From assembly GCA_030549905.1 (NCBI GenBank), contig JAUQQK010000016.1:1-36891 (forward strand): a stretch of 36,891 nt of DNA, in the 5' to 3' direction. The notes below the pieces were generated by a model. That model did not search any database. It had not been told where the DNA came from and saw only the letters and a program-made list of their open reading frames with translations. A program made the translations under genes and the position numbers. The DNA is from Aquificota bacterium. GTDB taxonomy: Bacteria; Aquificota; Aquificia; Aquificales; Aquificaceae. Positions 1-36,891 of this stretch are shown piece by piece (position 1 is the stretch's first letter; each line of letters starts with the position of its first letter).

Positions 1-26
1 AAGAATTAGTATAATAAACAAATAGC

Positions 27-1289
27 ATGGAGTTGGCAAAAGATGAAGCCATAATAAAAGAGGAGGGATATATTCAAACCTTAGAAGCTATGAAGGAAAT
101 TGTTCTGCCTTTAATAGAAGGATATCTGGGTGAGGATATACCTGTCCATGTGAAGAACAAGATACGTAGAAAAGTTAATATGCTCTTAAGGCTTTTGGAG
201 GCTGAAAGCCTTGGTGAAAAAGAGCTAAGGAATTTTTACAGGGCGGGAAGGCTTTTCCTACTTTTTGCCTTTCCTGACAGGCTCCTTCTGGAAATATACA
301 GAAATTTAAGGGAATATCTTCAGGTTTCTCAAAGAAGCAAGCTTTTATCAAACCTTGAAGTGGCTTTCAGACATATGATAAAGCCATACATTCTTGCCAG
401 TTTAATGGACGAAGAAAGGGAATTCTTTGAAAACATGTTGCATGTGGAACTTGTAGAATTTTTGATGGATATGAGAAAATACCACATCAGGCATTCAAAG
501 AAAATAGCAAAGGCACTTTTAGAGGGTTTTCACAATGCAGGTTCAGAAAAGATAATTCAGGAGTGTAAATCATATGATAAGATAGAGCACTTAAAAAGTT
601 ATCTGGAGGAGGATAAGGATTATAAAAGCCTTATGACAACGCACGCCCTATACCACCAGACTGTTAAATTTTTGCTCAATAGAGGTTCTGAGGATTTTGA
701 AAGCCTCTACGATGCCATAGTAGAGCTTGACAGAGTTTCCAAGTCTCTTACGGATTCAATAGATAGATTGCTCTTAAAACTTCTGAATAATCTCGCCTTT
801 GTGGATAGCCTTACAGGGCTGTATACAAGAACCTACTTGGAACATATTCTAAGGAGGGAGTTAAACAGGTCTCTCAGGGCTGGTTTTCCAATTAGCCTGA
901 TGGTTGTGGACATAGATAATTTCAAAAAGGTAAATGATACCTTTGGACATGAAGCGGGAGACCTTCTGCTAAAGAAGGCTGGACAGCTTATTCTCAAAAC
1001 CATAAGGGCTGGCGATATAGCTATAAGGTATGGTGGAGAGGAGTTTATCATAATACTACCTCATACTTCCTTAGAAGGTGCGGGCATTGTGGCTGAAAGG
1101 TTAAGGAAGACTTTTGAGGGACTGGAGTTAAGCTACAAGGGTCATGTAATAAAGGCTACAGTTAGCATTGGTGTGGTTCAGATTATGAACTTTGATGAGC
1201 CTGCTAAGGATATAGAGCGTGCGGACATGGCTCTTTACAGAGCCAAGAGGGAGGGTAAAAACAGGGTAGTAGTGCTGGATGCTAACTAA
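27..1289 (+). CDS. Diguanylate cyclase (GGDEF domain) with helical N-terminal region
   Basis: This 420-residue protein probably makes cyclic di-GMP from two GTP in the cytoplasm. The C-terminal GGDEF domain runs from about residue 255 to the end. It carries the signature GGEEF at 336-340, which is an active variant of GGDEF, and a product-inhibition I-site RAGD at 327-330 at the usual spacing. The N-terminal ~250 residues are charged and mostly helical by eye; I do not recognise a named sensor domain, and no membrane segment or signal peptide is visible. The ATG at 27 is preceded by TATAAT at 10-15 and no Shine-Dalgarno sequence, so the transcript would have only a few leader bases. The end overlaps the next gene by 11 bases, suggesting coupling. 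The catalytic assignment is strong; the input signal is unknown. Confidence 0.9.
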   Translation: MELAKDEAIIKEEGYIQTLEAMKEIVLPLIEGYLGEDIPVHVKNKIRRKVNMLLRLLEAESLGEKELRNFYRAGRLFLLFAFPDRLLLEIYRNLREYLQVSQRSKLLSNLEVAFRHMIKPYILASLMDEEREFFENMLHVELVEFLMDMRKYHIRHSKKIAKALLEGFHNAGSEKIIQECKSYDKIEHLKSYLEEDKDYKSLMTTHALYHQTVKFLLNRGSEDFESLYDAIVELDRVSKSLTDSIDRLLLKLLNNLAFVDSLTGLYTRTYLEHILRRELNRSLRAGFPISLMVVDIDNFKKVNDTFGHEAGDLLLKKAGQLILKTIRAGDIAIRYGGEEFIIILPHTSLEGAGIVAERLRKTFEGLELSYKGHVIKATVSIGVVQIMNFDEPAKDIERADMALYRAKREGKNRVVVLDAN

Positions 1290-1680
1290 CCTGCCTTTAG
1301 CCATCTACTGCGGTAGTCTCTTTTTCCTCCTGTTTATAGCAGCCCCAGTCCTGCTAAGGACCAAAGAGCATAAAAACCTGGCAGGAAGGTTTTATGGAAG
1401 GATACTCCGGAGGTTCTATCCTGTTGCCTTTTTACTGCTTCTGTTTTATCTTATTATGCAGGATGAAAAAGGGCATGCCATATTGCTGCTTATGGGGCTT
1501 GGTATTAACGCAATGCTGTCATACGGGCTAAAAGGCTACAAAAGGAGGCTGGGGGACATAGACCTTGTGCCTTTTGAAGACCCAAGAAGGATATTCTTCA
1601 GAAGGCTTTCTTACCTTTCAACTTTTGTTTTTTTTGTAAATTTTATACTCTCGCTTCTTTTCCTTATGAAAGGCTCATGA
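1279..1680 (+). CDS. DUF4149-like small integral membrane protein
   Basis: A 133-residue protein with about four hydrophobic segments (roughly residues 5-25, 47-62, 65-85 and 110-130). The pattern resembles the DUF4149/TMEM205-like family: an N-terminal helix with small residues, a 'AAPVLL' turn, and a basic loop. Its function is unknown. It overlaps the upstream diguanylate cyclase by 11 bases, so the two are probably co-translated. A second member of the same loose family is encoded at 20785-21177, and a CopD-like protein of similar size at 9026-9472. Family membership is by pattern only; the loop between residues 88 and 105 is unusually charged. The stop codon sits inside a terminator-like hairpin. 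Confidence 0.6.
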   Translation: MLTNLPLAIYCGSLFFLLFIAAPVLLRTKEHKNLAGRFYGRILRRFYPVAFLLLLFYLIMQDEKGHAILLLMGLGINAMLSYGLKGYKRRLGDIDLVPFEDPRRIFFRRLSYLSTFVFFVNFILSLLFLMKGS

Positions 1681-1697
1681 GGCATAGCCCTCTTTTT
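1672..1697 (+). terminator. Probable intrinsic terminator at the end of the DUF4149 gene
   Basis: GGCT (1672-1675) and ATG (1677-1679) pair with CAT (1683-1685) and AGCC (1686-1689), leaving one bulged C and a three-base loop. A T-rich tract (1691-1697) follows. The hairpin overlaps the stop codon at 1678-1680. The stem is short, so read-through into infC is likely, and this element could equally act as an attenuator for infC. Confidence 0.45.
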
Positions 1698-1703
1698 CAA
1701 AAA

Positions 1704-1803
1704 GCTGGCTCAAATACCGCCCGCTGGGGACTGAGCCAGTATAAAAGGGCGGGATACAAATACCCCAGCCCAGGACCCCATAAAGGTGGTCCTGGTAGAG
1801 AGG
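1704..1803 (+). promoter_or_regulatory. Structured 5' leader of infC with two perfect hairpins and loop-complementary segments
   Basis: Hairpin A pairs CTGGCTCA (1705-1712) with TGAGCCAG (1732-1739). Its 19-base loop contains CCGCCC (1717-1722) and GCTGGGG (1723-1729). Both are exactly complementary to segments just downstream: GGGCGG (1747-1752) and CCCCAGC (1763-1769), so pseudoknot or alternative pairing is possible. Hairpin B pairs CCAGGACC (1770-1777) with GGTCCTGG (1788-1795) and ends two bases before the Shine-Dalgarno AGAGAGG (1797-1803). No protein-coding explanation fits. Autogenous control of infC is known in other bacteria through different structures, so a translational control role here is inference. 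Confidence 0.6.
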
Positions 1804-1810
1804 TTGTCTT

Positions 1811-2326
1811 TTGCAGGAATACAGGGTAAACAGGCAGATAAGGGCAAGAGAGGTAAGGCTTATTGATGAAAACGGTAAGCAGGTGGGTATAGTGCCTCTG
1901 CAGGAGGCTTTAAAGATGGCGGAAGAGAAGGGGCTTGACCTTGTGGAAATTGCTCCTCAGGCAAACCCACCCGTCTGCAAGATACTGGACTATGGGAAGT
2001 TTCTGTATGAGCTTAAGAAGAAGGAGAAGGAGGCAAGGAAGAAACAGAAGGAGCATGCCATAGAGGTTAAAGACATGATGCTTTCTCTCAGGATAGACGA
2101 GCATGACCTTAAGGTGAAGCTAAAGCATATGAGAGAGTTTTTGGAGGATGGGGACAAGGTGAGGGTTAGGATAAGGTTTAAGGGAAGGGAACATTTGCAT
2201 CCAGAACTTGGGGACAGGCTTGCCAACAGAATAATTCAAGAACTTTCCGATGTAGGACAGCTTGAAGCGCCTGTAAAGAAGGAGGGCAACTTTTTAACCT
2301 TTTCATTGCTACCGAAAAAGAAATAA
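1811..2326 (+). CDS. infC: Translation initiation factor IF-3
   Basis: IF-3 binds the 30S subunit, monitors start-codon/initiator-tRNA pairing and prevents premature 50S joining. The 171-residue length is typical. The N-terminal domain matches the family (VNRQIRAREVRLI near residue 6; the signature VEIAPQANPPVCKILDYGKF around residues 46-65), followed by a Lys-rich linker and a C-terminal domain containing RIRFKGRE. The start is TTG at 1811, placed seven bases after AGAGAGG; a non-ATG start fits the known family habit of using rare start codons for self-regulation. The usual partners rpmI and rplT are not downstream; instead a c-di-GMP signalling gene follows 15 bases later. The leader is highly structured (see 1704-1803). 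Confidence 0.97.
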   Translation: MQEYRVNRQIRAREVRLIDENGKQVGIVPLQEALKMAEEKGLDLVEIAPQANPPVCKILDYGKFLYELKKKEKEARKKQKEHAIEVKDMMLSLRIDEHDLKVKLKHMREFLEDGDKVRVRIRFKGREHLHPELGDRLANRIIQELSDVGQLEAPVKKEGNFLTFSLLPKKK

Positions 2327-2341
2327 TAATATTATATATCT

Positions 2342-4825
2342 ATGCTTAGTGTTAATTTATCAAGTCTTCTGGAGGGGCAGGAGCCCATATGCGACGCAGA
2401 CTGCAGCCTGAGGGAAGCCTTTGAAGCTATAAGGGAGGGTGGTAAAGGCTATGTTGTGCTTTTTAAAAATGGCTTTCCTGCAGGCATACTGACAGAAAGA
2501 GACCTCTTGAGGTTTCTATCAGAGGGCATTTCCTTTGAAGAAAAGGCTATAGACCATGCGGTGAAGGACCTGATAACTGTAAAAGAATACAGGGACATAT
2601 ACTACGCCCTTAGCCTTATGGTGGAGAATAACGTAAGAAGGCTTATAGTGGTTGATGAGGAAAACCGTTTTAAAGGCACAGCGACCCTTGAAAAGCTTCT
2701 CTACAGGCTTGAAGAGGACTTTCTCAAAAGAAAGCTAAGGGTCAGAGACCTGCTCATGGGAAAGGAGCTTTACCATGTAAAGCCCGAAACACCCATGGGC
2801 GAAGTTATAAAGCTTATGAGGTCTAAGAACGTAGGCGCTCTGCCCGTCCTTAAGGAAGGCTTCCCGGTGGGCATAATAACGGAAAGAGACCTTGTAAAGT
2901 TCTTTGACCGCATGGACCTTGCAAAGCCCGTAAGCCTTTATATGAGCAGTCCTGTTGTAGTGGTGAGCCTTGACCAGACGGTGGAGGAAGCCATAAGGCT
3001 TATGGAAGAGAGAAACATAAGAAGGCTTGTGGTAGTAGACGATGATGGGAAGGTGGTAGGCATAATAAGCAACAGGGACATTGCAAGGAATGCCTACGAG
3101 GGTTATGGAAGGTTTTTAGAGGTAAAGCTAAAACATGCCAAGGATGTGCTGAACCTTCTTCCAGAGCCAACCCTTGAGGTGCTTGACCTTGGTAAGGACC
3201 AGGTTATAGTGTGGCTTAATGAGAAAGCTAAAAGCCTTTTTGGAAACTTGGTGGATTCAAGCATAACAGAGGTGATTCCAGAAAGGGAGTGGGGCTACAT
3301 ATATTCAAAACTGCTGAAAGAGAGGAAGGTGGAGCGTTTTAGGTTTTCCGTAGAACATACCGTCTACGAGCTTTCCGCCAGCTACCTGCCCACAGAAACA
3401 AGCGATATTAGGGGGAGGATAAAGGTTCTTCTAAGGGATATCACGGAAGAATCTAAAGCACAGAGGGTTATAGCAAGAGGGCTTGAAAACTATCAGAGAA
3501 TCATGAACTCAACGGAGGACATGATAATCGTTTATAGGGCGGAGGACGGTCTTATAAGGCTTGTGAATAACGCAACCATGAAAAGACTTGGTTATACGGA
3601 GGAAGAGCTTAAGAGGCTTACCATCTTTCACATAGTGCAGGCGGATCCAGAATTTATCATGCAAAACATACAGAGGATACTAAGAAGAGACGAAGTGATA
3701 AGGGGCAGGAGGTTTTATAAGACTGCATACAGTGAAAGCGTGCCCGTGGAGATAGTAGCCACAAAGGTCTTTCTTAACCATGAGCCTTACATACTCATAG
3801 TGGCGAGGGACATCTCAGAAAAGCTAAAGTTGGAGGAGGAGATAGAGAAAAAGACCACAGAGCTTGAAAGCCTGCATGACTTTATCATAAACCTAAACAG
3901 GGCGAACTCAGAGGGCGAGGCTTACAGCATGCTTGCTCACATGCTGGTCAAGACGGTAGGCGTTGATACGCTTACGGTCTATCGGGTAAACCCCTCTCTA
4001 AACAGAGTTGTAGATGCAATAATCTACGGAAGCCTTGAATACCTGCCCTGTCTTGAGGAGGGGAATGAACCCACAGCCTGCAAGGTTTTTCTAAGCTCAC
4101 AGCCTTTTGTGGTTAAGGATACAAAGGCATACAGCTGTCCCCTTTTCAGGTCTGGCTATGGCTCTTACATGTGTATGTCTGTGGTTTCTGGTGGTAGGAC
4201 CATTGCTATTTTAAATATGGTTTCCTCAAAGGAAGGTTTTTTTTACAAGGAAAGAAAGGAATTCATAGAGCAGATTGTCCATACCTTCGCCCCCTTCCTT
4301 TCGAACCTAAAGCTCATAGAGATAAACAGGGAGCTTTCCATCAGAGACCCCCTTACAAACCTTTACAACAGAAGGTTTATAGTGGAGTTTCTGCAGAAGG
4401 AGTTAGAAAGGGCAAAAAGGAACAGAACAAACCTTAGCATCCTTCTTATGGACCTTGACCACTTTAAGAAGATAAACGACACATACGGTCATCAGGTGGG
4501 GGATATGTGCCTAAAAGTCTTTGCAGAGGTGCTTATGGGAAATGTAAGGAGTATGGACATGGTGTGCAGATGGGGCGGTGAGGAGTTTATTGTGGTGCTT
4601 CCAACCACCGAAAGGCTTCAGGCGGTGGAAGTGGCAAACAGGGTTAGAAGAGCCCTAAAGGAAAGGGTTATCTATACGAAGGAACTAAAGCCAGTGAGTA
4701 TAACGGTAAGCGTGGGGGTTGCGGTATTTCCAGAAGATGGTGAGGATATGGATACTCTTATAAAGGTGGCGGACGATAAGCTATACATGGCAAAGAAGGA
4801 AGGCAGGGACAGGATTGTGCCATGA
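2342..4825 (+). CDS. Four-CBS, PAS, PAS, GAF, GGDEF multi-sensor diguanylate cyclase
   Basis: An 827-residue soluble signalling protein. Four CBS motifs occupy about residues 15-60, 73-120, 133-190 and 197-250; motifs two to four are clearest (VRRLIVVDEE, GALPVL, RRLVVVDDDG). Two PAS-like regions follow at ~265-375 and ~385-495, joined by a short coiled coil (LEEEIEKKTTELESL) to a Cys-containing GAF-like region at ~515-660. The GGDEF domain has GGEEF at 745-749 and I-site RSMD at 736-739, so it should be active and product-inhibited. CBS pairs generally bind adenine nucleotides, which suggests energy-state input to c-di-GMP output. No EAL or HD-GYP domain is present. No Shine-Dalgarno sequence precedes the ATG; an AT-rich -10-like TATTAT ends six bases before it. 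It overlaps radA by four bases. Confidence 0.92.
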   Translation: MLSVNLSSLLEGQEPICDADCSLREAFEAIREGGKGYVVLFKNGFPAGILTERDLLRFLSEGISFEEKAIDHAVKDLITVKEYRDIYYALSLMVENNVRRLIVVDEENRFKGTATLEKLLYRLEEDFLKRKLRVRDLLMGKELYHVKPETPMGEVIKLMRSKNVGALPVLKEGFPVGIITERDLVKFFDRMDLAKPVSLYMSSPVVVVSLDQTVEEAIRLMEERNIRRLVVVDDDGKVVGIISNRDIARNAYEGYGRFLEVKLKHAKDVLNLLPEPTLEVLDLGKDQVIVWLNEKAKSLFGNLVDSSITEVIPEREWGYIYSKLLKERKVERFRFSVEHTVYELSASYLPTETSDIRGRIKVLLRDITEESKAQRVIARGLENYQRIMNSTEDMIIVYRAEDGLIRLVNNATMKRLGYTEEELKRLTIFHIVQADPEFIMQNIQRILRRDEVIRGRRFYKTAYSESVPVEIVATKVFLNHEPYILIVARDISEKLKLEEEIEKKTTELESLHDFIINLNRANSEGEAYSMLAHMLVKTVGVDTLTVYRVNPSLNRVVDAIIYGSLEYLPCLEEGNEPTACKVFLSSQPFVVKDTKAYSCPLFRSGYGSYMCMSVVSGGRTIAILNMVSSKEGFFYKERKEFIEQIVHTFAPFLSNLKLIEINRELSIRDPLTNLYNRRFIVEFLQKELERAKRNRTNLSILLMDLDHFKKINDTYGHQVGDMCLKVFAEVLMGNVRSMDMVCRWGGEEFIVVLPTTERLQAVEVANRVRRALKERVIYTKELKPVSITVSVGVAVFPEDGEDMDTLIKVADDKLYMAKKEGRDRIVP

Positions 4826-6156
4826 AGAAGGAAAAGAGCCAGTTTGTCTGTCAGGAATGCGGTCATTCAAGCCCCAAATGGCTCGGAAGATGCCCTTCCT
4901 GCGGTGCATGGAACTCTATGGTGGAGGAGGTGCATGTTTTGAAGGCTACCGCAGGCGGGGCTTCACTTAAATTTTCAAAGCCCTTGTCTGAAATAGAGGA
5001 GGAGGGCCTTGATAGGTTAAGCACCGGCTTTTCCAAGCTTGATGAAGCCCTGGGTGGTGGGCTTGTGAGAGGTCAGGCTCTGCTTCTTGCGGGCGAGCCC
5101 GGCATAGGAAAATCTACACTGCTTTTGCAGGTGTGCGAATATTTTTCAAAGGTTGAGGGTAAAAGCCTTTATGTATCTGGTGAAGAATCTCCATCGCAAC
5201 TTAGGATAAGGGCAAGAAGGTTGGGCATTACCGCTTCAGACCTTCATGTGCTTGCTGAGACAAACCTTGAAAACCTTCTGGAAGTGCTTTATGAGGAAAA
5301 GCCTCGCCTGCTTGCGGTGGATTCGGTGCAGACCCTTTACAGCTCAACTCTTGAATCCTCCCCCGGTTCTGTGGCGCAGGTGAGGGAATGCACCTTCAGG
5401 CTTATAGAGGCTTGCAAAGACCTCAATACGGTGCTTTTCCTCGTGGGGCAGGTCAACAAGGAGGGGGTAGTGGCAGGACCTAAAGTGCTTGAGCATATGG
5501 TGGATACGGTTTTATACTTTGAGGGGGAACGTTTCAGCTTTCACAGGGTCGTTAAGGTATTAAAAAACCGCTTTGGTGCAAGCGGTGATGTGGCGGTCTT
5601 TAAGATGGCTTCAGGTGGGCTTGAGGAGGTTCAAGAGCCCTCAGCTTTTTTCCTTCAGGAAAGGGTAAGCTCACCGGGAAGCGTGGTGTTTCCTCACACG
5701 GAGGGCATGCGTCCTATCTTGCTTGAGGTCCAATCCCTTACCATACATGCCCTATATACCACACCGCAGAGGAGGACTCAGGGCTTTGATGCAAACAGAC
5801 TATCCATCATACTTGCGGTGCTTGAAAAGGAGGCAAAGCTTTTCACGAGGGATAGAGATGTGTTTGTAAAGGTGGTAGGAGGTGTGGATGTGGAAGAGCC
5901 TGCCATAGACCTTGCGGTTGCCCTTTCTGTGGTGAGCTCTGTAAAGGAAAAGCCGGTGGAGGACGTGCTGGTCTTTGGAGAGCTTGGTCTTTCTGGTGAG
6001 ATAAGGGCAGTGCATTTTGCCCACGAGAGGCTAAAGGAAGGTAGAAGGTTCGGTTTTAAAAGGGCTTTGGTGCCAAGGGGCTGTGCGGTGGAGGTGGAGG
6101 GTATGGAAGTCTATCCAGTAAGGCACATAAGGGAAGCTATAGAATATCTAACATGA
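4822..6156 (+). CDS. radA: DNA repair protein RadA (Sms)
   Basis: RadA is a RecA-like, DnaB-type ATPase that promotes branch migration during recombinational repair. The 444-residue length is normal. It has an N-terminal C4 zinc finger (CQEC...CPSC, residues ~10-30), Walker A GEPGIGKST at 91-99, Walker B LLAVDSV around 165, the diagnostic KNRFG motif near residue 248, and a C-terminal Lon-protease-like domain containing GGVDVEEPAIDLAVALS. All key elements look intact. The start overlaps the previous gene's stop as ATGA, and its own stop overlaps the response regulator start in the same way, so it sits mid-operon between a c-di-GMP enzyme and a two-component system. Confidence 0.97.
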   Translation: MKKEKSQFVCQECGHSSPKWLGRCPSCGAWNSMVEEVHVLKATAGGASLKFSKPLSEIEEEGLDRLSTGFSKLDEALGGGLVRGQALLLAGEPGIGKSTLLLQVCEYFSKVEGKSLYVSGEESPSQLRIRARRLGITASDLHVLAETNLENLLEVLYEEKPRLLAVDSVQTLYSSTLESSPGSVAQVRECTFRLIEACKDLNTVLFLVGQVNKEGVVAGPKVLEHMVDTVLYFEGERFSFHRVVKVLKNRFGASGDVAVFKMASGGLEEVQEPSAFFLQERVSSPGSVVFPHTEGMRPILLEVQSLTIHALYTTPQRRTQGFDANRLSIILAVLEKEAKLFTRDRDVFVKVVGGVDVEEPAIDLAVALSVVSSVKEKPVEDVLVFGELGLSGEIRAVHFAHERLKEGRRFGFKRALVPRGCAVEVEGMEVYPVRHIREAIEYLT

Positions 6157-6800
6157 AGGTCCTTCTTGTGGAGGATGACAGGCTCTTGGGGGGGTCTTTG
6201 AAGGAATACTTAGAGGCGGAGGGGCTTGTGGTGGATTGGCTATACGACAGCAGGGAGTTCTTTGACCTTTTGGAGGTTTCCACCTACGATGTGATAGTGC
6301 TTGACCTCATGATGCCCCATGTGAGTGGTGAAGAGCTTCTAAAGAGGTTAAGAGAAAAAGGCGATAAAACGCCTGTTTTGATACTTACTGCCAAAGGTAG
6401 GCTTGAGGACAAGGAGAGGTGTTTTTCCCTCGGTGCGGATGATTACCTGACAAAGCCCTTTGAGCCAAAGGAGCTTCTTTTGAGAATAAAAGCCCTGCAT
6501 AGAAGGCTTGTCCGGGATACAAGGCTCAGGCTTGGTGCGGTGGAGATGGATTTAGAAGGTGAAAGGGTATGGGTTGATGGTAAGGAGCTTAGGCTCAGCA
6601 AAAAGGAATGGCTTATGCTTAAGTATTTGGTGGAAAACAGGGGGAGGTTTGTCTCTTCTGAAGAGCTTCTGAACTACGTATGGGGAGATCAGCCCGTAGG
6701 CGATGAGGTGGTGAGAGCTCACATAAAAAACTTAAGGAAGCTTCTGCCAGAGGGTTTTATACAGTCCATGAAGGGCAGGGGATACCGCATTGAAGCTTGA
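6153..6800 (+). CDS. OmpR/PhoB-family response regulator
   Basis: A 215-residue transcription factor. The receiver domain (1-115) contains the acidic pair EDD (7-9), phosphoacceptor D51 in VIVLDLMMP, the Thr of LILTAK, and the Lys of LTKPFEP. The C-terminal winged-helix domain (~122-215) has the family pattern RLSKKEWLMLKYLVENRG and a terminal RGRGYRIEA-like strand (MKGRGYRIEA). It overlaps radA by four bases (ATGA) and the downstream sensor gene by 11 bases, so the pair is co-translated and almost certainly cognate. The target genes are not evident; no obvious direct repeat was found upstream of the operon. Confidence 0.95.
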   Translation: MKVLLVEDDRLLGGSLKEYLEAEGLVVDWLYDSREFFDLLEVSTYDVIVLDLMMPHVSGEELLKRLREKGDKTPVLILTAKGRLEDKERCFSLGADDYLTKPFEPKELLLRIKALHRRLVRDTRLRLGAVEMDLEGERVWVDGKELRLSKKEWLMLKYLVENRGRFVSSEELLNYVWGDQPVGDEVVRAHIKNLRKLLPEGFIQSMKGRGYRIEA

Positions 6801-7758
6801 AAAGGTATGGCTATATACCTCTCTTTTCCTGCTTCTTGTGCTGGGCTTTAGCCTGATAAACCTGACCCTTTTTTTGGAGATAAGAAGGCAGAAGGAGGAA
6901 GAGCTTTACCGCATGGCAAAGCTTCATTTTCAGCTCCACCTTATGAACAAGAACTACAGGGGAGATGAGGACTTTCTTATAGACCCCAAGAACCCAGAGG
7001 GCTACAGGCTTTACTATTTTGAGGAGGATTCTGAACCGCTGAGGAGGGTCTCTGTGGGTGTGAGGGAAGGGCTTTTTATGGAGGATATAAACCGCATATT
7101 TAAAAGGCTATTGCTTGTGGAGTTTTTTGTCATATTCACCCTCGTGCTTCTGTATCAGGCGGTGGTGGAGGGCTATGTGAAAAGACTTTCAGAAAAGGAG
7201 GAGTGGGTCAGAAGGCTCTTGCTGGCACTCATCCACAGGCTGGGGAACTTCTTAGCCACCCAGAGGGTGGTCCTTGCCCTGCTAAGGAAGAAGTATCCTC
7301 AGGAGGAAAACCTGATTAGATTAGAAAAGAGCCTGAGCAGAGCCCAGAGGGATTTTAGCCTTTTTATGAACATGGTGAGGGAAAGGCAGGAGCCAGAAGA
7401 GGAGCAGAGGGTGGACCTTCTGATAAGGGAAACCCTTAAATACTTTGAAGAGGAGCTTGCCAGCAAGAAGGTCTTTACAAGACTTTCAGAGTTTTACGCA
7501 CGCATGCGCAAAAGCGACCTTGAAGATGTGCTTTACAACCTAATTGGCAATGCCATAAGGCACTCAAAGAGTAAGCTATACATAAAGCTATGTCCAAGAA
7601 AGCGTATGCTTGTTATAAGAAACGATTTGGTCTCAAAAGTAGAGCATGGAATGGGCTTGGGTGTGGAGCTGACCAAAAGGACGCTTGAAAAGTATAACTA
7701 CCGCCTGACCATAAGGCTCAAAAGCCATTACACAGCCTTTGTGCTTTTCAGAAGGTAA
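6790..7758 (+). CDS. Membrane sensor histidine kinase (short, divergent)
   Basis: A 322-residue sensor whose TTG start (6790) lies inside the response regulator gene. There are two membrane helices (~8-28 and ~108-125) flanking a small ~80-residue extracytoplasmic region. The presumed phosphoacceptor is H149 in LIHRLGNFLA, a divergent H-box (classic HELRTPL). The ATPase domain has an N-box (DLEDVLYNLIGNAIRHSK) and a G2-like GMGLG, but the ATP lid between them is very short and the DxGxG G1 motif is reduced to 'RND'. It may still be active, as many short-lid kinases are. It probably phosphorylates the regulator encoded immediately upstream. The 3' end overlaps the convergent hisS by 11 bases. 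Confidence 0.85.
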   Translation: MKLEKVWLYTSLFLLLVLGFSLINLTLFLEIRRQKEEELYRMAKLHFQLHLMNKNYRGDEDFLIDPKNPEGYRLYYFEEDSEPLRRVSVGVREGLFMEDINRIFKRLLLVEFFVIFTLVLLYQAVVEGYVKRLSEKEEWVRRLLLALIHRLGNFLATQRVVLALLRKKYPQEENLIRLEKSLSRAQRDFSLFMNMVRERQEPEEEQRVDLLIRETLKYFEEELASKKVFTRLSEFYARMRKSDLEDVLYNLIGNAIRHSKSKLYIKLCPRKRMLVIRNDLVSKVEHGMGLGVELTKRTLEKYNYRLTIRLKSHYTAFVLFRR

Positions 7759-8956
7759 TCTCTACTCTCACCTGCTCGCCCGTTTCCATATCCTTGAGCG
7801 TGTAAAAAGAACCTGCCTTTTCTTCCTCACCCACTATTACCGCATACCTGACTCCAAGCCTGTTGGCAAGCTCTAACTGTTTCTTGAGACTTCCCTTGCG
7901 GTAAGAAAGCTCCACCCTTTTACCCTCAGCCCTCAGCCTTTTAGCAACCCACAGGGCAAAATCCTCCACAGGACCGAAGGGTATAACAAAGTATAGAGGC
8001 TCCTGCGCAGGAACTTCTTTTACGAGCATGGAGAGCCTTTCAAGCCCTACCGCAAAGCCTACCGCAGGCGTTGGAGGACCTCCAAGCTCCTCAACCAGAT
8101 AATCATACCGCCCGCCCGCTATCACCGTAATGCCAAGCTCCTCGGAAACCGCCTCAAAGACGGTCTTTGTATAGTAGTCAAGCCCGCGCACAAGGTAGGG
8201 GTTTTCCCTGTAGGGAATGGAGAGGGCACTCAGATATTCCTTTAACCTTGTATAATGCTCCCTGCACTCCTCACACAGATAATCCACCATCTTAGGGGCT
8301 TCCTTTACCGCTTCCTTACATGCCGGCACCTTGCAGTCAAGCACCCTGAGGGGATTTCTGTCTTTTCTGTCAATACATACCTCGCACAAGTTTCTTTCCA
8401 CATGGCTCAGGTATTCCAGCAGGACTGACCTGTAGGCGGGTCTGCATATCTTACAGCCTATGGAGTTTATCTCTATGACCACGGGAATGCCAAGCTCTGA
8501 GAGGATTTCATACACAAGGCTTATAAGCTCCGCATCTGTTAGTGGGTCCTTACTGCCGAAAACCTCCGCACCTATTTGATGAAACTGCCTGTATCTGCCC
8601 GCCTGCGGGCGTTCGTACCTGAACATGGGACCCTCATAGAAGAGCTTCATGTAGGGCTTTAAGGCATAGAGGCTGTGCTGTATGTAGGCTCTTACCGCAC
8701 CTGCGGTGCCCTCTGGCCTGAGAGCAAGCCACCTGCCCTTCCTGTCCTGAAAGGCGAACATCTCCTTCTGTACTATATCCGTGGTTTCTCCTATGCTTCT
8801 TTGAAAAACCTCTAAGTATTCCACCACAGGCAGGACTATTTCCTCAAAGTTATAAAGCAGTAGCTTTTCCCTTATAAGCTCCGACACATACCTGAACCGT
8901 CTTAGCTCATCGCCCATAAGGTCATGAAAGCCTCTTACGCTCTGGAACTTATCCAT
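7748..8956 (-). CDS. hisS: Histidyl-tRNA synthetase
   Basis: A class II aminoacyl-tRNA synthetase of 402 residues, charging tRNA-His in the cytoplasm. It shows motif 1 and the LRPEGTAGAVRAYI segment, motif 2 (MFRYERPQAGRYRQFHQIGAE), the histidine-specific LVRGLDYYTKTVFE and motif 3 (AVGFAVGLERL). The insertion contains several Cys residues (CKIC, CEVC, CKVPAC, CEEC) as in many bacterial HisRS. The C-terminal anticodon-binding domain ends the protein. The start is ATG at 8956; a perfect TATAAT ends exactly seven bases upstream with no Shine-Dalgarno sequence, so the mRNA is probably leaderless. It is monocistronic and divergent from the CopD-like gene. Confidence 0.98.
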   Translation of the reverse strand: MDKFQSVRGFHDLMGDELRRFRYVSELIREKLLLYNFEEIVLPVVEYLEVFQRSIGETTDIVQKEMFAFQDRKGRWLALRPEGTAGAVRAYIQHSLYALKPYMKLFYEGPMFRYERPQAGRYRQFHQIGAEVFGSKDPLTDAELISLVYEILSELGIPVVIEINSIGCKICRPAYRSVLLEYLSHVERNLCEVCIDRKDRNPLRVLDCKVPACKEAVKEAPKMVDYLCEECREHYTRLKEYLSALSIPYRENPYLVRGLDYYTKTVFEAVSEELGITVIAGGRYDYLVEELGGPPTPAVGFAVGLERLSMLVKEVPAQEPLYFVIPFGPVEDFALWVAKRLRAEGKRVELSYRKGSLKKQLELANRLGVRYAVIVGEEEKAGSFYTLKDMETGEQVRVEITF

Positions 8957-8963
8957 CAGGATA

Positions 8964-8969
8964 ATTATA
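8964..8969 (-). promoter_or_regulatory. -10 hexamer giving a probable leaderless hisS mRNA
   Basis: The minus strand reads TATAAT here, then seven bases, then the hisS ATG (8956). Standard spacing from -10 to the transcription start puts the first transcribed base on the A of ATG. No Shine-Dalgarno sequence fits in the gap. Confidence 0.7.
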
Positions 8970-8979
8970 GTAGGGTCGC

Positions 8980-9007
8980 TTGACAGATACGGGTGTTTGA
9001 ATATAAT
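8980..9007 (+). promoter_or_regulatory. Sigma-70-type promoter for the CopD-like/cupin genes
   Basis: A perfect TTGACA (8980-8985) and perfect TATAAT (9002-9007) are separated by 16 bp. The ATG at 9026 follows after a short leader with AGTGAGGA as a possible ribosome-binding site. It is the best consensus promoter in the window and overlaps nothing coding. Confidence 0.85.
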
Positions 9008-9025
9008 AATAAGTGAGGATTTACT

Positions 9026-9472
9026 ATGAAAGAGCTAATCCTTTTCCTGCATGTGGTCTTTGCCACTCTGTGGGTGGGAGGCATGCTCTTCCTTGTCTTT
9101 GTGCTTGCTCCATTTGTCAGAAAGCTTCCCAACAGGGACCAGGCTTTTCAGGAGGTGGGAAGACGTTTTAGTCTTTATGGCACCATGGGCGCCCTTTCTG
9201 TGCTTTTTATAACTGGTCTTTTCAACATTCATTACATTGTGGGTTTTTCAAGCCTTTTTGACCTTTCCAATCCATATACAAAAACCCTTCTTCACAAGCT
9301 TGGTGCCTTCCTGTTTGTTGTGGTTATATCCCTTGTTCATGACCTTTACTTCGGTCCAAAGTCTATTAATTCAGCCCTCCACAGAAACATGGCAAGGCTC
9401 CTTGGCTTTATAAACCTGTTTCTTAGCCTTTTTATTGTCTATCTCGCGGTAAAACTAAGGTTCGGAGGTTAA
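9026..9472 (+). CDS. CopD/DUF2269-like four-helix membrane protein
   Basis: A 148-residue protein with four hydrophobic helices (about 4-30, 53-72, 88-106 and 124-142). Histidines lie in or beside the helices (H9, H69, H90, H105), and the first helix has the pattern LHVVFATLWVGGM, typical of the CopD and related heme- or copper-associated families. It has its own near-consensus promoter and is followed two bases later by a cupin gene and then hemA. The proximity to hemA invites a heme link, but the Pro-Arg-Leu motif of HemJ (protoporphyrinogen oxidase) is absent, so I do not call it HemJ. Function unproven. Confidence 0.65.
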   Translation: MKELILFLHVVFATLWVGGMLFLVFVLAPFVRKLPNRDQAFQEVGRRFSLYGTMGALSVLFITGLFNIHYIVGFSSLFDLSNPYTKTLLHKLGAFLFVVVISLVHDLYFGPKSINSALHRNMARLLGFINLFLSLFIVYLAVKLRFGG

Positions 9473-9474
9473 AG

Positions 9475-9777
9475 ATGGCAAAGCTTATAAGTCCGGAGGT
9501 GAGCTTTTCTGACTTTATGCCTGTAAAAAAGGCTCTTCATGTGGAGGAGGGCTTAAAGTGTATCAGTTTTTGCCTTAAGGCTGGGCAGAAGATAAGCCTT
9601 CATAGCTCGCCACACAGGGTTATAACCCTTGTTTTAGAGGGAGAAGGAGATTTCTTTGTGGGTTCTGAGGAAAACTCTATAAACCTTAAAAGAGGGCAGG
9701 CACTTCTGTATGAGCCAGGGGAGCCTCACGGCTTTGTGGCAAGGCAGGATATGGTGGTTATAGCCTTTGTGGTGTGA
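9475..9777 (+). CDS. Small single-domain cupin protein
   Basis: A 100-residue beta-barrel protein with the two cupin motifs: the first around SLHSSPHRVITLVLEGEG (residues ~41-58) and the second around GQALLYEPGEPHGF (~75-88). Candidate metal ligands are H42, H47 and H85. Single-domain cupins this small are often metal-dependent dioxygenase-like enzymes, isomerases or sensors, and the substrate cannot be read from sequence. It starts two bases after the CopD-like stop (SD GGAGG within the preceding codons) and lies just upstream of hemA. Confidence 0.8.
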   Translation: MAKLISPEVSFSDFMPVKKALHVEEGLKCISFCLKAGQKISLHSSPHRVITLVLEGEGDFFVGSEENSINLKRGQALLYEPGEPHGFVARQDMVVIAFVV

Positions 9778-9789
9778 TATATTTATACC

Positions 9790-11016
9790 TTGATGGAACT
9801 CATATTTGCATGGGGGCTTAACTTTAAGACCGCGCCCGTTGAAGAGAGGGAGCTTTTAGCCTGCAGAAGGGATGATGCGTACTACCTTCTTCCAGCCTTA
9901 AAAACCATAAAGGGTATAAGGGAGGTCATGCTACTTTCCACATGCAACAGGGTGGAGGTTTATGCGGTCTCTGAAAGCTACGAGCCTGCCAACAGGCTTA
10001 TCCTTGAACTTTTAGAACTTAAGGGTGTGGATACAAGGCTAAAAAGACGCTCCTTTTTCTTGGAGCAGGCTCAGGCGGTAGCTCATGTTTTTCGTGTGGC
10101 GAGCGGGCTTGAATCTATGGTGCTTGGAGAAACCCAGATAGTAAGCCAGTTTAAGGAGGCTTACAGAATAGCAAGGGAGCTGAGCTGCACCGGCAAGATA
10201 CTTAACAGGCTTTATGAAAAAGCCTTAAGAACAGCCAAGAGGGTCAGGACAGAGACGGGCATAAGCAAGAACCCTGTTTCTGTTAGCTATGTGGCGGTGG
10301 AGCTGGCAAGAAGAATATTCGGAAGCCTTAAGGGTGTCAGGGTGCTTCTTGTGGGTGCCGGTGAGATGGCGGAGCTTTCCGCCAAATATCTTAAAAAGTT
10401 GCAGGCAAATCTCTACATAACAAACCGCACTTACGAGCGTGCGGTGGAGCTTGCTAAGGAGCTTGAGGGGCACGTGCTGAGGTTTGAGGGACTTTCTGAA
10501 GAGCTTCATGAGTTTGACATAGTTATCGTTTCCACAGGCAGTAAGAGTTATATAATAGACAAAAGGTTGGTGGAAGCGGCTATGAAAAGGAGGGGGTATA
10601 AACCCATGTTCATAATAGACATATCCGTTCCAAGGAACGTAGAGCCTGCGGTAAATGAGCTTGATGAGGTGTTCCTCTACGACATTGACGACCTGCAGGG
10701 CGTGGCGGAGAAAAACCTGAAGGAAAGGTTTAAGGAAAAGGAAAAGGGTGAGATTATAGTGTGGGATGAGGTGGGCAAATTTATGAGATGGCTTGAGCTT
10801 CTGAAGGTGGAGCATATTATTATATCCCTCAAGGAAGGCTGGAAGGATTTAGAGCAAAGGGAGCCAAGGTTTAGAAGACTGCTTCACAGAGCCATAGAAG
10901 AAATAAGGAAGGAGCCGTCAATGGCGGAGAAATTGGTTAAAATATTCCTCCAGGAGGTTAATGATGACCCAGAGCGAAGGTTATCCTATGTCTATAACAG
11001 AGCTGATGGAGCTTGA
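9790..11016 (+). CDS. hemA: Glutamyl-tRNA reductase
   Basis: Catalyses the NADPH-dependent reduction of Glu-tRNA to glutamate-1-semialdehyde, the first step of C5-pathway tetrapyrrole synthesis. The 408-residue protein has the family start (AWGLNFKTAPVEERE), nucleophile C52 in LLSTCNRVEVYA, ESMVLGETQIVSQFKEAYR, a Rossmann motif LVGAGEMAELSAKYL, and FIIDISVPRNVEP. The C-terminal dimerisation helix region is present. The start could be TTG 9790 or ATG 9793; the region upstream is AT-rich (TATATT at 9778-9783) without a Shine-Dalgarno sequence. Its 3' end overlaps a RAM-domain gene by up to 56 bases. A cobA-like gene for the siroheme/cobalamin branch lies at the far right of the window. Confidence 0.97.
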   Translation: MMELIFAWGLNFKTAPVEERELLACRRDDAYYLLPALKTIKGIREVMLLSTCNRVEVYAVSESYEPANRLILELLELKGVDTRLKRRSFFLEQAQAVAHVFRVASGLESMVLGETQIVSQFKEAYRIARELSCTGKILNRLYEKALRTAKRVRTETGISKNPVSVSYVAVELARRIFGSLKGVRVLLVGAGEMAELSAKYLKKLQANLYITNRTYERAVELAKELEGHVLRFEGLSEELHEFDIVIVSTGSKSYIIDKRLVEAAMKRRGYKPMFIIDISVPRNVEPAVNELDEVFLYDIDDLQGVAEKNLKERFKEKEKGEIIVWDEVGKFMRWLELLKVEHIIISLKEGWKDLEQREPRFRRLLHRAIEEIRKEPSMAEKLVKIFLQEVNDDPERRLSYVYNRADGA

Positions 11017-11260
11017 GAGCGAATACTCCATAAAAGCCTACATCCTCATAAAGGCTGACCCAAGAGAAATCCCTTCCATAATGCTTGCTCTTTCCACCTT
11101 TGAGGGGGTTAAAACAGCTGATGTGGTGACCGGTCCTTACGACATTATAGTCTTTGCGGAGCTAAAAAATCAGGACGAGCTTGGAAGGCTTGTCATAAAC
11201 AAGATACACTCCCTTGAAGGCGTCAAAGAAGCCCTTACCTGCGTGGTCGTAAGAATATGA
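10961..11260 (+). CDS. Stand-alone Lrp/AsnC ligand-binding (RAM) domain protein
   Basis: A 99-residue protein whose last ~77 residues match the effector-binding RAM domain of Lrp/AsnC regulators (SIKAYILIKADPREI..., VKTADVVTGPYDIIVFAELKN, IHSLEGVKEALTCVVVRI). There is no DNA-binding helix-turn-helix. Such stand-alone RAM proteins exist in bacteria and archaea and usually bind amino acids. AGGAGG (10952-10957) sits before ATG ATG (10961/10964); an alternative start is ATG 10988 (91 aa). It lies largely inside the hemA 3' end, suggesting translational coupling. The small ORF downstream starts on its stop (ATGA). Confidence 0.85.
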   Translation: MMTQSEGYPMSITELMELESEYSIKAYILIKADPREIPSIMLALSTFEGVKTADVVTGPYDIIVFAELKNQDELGRLVINKIHSLEGVKEALTCVVVRI

Positions 11261-11433
11261 GCGACTATCCTCTTGTGGTGGAAGAAGAAAAGAGGATAAT
11301 AGTGGTCTATTCGCAGGAGCCAGCCTACGAAAAGGAAGAGGATGATGGGGTGGAGATATACTATTCAAAAAGGGGGGATGTGGTTAAAATAATAATCAAC
11401 AAGGATGAAAGGCACCATATCATATACTTCTGA
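11257..11433 (+). CDS. Small acidic protein of unknown function (58 codons)
   Basis: The ATG overlaps the stop of the RAM gene (ATGA), and the frame runs to TGA at 11431-11433. The product begins MSDYPLVVEEEKRIIVVY, contains an acidic patch (EKEEDDG) and ends with alternating beta-type residues (KIIINKDERHHIIYF). No known family recognised. The reading frame overlaps the murA start by 29 bases. Evidence for coding is positional coupling plus continuity with the genes on both sides: without it, the RAM-murA gap would be one of the longest non-coding gaps on this strand. Confidence 0.6.
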   Translation: MSDYPLVVEEEKRIIVVYSQEPAYEKEEDDGVEIYYSKRGDVVKIIINKDERHHIIYF

Positions 11434-12691
11434 TGTTCTGCTGATAGAAGGCGGTAAAAGGCTAAGGGGCAGTGTAAGGGTTTCCGGTTCAAAGAATGCC
11501 TCCCTTCCCATCCTTTTTGCCACACTGCTCACAAAAGAACCATGCACCATATACAATGTGCCAGACCTTCTTGATACAAAAACCGCCTTTGAGCTTTTAG
11601 AGCATTTGGGAGCCAGCACCTTTTATAGGGCTTCTGAGGCGGAGGTAGACCCTTCTGGCGTTCATGTTTATGAGGCACCCCATGAGGTGGTAAGGCGTAT
11701 GCGGGCTTCTGTCCTGGTGATGGGACCCCTGCTTGCCCGCTTTGGCAGGGCGGTGGTTTCCATGCCCGGTGGGTGTTCCATAGGTGTAAGGTCCATAGAC
11801 CAGCATCTTAAGGTCTTTGAAAGGGCTGGAGCCAGCATAAGCCTGAAACACGGTTATGTGGATATGAGCATAAGAAGGATAAGACCCGTAGAATACACCT
11901 TTGAGGTGATAACGGTTACAGGTACAGAGAACGCCCTTATGTTTCTTAGCGGGTGCGAGGGAAGAAGTATCCTGAGAAATATAGCCCTTGAGCCAGAGGT
12001 AATGGACCTGGTGGAGGTTCTCAAAAAGATGGGAGCGCACATAGAAATAGAGGACAGGACAGCCATAATAAGGGGTTCAAAGGATTTAAAGGGTTTTGTG
12101 CATGAGGTAATACCAGACAGGATCGAGGCAGGCACCTTGGCGGTTGCAGGCTTTATAACGGGGGGTGATGTGGTATTAGAAGGTCTCAGGGTAGAACACA
12201 TGGGCAGTGTTTTGGAAAAGCTTAGGGATGCGGGGGCTGTGGTGGATGTGCTTGACCTAAGCAGGATAAGGGTAAGGTCTTCTAACAGTATAAGACCCCT
12301 AAGCATAGCAACCGCCGAATACCCCGGCTTTCCCACCGACATGCAGGCTCAGTTTATGACCGCCTGCTGCCTGGCGGAAGGTGTTTCGGAAATAACGGAG
12401 AACATCTTTGAAAACAGGTTTCAGCATGTGGCGGAACTTCAGAGGATGGGTGCGGACATACATGTTAGGGGTCGCACAGCCTTTGTTAGAGGAGTAGAAA
12501 GGCTATACGGTGCGGAGGTTTATTCGACAGACCTGAGGGCTTCCGCAAGCCTTGTGCTTGCCGGGCTTGTGGCCGAGGGTCAAACCCTTGTTAGGGACAT
12601 TTTCCACCTGGACAGAGGCTATGAGAGGCTTGAGGAAAAGTTAAAAAAACTTGGTGCCCTCATAGAGAGGGCACCTCTTAAAAAGTCTTAA
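11405..12691 (+). CDS. murA: UDP-N-acetylglucosamine 1-carboxyvinyltransferase
   Basis: Transfers enolpyruvate from PEP to UDP-GlcNAc, the first committed step of peptidoglycan synthesis. The 428-residue protein has LRGSVRVSGSKNASLPILFA (substrate-binding Lys in SGSKNA), the loop SMPGGCSIGVRSIDQH with catalytic C124 (the fosfomycin-targeted Cys), and FPTDMQAQFM plus ENIFENRF later. The ATG at 11405 adds about ten residues compared with common starts (usually just before the IEGG segment), but no later in-frame ATG/GTG/TTG precedes that motif, so this start is kept. The 3' end overlaps the convergent hsp20 by four bases. Confidence 0.97.
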   Translation: MKGTISYTSDVLLIEGGKRLRGSVRVSGSKNASLPILFATLLTKEPCTIYNVPDLLDTKTAFELLEHLGASTFYRASEAEVDPSGVHVYEAPHEVVRRMRASVLVMGPLLARFGRAVVSMPGGCSIGVRSIDQHLKVFERAGASISLKHGYVDMSIRRIRPVEYTFEVITVTGTENALMFLSGCEGRSILRNIALEPEVMDLVEVLKKMGAHIEIEDRTAIIRGSKDLKGFVHEVIPDRIEAGTLAVAGFITGGDVVLEGLRVEHMGSVLEKLRDAGAVVDVLDLSRIRVRSSNSIRPLSIATAEYPGFPTDMQAQFMTACCLAEGVSEITENIFENRFQHVAELQRMGADIHVRGRTAFVRGVERLYGAEVYSTDLRASASLVLAGLVAEGQTLVRDIFHLDRGYERLEEKLKKLGALIERAPLKKS

Positions 12692-13122
12692 GCTATTTCA
12701 ATCTTCCTCTCCTTCGCAGACTCTGCCTTAGCTATCCTTATTTCCAGTACACCGTCCTTGAACTCTGCCTTGGCGGTGTCTACCTTTACCTCCGTGGGCA
12801 GTGGCACCACACGCTCAAACCTGCCATAAACCCTCTCCAGCCTGTGGTAGGTTTCCGTCTTCTCTTCCTTTTCCTCCTTCTTTTCGCCCCTTATGTGGAG
12901 AGCGTTGTCCCTGATGGAAACCTCAATATCTTCCTTCTTCACACCCGGAAGTTCCACCTTTACCACCACTTCCTTGTCCGTTTCATAAACATCCACCGTG
13001 GGGGCAAAGATACGCTCACCTGCCTCCTCTCTTGGAAGGAGCTCCTCAAGGAGCCTGTCAAACTCTCTCCTGATACGCTCCATCTCCGCAAAGGGGTTCC
13101 ACAAAGCTATTCCTCTTCTCAT
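12688..13122 (-). CDS. Small heat-shock protein, Hsp20/alpha-crystallin family
   Basis: An ATP-independent holdase chaperone of 144 residues. The N-terminal MRRGIALWNPFAEMERIRREFDRLLEE is typical of bacterial class A Hsp20. The alpha-crystallin domain (~40-135) includes VVVKVELPGVKKEDIEVSI, and the GVLEIRIAK segment carries the family I-x-I type tail contacts. The longer frame starts at 13185, but the start at 13122 is preferred: it is preceded by AAGGAGGTG at proper spacing and by a recognisable promoter. No CIRCE element was seen. It lies downstream of ubiX on the same strand but has its own promoter overlapping the ubiX stop. Confidence 0.95.
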   Translation of the reverse strand: MRRGIALWNPFAEMERIRREFDRLLEELLPREEAGERIFAPTVDVYETDKEVVVKVELPGVKKEDIEVSIRDNALHIRGEKKEEKEEKTETYHRLERVYGRFERVVPLPTEVKVDTAKAEFKDGVLEIRIAKAESAKERKIEIA

Positions 13123-13154
13123 GGCTAACACCTCCTTTATAGGGTTTATATAAA

Positions 13155-13185
13155 AATATATTAGTCCTGTATTGTAAAATGTCAA
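13155..13185 (-). promoter_or_regulatory. Promoter of hsp20
   Basis: The minus strand has a perfect TTGACA (13180-13185) and an AT-rich -10 block: AATATA at 13157-13162 (17-bp spacer) or TATATT at 13155-13160 (19-bp spacer). A conventional leader with strong Shine-Dalgarno AAGGAGGTG follows, unlike the leaderless neighbours. Confidence 0.7.
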
Positions 13186-13188
13186 GGG

Positions 13189-13761
13189 TTAATCTCTCCA
13201 TCTTCTGTAGAGGTTATGCTCTATGCGAAGAGCGTCCAAAACTTTACCCACCACAAAATCCACCAGTTCCTGAAGGCTTTGGGGTTTGTGATAAAAGCCC
13301 GGGCTGGCTGGCAATATAATGCCTCCTGCCTGAGCCACCTCAAGCATGTTTTTAAGATGAACAGAAGAGTAGGGGGCTTCTCTTATCAGCAACACAAGGG
13401 GAACCCTTTCCTTCAGAGCCACCTCACAGACCCTGTGTATTAAGTTCTGATTAATGCCATGAGCTACGCAGGCTAAGGTGCTCATGGAGCAGGGAGCCAC
13501 AAGGACACCCCTGTATTTTACAAGTCTTGAACCGCTTGCTACGGGGCTCAAAAGGTCCTTTTCATTTAAAAGGTTTGCAGAAGGAAAGTCCCTTTTTATG
13601 TCTTCTTTGGTTTTTCCCAGCTCCTCTCTAAGCACAAGCCAGCCTGAGGAGGAAACAATAAGGTCCATATGAAAGCCAAGCCTGTCCAGTACCTCTAAGA
13701 GCCTGTAGCCATAGATGGCTCCACTTGCACCGGTTATGCAAAGCACAATGCTTTCTGACAT
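13189..13761 (-). CDS. ubiX: Flavin prenyltransferase UbiX
   Basis: Prenylates FMN with dimethylallyl phosphate to make the cofactor for UbiD-type decarboxylases. The 190-residue protein has the flavin-binding start IVLCITGASGAIYGYRLLE, the Ser-rich VSSSGWLVLREE, VAPCSMSTLACVAHGINQNLIHR, LVLLIREAPYSSVHLKNMLEVAQAGGIILPA and PGFY. All are characteristic, and the length is normal. The ATG is preceded by TACAAT (13769-13774, minus strand) with exactly seven bases between, so the mRNA is probably leaderless. It is divergent from the biotin carboxylase gene, only 39 bases away. No ubiD is present in the window. Confidence 0.96.
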   Translation of the reverse strand: MSESIVLCITGASGAIYGYRLLEVLDRLGFHMDLIVSSSGWLVLREELGKTKEDIKRDFPSANLLNEKDLLSPVASGSRLVKYRGVLVAPCSMSTLACVAHGINQNLIHRVCEVALKERVPLVLLIREAPYSSVHLKNMLEVAQAGGIILPASPGFYHKPQSLQELVDFVVGKVLDALRIEHNLYRRWRD

Positions 13762-13768
13762 AGCATTA

Positions 13769-13793
13769 ATTGTATAGAAACTTGCTGTAAAAT
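13769..13793. promoter_or_regulatory. Divergent leaderless promoters for ubiX and the biotin carboxylase gene
   Basis: Within 39 bases between two start codons there are two -10 boxes: TACAAT on the minus strand (13769-13774), seven bases from the ubiX ATG, and TAAAAT on the plus strand (13788-13793), seven bases from the ATG at 13801. Neither gene has a Shine-Dalgarno sequence. Confidence 0.65.
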
Positions 13794-13800
13794 AGTCTCA

Positions 13801-15132
13801 ATGCAAAGCATTCTTATTGCCAACAGGGGAGAGATAGCCATCAGGATTATCAGAACCTGCAGGGAGATGGGTATAAAAACGGTGGCAGTCTATTCGGAAG
13901 CGGATGCTAACAGCATGCATGTAAAGCTTGCGGATAGAAGCCTTTGCATAGGTCCTCCAGAGCCATCAAAGAGCTATCTTGATATTCCGCGCATAATGTC
14001 CGCCCTTGAGGTTTCCGGTGCGGAGGGAGTGCACCCGGGCTATGGCTTTCTGTCAGAAAATCCGCGCTTTGCGGAGATAGTGAAGTCCAGCGGAAAGGTC
14101 TTTATAGGTCCATCTCCAGAAACCCTTGAACTGGTAGGTGATAAGGTAAAGGCGAAGGAAGTGGCCAAAAGGGTTGGTATCCCCCTCGTGCCAGGCAGTG
14201 ATGGACCGGTGGATTTTCAAAAGGCTTTAGAAACTGCCAGAAGCATAGGCTATCCCCTTGTTATAAAGGCTGCGGCCGGTGGAGGTGGCAGGGGCATAAG
14301 GGTTGTGTGGAGCGAAAAGGAGCTCAGGGAAAAACTGCCACTTGCCATGCAGGAGGCGGAGGCCTCCTTTGGCGACCCAAGGGTCTATATAGAAAAATAC
14401 CTGATAAACCCCAAGCATATAGAAATTCAGGTGCTTGCGGATAAGTATGGCAATGTGCTTACTCTTGGTGAGAGGGAATGCTCTGTTCAGCGCAGACATC
14501 AGAAACTCATAGAGGAAGCTCCAAGCCTTAGCCTGACGGAAGAGAAGAGGAAGGAGATGGAGGAGCTGGTGGCGCTTTTCTGTAAAGAGATAGGCTATGA
14601 GGGTGCGGGAACGGTGGAGTTTTTGATGGATGCGGAGGGAAACTTTTACTTCATGGAGGTGAACGGTCGCATACAGGTAGAGCATCCAGTCACGGAGATG
14701 GTATATGGCATTGACATAGTAGAATGGCAGATACGTATAGCAAGAGGTGAAAAGCTCAACATAAAGAAGCCACAGAGAAGGGGCTATGCGATAGAGTGCA
14801 GGATAAATGCAGAGGACCCCAACACCTTCCTTCCTTCTCCTGGCAAAGTGGAAGAGTTATACATACCGGGGGGTATTGGCGTCAGAGTGGATACGCACCT
14901 GTATTGCGGTTATGCAGTTCCCCCCTACTACGATTCTCTTCTTGCCAAGCTCATATGCTGGGGCGAAACAAGGGAAATAGCCATAAAAAGAGCCTTGAGA
15001 GCCCTTGAGGAATTCCGTATAGAGGGCACAGGGCTAAAGACAAACGTGGAGTTTCATAAGAGGGTTCTTTCCAGCAGAGAATTTCAGCAGGGCAAACATC
15101 ACATAAGATTTGTGGAGGAGCTTCTTTACTGA
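13801..15132 (+). CDS. accC: Biotin carboxylase (acetyl-CoA carboxylase AccC type)
   Basis: Carboxylates the biotin of a carrier protein using ATP and bicarbonate, feeding fatty-acid synthesis (AccC) or a 2-oxoacid carboxylase. The 443-residue length fits AccC. Visible motifs are ILIANRGEIAIRIIRTC, the ATP-grasp glycine loop KAAAGGGGRGIRVV, ECSVQRRHQKLIEEAPS, VEFLMD, and the catalytic region EVNGRIQVEHPVTEM, which keeps Asn, Arg, Val and Glu but has Gly where Thr or Pro is usual. It resembles AccC more than the longer Hydrogenobacter CfiB small subunit of 2-oxoglutarate carboxylase, but the substrate partner cannot be fixed from sequence. It is followed by holB with stop/start overlap (TGATG). 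Confidence 0.9.
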   Translation: MQSILIANRGEIAIRIIRTCREMGIKTVAVYSEADANSMHVKLADRSLCIGPPEPSKSYLDIPRIMSALEVSGAEGVHPGYGFLSENPRFAEIVKSSGKVFIGPSPETLELVGDKVKAKEVAKRVGIPLVPGSDGPVDFQKALETARSIGYPLVIKAAAGGGGRGIRVVWSEKELREKLPLAMQEAEASFGDPRVYIEKYLINPKHIEIQVLADKYGNVLTLGERECSVQRRHQKLIEEAPSLSLTEEKRKEMEELVALFCKEIGYEGAGTVEFLMDAEGNFYFMEVNGRIQVEHPVTEMVYGIDIVEWQIRIARGEKLNIKKPQRRGYAIECRINAEDPNTFLPSPGKVEELYIPGGIGVRVDTHLYCGYAVPPYYDSLLAKLICWGETREIAIKRALRALEEFRIEGTGLKTNVEFHKRVLSSREFQQGKHHIRFVEELLY

Positions 15133-16103
15133 TGCGGGAAAGGGTAAAAAGGTTTTTAAAGAATATGTTCTATCAGGATAGGGTTCCCTCTTCCATCATC
15201 TTCTTCGGCTTGGAAGGTATAGGGAAGAGGGAGCTAGCCTTTGAGTTTTCCAAAACCTTGCTGTGTCTTGAGCATACTTATCCTCCCTGCGGGCACTGTG
15301 TTTCATGCAGGCACATGGAGGAATTTGTTAAGGTGGAGGAAGAGGAGCTTTACTTTTACGGGGAGGACAAGAGGGGGAAAAAAGTATTTCTTTACTTGAG
15401 GGGCGGTCATCCGGACTTTGTTTATGTTAAGCCCGAAAAGGGTGAGATAAAGATTGACCAGATAAGAGGTGTGAAGGACTTTGTCTATCTCAGCCCGGCC
15501 CTTTCAAAGAGGAAGGTGGTCTTCATAGAGCCCGCTGAAGCTATGAACCCATACGCTCAAAACTCCATGCTGAAGGTTTTAGAAGAACCACCTCAGGATA
15601 CGCACTTTATAATGGTATCTAACAACCTTGAGAAGGTGCTACCCACCATAAGGTCAAGAAGTTTTCTTTTAGCAGTTCCTCCTCTGACAAAGGAAGAGCT
15701 GAAGTCCCTAACAGGCATAGAGGACCCCCTTTTGCTTGAACTGTCCGGCGGTAGTAAAAGCATGGCTCTTAAACTAAAAGAGGACAAGGAACTTATGCAA
15801 ACAGCAAGGTCCATACTTGAGGAGGATATGCTCACCCTTTACAAAAAGGCTCTTGAGGTAGAAAAGTGGAGCTTAGACAGGCAGGTACTTCTGCTTAAAG
15901 TACTTTATGCGGTTATACATAACAGGTATTTAGAGCTGAGGGAAGAAGGGCTTAAAGAAGTCCTTGACATGCTATCTGCGGGGATAGAATATTTAAACAA
16001 GGGCATAAGGCTTAGTTTGCTTTTATTCCAGCTTAAAGGAGGTATTAAAGATGTCTTACATAAAGGCACGCTTTCAGGATACCAACAAGGTTCTTCAGGT
16101 TGA
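15132..16103 (+). CDS. holB: DNA polymerase III delta' subunit (clamp loader)
   Basis: A 323-residue AAA+ clamp-loader protein. The N-terminal P-loop (FFGLEGIGKRELAFEF) is followed by the zinc-binding Cys cluster (CLEHTYPPCGHCVSC), then IRGVKDFVYLSPALSKRKVVFIEPAEAMNPYAQNSMLKVLEEPP, which holds the Walker B-like region and the sensor segment, and RSRSFLLAVPPL with the SRx arginine finger. It lacks the long C-terminal part of DnaX, so delta' is preferred over tau/gamma. The start overlaps the accC stop (TGATG). The 3' end overlaps ricT by 53 bases, with a strong Shine-Dalgarno for the latter inside this gene. Confidence 0.93.
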   Translation: MRERVKRFLKNMFYQDRVPSSIIFFGLEGIGKRELAFEFSKTLLCLEHTYPPCGHCVSCRHMEEFVKVEEEELYFYGEDKRGKKVFLYLRGGHPDFVYVKPEKGEIKIDQIRGVKDFVYLSPALSKRKVVFIEPAEAMNPYAQNSMLKVLEEPPQDTHFIMVSNNLEKVLPTIRSRSFLLAVPPLTKEELKSLTGIEDPLLLELSGGSKSMALKLKEDKELMQTARSILEEDMLTLYKKALEVEKWSLDRQVLLLKVLYAVIHNRYLELREEGLKEVLDMLSAGIEYLNKGIRLSLLLFQLKGGIKDVLHKGTLSGYQQGSSG

Positions 16104-16917
16104 TGGTGTGTGGGAGGAGGTGTCAAGGGGGGATTTGGTGGTAGTGCGGTCGGAGAAGGGGGAGGAGGTGGTGAAGGTACTTGGCGCTTCCAAGGAACCT
16201 TCCAGCCTCCATGCCACCTTTTTGAGAAGGGCAAAGAAAGAGGATATAAGGCTTATGGAGGAAAATGAGGAGAGAGCTAAGGAGGCGATGGAGCTGTGTA
16301 AGAGGAAAATATTAGAACACGGGCTTGACATGAAGCTCATAAAGACTTATATACCCCTTGACAGGAGCAGGGTTTTTTTCTACTACACGGCGGAGCATAG
16401 GGTGGATTTCAGGAACCTGGTAAGGGACCTTGCAAAGGCTTTGAAAAAACGTATAGAGATGAGGCAGGTGGGTGTAAGGGATGCGGTGCAGATGATGGGG
16501 TGGATTGGTGCCTGCGGAGAAATGCCCTGTTGCATAAGGTTTCAGGAGGAGTTTCAGTCCGTATCCCTGAGAGATATAGAGGAGCAGAATTTACCTTTGT
16601 CTCCTCAGAAGTTTACAGGTCCCTGCGGAAGGCTCATGTGCTGTCTTGTCTTTGAAAGGGACAATTACCTTGTCAAGTCCCTGCTTCCAGAGGCTGGTGG
16701 GGAGCTTTGCCTTGACGGTAAAGCGTATAAACTCCTTCATGCGGACCCTCTAAGGTGGAAGGCGGAGCTTTTTGATGGCGAGGTAAAAAGAGAAGTAAGC
16801 CTTGATGAACTGCTTCCCGCAGGTTATGAGAGGGCTTTAGAGCATTGTAAGAAATGTGGTGGTTGTTGCAGGAAGGCTGTCTTTGAAAATGAAGCTTTTG
16901 CAGGAACTTACGAGTAG
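16051..16917 (+). CDS. RicT/YaaT-family (PSP1) protein with an added C-terminal Cys cluster
   Basis: A 288-residue PSP1 C-terminal-domain protein. In Bacillus, RicT (YaaT) forms an Fe-S-containing complex with RicA and RicF that affects RNase Y and mRNA maturation. Diagnostic parts are DRSRVFFYYTAEHRVDFRNLVRDLA, GVRDAVQMMGWIGACGEMPCCIRF and GPCGRLMCCLVFE, giving the conserved paired cysteines. After the usual domain, the last ~25 residues carry a further cluster CKKCGGCC that I do not recall from typical members. AAAGGAGG precedes the ATG at 16051. The gene sits in a holB-ricT neighbourhood, which is conserved in many bacteria (holB-yaaT in Bacillus). Confidence 0.9.
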   Translation: MSYIKARFQDTNKVLQVDGVWEEVSRGDLVVVRSEKGEEVVKVLGASKEPSSLHATFLRRAKKEDIRLMEENEERAKEAMELCKRKILEHGLDMKLIKTYIPLDRSRVFFYYTAEHRVDFRNLVRDLAKALKKRIEMRQVGVRDAVQMMGWIGACGEMPCCIRFQEEFQSVSLRDIEEQNLPLSPQKFTGPCGRLMCCLVFERDNYLVKSLLPEAGGELCLDGKAYKLLHADPLRWKAELFDGEVKREVSLDELLPAGYERALEHCKKCGGCCRKAVFENEAFAGTYE

Positions 16918-17698
16918 TTTAAACAGGCTGTTCCTTTTTGAATTAGAGGACGGCAACAGGGTGGAGTCTGTCTTTTACAGGGGCGATACCCTGTGCCTTT
17001 CTACACAGGTGGGCTGTGCGGTGGGCTGTCCCTTTTGCCTTTCAGGTAGTCAGGGGCTATACAGAAACTTGAAGGTGGAAGAGATAATAGGCCAGTATTT
17101 AATTTTAAAGGACAGGCTTGCGATAAAAAGAGTAGCCTTTGCGGGTGTGGGTGAGCCTTTGATGAACTGGAGGGCTGTAGAAGAAGCCTTCTGGTGGTTC
17201 AAGGGAAAGGGCATAAGGGTATCCTTCTACACGGTGGGAAGTCCTGCCTCTAAGCTGAGGGAGCTCTTGAAACTTCCTCATTCAGGCGTCAGCATATCCC
17301 TTCATGGGGTTGAGGAAGGTTTAAGAAGGCTTTTGGTGCCGCATGGTGGAAGCCTGAAGGAACTGCTGAGCGTGTTAAGGGAAGAGCTTCCCAAGCTATC
17401 TCTAAGAAAGAGGAAAAAGGTTAGCTTGGCATACCTGCTTTTGAAGGGTATAAACGACTCAGAAGAAGCTCTAAGAAGGCTTGCTTTGCTTGCAAGAGAA
17501 CTTGGCGTTGGTGTGGTCCTGCTCAGATATAATCACACGGTGGAGGCTTTTGGGGATGTGGGCGACAGAGAATACGAGAGAGCCTTTCTTTTACTCAGAA
17601 GCTATGGTGTTAGAACCACGCTTTCTACACGCTTTAGGAGGGACAGTCTGGGAGGGTGCGGAAGGCTTTTAGCCAACAGAAGCCTTACAGGGTGTTGA
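16889..17698 (+). CDS. Short RlmN/Cfr-like radical SAM protein
   Basis: A 269-residue radical SAM enzyme resembling the RlmN rRNA adenine-C2 methyltransferase. It has CAVGCPFC (CxxxCxxC cluster), STQVGC before it, FAGVGEPLMNW, VSISLHGV, YLLLKGINDS, and a second conserved Cys in GGCGRLL matching the methyl-carrying Cys near the RlmN C terminus. It lacks the ~80-90-residue N-terminal accessory domain of RlmN (usual length ~350): the protein begins right before the core strand (FLFELEDGNRVESVFYR). A longer GTG start at 16856 adds 11 residues, but ATG 16889 with GGAAGG upstream is preferred. It overlaps ricT by 29 bases. Confidence 0.85.
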   Translation: MKLLQELTSSLNRLFLFELEDGNRVESVFYRGDTLCLSTQVGCAVGCPFCLSGSQGLYRNLKVEEIIGQYLILKDRLAIKRVAFAGVGEPLMNWRAVEEAFWWFKGKGIRVSFYTVGSPASKLRELLKLPHSGVSISLHGVEEGLRRLLVPHGGSLKELLSVLREELPKLSLRKRKKVSLAYLLLKGINDSEEALRRLALLARELGVGVVLLRYNHTVEAFGDVGDREYERAFLLLRSYGVRTTLSTRFRRDSLGGCGRLLANRSLTGC

Positions 17699-18110
17699 GT
17701 ATATCCCTTATGACCTCCTCATGGTAATCTTCACCTTCACTTCCCATTTCCACATGCACGCAAGAAAGGGGCATCACCTGAACCTTCGCCACACCTTTTC
17801 TTAACATACCCAGCTTTTCTGCGGCTGACCTAGACAGGTCAATTATCCTTTTTCTTTTAGAAGGTCCTCTATCGTTTACGAAAACCACAACTTCTTTACC
17901 GTTTTCAAGGTTCTTCACAAGCAGGTATGTGCCTATGGGAAAGTCTCTTGACGCCGCCGTGTATTTGTGCTTATTAAAGGCTTCACCGGAGGCGGTTTTT
18001 CTTCCATGAAACCTTTTACCATACCAGCTTGCGTAGCCCTCCTGCACCATGCACTCCTGCCCCGCGGATAAGGAAAAGAGCATTATAAGAAGTATGAGGA
18101 TTCTTTTCAT
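17685..18110 (-). CDS. rlpA: RlpA-like double-psi beta-barrel lipoprotein/septal protein
   Basis: A 141-residue exported protein: signal peptide MKRILILLIMLFSLSAGQ, then a double-psi beta-barrel domain with the RlpA signature EGYASWYGKRFHGRKTASGEAFNK, TAASRDFPIGTYLLVKN, and VNDRGPSKRKRIIDLSRSAAEKLGM. The catalytic-type His (FHGR) and Asp (NDRGP) are present. RlpA in Pseudomonas is a lytic transglycosylase acting on naked glycan strands at the septum. No SPOR domain follows, so this is the short form. The start at 18110 was chosen over 18149 because GGAGGT precedes it and it begins the signal peptide. The 3' end overlaps the radical SAM gene by 14 bases. Confidence 0.9.
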   Translation of the reverse strand: MKRILILLIMLFSLSAGQECMVQEGYASWYGKRFHGRKTASGEAFNKHKYTAASRDFPIGTYLLVKNLENGKEVVVFVNDRGPSKRKRIIDLSRSAAEKLGMLRKGVAKVQVMPLSCVHVEMGSEGEDYHEEVIRDILNTL

Positions 18111-18186
18111 GTTAAGGACCTCCGCGTGGTTTGCCTGTAATGATATCATATTTCATAAAAAATTTTCAACCCCCTACCCTTTGGTG

Positions 18187-18192
18187 TAAAAT
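18187..18192 (+). promoter_or_regulatory. -10 hexamer giving a probable leaderless acylphosphatase mRNA
   Basis: TAAAAT followed by exactly seven bases and then ATG at 18200; no Shine-Dalgarno sequence in between. This spacing supports 18200 as the true start. Confidence 0.6.
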
Positions 18193-18199
18193 TCTACCT

Positions 18200-18472
18200 A
18201 TGATAGCCCTGAGGGTTTTCGTGGACGGCATAGTGCAGGGAGTGGGCTACAGGGCTTTTACCAAAAGGCTTGCGCAGAGTTATGGTCTTAGCGGATGGGT
18301 CAGGAACCTGCCCGACGGTAGGGTAGAGGTATTCGTGCAGGGCGATAGAGACCTGGTTTTTGACTTTTTGAAGGAGCTCTGGAAGGGTCCGCCTGCTGGC
18401 AGGGTTGACCGCATGGAGGTCCTTAAGGAGGTGGTAAGAGATGAAGAAAGGGATTTTGTTATTAAGTATTAG
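18200..18472 (+). CDS. acyP: Acylphosphatase
   Basis: A 90-residue enzyme hydrolysing acyl phosphates. The family signature is complete: RVFVDGIVQGVGYRAFTKRLA with the phosphate-loop Arg in GVGYRAF, then LSGWVRNLPDGRVEVFVQG with the catalytic Asn in VRNLPDG. The upstream in-frame extension to 18131 adds 23 residues unlike the family and is rejected; the ATG at 18200 has a -10 box seven bases upstream. The end overlaps the LysM gene by 32 bases, so the pair is probably co-transcribed. Confidence 0.96.
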   Translation: MIALRVFVDGIVQGVGYRAFTKRLAQSYGLSGWVRNLPDGRVEVFVQGDRDLVFDFLKELWKGPPAGRVDRMEVLKEVVRDEERDFVIKY

Positions 18473-19823
18473 TCTTTCCTTTGCCTTCTCGCTTGAGTGT
18501 AAGTATTACACGGTGCAAAAGGGAGACACTTTAGAGAAGGTGGCAAAAAAAGAGGGTGTGAGTCTTGAAAAGCTAAAGGAGGCTAACAAGGGACTAAAGG
18601 AAAAAACTCTGCAGGTGGGTCAGAAGATATGCATTCCTGTCAAGAAGGTAAAATCCAAAGAGGTCCCCTATGCGGTGTATAAGGTGAGGAAGGGGGATAC
18701 ACTTGAGAGCGTAGCCAGCCAGTTTGGTGTTAGTCCAAAGGTTCTTAAGGAGTTTAACAATCTAAAGAGCGATAAGCTTGTAGAGGGTCAGGAGCTCAAG
18801 ATACCTCCAAAAAACCTGAAAACCGCAGGGCAGGAAGGGGGTCAGGGGGAGAAGGTGAGTTATGAGCTTTACACCGTTAAAAAGGGAGGCAGGCTTGAGC
18901 ATGTTTCAAAGGCTACTGGCATCCCATTAAAGGAGCTTGAAAGGTTGAACCCAGAGCTAAAGGGCAAGTGGCTTCCATCAGGCACGCAGGTTAAAGTACC
19001 AAAAAGCAGGAAAGAAAAGATAGAGAAGGACTATGAAACCTTTGTGGTCAAAAAAGGAGGAAGGCTTGAGCATGTTTCAAAGGCTACCGGCGTACCTTTA
19101 AAGGAGCTGGAGGCACTAAACCCGGAGCTAAAGGGTAAATGGCTGAAGGCTGGCACAGAGGTAAAGGTACCAAAAAGGGAAGTGGAAAAGACCGCAAAGA
19201 AGGAGGAAAAAGATTACACCTTTTACAAGGTTAAAAAGTCTGGAACCACCCTGAGGCATGTTTCAAAGGCTACCGGCATCCCATTAAAGGAGCTTGAAAG
19301 GCTGAACCCGGAGCTAAAAAACAAAAGGCTTCAGGCTGGAACAAGGGTAAGGATACCCATCAGGGAAGAAAAGCCTGAAACACAGACTGCTAACAAAGAA
19401 CAAGAGAGAAAAGTGGTTAAGGAGCTGGAAAGGGACACAGGTAGAGAAGCTTCCAAGCTGAACCTTAGTGGAAGCCTGCCACCACCTGTTGAGGGTAAAT
19501 TAGTTAAGGTATCAAAAGGTGTTGAAATATCAGCTCCCTGTTCAAGCCCAGTAAAGGCGGTAGAGGACGGAAGGGTTATCTACAGTGGAGGAGACCTGCA
19601 GGCTTACGGCAATATGGTGATAATAGAACACGAAGGCTTTATATCCCTTTATGCCTACAATCAGGAAAACTTAGTAAAGAGGGGTGAGAGGGTTAGCAAA
19701 GGTCAGGTTATAGCAAAGGTAGGCAAGAAGAATAACTCAGAAGAATGTGCCCTCAGGTTTGAGCTGAGAAACAAAGAAGGTGTGCCCCTTGACCCAACCG
19801 AATACATCAAAGACCTTCAGTGA
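18441..19823 (+). CDS. Exported LysM-repeat protein with degenerate LytM/M23 domain (NlpD/EnvC-like)
   Basis: A 460-residue periplasmic or envelope protein: signal peptide MKKGILLLSISLSFAFS, five LysM-like repeats (about residues 22-66, 77-122, 142-187, 199-243 and 261-306), a charged linker, and a LytM/M23-type domain (~350-460). Repeats 1 and 2 are classical (VQKGDTL, VRKGDTL); repeats 3-5 have lost the GDT core (VKKGGRLEHVS) and are nearly identical to one another. The M23 zinc ligands are missing: the HxH strand reads LRFELR and the T-x-Y-x-H strand reads SLYAYNQ, so it is probably an amidase activator rather than a peptidase. The SD GGAGG lies in acyP. It overlaps the convergent upp by 17 bases. 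Confidence 0.88.
   Translation: MKKGILLLSISLSFAFSLECKYYTVQKGDTLEKVAKKEGVSLEKLKEANKGLKEKTLQVGQKICIPVKKVKSKEVPYAVYKVRKGDTLESVASQFGVSPKVLKEFNNLKSDKLVEGQELKIPPKNLKTAGQEGGQGEKVSYELYTVKKGGRLEHVSKATGIPLKELERLNPELKGKWLPSGTQVKVPKSRKEKIEKDYETFVVKKGGRLEHVSKATGVPLKELEALNPELKGKWLKAGTEVKVPKREVEKTAKKEEKDYTFYKVKKSGTTLRHVSKATGIPLKELERLNPELKNKRLQAGTRVRIPIREEKPETQTANKEQERKVVKELERDTGREASKLNLSGSLPPPVEGKLVKVSKGVEISAPCSSPVKAVEDGRVIYSGGDLQAYGNMVIIEHEGFISLYAYNQENLVKRGERVSKGQVIAKVGKKNNSEECALRFELRNKEGVPLDPTEYIKDLQ
18880..19330 (+). repeat. Three near-identical intragenic LysM repeat units
   Basis: Units at about 18880-18975, 19051-19150 and 19231-19330 share the core GCATGTTTCAAAGGCTAC exactly. Units 1 and 3 remain almost identical for about 60 bases through the segment encoding PLKELERLNPEL, although unit 2 lies between them. 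Spacing is roughly 170-190 bases. Confidence 0.9.
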
Positions 19824-20433
19824 AAAGCCTGTCGCCCATGTCGCCAACGCCAGGCACTATGTATCCCCTTTCATTCAATCCACGGTCTATGCTTACCGTG
19901 TATAATTCAAGCTCCCCGTGGTCTCTCAGCACCCTTTCTATGCCCTCTGGAGAGGCAACGATGTGTAGAGAAATTAATCTCTCAGGCTCTTCCCTTTTTA
20001 GCTCTTCAAGAGCAAGGCTTAATGTTCCTCCTGTGGCAAGCATGGGGTCAAGCACAAGCACCCACTTTCCTCTCAGGCTTGGCAGTCTTTTGTAGTAAAG
20101 GAAGGGTCGTAGAGTTTCCTCATCCCTCCTTATGGCTAAAAAGCCCGAGTGAGCCATGGGAACTGACTTTAGGGCACCCCTGAGCATGGCAAGACCAGCC
20201 CTTAAAAGGCATACAAAAACAATTCTTTCTTCCTCTATGGCTTCAAACTCACCTTCCTCAAGAGGTGTTTCAACCCTTACCCTCCTGACGGGAAAGTCCT
20301 TCAAAACATAGGGCATACACATGAGGGTTATATTCTCCACATACTCTCTTAGCCTGTCCGCCTTCGTGTTTTTATCCCTTATCTTTGTTAGGGTATGCCT
20401 TATGAGTGGGTCATCAAGCACTCTAACCTTCAT
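19807..20433 (-). CDS. upp: Uracil phosphoribosyltransferase
   Basis: Salvages uracil to UMP with PRPP. The 208-residue protein (from M at 20433; 213 aa from 20448) begins KVRVLDDPLIRHTLTKIRDKNT, a clear family start, and carries the PRPP loop DPMLATGGTLSLALEEL and the C-terminal uracil-binding GYIVPGVGDMGDRLF. The start at 20433 is preferred because it aligns with family N termini. It is the last gene of the dapA-DUF4149-rusA-upp operon and overlaps the rusA stop (20423). The 3' end overlaps the convergent LysM gene by 17 bases. Confidence 0.96.
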   Translation of the reverse strand: MKVRVLDDPLIRHTLTKIRDKNTKADRLREYVENITLMCMPYVLKDFPVRRVRVETPLEEGEFEAIEEERIVFVCLLRAGLAMLRGALKSVPMAHSGFLAIRRDEETLRPFLYYKRLPSLRGKWVLVLDPMLATGGTLSLALEELKREEPERLISLHIVASPEGIERVLRDHGELELYTVSIDRGLNERGYIVPGVGDMGDRLFTEGL

Positions 20434-20809
20434 CTTTGAACTCCCCAATCCTTATCAGGGTTCCTTGCTGGTTCTTTATAACCCTCTTTACCGTCCTTAT
20501 TTCATAAATCTGGCTGTCGTTTCTTATAACCCCACCCTTTTCCAACACATCCCACAGGCTTTTCAGCATGTTGTCTATATCCCGCCTTCTGTGGTTTGGA
20601 AGTATTAGCTCCACATAGAGAGACAGCTTGCCCTCAAGAGGCTCTTTATCATACTGCTCCCTTATCTCCCACAGGGCTCTTACCTCCCAGTTTTTAACCC
20701 TTGGTGGTTTGAAAACCCTTCCTCCCCGCTTTCTTATATATCTGTTGCTCTTAGGGACAGGTAGCATGGAAAGCCTTATCTCCACTACCTTCTTATCAAC
20801 ACCACACAT
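20423..20809 (-). CDS. rusA: RusA-family Holliday junction resolvase
   Basis: A structure-selective endonuclease that resolves four-way DNA junctions. The catalytic region RRRDIDNMLKSLWDVLEKGG followed by VIRNDSQIYEI supplies the three conserved Asp residues of RusA (two in DIDN, one in NDSQI), and the N-terminal LSMLPVPKSNRYI matches the fold's first strand. RusA is mostly a phage protein, but the Aquifex aeolicus chromosomal homologue is known to be active, which supports the Aquificales assignment. Start choice is uncertain: ATG 20809 (shown), an upstream ATG at 20866, or GTG overlapping the previous stop at ~20785, with AGAAGG close by. It is mid-operon. Confidence 0.87.
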   Translation of the reverse strand: MCGVDKKVVEIRLSMLPVPKSNRYIRKRGGRVFKPPRVKNWEVRALWEIREQYDKEPLEGKLSLYVELILPNHRRRDIDNMLKSLWDVLEKGGVIRNDSQIYEIRTVKRVIKNQQGTLIRIGEFKDEG

Positions 20810-21177
20810 ATTATCAGGGTTATAAGCAGGCTTGTTAGGTTGGTAGCCATAGAAACTCCATGCCACTTCATAAAAGCCTGATAATCAACTGCTTTAAGTG
20901 CATGGGCTGTTGGCAGGATATAAAGGAGGTGAAGGGCATGCATGACTGAGTTTATAAGGGCAAGAAAGGCTATAGCTTTGCCAAGTCTTAAGCCAAGCAC
21001 AAGCGTAAGGAGGGACGCCGCAAGACCTATGCCAAAGTATATGGGGAAAACCCTTTCAACTACACTGCCCGCCTGCTCCTTTGCCAGAAGTTTAAAGAGG
21101 GTGGGAGCCACATAAAAGCTGAAGAAGACACCAAGACCAAAATAGGCTGAGTTTATAAAGAGCAGGAACTTATCCAT
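20785..21177 (-). CDS. DUF4149-family membrane protein
   Basis: A 130-residue protein with four hydrophobic helices and the family layout: N-terminal FGLGVFFSFYVAPTLFKLL, helix FGIGLAASLLTLVLGL, and a late F-x-x-WHGVSMATNLTSL motif corresponding to the conserved LHG-S...N of DUF4149/TMEM205-like proteins. Function unknown. The start overlaps the dapA stop by eight bases and the end overlaps rusA, so it is firmly part of the dapA operon. It is a better family match than the protein at 1279-1680. Confidence 0.78.
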   Translation of the reverse strand: MDKFLLFINSAYFGLGVFFSFYVAPTLFKLLAKEQAGSVVERVFPIYFGIGLAASLLTLVLGLRLGKAIAFLALINSVMHALHLLYILPTAHALKAVDYQAFMKWHGVSMATNLTSLLITLIICVVLIRR

Positions 21178-22063
21178 CGCCCCTTACCACTGGCAGGTTA
21201 TAGGCTTTCAGGGTCTGTATTAGCTTCCTTTCATTCTCTGGCTTCATGGGGCAGAGGGGAAGCCTAAACTCCTTTTCACACATGCCAAGAGCCCAGCAGG
21301 CGGTCTTTACGGGTATGGGGTTTGTCTCTATAAAAAGAACCTTGAAAAGCTCAAAAAGGTGGTAATGCATGGCTCTTGCCTTCTGAAAGTCGCCCCTGAG
21401 GGCATAATCCACCATAGCCTTTACTTCTCTTGGCATTATGTTGTTTGCCACAGATATAACACCCCTTGCACCAAGAGCCATCATGGGAAGCGTCAGCGAA
21501 TCATCGCCAGAGAGTATGGTGAAATTGTCGCCCAGAAGCCTTTTAAGCTCTGATATCCTGTCCATGTTCGGCGTTGATTCCTTTGAGCCTATGATGTTGG
21601 GACAGTCTTTTACAAGCCTGTATATGGTTTCTGGAGCTATCTCCACGCCAGTCCTTGAGGGTATGTTGTAGAGTATTATGGGAATATCCACCTCATCAGC
21701 CACCGCCTTGAAGTGCTGGTATAAGCCTTCCTGCGTGGGCTTGTTGTAATAAGGCACCACAAGAAGGCAGGCATCTGCACCCACTGCCTTTGCATGAGAG
21801 GTTAGCTCAATAGCTTCGTGCGTGGCGTTGGCACCGGTGCCCGCGATAACCTTTATCCTGCCCCGGGCATACTTTACCGCTTCTTCTATTACCCTTTCAT
21901 GCTCTTCAAAGGTGAGGGTAGGTGATTCTCCTGTGGTTCCGCATACAAGCACTGCATCCGTGTGGTTGTTTATATGGAAATCTATCAGGTTTTTAAGAGC
22001 CTGCCAGTCTACTTCTCCATCCTTAAAGGGTGTTATGAGGGCTACGATAGAACCTTCAAACAT
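21170..22063 (-). CDS. dapA: 4-hydroxy-tetrahydrodipicolinate synthase
   Basis: Condenses pyruvate with aspartate semialdehyde in lysine and diaminopimelate synthesis. The 297-residue protein (from M at 22063) starts MFEGSIVALITPFKDGEVDW as in the family. It has CGTTGESPTL, the Tyr of LYNIPSRTG, Schiff-base Lys in IIGSKEST, and GDDSLTLPMMALGARGVISV. The frame also runs to ATG 22084, but the shorter start matches E. coli DapA and lies exactly seven bases after a minus-strand TATAAT, giving a leaderless mRNA. First gene of the operon with DUF4149, rusA and upp. Confidence 0.97.
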   Translation of the reverse strand: MFEGSIVALITPFKDGEVDWQALKNLIDFHINNHTDAVLVCGTTGESPTLTFEEHERVIEEAVKYARGRIKVIAGTGANATHEAIELTSHAKAVGADACLLVVPYYNKPTQEGLYQHFKAVADEVDIPIILYNIPSRTGVEIAPETIYRLVKDCPNIIGSKESTPNMDRISELKRLLGDNFTILSGDDSLTLPMMALGARGVISVANNIMPREVKAMVDYALRGDFQKARAMHYHLFELFKVLFIETNPIPVKTACWALGMCEKEFRLPLCPMKPENERKLIQTLKAYNLPVVRGDG

Positions 22064-22070
22064 GTAAAAG

Positions 22071-22078
22071 ATTATAAT
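22071..22078. promoter_or_regulatory. Overlapping divergent -10 boxes for dapA and the glycerophosphodiesterase gene
   Basis: The eight bases ATTATAAT contain TATAAT on the plus strand (22073-22078) and TATAAT on the minus strand (22071-22076). Each is followed by exactly seven bases and then an ATG (22086 plus; 22063 minus). Only 22 bases separate the two start codons, so both -35 regions must lie within the opposing coding sequence. Confidence 0.7.
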
Positions 22079-22085
22079 TGACATT

Positions 22086-22778
22086 ATGAACCTTGTGCTT
22101 GAAAAGTTATCAAAAAAAGCCCTGATAGGTCATAGGGGTGAGCCTGCAAAGGAGCTTGAGAATACCTTAGAGTCTATAGAAAGGGCCATTGAAGATGGGG
22201 CGGACATAGTGGAGGTGGATATACAGAGAACTGCGGACGGTGTTCTGGTGCTAAGTCATGATGAAGACCTCAAAAGGAGCTTTAATGTGGATATTAATAT
22301 CAGGCAGGCAAGATGGGAGGATATAAAAACCGTAAGCACAGGAAGGTATAGAATTACCACCCTCAGGGAGGCTTTAGAGCTTACCGCCGGTCGTGTGGGC
22401 ATGTTTTTGGAAGTTAAAAAGCCAGAAGATGCGCTGGCAGTGGCACAGCTGGTAGAAGAGCTAAAGGCTCAAAACTGGGCTGCGGTTATTAGCTTTTATC
22501 CGGAAGCTCTTGAAGCCTTGAAGGGCAGGCTTCTTACTGGCCTTGTCTATGCCAGGCCACCGGGCATGATACCCGAGGCAAAAAAGCTGGGCTGTGGCTT
22601 TGTCCTTCCAAAATACACGCTTGCCACTCAGAAGGCAGTGGATTTTGCCCACAGGCTGAGGCTTTTCGTGGTGGCTTGGACGGTAAATGAGCCAGAAAGG
22701 GCAAGGGAGCTTTTCCAGAGGGGTGTGGACGGCGTGGCTACAGACCATGTGGAGCTAATCAAAAAGGCTTTACTCTAA
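22086..22778 (+). CDS. Glycerophosphodiester phosphodiesterase
   Basis: A 230-residue GDPD/UgpQ-type enzyme hydrolysing glycerophosphodiesters to glycerol-3-phosphate and an alcohol. The metal-binding and catalytic pattern is complete: LIGHRGEP...ENTLESIERAIEDGAD, EVDIQRTADGVLVLSHD, VGMFLEVKKPE, and the C-terminal VVAWTVNEPERARELFQRGVDGVATDH. No signal peptide, so it is cytoplasmic. Leaderless start from the shared dapA promoter region. It ends 38 bases before mnmG. Confidence 0.95.
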   Translation: MNLVLEKLSKKALIGHRGEPAKELENTLESIERAIEDGADIVEVDIQRTADGVLVLSHDEDLKRSFNVDINIRQARWEDIKTVSTGRYRITTLREALELTAGRVGMFLEVKKPEDALAVAQLVEELKAQNWAAVISFYPEALEALKGRLLTGLVYARPPGMIPEAKKLGCGFVLPKYTLATQKAVDFAHRLRLFVVAWTVNEPERARELFQRGVDGVATDHVELIKKALL

Positions 22779-22816
22779 ATTGCCATATTTTCAGAACACG
22801 AATATTTTATATTTCC

Positions 22817-24661
22817 ATGTTAGTGGAAGAGTTTGATGTGGCGGTAATAGGTGGAGGACATGCGGGTATAGAGGCAGCGCTGGCTTCTGCTCGCATGGGT
22901 GCAAAAACGGTTATGTTTGTTCTTAATGCGGACACTATAGGTCAGATGTCCTGTAATCCAGCCATAGGCGGTATAGCAAAAGGTATTGTGGTTAGGGAAA
23001 TAGACGCTCTTGGTGGTGAGATGGGCAAAGCCATAGACCACACAGGCATACAGTTTAAGATGCTTAATACTCGCAAGGGAAAGGCTGTCTGGTCTCCACG
23101 GGCTCAGGCGGATAAAAAGCTCTACAGAGAATATATGAAAAGAGTTTGTGAAAATCAGGAGAACCTTTACATAAAGCAAGATGAGGTGGTAGATATAATC
23201 GTAGAAAAGGACAGAGTGGTAGCTGTAAAAACAAGGCTCGGTCTTGAGTATAAGGTAAAAGCGGTAGTAATAGCTACAGGCACTTTTCTTAATGGAACCA
23301 TATACATAGGAGATAAGACTTTTCCTGCAGGCAGGGCGTGGGAGCCACCTTCTACAGGACTTTCAGAATTCTACAAAAGGCATGGCTTTCCTCTATGGAG
23401 GTTCAAAACAGGTACACCTGCCAGACTTGACAAAAGGACCATAGACTTTTCCGTCCTTGAGCCTGCACCGGGTGATGACCCACCTCCTAAGTTTTCCTTC
23501 TGGACTGAACCCGTAGGCTCCTACTGGTTTGAGCCTGGTAAGAAACAAGCCCTTTGCTATATTACCTATACCACACCAAAGACCCATGAAATAATAAGGA
23601 AAAACCTCCACAGAACAGCACTGTATGGAGGTCTCATAAAGGGTATAGGTCCAAGATACTGTCCTTCCATTGAAGATAAGGTGGTAAAGTTTCCTGACAA
23701 GGACAGACATACGGTCTTTCTTGAGCCAGAGGGCTGGGATACCATTGAAATATATCCAAATGGTCTTTCCACTTCTCTGCCTGAGGAGGTTCAGTGGGAG
23801 CTATACAGAAGCCTGCCTGGGCTTGAAAAAGTAGAGTTAATCCGGCCAGCCTACGCAATAGAGTATGATATGGTACCACCCACCGAACTATACCCCACTC
23901 TTGAAACAAAGAAGATAAGAGGTCTTTTCCACGCAGGAAATATAAATGGAACCACCGGTTATGAAGAAGCAGCAGGTCAGGGTATTTTAGCAGGCATAAA
24001 CGCAGCTCTTAGAGCCTTTGGGAAAGAGCCTATATATTTGAGAAGAGATGAAAGCTACATAGGCATAATGGTGGATGACCTCGTTACAAAAGGTGTTATG
24101 GAACCATACAGATTATTTACTTCAAGGTCTGAATACAGGTTAAAACTTAGACAAGACAATGCTATACTTAGGCTGGCAAAAAAGGGCTATGAGCTTGGTC
24201 TTTTGAGCGAAGAACAGTACAAGCTGGTAAAAGAGCTTGAAAAACAAGTGGAAGAGTGGGTAGAGTTTTACAAAAGCCAGAAGGTGGCTGTGGCGGTGGG
24301 TTCAGAGGTAAAGCCTTACACTCCTTCACAACTGCTCACTGCGGAATATACTATTAATGACCTAAAAAGGTTGGGCTTTGAAGTGCCTGAACATCCCTAT
24401 GTGAAGGAGGAGGTGGAGGTACTCCTCAAATACGAGCCCTATATAGAGAGAGAGGAAAAGCTCAACGAAAGGCTCAAAAGGCTGGAGGACATTGAACTGC
24501 CTCAGGACTTAGACTACAGCAAAGTGCCGGGGCTTACCACAGAGGCAAGGGAGAAGCTCAAAAAGTTCAGACCCGTGACAGTGGGTCAGGCATCAAGGAT
24601 AGACGGTATTACTCCAGCCACCATAACAGCCCTTCTGGCATACCTTGGCAAGCTGGACTAA
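22817..24661 (+). CDS. mnmG: tRNA uridine-5-carboxymethylaminomethyl modification enzyme MnmG
   Basis: The FAD-dependent subunit that, with MnmE, modifies U34 of certain tRNAs. The 614-residue length is typical. It has the N-terminal dinucleotide fold IGGGHAGIEAALASARMG, SCNPAIGGIAKG, FKTGTPARL, GLFHAGNINGTTGYEEAAGQG, LFTSRSEYRLKLRQDNA and the C-terminal VGQASRIDGITPATITALL. The upstream sequence offers TATTTT ending eight bases before ATG and no Shine-Dalgarno sequence, so initiation may again be leaderless. The next gene starts 10 bases after the stop. Confidence 0.98.
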   Translation: MLVEEFDVAVIGGGHAGIEAALASARMGAKTVMFVLNADTIGQMSCNPAIGGIAKGIVVREIDALGGEMGKAIDHTGIQFKMLNTRKGKAVWSPRAQADKKLYREYMKRVCENQENLYIKQDEVVDIIVEKDRVVAVKTRLGLEYKVKAVVIATGTFLNGTIYIGDKTFPAGRAWEPPSTGLSEFYKRHGFPLWRFKTGTPARLDKRTIDFSVLEPAPGDDPPPKFSFWTEPVGSYWFEPGKKQALCYITYTTPKTHEIIRKNLHRTALYGGLIKGIGPRYCPSIEDKVVKFPDKDRHTVFLEPEGWDTIEIYPNGLSTSLPEEVQWELYRSLPGLEKVELIRPAYAIEYDMVPPTELYPTLETKKIRGLFHAGNINGTTGYEEAAGQGILAGINAALRAFGKEPIYLRRDESYIGIMVDDLVTKGVMEPYRLFTSRSEYRLKLRQDNAILRLAKKGYELGLLSEEQYKLVKELEKQVEEWVEFYKSQKVAVAVGSEVKPYTPSQLLTAEYTINDLKRLGFEVPEHPYVKEEVEVLLKYEPYIEREEKLNERLKRLEDIELPQDLDYSKVPGLTTEAREKLKKFRPVTVGQASRIDGITPATITALLAYLGKLD

Positions 24662-24664
24662 AAT
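24659..24664 (+). promoter_or_regulatory. -10 hexamer overlapping the mnmG stop, for a leaderless cutA mRNA
   Basis: TAAAAT begins with the mnmG stop codon TAA and is followed by exactly seven bases and the cutA ATG (24672). No Shine-Dalgarno sequence lies between. Read-through from mnmG may contribute as well. Confidence 0.55.
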
Positions 24665-24671
24665 ATAGGCT

Positions 24672-24986
24672 ATGTGGGGCTATTATGTGGTCTTTATAAC
24701 GGTGCCGGTGGAAAAGTCTCAAGAACTGGCAGACTTTATAGTTCAGAAGAAGCTCGGTGCCTGCGTGAATATAGTACCAGAAGTTTCCTCCGTCTACTGG
24801 TGGAAAGGGAATATAGAAAGGGATAGAGAAAGCTTGCTTATAGTTAAAACTTCTGCAGAAAAATTCAAAGAACTTATAAGGCAGGTAAAATCTGTTCATC
24901 CCTACAGCGTGCCAGAAATTATAGTCATGCCTATAGTGGCAGGCAATGAGGATTACCTTAAGTGGATAGATGAGTCTTTAGTTTAA
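24672..24986 (+). CDS. cutA: CutA1 divalent-ion tolerance protein
   Basis: A 104-residue trimeric CutA1-family protein, with a ferredoxin-like fold. Family landmarks are VFITVPVEKSQELADFIVQKKLGACVNIVPEVSSVYWWKGNIERDRESLLIVKT and VHPYSVPEIIVMPI. The literature links CutA to divalent metal tolerance, although its exact role remains unclear. It sits one base upstream of a DmeF-like metal exporter, which fits a metal-homeostasis pair. Confidence 0.96.
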   Translation: MWGYYVVFITVPVEKSQELADFIVQKKLGACVNIVPEVSSVYWWKGNIERDRESLLIVKTSAEKFKELIRQVKSVHPYSVPEIIVMPIVAGNEDYLKWIDESLV

Positions 24987-24987
24987 T

Positions 24988-25851
24988 ATGGTTTGCAAAC
25001 ACCAGCAGGTTTTTTATGTGCAGAAAAAGAAGGCAGAGGGAAGGGTTCTAACGGTTTTTTTGATAACGCTCATCACTATGATGGGGGAGGTAATAGGTGG
25101 ATACGTTTTTAATTCTGTTGCTCTTCTTGCGGACGGCATACATATGGGTTCGCATGCCCTTGCCTTTGGAATATCCTTTCTTGCTTACTATCTTGCCAGA
25201 AGGTGGTCTGTAGGTGGTGGCTTTACCTTTGGCACGTGGAAAGTGGAAGTGCTTGGAGCATATACAAGCGGTGTGCTTTTGTTTTTTATGTCCTTTCTCA
25301 TACTTGAGGAAGCCCTTTTAAAGCTCCTTAAAGGTGGTGAAATAAATTATGAGCCTGCCCTTCTTGTGGCTTTTGTAGGGCTTGGCGTGAACCTGCTAAG
25401 TGCCTACTTGCTTCATGAAGAGGAAGAACATGACCATAACCTCAGGTCCGCCTTTATGCATGTGCTGGCGGACGCTTTTACTTCCTTGCTTGCCATCCTT
25501 TCACTTCTAAGTGGAAAATACTTAGGACTTTGGTTCCTTGATGCCCTTGCAGGCTTTCTGGGTTTTTTTGTGGTTTTGCGGTGGTCTTGGGGCATTGTAA
25601 AGGAGACCGCAAACATACTTTTAGACAGGGAGGCTAAAAACCCTCTTGTGGAAGAGATAATAAGGGCTGTGCAGGAGGATGGCGTTTCTAAGGTCTATGA
25701 TATACACCTTATAAGGATATACAACGATAGATATGCCTGTGTCTTAGGTATTGAAACAAGTGGTGGTCAAAGCCTTGAACACTATGAAAAGATACTTTCT
25801 TCCTTTGACTGTATCGCTCATGCTACAGTGGAGGTCCGTTATTGTACGTAA
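24988..25851 (+). CDS. Cation diffusion facilitator, DmeF-like (Co/Ni exporter)
   Basis: A 287-residue six-helix CDF transporter exporting divalent cations by proton antiport. It carries SVALLADGIHMGSHALAFGISFLAYYLARR with metal-binding Asp/His in helix 2, FTFGTWKVEVLGAYTSG, a His/Glu-rich loop (HEEEEHDHNL), and HVLADAFTSLLAI with the second Asp/His site in helix 5. The FGTWK segment and ADG-HM-SH spacing resemble DmeF, known for cobalt/nickel resistance; zinc cannot be excluded. The cytoplasmic C-terminal domain is shortish. It starts one base after cutA, so the two are likely co-expressed. Confidence 0.9.
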   Translation: MVCKHQQVFYVQKKKAEGRVLTVFLITLITMMGEVIGGYVFNSVALLADGIHMGSHALAFGISFLAYYLARRWSVGGGFTFGTWKVEVLGAYTSGVLLFFMSFLILEEALLKLLKGGEINYEPALLVAFVGLGVNLLSAYLLHEEEEHDHNLRSAFMHVLADAFTSLLAILSLLSGKYLGLWFLDALAGFLGFFVVLRWSWGIVKETANILLDREAKNPLVEEIIRAVQEDGVSKVYDIHLIRIYNDRYACVLGIETSGGQSLEHYEKILSSFDCIAHATVEVRYCT

Positions 25852-25856
25852 ACAAT

Positions 25857-25911
25857 TTTACAATTTTGTTAACACATTTACATGACGTGATTATGCCCGT
25901 ATTTCTGTAAA
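25857..25911 (+). promoter_or_regulatory. Repeated TTTACA/TGTAAA motifs upstream of the sigma-54 promoter
   Basis: TTTACA occurs at 25857-25862 and 25877-25882, exactly 20 bp apart (about two helical turns), and its complement TGTAAA at 25906-25911. They lie 36-90 bp upstream of the -24 element, the distance range for an enhancer-binding activator. In AT-rich DNA such hexamers can recur by chance. Confidence 0.35.
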
Positions 25912-25946
25912 GTAGTAAAATTAAGACTTAGCCACAGGCGTATGCG

Positions 25947-25962
25947 TGGCACAATTTTTGCA
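25947..25962 (+). promoter_or_regulatory. Sigma-54 promoter of the glnB-glnA-amt operon
   Basis: TGGCAC (25947-25952), five bases, then TTGCA (25958-25962): the -24 GG and -12 GC have the required 10-base separation. It lies 23 bases before the glnB ATG, with AAAGGAGG between. A short inverted repeat GCCAC (25931-25935)/GTGGC (25946-25950) overlaps the -24 element. Confidence 0.85.
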
Positions 25963-25973
25963 TAACAAACTAA

Positions 25974-26324
<351 letters not shown>

Positions 26325-26349
26325 AACTTTTTTATAAAGGAGGTATGAC

Positions 26350-27759
26350 ATGCCCAAGTATTCACCCGCAGAAGTGCTAAGCCTCATTGAGCAGGAAGGG
26401 GTCCAGTATGTGGACCTGCGCTTTTCTGACCTTTTTGGTCAGTGGCAACACCTTACCATACCAGCCTATGAGCTCTCTTTGGACACCTTTGAAGAGGGCA
26501 GAGGTTTTGACGGCTCTTCTATAAGGGGCTGGCAGTCTATAAACGAGTCAGACATGATAGCCATACCAGACCCCACCACAGCCTTCATAGACCCCTTTAT
26601 GGAACCAAAGACTCTGGTAATGGTCTGTGATATTTATGACCCTGTTACAAGGGAACGTTACAGCAGGGACACACGCTACATAGCTCAGAAGGCAGAACAG
26701 TATCTCAGGCAGACAGGTATAGGAGACACCGCCTACTATGGACCTGAGGCGGAGTTTTTTATATTTGATTCGGTGGAGTTTGGAACTTCCGCCAACTATG
26801 CTTTCTGGAAAGTAGACTCAGAAGAAGGCTGGTGGAACAGGGAGATAACCTCCTCCGGATATAAAATACCCCACAAGAGGGGATACTTTCCCGTGCCTCC
26901 CCTTGATAAGACCCATGACCTTAGGAACGAGATGGTTTCTATAATGTCCCAGCTTGGTATAGTGGTGGAACTGCACCACCATGAGGTGGCAACTGCTGGA
27001 CAGGGAGAGATAGACATACGCTATGATTCGCTGGTAAATCAGGCGGACAAGCTCTTTATTTACAAATACGTGGTGCGTATGGTGGCGGCAAAATATGGAA
27101 AATACGCCACCTTTATGCCCAAAGTCCTGCCAAACGACAACGGCTCTGGTATGCACACGCACTTTTCCATATGGAGGGAAGGTCAGAACCTCTTTGCAGG
27201 TTCAGGCTATGCGGGTGTTTCTGATATATGCCTTTATGCCATAGGTGGTATTCTCAAACATGGACCTGCTCTGACAGCCTTCACAAACCCCACCATAAAC
27301 TCCTATCACAGGCTTGTGCCGGGCTTTGAAGCACCTGTAAGGCTTGCTTACTCTGCAAGAAACCGCTCAGCTGCCATAAGAATACCCATGTATTCAGCTT
27401 CTCCAAAGGCAAAGAGGATAGAAATACGCTTCCCTGACCCCACCTGCAACCCATACCTTGCCTTTTCAGCCATACTGATGGCAGCAATAGATGGCATAGA
27501 AAATCGCATACACCCAGGAGAGCCCTTTGACAAGGACATATACTCCCTACCACCAGAAGAACTGAAGGATATTCCACAGCTTCCTGGTTCTCTGGAAGAA
27601 GCTTTGAAGGCTTTGGAAAATGACTATGAGTTTCTGCTAAAAGGTGGTGTCTTTACGGAAGAGTTCATACAGCTGTGGATAGAATCCAAGCGTAAGGAAA
27701 TAGATGAAATAAGATTTATTCCTCATCCAAAAGAGTTTGAACTGTACTTTGACATTTAA
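26350..27759 (+). CDS. glnA: Glutamine synthetase, type I (adenylylation-type)
   Basis: Forms glutamine from glutamate, ammonia and ATP. The 469-residue protein has the Asp-50-like latch region (FDGSSIRGW), AEFFIFDSV, HHHEVATAGQGEIDIRYDSL, the ATP-site NDNGSGMHTHFSIW, and NPTINSYHRLVPGFEAPVRLAYSARNRSAAIRIP. Tyr398 in DKDIYSLPPEE matches the adenylylation tyrosine of GSI-beta. A good Shine-Dalgarno (AAAGGAGG) precedes ATG. It follows glnB by 25 bases. Confidence 0.98.
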   Translation: MPKYSPAEVLSLIEQEGVQYVDLRFSDLFGQWQHLTIPAYELSLDTFEEGRGFDGSSIRGWQSINESDMIAIPDPTTAFIDPFMEPKTLVMVCDIYDPVTRERYSRDTRYIAQKAEQYLRQTGIGDTAYYGPEAEFFIFDSVEFGTSANYAFWKVDSEEGWWNREITSSGYKIPHKRGYFPVPPLDKTHDLRNEMVSIMSQLGIVVELHHHEVATAGQGEIDIRYDSLVNQADKLFIYKYVVRMVAAKYGKYATFMPKVLPNDNGSGMHTHFSIWREGQNLFAGSGYAGVSDICLYAIGGILKHGPALTAFTNPTINSYHRLVPGFEAPVRLAYSARNRSAAIRIPMYSASPKAKRIEIRFPDPTCNPYLAFSAILMAAIDGIENRIHPGEPFDKDIYSLPPEELKDIPQLPGSLEEALKALENDYEFLLKGGVFTEEFIQLWIESKRKEIDEIRFIPHPKEFELYFDI

Positions 27760-27770
27760 GTAAAAAACCG

Positions 27771-27791
27771 CCCCGCCCCCTTTTGGCGGGG
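27771..27791 (+). terminator. GC-rich hairpin between glnA and amt
   Basis: CCCCGCC (27771-27777) pairs perfectly with GGCGGGG (27785-27791) around a seven-base loop. It is preceded by an A tract and not followed by T on the plus strand, so it is a poor terminator for glnA; AAAGGAGG for amt starts two bases later. It may be an mRNA-processing or stabilising stem. Read on the minus strand it is followed by TTTTTT and would terminate antisense transcripts. Confidence 0.55.
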
Positions 27792-27807
27792 CAAAGGAGG
27801 AAAGAAG

Positions 27808-29085
27808 ATGCGTCGCGCGGTAAGTATTATACCATTACTTTGGCTTAGTTTTTCCTTTGCCCAAGAAGGACAGCAAAAGTTAGACACGGGTGATACTGCA
27901 TGGCTCTTAGTATCTACCGCTCTTGTGATGCTTATGAGCCTTCCCGGGCTTGCCATTTTTTACGGAGGCATGGCAAAGGAAAAGGACACTTTAAACACGT
28001 TAGCTATGGTTTTTTCCGCCTATGCTGTGGTTTCCATAGTCTGGGTCCTGTATGGTTATAGCCTTGCCTTTGGTGCGGATATAGCTGGCATAATAGGAAG
28101 TCCATCTAAGTTTTTTCTCAAGGGTATTGGTATAAACAGCCTGCAAGGAACGGTGCCAGAGTTTGTTTTTGTTGCCTTCCAGCTTACCTTTGCAGCAATC
28201 ACCGTAGCCCTTATAAGCGGTGCCCTGATTGAAAGGCTTAAGTTTTCCGCATGGGTGCTTTTTAGCCTTCTGTGGGTCAGTCTGGTTTATGTGCCTGTTG
28301 CCCACTGGGTATGGGGTGGAGGTTTTCTTGCCAAACTTGGAGCTTTAGACTTTGCTGGTGGAACCGTTGTGCATATAAATGCAGGCGTAGCAGGGCTTGT
28401 TGGAGCTTTGCTCCTTGGAAAACGCAAGGAGCCCTTGCTTATACCCAATAATCTGCCCATGGTGGTGATAGGCACGGGGCTTTTATGGTTTGGGTGGTTT
28501 GGCTTCAACGCAGGTTCTGCAGTAGCTTCCAATGGTCTTGCTGCTGCAGCCTTTCTGAATACCAACACGGCGACTGCAATGGCAGCTCTTTCCTGGATGC
28601 TTGTAGAGTGGTTTCACAGGAAAAAGCCCACAGTACTTGGGCTTGCTTCCGGTGCGGTCACAGGGCTTGTAGCCATAACACCCGCGGCTGGCTTTGTCAA
28701 TATAGTGGGTGCTTTGATAATAGGTTCTCTATCTGGTGTGGTTTGCTACTTTATGGTGGCTGAGGTGAAAGAAAGGCTTGGGTATGATGATGCCCTTGAT
28801 GTGTTTGGCATACACGGTGTTGCCGGCATACTGGGAGCAATTATGACAGGCATATTCGCAGACCCATCTATAAATTCTGCCGGTGCAGGGCTCCTTTATG
28901 GAAACATAAAACAGCTTTTGGTTCAGTTGGTGGCAGTGGCTATCACCATAGTATACGATGCCATAGCTACCTTTATTCTCTTCCTTGTTATCAAAGCTAC
29001 AGTGGGCTTGAAGGTAAGCGAAGAAGAAGAAACTGCAGGTCTTGACAAGTCCCAGCACGGAGAAAGTGCTTACAACATTTCTTAA
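27808..29085 (+). CDS. amt: Ammonium transporter
   Basis: A 425-residue Amt/MEP/Rh channel for ammonium uptake, with a cleavable signal peptide ([19 protein letters not shown]) and eleven expected helices. Family residues visible: [27 protein letters not shown], the twin-His pore residues in [10 protein letters not shown] and [23 protein letters not shown], and [13 protein letters not shown]. The C-terminal tail is acidic ([16 protein letters not shown]). Placement right after glnB and glnA is the classic arrangement for PII-controlled uptake. Strong Shine-Dalgarno AAAGGAGGAAAG. Confidence 0.97.
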
Positions 29086-29101
29086 CAAGGGAGGCGTTGC
29101 C

Positions 29102-30151
29102 ATGAAAAAACTTTTAACACTGAGCTTAACCTTGATAGGCGTTTCTCAGGCCCTTGAGCTAAGGGCTGAGCCTTTAGGAAAGTTAAACCTGAGCGGTGCT
29201 TTAACGGGCTATGTTATATACAGCGACAACAAGACAGATAATAAAAAGACAAGGTATGATATTGGCTCCGCCATCATAAACCTTTCAAAGCCTGCGGAAC
29301 CTCTTGGCTTTACCTTATATGCTGGTGCATACGCTATGCCCGTAATAGGTGCTCCTCTTTTAAAAACCTCAAATTACACAGACCTCTTTAGTCCTCTGCC
29401 CATTGCTTATTTGGAGCTGGCTCCTACCAAAGGCTTTTCTCTGCAGGCTGGAAAACTTCCCACTTTGATAGGTTATGAAAGTGCCTTTACATACCTTAAC
29501 AACTACCTGCAGAGAGGGCTCATATGGAACATGCAACCAGTGGTGCATAATGGAGTAAGGGTCATATATACCGCAGACCTATTTACTGTAAAGGCTGGCA
29601 TAAACGATGGCTTTTATACCCTGAGCACAAAAAACCCCAAACCTGCCCTTGAGGCAAGTATAACTTTAACACCTGCAAAAGAGGCTTCCGTGTCTCTAAA
29701 TATGCTTGTTCCAGACAAGGATGCAAAACCGAACGATACCGCAAACCCATCTAACAGAAGAGAATTTAACATAGTGTCAAGCTATACTATAGACAGGCTT
29801 TCTCTTGGATTTGACCTTATGTATGTATATGCTCCCAAAAGCTCAACAGCTGGCGTGCTTCAAGAAGCTAAGGCAAGTGGTGGATGTATTCATCTCTCCT
29901 ATGACCTCAAACCTTTTAAGCTTTCTGGAAGGCTTGAGTATGTAAAAGACAATTCAGACGCAGGTGGTATAGACCTTGTAGGACTCGGAAACGGCAATAA
30001 AGGCTGGAGTATTACTTTCACACCAGCCTATACGAAAGGCTCCCTCTTTGCAAGAACTGAGTTTTCCTATGTGAAAGCGGACAGGAGCTTTACCATTAAT
30101 GGCAAGAAGGAACAAACGAGGGTTGGTATAGAGGTGGGGTTTTTGTTTTGA
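29102..30151 (+). CDS. Predicted outer-membrane beta-barrel porin (OmpL/BBP2-like)
   Basis: A 349-residue exported protein: signal peptide MKKLLTLSLTLIGVSQA, then alternating hydrophobic/polar strands throughout and a C-terminal GIEVGFLF ending in Phe, typical of outer-membrane barrels. The segment LQAGKLPTLIGYESAFTYLNNYLQRGLIWNMQPVVHNGVR resembles the putative beta-barrel porin-2 (OmpL-like) family. The longer frame from 29042 lies inside amt and is rejected, because GGGAGG precedes ATG 29102. It is 16 bases after the amt stop, so a role in passage of ammonium or small nitrogen compounds across the outer membrane is a reasonable inference. Confidence 0.8.
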   Translation: MKKLLTLSLTLIGVSQALELRAEPLGKLNLSGALTGYVIYSDNKTDNKKTRYDIGSAIINLSKPAEPLGFTLYAGAYAMPVIGAPLLKTSNYTDLFSPLPIAYLELAPTKGFSLQAGKLPTLIGYESAFTYLNNYLQRGLIWNMQPVVHNGVRVIYTADLFTVKAGINDGFYTLSTKNPKPALEASITLTPAKEASVSLNMLVPDKDAKPNDTANPSNRREFNIVSSYTIDRLSLGFDLMYVYAPKSSTAGVLQEAKASGGCIHLSYDLKPFKLSGRLEYVKDNSDAGGIDLVGLGNGNKGWSITFTPAYTKGSLFARTEFSYVKADRSFTINGKKEQTRVGIEVGFLF

Positions 30152-30161
30152 GTTAGAGAGC

Positions 30162-30190
30162 TTGACTTTATGATTTATATCATATATCAT
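30162..30190 (+). promoter_or_regulatory. Promoter of the caspase/DUF4384 operon with an overlapping dyad
   Basis: TTGACT (30162-30167), 17 bp, TATCAT (30185-30190). A near-palindrome with arms TGAT (30171-30174) and ATCA (30186-30189) and a palindromic AT-rich centre covers the spacer and -10, as an operator would. A second -10-like TAAAAT lies at 30206-30211. Confidence 0.6.
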
Positions 30191-30241
30191 GCTACTGCTT
30201 TGTGATAAAATAATACCAAAACCTAAGGGGGGGTTTTTATC

Positions 30242-31012
30242 ATGAAAAAAGTAACCTCTTTCCTGCTGTTTATCTCCGCAATATCTTTTGCAGAGCCGAA
30301 TGCCAGAAGTTTATTTATGAGTACTGCGGGCAGTATGGTGGAAGTAAAAGATGAAAAACCTCAAAAGAAACAGACTGTAAGCACGACCTCAAACAAGAAG
30401 GCTAAGAAAGAAGAAGTGCAGGACGTATATATGGGTATGCAGGTAGCGGTATATTTAAAGGGGAAAAATAACCTAGTGCCTGTTAATCACAGAAAGTATG
30501 TTTTCAGAACCGGACAGGAGTTTAAAGTGCAGGTTATGTATAACACACCGGGTGTTGTGGAATTTTACAACATAAACTCACGCGGACAAAAAAACTATTT
30601 AGGCAGGTGGCTTGTGGAAAAGCCTTTTGAAGGAACCTTGCTTCCAAAGGATGCATTTTTCAAGTTTGAGGGTGAAAAAGGAAAGGAAAAACTCCTCATA
30701 CTCTTCTATCCATGCCAGCCTCATGATAAGAAGGTAGTGGAGGAGATAAGGGTAGCAAGCAGAGACATAGCGGTTGTAAAGGATGAAAGTTATAAGGAAG
30801 TTTCTCTGAGGGATAACATAAATCTACCCATGTGTAACTTTGAAGATATGGAGAAAAGAAGAGACAAGGATAATGTAGTGACTCAAGCAGCCTCAAGAAA
30901 TATAGTGGTTATGGAAGAGCGTACTACGAGGAGGGTTTATTATCTTGTTAATTCTAAAGACTACAAACAAGGAGAACCTATTGTGGCTGTGCTTGAGTTA
31001 GAGCATAGATAA
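30242..31012 (+). CDS. Exported DUF4384-domain protein
   Basis: A 256-residue protein with signal peptide MKKVTSFLLFISAISFA, a basic linker, and a DUF4384-like domain (~65-165): VAVYLKGKNNLVPVNHRKYVFRTGQEFKVQVMYNTPGVVEFYNINSRGQ, followed by a FEGEKGKEKLLILFYP strand. After this come two related segments, VASRDIAVVKDESYKEV and AASRNIVVMEERTTRRV, suggesting an internal duplication. DUF4384 is frequently fused to or encoded beside caspase-fold peptidases, and here such a gene lies two genes downstream. Strong G-rich Shine-Dalgarno. First gene of a five-gene unit. Confidence 0.8.
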   Translation: MKKVTSFLLFISAISFAEPNARSLFMSTAGSMVEVKDEKPQKKQTVSTTSNKKAKKEEVQDVYMGMQVAVYLKGKNNLVPVNHRKYVFRTGQEFKVQVMYNTPGVVEFYNINSRGQKNYLGRWLVEKPFEGTLLPKDAFFKFEGEKGKEKLLILFYPCQPHDKKVVEEIRVASRDIAVVKDESYKEVSLRDNINLPMCNFEDMEKRRDKDNVVTQAASRNIVVMEERTTRRVYYLVNSKDYKQGEPIVAVLELEHR

Positions 31013-31023
31013 GGGATTACGCT

Positions 31024-31824
31024 ATGAAGAGGGGGTTAAGCTTAGCTCTTTCTATATGCCTTCTTAATGCTACAGCTTTTAGCGTGGATTTTGGCAATAT
31101 AATAAAACAGCTTCCTCTATATAAGGAAATGCAAAATGTACAAGTTCCACAAGTGAATGATATAAAAAAACAGCTGCCCATACCTAAGGAAATACCAAAG
31201 TCGCAGGTTCAACAACAAAAGCAGGATGCACAATCAGCTTCAATATCTTGCGAAGAGATGCTGGCAAAGTCGCCTAAGAAACCTGTAATTGAAGAAACTG
31301 CAAAAAATGTTCTGATTGGGGGAGCTGGAGGTGCTGTAGTGGGTGCGCTTGTAAGCAAAGATAAAGCAAAAGGTGCCATACTGGGTGCAGTTAGCGGAGC
31401 TGCCGCTGGAATAGCATACTCTTATCTAACAACTCAAGATACACAGCGTGAAAGTTTAGAATCTGCTGCTAAGAGGTTAGGATATAGGTATGATAAGCCT
31501 GAATTGTTCTTAGAATTTAGAGCAAAGAACAAAAGCAACTTTAAAAGAGGAGACTATTTAGTTGGGGCTTTGAGAATAACTTTGCTAACTCCTCAAAAGG
31601 ATAGGGACCAACAGCACCAAGTAACGATATCTGCTTATCTTGTTAAGGACGGTGAGAGAATACCTCTTGGTGTAGAAAACTATTATTTCAACGCTGGCAC
31701 AACACCCGTTTTATATGCCTTTCCTATATGTGATGCAGTAAAACCTGGTGCTTATAAGATTGCTTTTGAGGTTATAGGACTTGGTACTGAGAGAGAGGTA
31801 GTATATGAGTTCAGGGTTTTCTAA
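31024..31824 (+). CDS. Exported glycine-zipper protein with C-terminal beta domain
   Basis: A 266-residue protein: signal peptide (MKRGLSLALSICLLNATAFS), a Gln/Pro-rich region with two similar motifs (IKQLPLYKEM and IKKQLPIPKEI), a glycine-zipper hairpin (~97-130, GGAGGAVVGALVSKDKAKG then AILGAVSGAAAGIAYSYL) and a ~110-residue C-terminal region with alternating beta pattern (LFLEFRAKNK, YLVGALRITLL, VTISAYLVKDG, YKIAFEVIG). Glycine zippers insert in or oligomerise at membranes. I know no named family for the whole protein. It overlaps the caspase gene by 20 bases, which indicates tight coupling. Confidence 0.75.
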   Translation: MKRGLSLALSICLLNATAFSVDFGNIIKQLPLYKEMQNVQVPQVNDIKKQLPIPKEIPKSQVQQQKQDAQSASISCEEMLAKSPKKPVIEETAKNVLIGGAGGAVVGALVSKDKAKGAILGAVSGAAAGIAYSYLTTQDTQRESLESAAKRLGYRYDKPELFLEFRAKNKSNFKRGDYLVGALRITLLTPQKDRDQQHQVTISAYLVKDGERIPLGVENYYFNAGTTPVLYAFPICDAVKPGAYKIAFEVIGLGTEREVVYEFRVF

Positions 31825-33223
31825 AATATTAACTGGTGTTTTAATACCTGTGTTCTTATTTGCTCAGGAATTTCTAGAAGAAAAACAACAGGAAGATGAT
31901 TTGGAAAAAATTAAAGCCTTTATAGAGAAAAATTACAGAACTATTAAGCCACAAATACAGATAGGGTCAAACGGAAAAATAAGGCTAACAGGCAAGTATA
32001 AAACCTATGATGAATTTCTTTACTCCCTCATGGCATTACAGATAGCTGCCATACAGACAGGTGTAGATTTAAGGAAGATAGACCTCAGTTACGATTCTGT
32101 AGAAACCATGATAATCAACAATACGCCTGAGCTTTGTTTTCCATATGCGGTAAAGGGAAATCCATGTCCTTATGGAAGAATAAGTTTTAGCAAGCCATAT
32201 GTAGAAAAGGAAGTTAAAAGAAAGGAAAAGGGCAGGTACGCTCTTGTTCTCGGTGTTTCCAAGTTCAAAAGTCAGAATATACCACCTGTAGATGGTGCAG
32301 ATAACGATGCAAGAGCTTTCGCTAAATATCTTGAGGATAGAGGATATAAAGTAAAGCTTCTTATAGATGAAAAGGCTTCTTTAAGCGAGGTGGAAAAGGC
32401 TTTAAAGGAAATATACTCTGAAATACAGGATGGCGATGAGCTTGTGTTTTTTGCTGCAAGTCACGGAGCACCTGTTGATGAAAAGGGTGAGGTAGGTATA
32501 GTCTTATACGATAGTCAGGCAATAGGAAGAAATTGCAAAGTGGATATCAGAGAGCCTGTTGTGTATGAGGATACCGCTTTGAAAATGTGCGCGCTTGTCA
32601 AAAATGCCTTTTCTGTAAAAAACCATCTTATAGACTACTTTGCGGACAAAAAGATAAATCTTGTAGTTATAACAGATGCCTGCTACTCGGGAGACCTTTT
32701 AAGAAGCTACCTGAAGGACCTTAAAAATCCTGTTGAGGTGGCTACTACGGAAGAGTATGAAAGAAGGTTGCGTGAAGCTCCTAACATAAGCATTATGGCT
32801 ACAGCTTCAAGTGGAAACAGGCGTTCATGGGGAGGAGTGGTTGATGGAGATTTCAAAAACAGGTTAATCTCTGTTGGAACTCCAAGGTATATAGCTTCAC
32901 AACCTGCGCAAGGACAGAAAAACGCACATGGTGTATTTACCGCTTTTCTTATAACCGCTTTACCACAAAGTGGGGATTCGCTTGCAAAGGCTTTTGAAAA
33001 AATCAAGGACGATGTTAATGATGTTTCGCGTCAGATGTGCTTGACTGCAAGAGGTGTAGAGGGAAGAGACATAGTCTTGTCTGGTGCTGAAAAAAGAATT
33101 GTAGGATGCCCGCCTGATGGACAGCAACCTCAGCTTTTTAGGATAAGAGCGGAAGATTATGTGTTTGCAAAAGCTGAGCAGAAAGCCGACAAGCCTGTGG
33201 ATAGGTATGATAAAATGGATTAG
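31805..33223 (+). CDS. Exported caspase-fold (C14/metacaspase-like) peptidase
   Basis: A 472-residue protein with an N-terminal signal peptide or anchor (LTGVLIPVFLFAQ), a ~120-residue N-terminal region of unknown type, and a caspase-like p20 domain from ~145: RYALVLGVSKFKSQNIPPVDGADNDARAFAKYLEDRGYKV, catalytic H220 in VFFAASHGAP and catalytic C293 in LVVITDACYSGDLL. Both dyad residues are present, so activity is likely. A ~70-residue insertion separates the strands. The end (ITALPQSGDSLAKAFEKIKDDV) resembles the p10-like C-terminal part. Orthocaspases of this type cut after basic residues in general. Export to the periplasm is inferred from the signal peptide. Confidence 0.88.
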   Translation: MSSGFSKILTGVLIPVFLFAQEFLEEKQQEDDLEKIKAFIEKNYRTIKPQIQIGSNGKIRLTGKYKTYDEFLYSLMALQIAAIQTGVDLRKIDLSYDSVETMIINNTPELCFPYAVKGNPCPYGRISFSKPYVEKEVKRKEKGRYALVLGVSKFKSQNIPPVDGADNDARAFAKYLEDRGYKVKLLIDEKASLSEVEKALKEIYSEIQDGDELVFFAASHGAPVDEKGEVGIVLYDSQAIGRNCKVDIREPVVYEDTALKMCALVKNAFSVKNHLIDYFADKKINLVVITDACYSGDLLRSYLKDLKNPVEVATTEEYERRLREAPNISIMATASSGNRRSWGGVVDGDFKNRLISVGTPRYIASQPAQGQKNAHGVFTAFLITALPQSGDSLAKAFEKIKDDVNDVSRQMCLTARGVEGRDIVLSGAEKRIVGCPPDGQQPQLFRIRAEDYVFAKAEQKADKPVDRYDKMD

Positions 33224-33256
33224 GAAAGTAAGGAAAGTAAGGAGGAGGTAGGTGAG

Positions 33257-34156
33257 ATGGCAGAACAAGCAAAGTGTCCAGAATTCGGAACAAAACGAGA
33301 CCTTGAATTCGGTAAAGAGAGAGCTGATGCTTCTCATATTACTGGACCATATATACAGAAGTTCTGGAGCGGTACAAATGTTTTATATGATAAGGAACGG
33401 GAGCTAATATTAGAAAAGATAAAAGAAACAGTTAATGAATGGCTTAGCTCTAAAAAAGGCAGTAAAATTACAATGGAAGAACTTAAAGATAAATGGAACG
33501 ATTTAAAGAATAAAATAGAGTTTTATACAAGACCAAAGGAAGAACATTTAGAAAACATAAAAGGTAAAGATAAATTTATAAGTGAATTTCTCAATAAAAG
33601 CTTCAACCCACGCATGTTTATGATACTTTTCGCCTTAACAGCAATTTTTGAAATATTAGTTATATTGGTGCAGGCTATAGGATTGAGTCTGTCAGAAGGA
33701 GAAGTAGATTTCACAGTTGTTAGCATAGCTGTAGGGCAAGGTCTTCTGCTCGCATTGGGTGGCTGGGTATTAGGCGAGTTTTTTGGAAGGTGGTTTATTG
33801 ATAAGAGATTGCAGAAAGAGGGAATAGTATCTAATCGTACTGGATTAATTCATTATTTTTATCTGGTAGTAGGCATTAGTATAATACTTTTCATATCTAC
33901 TGTTAGAGCATTGGCTGGAGGAGGAGCCTATGCCTTCATAATCACTCTAATACTTGGTCTTTTGGCAACAGCTTTTAAAGGTGCTTGGAAATACAGTGAA
34001 GAATTGAAGTGTGAAGTAGGAAATTTGAAGGTTTCTTACTTTCATAAATTAGCTTCAGAGGGACACGCAAAGAACATGGATATATACGAAGAAAGGTTTT
34101 TTATTGAACTTAGAGAACACGCAAAAAAATACAATGTCTCCATAGAGGAGGGCTAA
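33257..34156 (+). CDS. Four-helix membrane protein of unknown family
   Basis: A 299-residue protein with no signal peptide. The N-terminal ~115 residues are charged and helical (LILEKIKETVNEWLSSKKG, MEELKDKWNDLKNKI). Four hydrophobic segments follow at about 119-145, 150-177, 197-222 and 223-246, and then a ~50-residue helical tail with conserved-looking charged residues. I recognise no family. It lies 33 bases after the caspase gene and one base before the TPR gene. The preceding gap holds a small tandem repeat (GGAAAGTAA twice) and GGAGGAGG as ribosome-binding site. It is visibly more AT-rich than the housekeeping genes. It may be the inner-membrane element of the caspase unit. Confidence 0.7.
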   Translation: MAEQAKCPEFGTKRDLEFGKERADASHITGPYIQKFWSGTNVLYDKERELILEKIKETVNEWLSSKKGSKITMEELKDKWNDLKNKIEFYTRPKEEHLENIKGKDKFISEFLNKSFNPRMFMILFALTAIFEILVILVQAIGLSLSEGEVDFTVVSIAVGQGLLLALGGWVLGEFFGRWFIDKRLQKEGIVSNRTGLIHYFYLVVGISIILFISTVRALAGGGAYAFIITLILGLLATAFKGAWKYSEELKCEVGNLKVSYFHKLASEGHAKNMDIYEERFFIELREHAKKYNVSIEEG

Positions 34157-34157
34157 T

Positions 34158-35030
34158 ATGAAAAAAGTGTCCTTGCTTCTAACTTGCTTAATGCTTGGTG
34201 TCGGTCTTTCTTTTGCTCAGCAAAACCTCTGCACCATAAAGATAAGCACGGACAAAAAGGGTAGAAGAAGTGTCCTGCTTGCTGGAGCAAACGCAGCACA
34301 GCTTCTCGAAAAATACAAAGAAGAGGCGGAAAAGAAAGGGATTAAGCTGGATTTGAGAAGCTTGGAGGTATATGTGTGGGATGGTAAAAAACTCAATTCT
34401 TACAGCCTTGGCTGGGGTACCATCTTCTCTGGCGAGTCTCCTATGGCTACTTGGAAAAAGAAACTGAGTAATGTAGAAGCAAAGATTAACAATGATGAGC
34501 TTTCCAAAGCGCACAAGCTGGGGTGGGATATTGTATGTATAGGTGAGGGAACTCCAGCAGAGGTAAAAGAAACTAAGGAAACTAAAGAGGTCAAAAAAGG
34601 TGAATGCTCTGATACTGCCAAAAACCACATAAACCTTGGGGTAGGCTTTATTAATAACAAACAAATAGATAATGCCATCAAGGAGTTTGAAGCTGCGATA
34701 AAAGAAAGTCCGTCATGTGCTTTGGCTTACGCTAATCTGGTGTCCGCACACGTTCTTAAGAAGAATTACAATATAGCAGTAGATAATTATCTAAAGGGTG
34801 TAGAAAAAGCTGGAGATGATGGATTTCTACATATCACGGGTGCAATAGCTTATACATACAAGAAGGACTATGACCTTGCACTGCAGGCTCTTGATAAAGC
34901 ATTAGCTAAGGGCTTCAGAGATAAATCTGTTCTGGAAGGTAAAGACCTAAGAAATCTATTTTTAAAGAGAAAAGCAGAGTTCTGTAAGATAATGGATAAG
35001 TATTCAGTGGTTATAAAGGGCTGTATATAG
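34158..35030 (+). CDS. Exported TPR-repeat protein
   Basis: A 290-residue protein with signal peptide MKKVSLLLTCLMLGVGLSFAQ. The N-terminal region (~22-130) has a mixed alpha/beta appearance and ends in an acidic/basic hinge (KETKETKEVKKG). From ~150 to ~270 there are about three TPR units (HINLGVGFINNKQIDNAIKEFEAAIKESPS; AYANLVSAHVLKKNYNIAVDNYLKGVEKA; HITGAIAYTYKKDYDLALQALDKALAKG). Paired Cys residues (C25, C127 region, C149, C174) suggest disulfides. GAGGAGG precedes the ATG. It is the last gene before a terminator hairpin; TPR proteins usually scaffold partners. Confidence 0.82.
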   Translation: MKKVSLLLTCLMLGVGLSFAQQNLCTIKISTDKKGRRSVLLAGANAAQLLEKYKEEAEKKGIKLDLRSLEVYVWDGKKLNSYSLGWGTIFSGESPMATWKKKLSNVEAKINNDELSKAHKLGWDIVCIGEGTPAEVKETKETKEVKKGECSDTAKNHINLGVGFINNKQIDNAIKEFEAAIKESPSCALAYANLVSAHVLKKNYNIAVDNYLKGVEKAGDDGFLHITGAIAYTYKKDYDLALQALDKALAKGFRDKSVLEGKDLRNLFLKRKAEFCKIMDKYSVVIKGCI

Positions 35031-35055
35031 CAAAATTTAACCAATAAACCATCGC

Positions 35056-35100
35056 GGGCATAGCCCATTGGCAGCAGTAGGGCTATGCTCTTATAATTTT
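35056..35100 (+). terminator. Intrinsic terminator of the caspase operon
   Basis: An 11-bp stem pairs 35056-35066 with 35080-35090 (one G-T pair) around a 13-base loop, followed by TTATAATTTT (35091-35100). It lies 26 bases after the TPR gene stop. Confidence 0.75.
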
Positions 35101-35108
35101 CCGGGCTT

Positions 35109-35136
35109 TTGAGACAGTAAAGGGGACAGTTATAAT
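35109..35136 (+). promoter_or_regulatory. Promoter of the Cys-rich lipoprotein gene
   Basis: TTGAGA (35109-35114), 16 bp, perfect TATAAT (35131-35136). The ATG at 35148 is 11 bases downstream, leaving a leader of about four bases and no Shine-Dalgarno sequence. Confidence 0.7.
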
Positions 35137-35147
35137 ATTTAACAGCT

Positions 35148-35459
35148 ATGAAAATGCACATGCTCTTATGCTTGATGTTATTTTATACCTCCTGCAGTGG
35201 TGTGGCTGGCAACTTTGAAAAGGGGCAGGAAAGAAATCGGGAAAGGGTAATTAAAGATGTACTGAGCTGTCAGCCCCTTTTGGAGGAAAAAAGCCTAAGA
35301 CCGCAGGTTTGCGGAAGGTGTGAGCTTATATATAGGGACAACAAACTAATAATTGCACCTGCGGAAGGCTGTCCTGCATATGAAGTTCTAAAATGCACTA
35401 CTAAGGGAGGCGATAGCTTCACAATAAACAACCTCTCCTGCAAGCCCTTATTCAGATAA
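35148..35459 (+). CDS. Small Cys-rich putative lipoprotein
   Basis: A 103-residue protein with a hydrophobic N-terminus ending FYTSC-SG, a plausible though imperfect lipobox with the Cys at residue 16. The mature part has seven further Cys (in SCQPLL, VCGRC, EGCPAY, LKCTT and SCKPLF), suggesting disulfides or metal binding. A helical stretch (QERNRERVIKDVL) precedes short beta-type segments (CELIYRDNKLIIAP). No family recognised. It has its own promoter right after the caspase-operon terminator and precedes the broken arsB by 27 bases. Confidence 0.65.
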   Translation: MKMHMLLCLMLFYTSCSGVAGNFEKGQERNRERVIKDVLSCQPLLEEKSLRPQVCGRCELIYRDNKLIIAPAEGCPAYEVLKCTTKGGDSFTINNLSCKPLFR

Positions 35460-35486
35460 AGGCTTTTAGAGAAATATCTTCCCATA

Positions 35487-36751
35487 ATGGTTTTCGCCCT
35501 AACCCTTTTTCTCGTGATAAAAAAGCCTTTTGGTGTAGGTATAGGATGGCCCGCATGGCTTGGAGCTTCAGCTTGTCTTCTCCTGGAGCTTATAAACCTT
35601 GAGGATATACTCTACATCGCAAGCCTTGTGTGGGATGCTACCCTCGCCTTTGTGTTTTTTGATATTTATCTCTCTTATACTTGACAAGGCAGGGCTTTTT
35701 GGGTGGTTTGCCCTAAAAGCCATACATCTTGCAAGGTGCAATGGTCTTCTTCTCTTTCTTTCTCTTATGCTTCTTGGAGCTTTCATATACGCCATATTTG
35801 CCAACGATGGTGCTGCGCTAATGCTCACACCCATCATCTACTCAAAGGTAAAATCCAAAGCGACATATCCTGCCCTACATAATGGGTGTTGGTTTTATAG
35901 CGGATACCGCAAGCCTTCCCCTTATCATATCCAACCTTACCAACATCATAACCGTCCACTACTTTTCCATAGGCTTTTGGGAGTATAGCTTGTATATGTT
36001 TCTGCCCAACGCAATTTCTATAATCCTCAGCCTTCTTTTTTTATACCTCTTTTACAGAAGGGACCTTATAAAGAGCTATGAGCCTGAGCTTTTGGAAGAC
36101 AAGCCAGCTTATATGGCTGTAAGAGACCCATTGCTTTTTAAACTTGGACTTTTGAGCCTCTTTGTGCTGGGTATTGCTTTTTTCCTCCTTGAATTCTTCA
36201 GGGTAAAAATACCCATCTCCCTCCTGCTCGGTGCTGTAGCTTTTCTTTTAGCCCTTTCAAGCCTAAAAAACAGGATAGTGGATATAAGGCTCATACTTAG
36301 TGCTACACCGTGGAGTATTGTCTTTTTTTCCATAGGCATGTATGCAGTAGTCTATAGTCTAAAGATGGCAGGCTACACGAAGCTTCTTACTGAGCTTTTT
36401 AAAAGTTTAATGAGTTTTGGAGAGATTTACACCCTTTTAGGTGTGGGTTATGTTTCCGCCCTGCTTTTCGCGGTGATGAACAACCTGCCCACTGTCATGA
36501 TGGTGAATATGTCAATAAGCGATTTAAACCTGCCTCATGAAACCATAAAGCTCTTAGCTCTTGCCAATGTGGTAGTCGCCAACATAGGACCAAGGCTAAC
36601 ACCCATAGGCTCACTTGCTACTCTCCTGTGGCTACATGTTTTAGAATACAGGGGTATAAAGATAGGCTGTGGCTATTACATGAAGGTGGGCTTTGTGCTT
36701 ACTCTTGCCGTGCTTACAGGAGCTTTACTTGCTTTGTGGCTTTTTTCCTGA
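35487..36751 (+). pseudogene. arsB: ArsB-type arsenite permease gene broken by two frame changes
   Basis: Three consecutive frames together encode an ArsB/NhaD-superfamily membrane transporter of normal length (~421 residues). Frame 1 (35487-~35660) gives GVGIGWPAWLGASACLLLE and ends WDATLAFVF. Frame 2 (~35660-~35860) continues LIFISLILDKAGLFGW, then AIFANDGAALMLTPI. Frame 3 (to 36751) gives GVGFIADTASLPLIISNLTNI, NNLPTVMMVNMS and ITPIGSLATLLWLHVLE-type sequence (here LTPIGSLATLLWLHVLE). The first change is one extra T in the T6 run 35655-35660. The second lies between 35850 and 35880. ArsB is the membrane channel for arsenite efflux. Either a recent pseudogene or sequence errors. No arsR or arsC is nearby. 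Confidence 0.85.
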
Positions 36752-36891
36752 AGCACCATACTTAGCCTCACCACTTCACCCACCACCATAACAGCAGGGG
36801 GTTTCACCTCAGGTGGGTTCTCAGCAAGCTCCTTAAGGCTTGTAATAACTACCTTCTGCTCCTCTGTTGTCCCCCTCTCTATAAAGGCTAC
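36676..36891 (-). CDS. cobA: Uroporphyrinogen-III C-methyltransferase, C-terminal part (runs off the right edge)
   Basis: The minus strand from the window edge to TAA (36676-36678) encodes 71 residues beginning VAFIERGTTEEQKVVITSL and then PPAVMVVGEVVRL. These match the C-terminal signature of SUMT/CobA (I-E-x-G-T-x-x-x-Q, and PA-x-x-VVGEVV). The enzyme makes precorrin-2 for siroheme and cobalamin from uroporphyrinogen III. The 5' end is outside the window. After GEVVRL there is an unusual ~28-residue basic tail (EKSHKASKAPVS...) that runs antisense through the arsB 3' end for 76 bases. Confidence 0.85.
   Translation of the reverse strand, partial: VAFIERGTTEEQKVVITSLKELAENPPEVKPPAVMVVGEVVRLSMVLQEKSHKASKAPVSTARVSTKPTFM

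Follow-up and report, generated by a model that had tools for sequence, protein, structure and literature searches.

Most discussion of bacterial caspases treats them as cytoplasmic enzymes of death or defence, and caspases usually self-process in the p20/p10 linker. The acidic S1 residues of metacaspases hold Arg or Lys, and DUF4384 is a recurrent, unexplained partner of bacterial caspases. The basic specificity of Arg/Lys-specific enzymes has been described previously (PMC6426788). A further relevant family is FtsZ-like 1 (FtsZl1), for which a role in remodelling membranes was proposed and which was reported in 2010 as absent from Aquificales (Makarova and Koonin 2010, PMC2875224). Here we describe a five-gene operon (g1 to g5) in an Aquificaceae genome, within a window of 36,891 nucleotides (the whole stretch of DNA that was analysed), that encodes a caspase-fold peptidase and a DUF4384 protein as separate, predicted exported products. 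We found no paper describing this gene set in the open-access literature.

A compact operon of five genes

The five open reading frames span positions 30242-35030, all on the + strand, with gaps between successive genes of 11, -20, 33, and 1 nt (Table 1), in agreement with the tightly packed operon described in an earlier note on this DNA. The promoter which that note placed at 30162-30190 was discarded because it is only one among 14 consensus matches, against 15 expected by chance. A better candidate is TGATAAAATA at position 30203, which occurs as a single copy within the window. The same element precedes the downstream gene in three relatives (L093, L095, and L098), so the operon may be driven by a resident promoter. 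The strong terminator proposed for 35056-35100 stands as a real hairpin structure, but the clean T-run that should follow it is absent.

Both flanking genes have features of their own. The upstream BBP2 porin ORF (29042-30151) opens at a TTG inside amtB, and relatives suggest that the true ATG lies near 29102. The product of the downstream gene (35148-35459) is small, rich in cysteine, and lipoprotein-like; it belongs to no known family and is conserved beside the BBP2 porin genus-wide.

Table 1 Features of the operon (positions in the window)
Feature	Position	Strand	Length	Description
TGATAAAATA	30203-30212	+		candidate -10 element of the operon
g1	30242-31012	+	256 aa	predicted exported, divergent DUF4384 protein
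g2	31024-31824	+	266 aa	predicted exported glycine-zipper protein; additional domain at the C-terminus
g3	31805-33223	+	472 aa	predicted exported caspase-fold (C14) peptidase; overlaps g2 by 20 nt
g4	33257-34156	+	299 aa	four-helix membrane protein; no known family
g5	34158-35030	+	290 aa	predicted exported TPR protein; separate domain at the N-terminus
terminator-like hairpin	35056-35090	+		-24 kcal/mol, z -3.39

The products are predicted to reside in the envelope

As in the earlier note, hydropathy and inspection reveal signal-like N-terminal segments in g1, g2, g3, and g5, and four hydrophobic transmembrane segments in g4. The g4 segments follow a soluble N-terminal domain of ~115 residues. 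In three relatives g5 is of the lipoprotein type. In each of four full-length copies from Aquificaceae, mature g3 carries six cysteines in addition to its catalytic residue, and the only two cysteines of g1, Cys158 and Cys198, are both invariant in Aquificaceae; the caspase of the proteobacterial relative OTTO1 (described below) contains only its catalytic cysteine. The extra g3 cysteines and the invariant g1 pair would fit disulfides in a hot, oxidising periplasm and are, besides the signal segments, the best evidence for export. We infer a periplasmic location for the module.

g1 itself has no Pfam match. Its identity as a DUF4384 protein is instead carried by its homologues: the copies from the Aquificota genome G023 (L010) and from OTTO1 (L022) match PF14326 at 2.3e-6, above the cut-off, and at 5.7e-18, and both align with g1 over its full length, signal peptide and final residue included. 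Searching the PDB for folds similar to the g1 model returned weak Ig-like matches only, none at E < 0.001. Among the partner proteins, g2 matches Gly-zipper_YMGG (1.8e-8) and has a C-terminal domain that looks β-rich by inspection, while g5 matches TPR_2 at 9.7e-6, just under the family cut-off. g4 has no Pfam match, and PDB sequence searches with g2 and g4 gave nothing significant.

g3 resembles an Arg/Lys-specific metacaspase

The caspase assignment of g3 and its intact dyad hold up: Pfam matches Peptidase_C14 at 1.5e-16, and His220 and Cys293 are invariant among five homologues. The structural model (mean pLDDT 70) consists of an N-terminal domain followed by a caspase fold, which is nearest to MALT1, GSU0716, and metacaspases in model comparison. 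The N-terminal domain (residues ~45-105) has a predicted α-β-β-α-β topology that is BON-like, and the L010 caspase scores E = 0.011 against the BON family PF04972, which falls under the cut-off. By alignment only, Asp168 occupies the metacaspase NDx position and Asp291 is the Asp of the DxC motif; these are the two acidic metacaspase positions and form an S1-type Asp pair. The best reading of these features is a predicted metacaspase-type Arg/Lys-specific cysteine protease.

The operon is a sporadic insertion

Among 61 relatives, g3 occurs in five genomes, its own included. The g1 family is found in 7 of 136 Aquificota genomes, which belong to five genera of one family, and g2 and g3 lie beside it in all seven carriers. 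All five genes are present in the closed genome G023 (1,559,514 bases), which we take to be Hydrogenobaculum Y04AAS1, with order kept and identities of 27-38%; synteny thus extends beyond one genome. G004, G017, G027, G064, and G081 hold partial copies, as far as contig edges allow. The set appears split in G027, since g5 faces g3 there and g4 begins at the edge of another contig, and G081 has a different, unrelated-looking membrane protein behind g5. The G081 caspase gene (L026, 5579-7025) is divided between two reading frames, and an unknown base lies close by, reflecting decay or an assembly error. In G036 (contig C15, L132), a lone g5 end, perhaps a remnant, lies at a contig edge, next to the gene that also adjoins g5 in G023; g1-g3 were not found in the G036 genome.

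In six congeners the upstream BBP2 porin and the downstream small protein are adjacent, 12-91 bases apart, with the operon absent from that site; one of the six, G004, combines the empty site with a copy of the operon on a different contig. No other 5 kb of the window is as AT-rich as the operon stretch (GC 38.9% versus 45.3% overall). A target-site duplication was not found, as the insertion edges have no 8-mer in common, and phage and plasmid searches did not find the operon. Judged from these sequence comparisons, the operon is a sporadic, portable insertion that is not fixed in the lineage, and horizontal spread of the module is the best explanation.

Related gene sets in Proteobacteria can include a tubulin-like protein

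We scanned 84,980 species genomes using the caspase alignment as query; a contig scan with the single caspase of the window had found nothing. The search identified OTTO1, a Burkholderiales-type proteobacterial contig (L022) that encodes, in this order, a DUF4384 protein, a zipper lipoprotein, a BON-like caspase, a Tubulin_2 protein, and a TPR protein. The zipper and TPR proteins correspond to g2 and g5 by type and position, with weak sequence similarity: the g5 family was not found in the OTTO1 genome by direct search, and g5 gives a weak TPR match to the OTTO1 protein in pairwise comparison only. This DUF4384 type is rare in the phylum, occurring at E < 1e-8 in 2 of 398 proteobacterial genomes, OTTO1 included. 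Partial versions occur in other Burkholderiales: G862 combines a zipper-type lipoprotein, a BON-like caspase, and OmpA, and G642 combines OmpA, DUF4384, Tubulin_2, a zinc-ribbon TPR protein, and a caspase-DUF4384 fusion. Candidate loci in Prevotella and others (L023-L025) contain generic caspases, with the operon absent, and were rejected.

These relatives overturn the view of the operon as an isolated, self-contained system. The related proposal, that a split DUF4384/caspase pair with a membrane partner and a zipper protein is undescribed, is retained in that the proteins are separate and the open-access literature yielded no description, but it must now accommodate the same-order set of OTTO1.

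No match to the tubulin/FtsZ-like family PF13809 was found in the genome carrying the operon, and no vWA or OmpA partner was found among the five operon genes. PF13809 scores above its cut-off in 2 of 136 Aquificota. The Tubulin_2/FtsZ-like 1 proteins on G061:C120 (L128) and G093:C323 (L129), one of which lies beside an apparent vWA protein, come from draft genomes in which contamination is possible.

The caspase and its DUF4384 partner have a matching basic motif

Both proteins contain the motif [R/K]-[D/N/S]-[I/L]. In g1, SRxI occurs at residues 173-176 and 218-221; of the twelve columns that are invariant in the C-terminal part of the protein, six fall in these sites. An ARSLF sequence also directly follows the signal peptide. 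In g3, GRDI occurs at residues 420-423 in a low-confidence, loop-like C-terminal stretch of the model, and the g1 site before Ser218 likewise falls in a loop-like stretch of low confidence. The OTTO1 DUF4384 protein contains TAKELF and ISKDLFVED, and its caspase TSKDLFVEE. In G1033, G1060, and G1087 the partner contains ASRDIAV and VARDIAI and the caspase GARDIGV, while in G867 the partner contains AKSIVL and GKSIRL and the caspase SKSIVL. In the OTTO1, G1033/G1060/G1087, and G867 lineages, the motif of the caspase is found 11-18 residues past the catalytic cysteine, where self-processing usually takes place. The motif lies outside the p20/p10 linker in the Aquificaceae caspase and is missing from the truncated G017 copy.

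The flavour of the motif agrees between partner and caspase in four lineages (R[DNS]I, KDLF, RDI[AG][VI], and KSI[VR]L), such that the basic residue and the Ile or Leu two places on are the same between partners and differ between lineages; taken alone, this match has a permutation p of ~0.08 (2 of 24 arrangements). In its strict form the motif is present in 11 of 13 caspases and 11 of 14 DUF4384 proteins against shuffle means below 1, for a motif that was defined by eye after looking, in counts that include related sequences and against shuffles that are blind to kinship. In a separate caspase set it occurs in 3 of 6 DUF4384 fusions versus 4 of 37 others (p = 0.045), and allowing Ala or Gly at the second position made this contrast no sharper. 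Three other loci (L142, L143, and L144) pair a caspase with a nearby DUF4384 protein that has two membrane helices; both proteins contain the same RDI motif, and the loci appear to represent a cytoplasmic sister system.

A proposed envelope protease module

We tentatively favour, at a little under an even chance, a portable, horizontally spread envelope protease module in which an Arg/Lys metacaspase cuts itself and its DUF4384 partner. Exported g3 would be placed near the membrane through its BON-like domain and would cleave after Arg or Lys, cutting itself at GR↓DI in a flexible C-terminal extension; it would work with g1 and probably cut it at the conserved SR↓xI sites. In the proteobacterial relatives the matching site falls in the p20/p10 linker. 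g2 and g5 would form an envelope scaffold that g4 ties to the inner membrane. Both the cleavage and the complex formation are what we infer here, and our guess is that the module acts conditionally, in a stress or conflict response that damages or remodels the envelope, and not in housekeeping; its sporadic occurrence as an insertion favours such a role. A bolder form of this proposal is a mobile periplasmic “caspase switch” that self-activates at R/K-[D/N/S]-[I/L], releases a DUF4384 effector, and controls envelope integrity, with site and enzyme co-evolving (R/K, I/L) across phyla; this we regard as doubtful.

The motif could instead be structural, a β-strand that docks both proteins into a common partner, with g1 a regulator or inhibitor of g3 rather than its substrate. 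Both g1 copies lie just ahead of short strands and the motif is also present within caspase-DUF4384 fusions, in favour of this idea, yet its position relative to the DUF4384 domain shifts by lineage (preceding it in G1033 and following it in the window), as for a linear motif, and a basic residue is kept although Arg and Lys alternate. We consider a structural role unlikely, and give a similarly low probability to an envelope maturation or remodelling machine in which the protease processes or assembles surface proteins, along the lines proposed for FtsZ-like 1 neighbourhoods with OmpA-type proteins, and g4 has replaced a cytoplasmic tubulin. OTTO1 keeps the gene order with Tubulin_2, G642 brings OmpA, Tubulin_2, DUF4384, zinc-ribbon TPR, and caspase together, and the membrane-remodelling role proposed for FtsZl1 (PMC2875224) points the same way. 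Against such a machine, the operon is sporadic and inserted, so it is dispensable for a normal envelope, and the tubulin gene is absent from this genome.

Glycine zippers are membrane-inserting segments, which would fit a lytic defence device in which the caspase cuts a partner that opens the membrane, with the zipper protein as pore and a gasdermin-like logic in the periplasm. The operon is portable and AT-rich, its insertion site is variable, and g3 matches the caspase model of the PADLOC defence library. That match is weak and generic, however, a phage carrier was not found, and no defence genes were recognised around the operon when the ORF list of the window was inspected by eye. A conserved R/K-x-I/L site was not found in g2, which lowers the pore reading and led us to drop the zipper protein as a candidate substrate of the caspase. 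We judge a lytic device to be quite improbable. Between the alternatives raised earlier, a maturation machine and a death or defence device, the portability and the shared basic motif make us lean towards a conditional protease device.

If correct, the proposed protease module would widen the range of bacterial caspase systems to include the periplasm, and DUF4384 would gain a function as protease substrate or regulator. The operon is a compact thermophilic set in which caspase and DUF4384 are separate, soluble, predicted exported proteins, and is hence suited to biochemistry; the matched motif offers a direct, cheap prediction of caspase targets.

Comparison with known systems

Bacterial gasdermin systems (PMC9079055) likewise place a caspase-like protease beside a membrane-active candidate. 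They are cytoplasmic, whereas the operon is predicted to be periplasmic, g1-g5 have no gasdermin homologue by Pfam, NCBIfam, or PADLOC match, and a zipper cut is unsupported. Orthocaspases, metacaspases, and the MALT1 paracaspase have the fold, the His-Cys dyad, and the acidic S1 residues in common with g3, which differs in its predicted export, BON-like domain, and extra cysteines. The bacterial caspase-DUF4384 fusions are exported, combine the same two domains, and in several cases contain an R/K-x-I/L motif in the linker; here the domains form two separate exported proteins with three partners. The FtsZ-like 1 (Tubulin_2) neighbourhoods of PMC2875224 are likewise accessory, envelope-associated operons, with a link to OmpA-type proteins in relatives such as G642. 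The operon, in contrast, contains no tubulin, vWA, GTPase, or OmpA protein, and caspases are unnamed in the available part of that text. The OTTO1 locus has the same gene order, full-length DUF4384 homology, a BON-like caspase, and a terminal TPR protein. It differs in having a 994-aa tubulin-like protein in place of g4, a zinc-ribbon transmembrane TPR protein instead of the exported one, and none of the added disulfide cysteines. Given the same-order set with Tubulin_2 in OTTO1 and the lack of such a gene here, we read the operon as a variant, without the tubulin, of a wider caspase/DUF4384/FtsZ-like neighbourhood, and place it outside the FtsZ-like 1 system itself.
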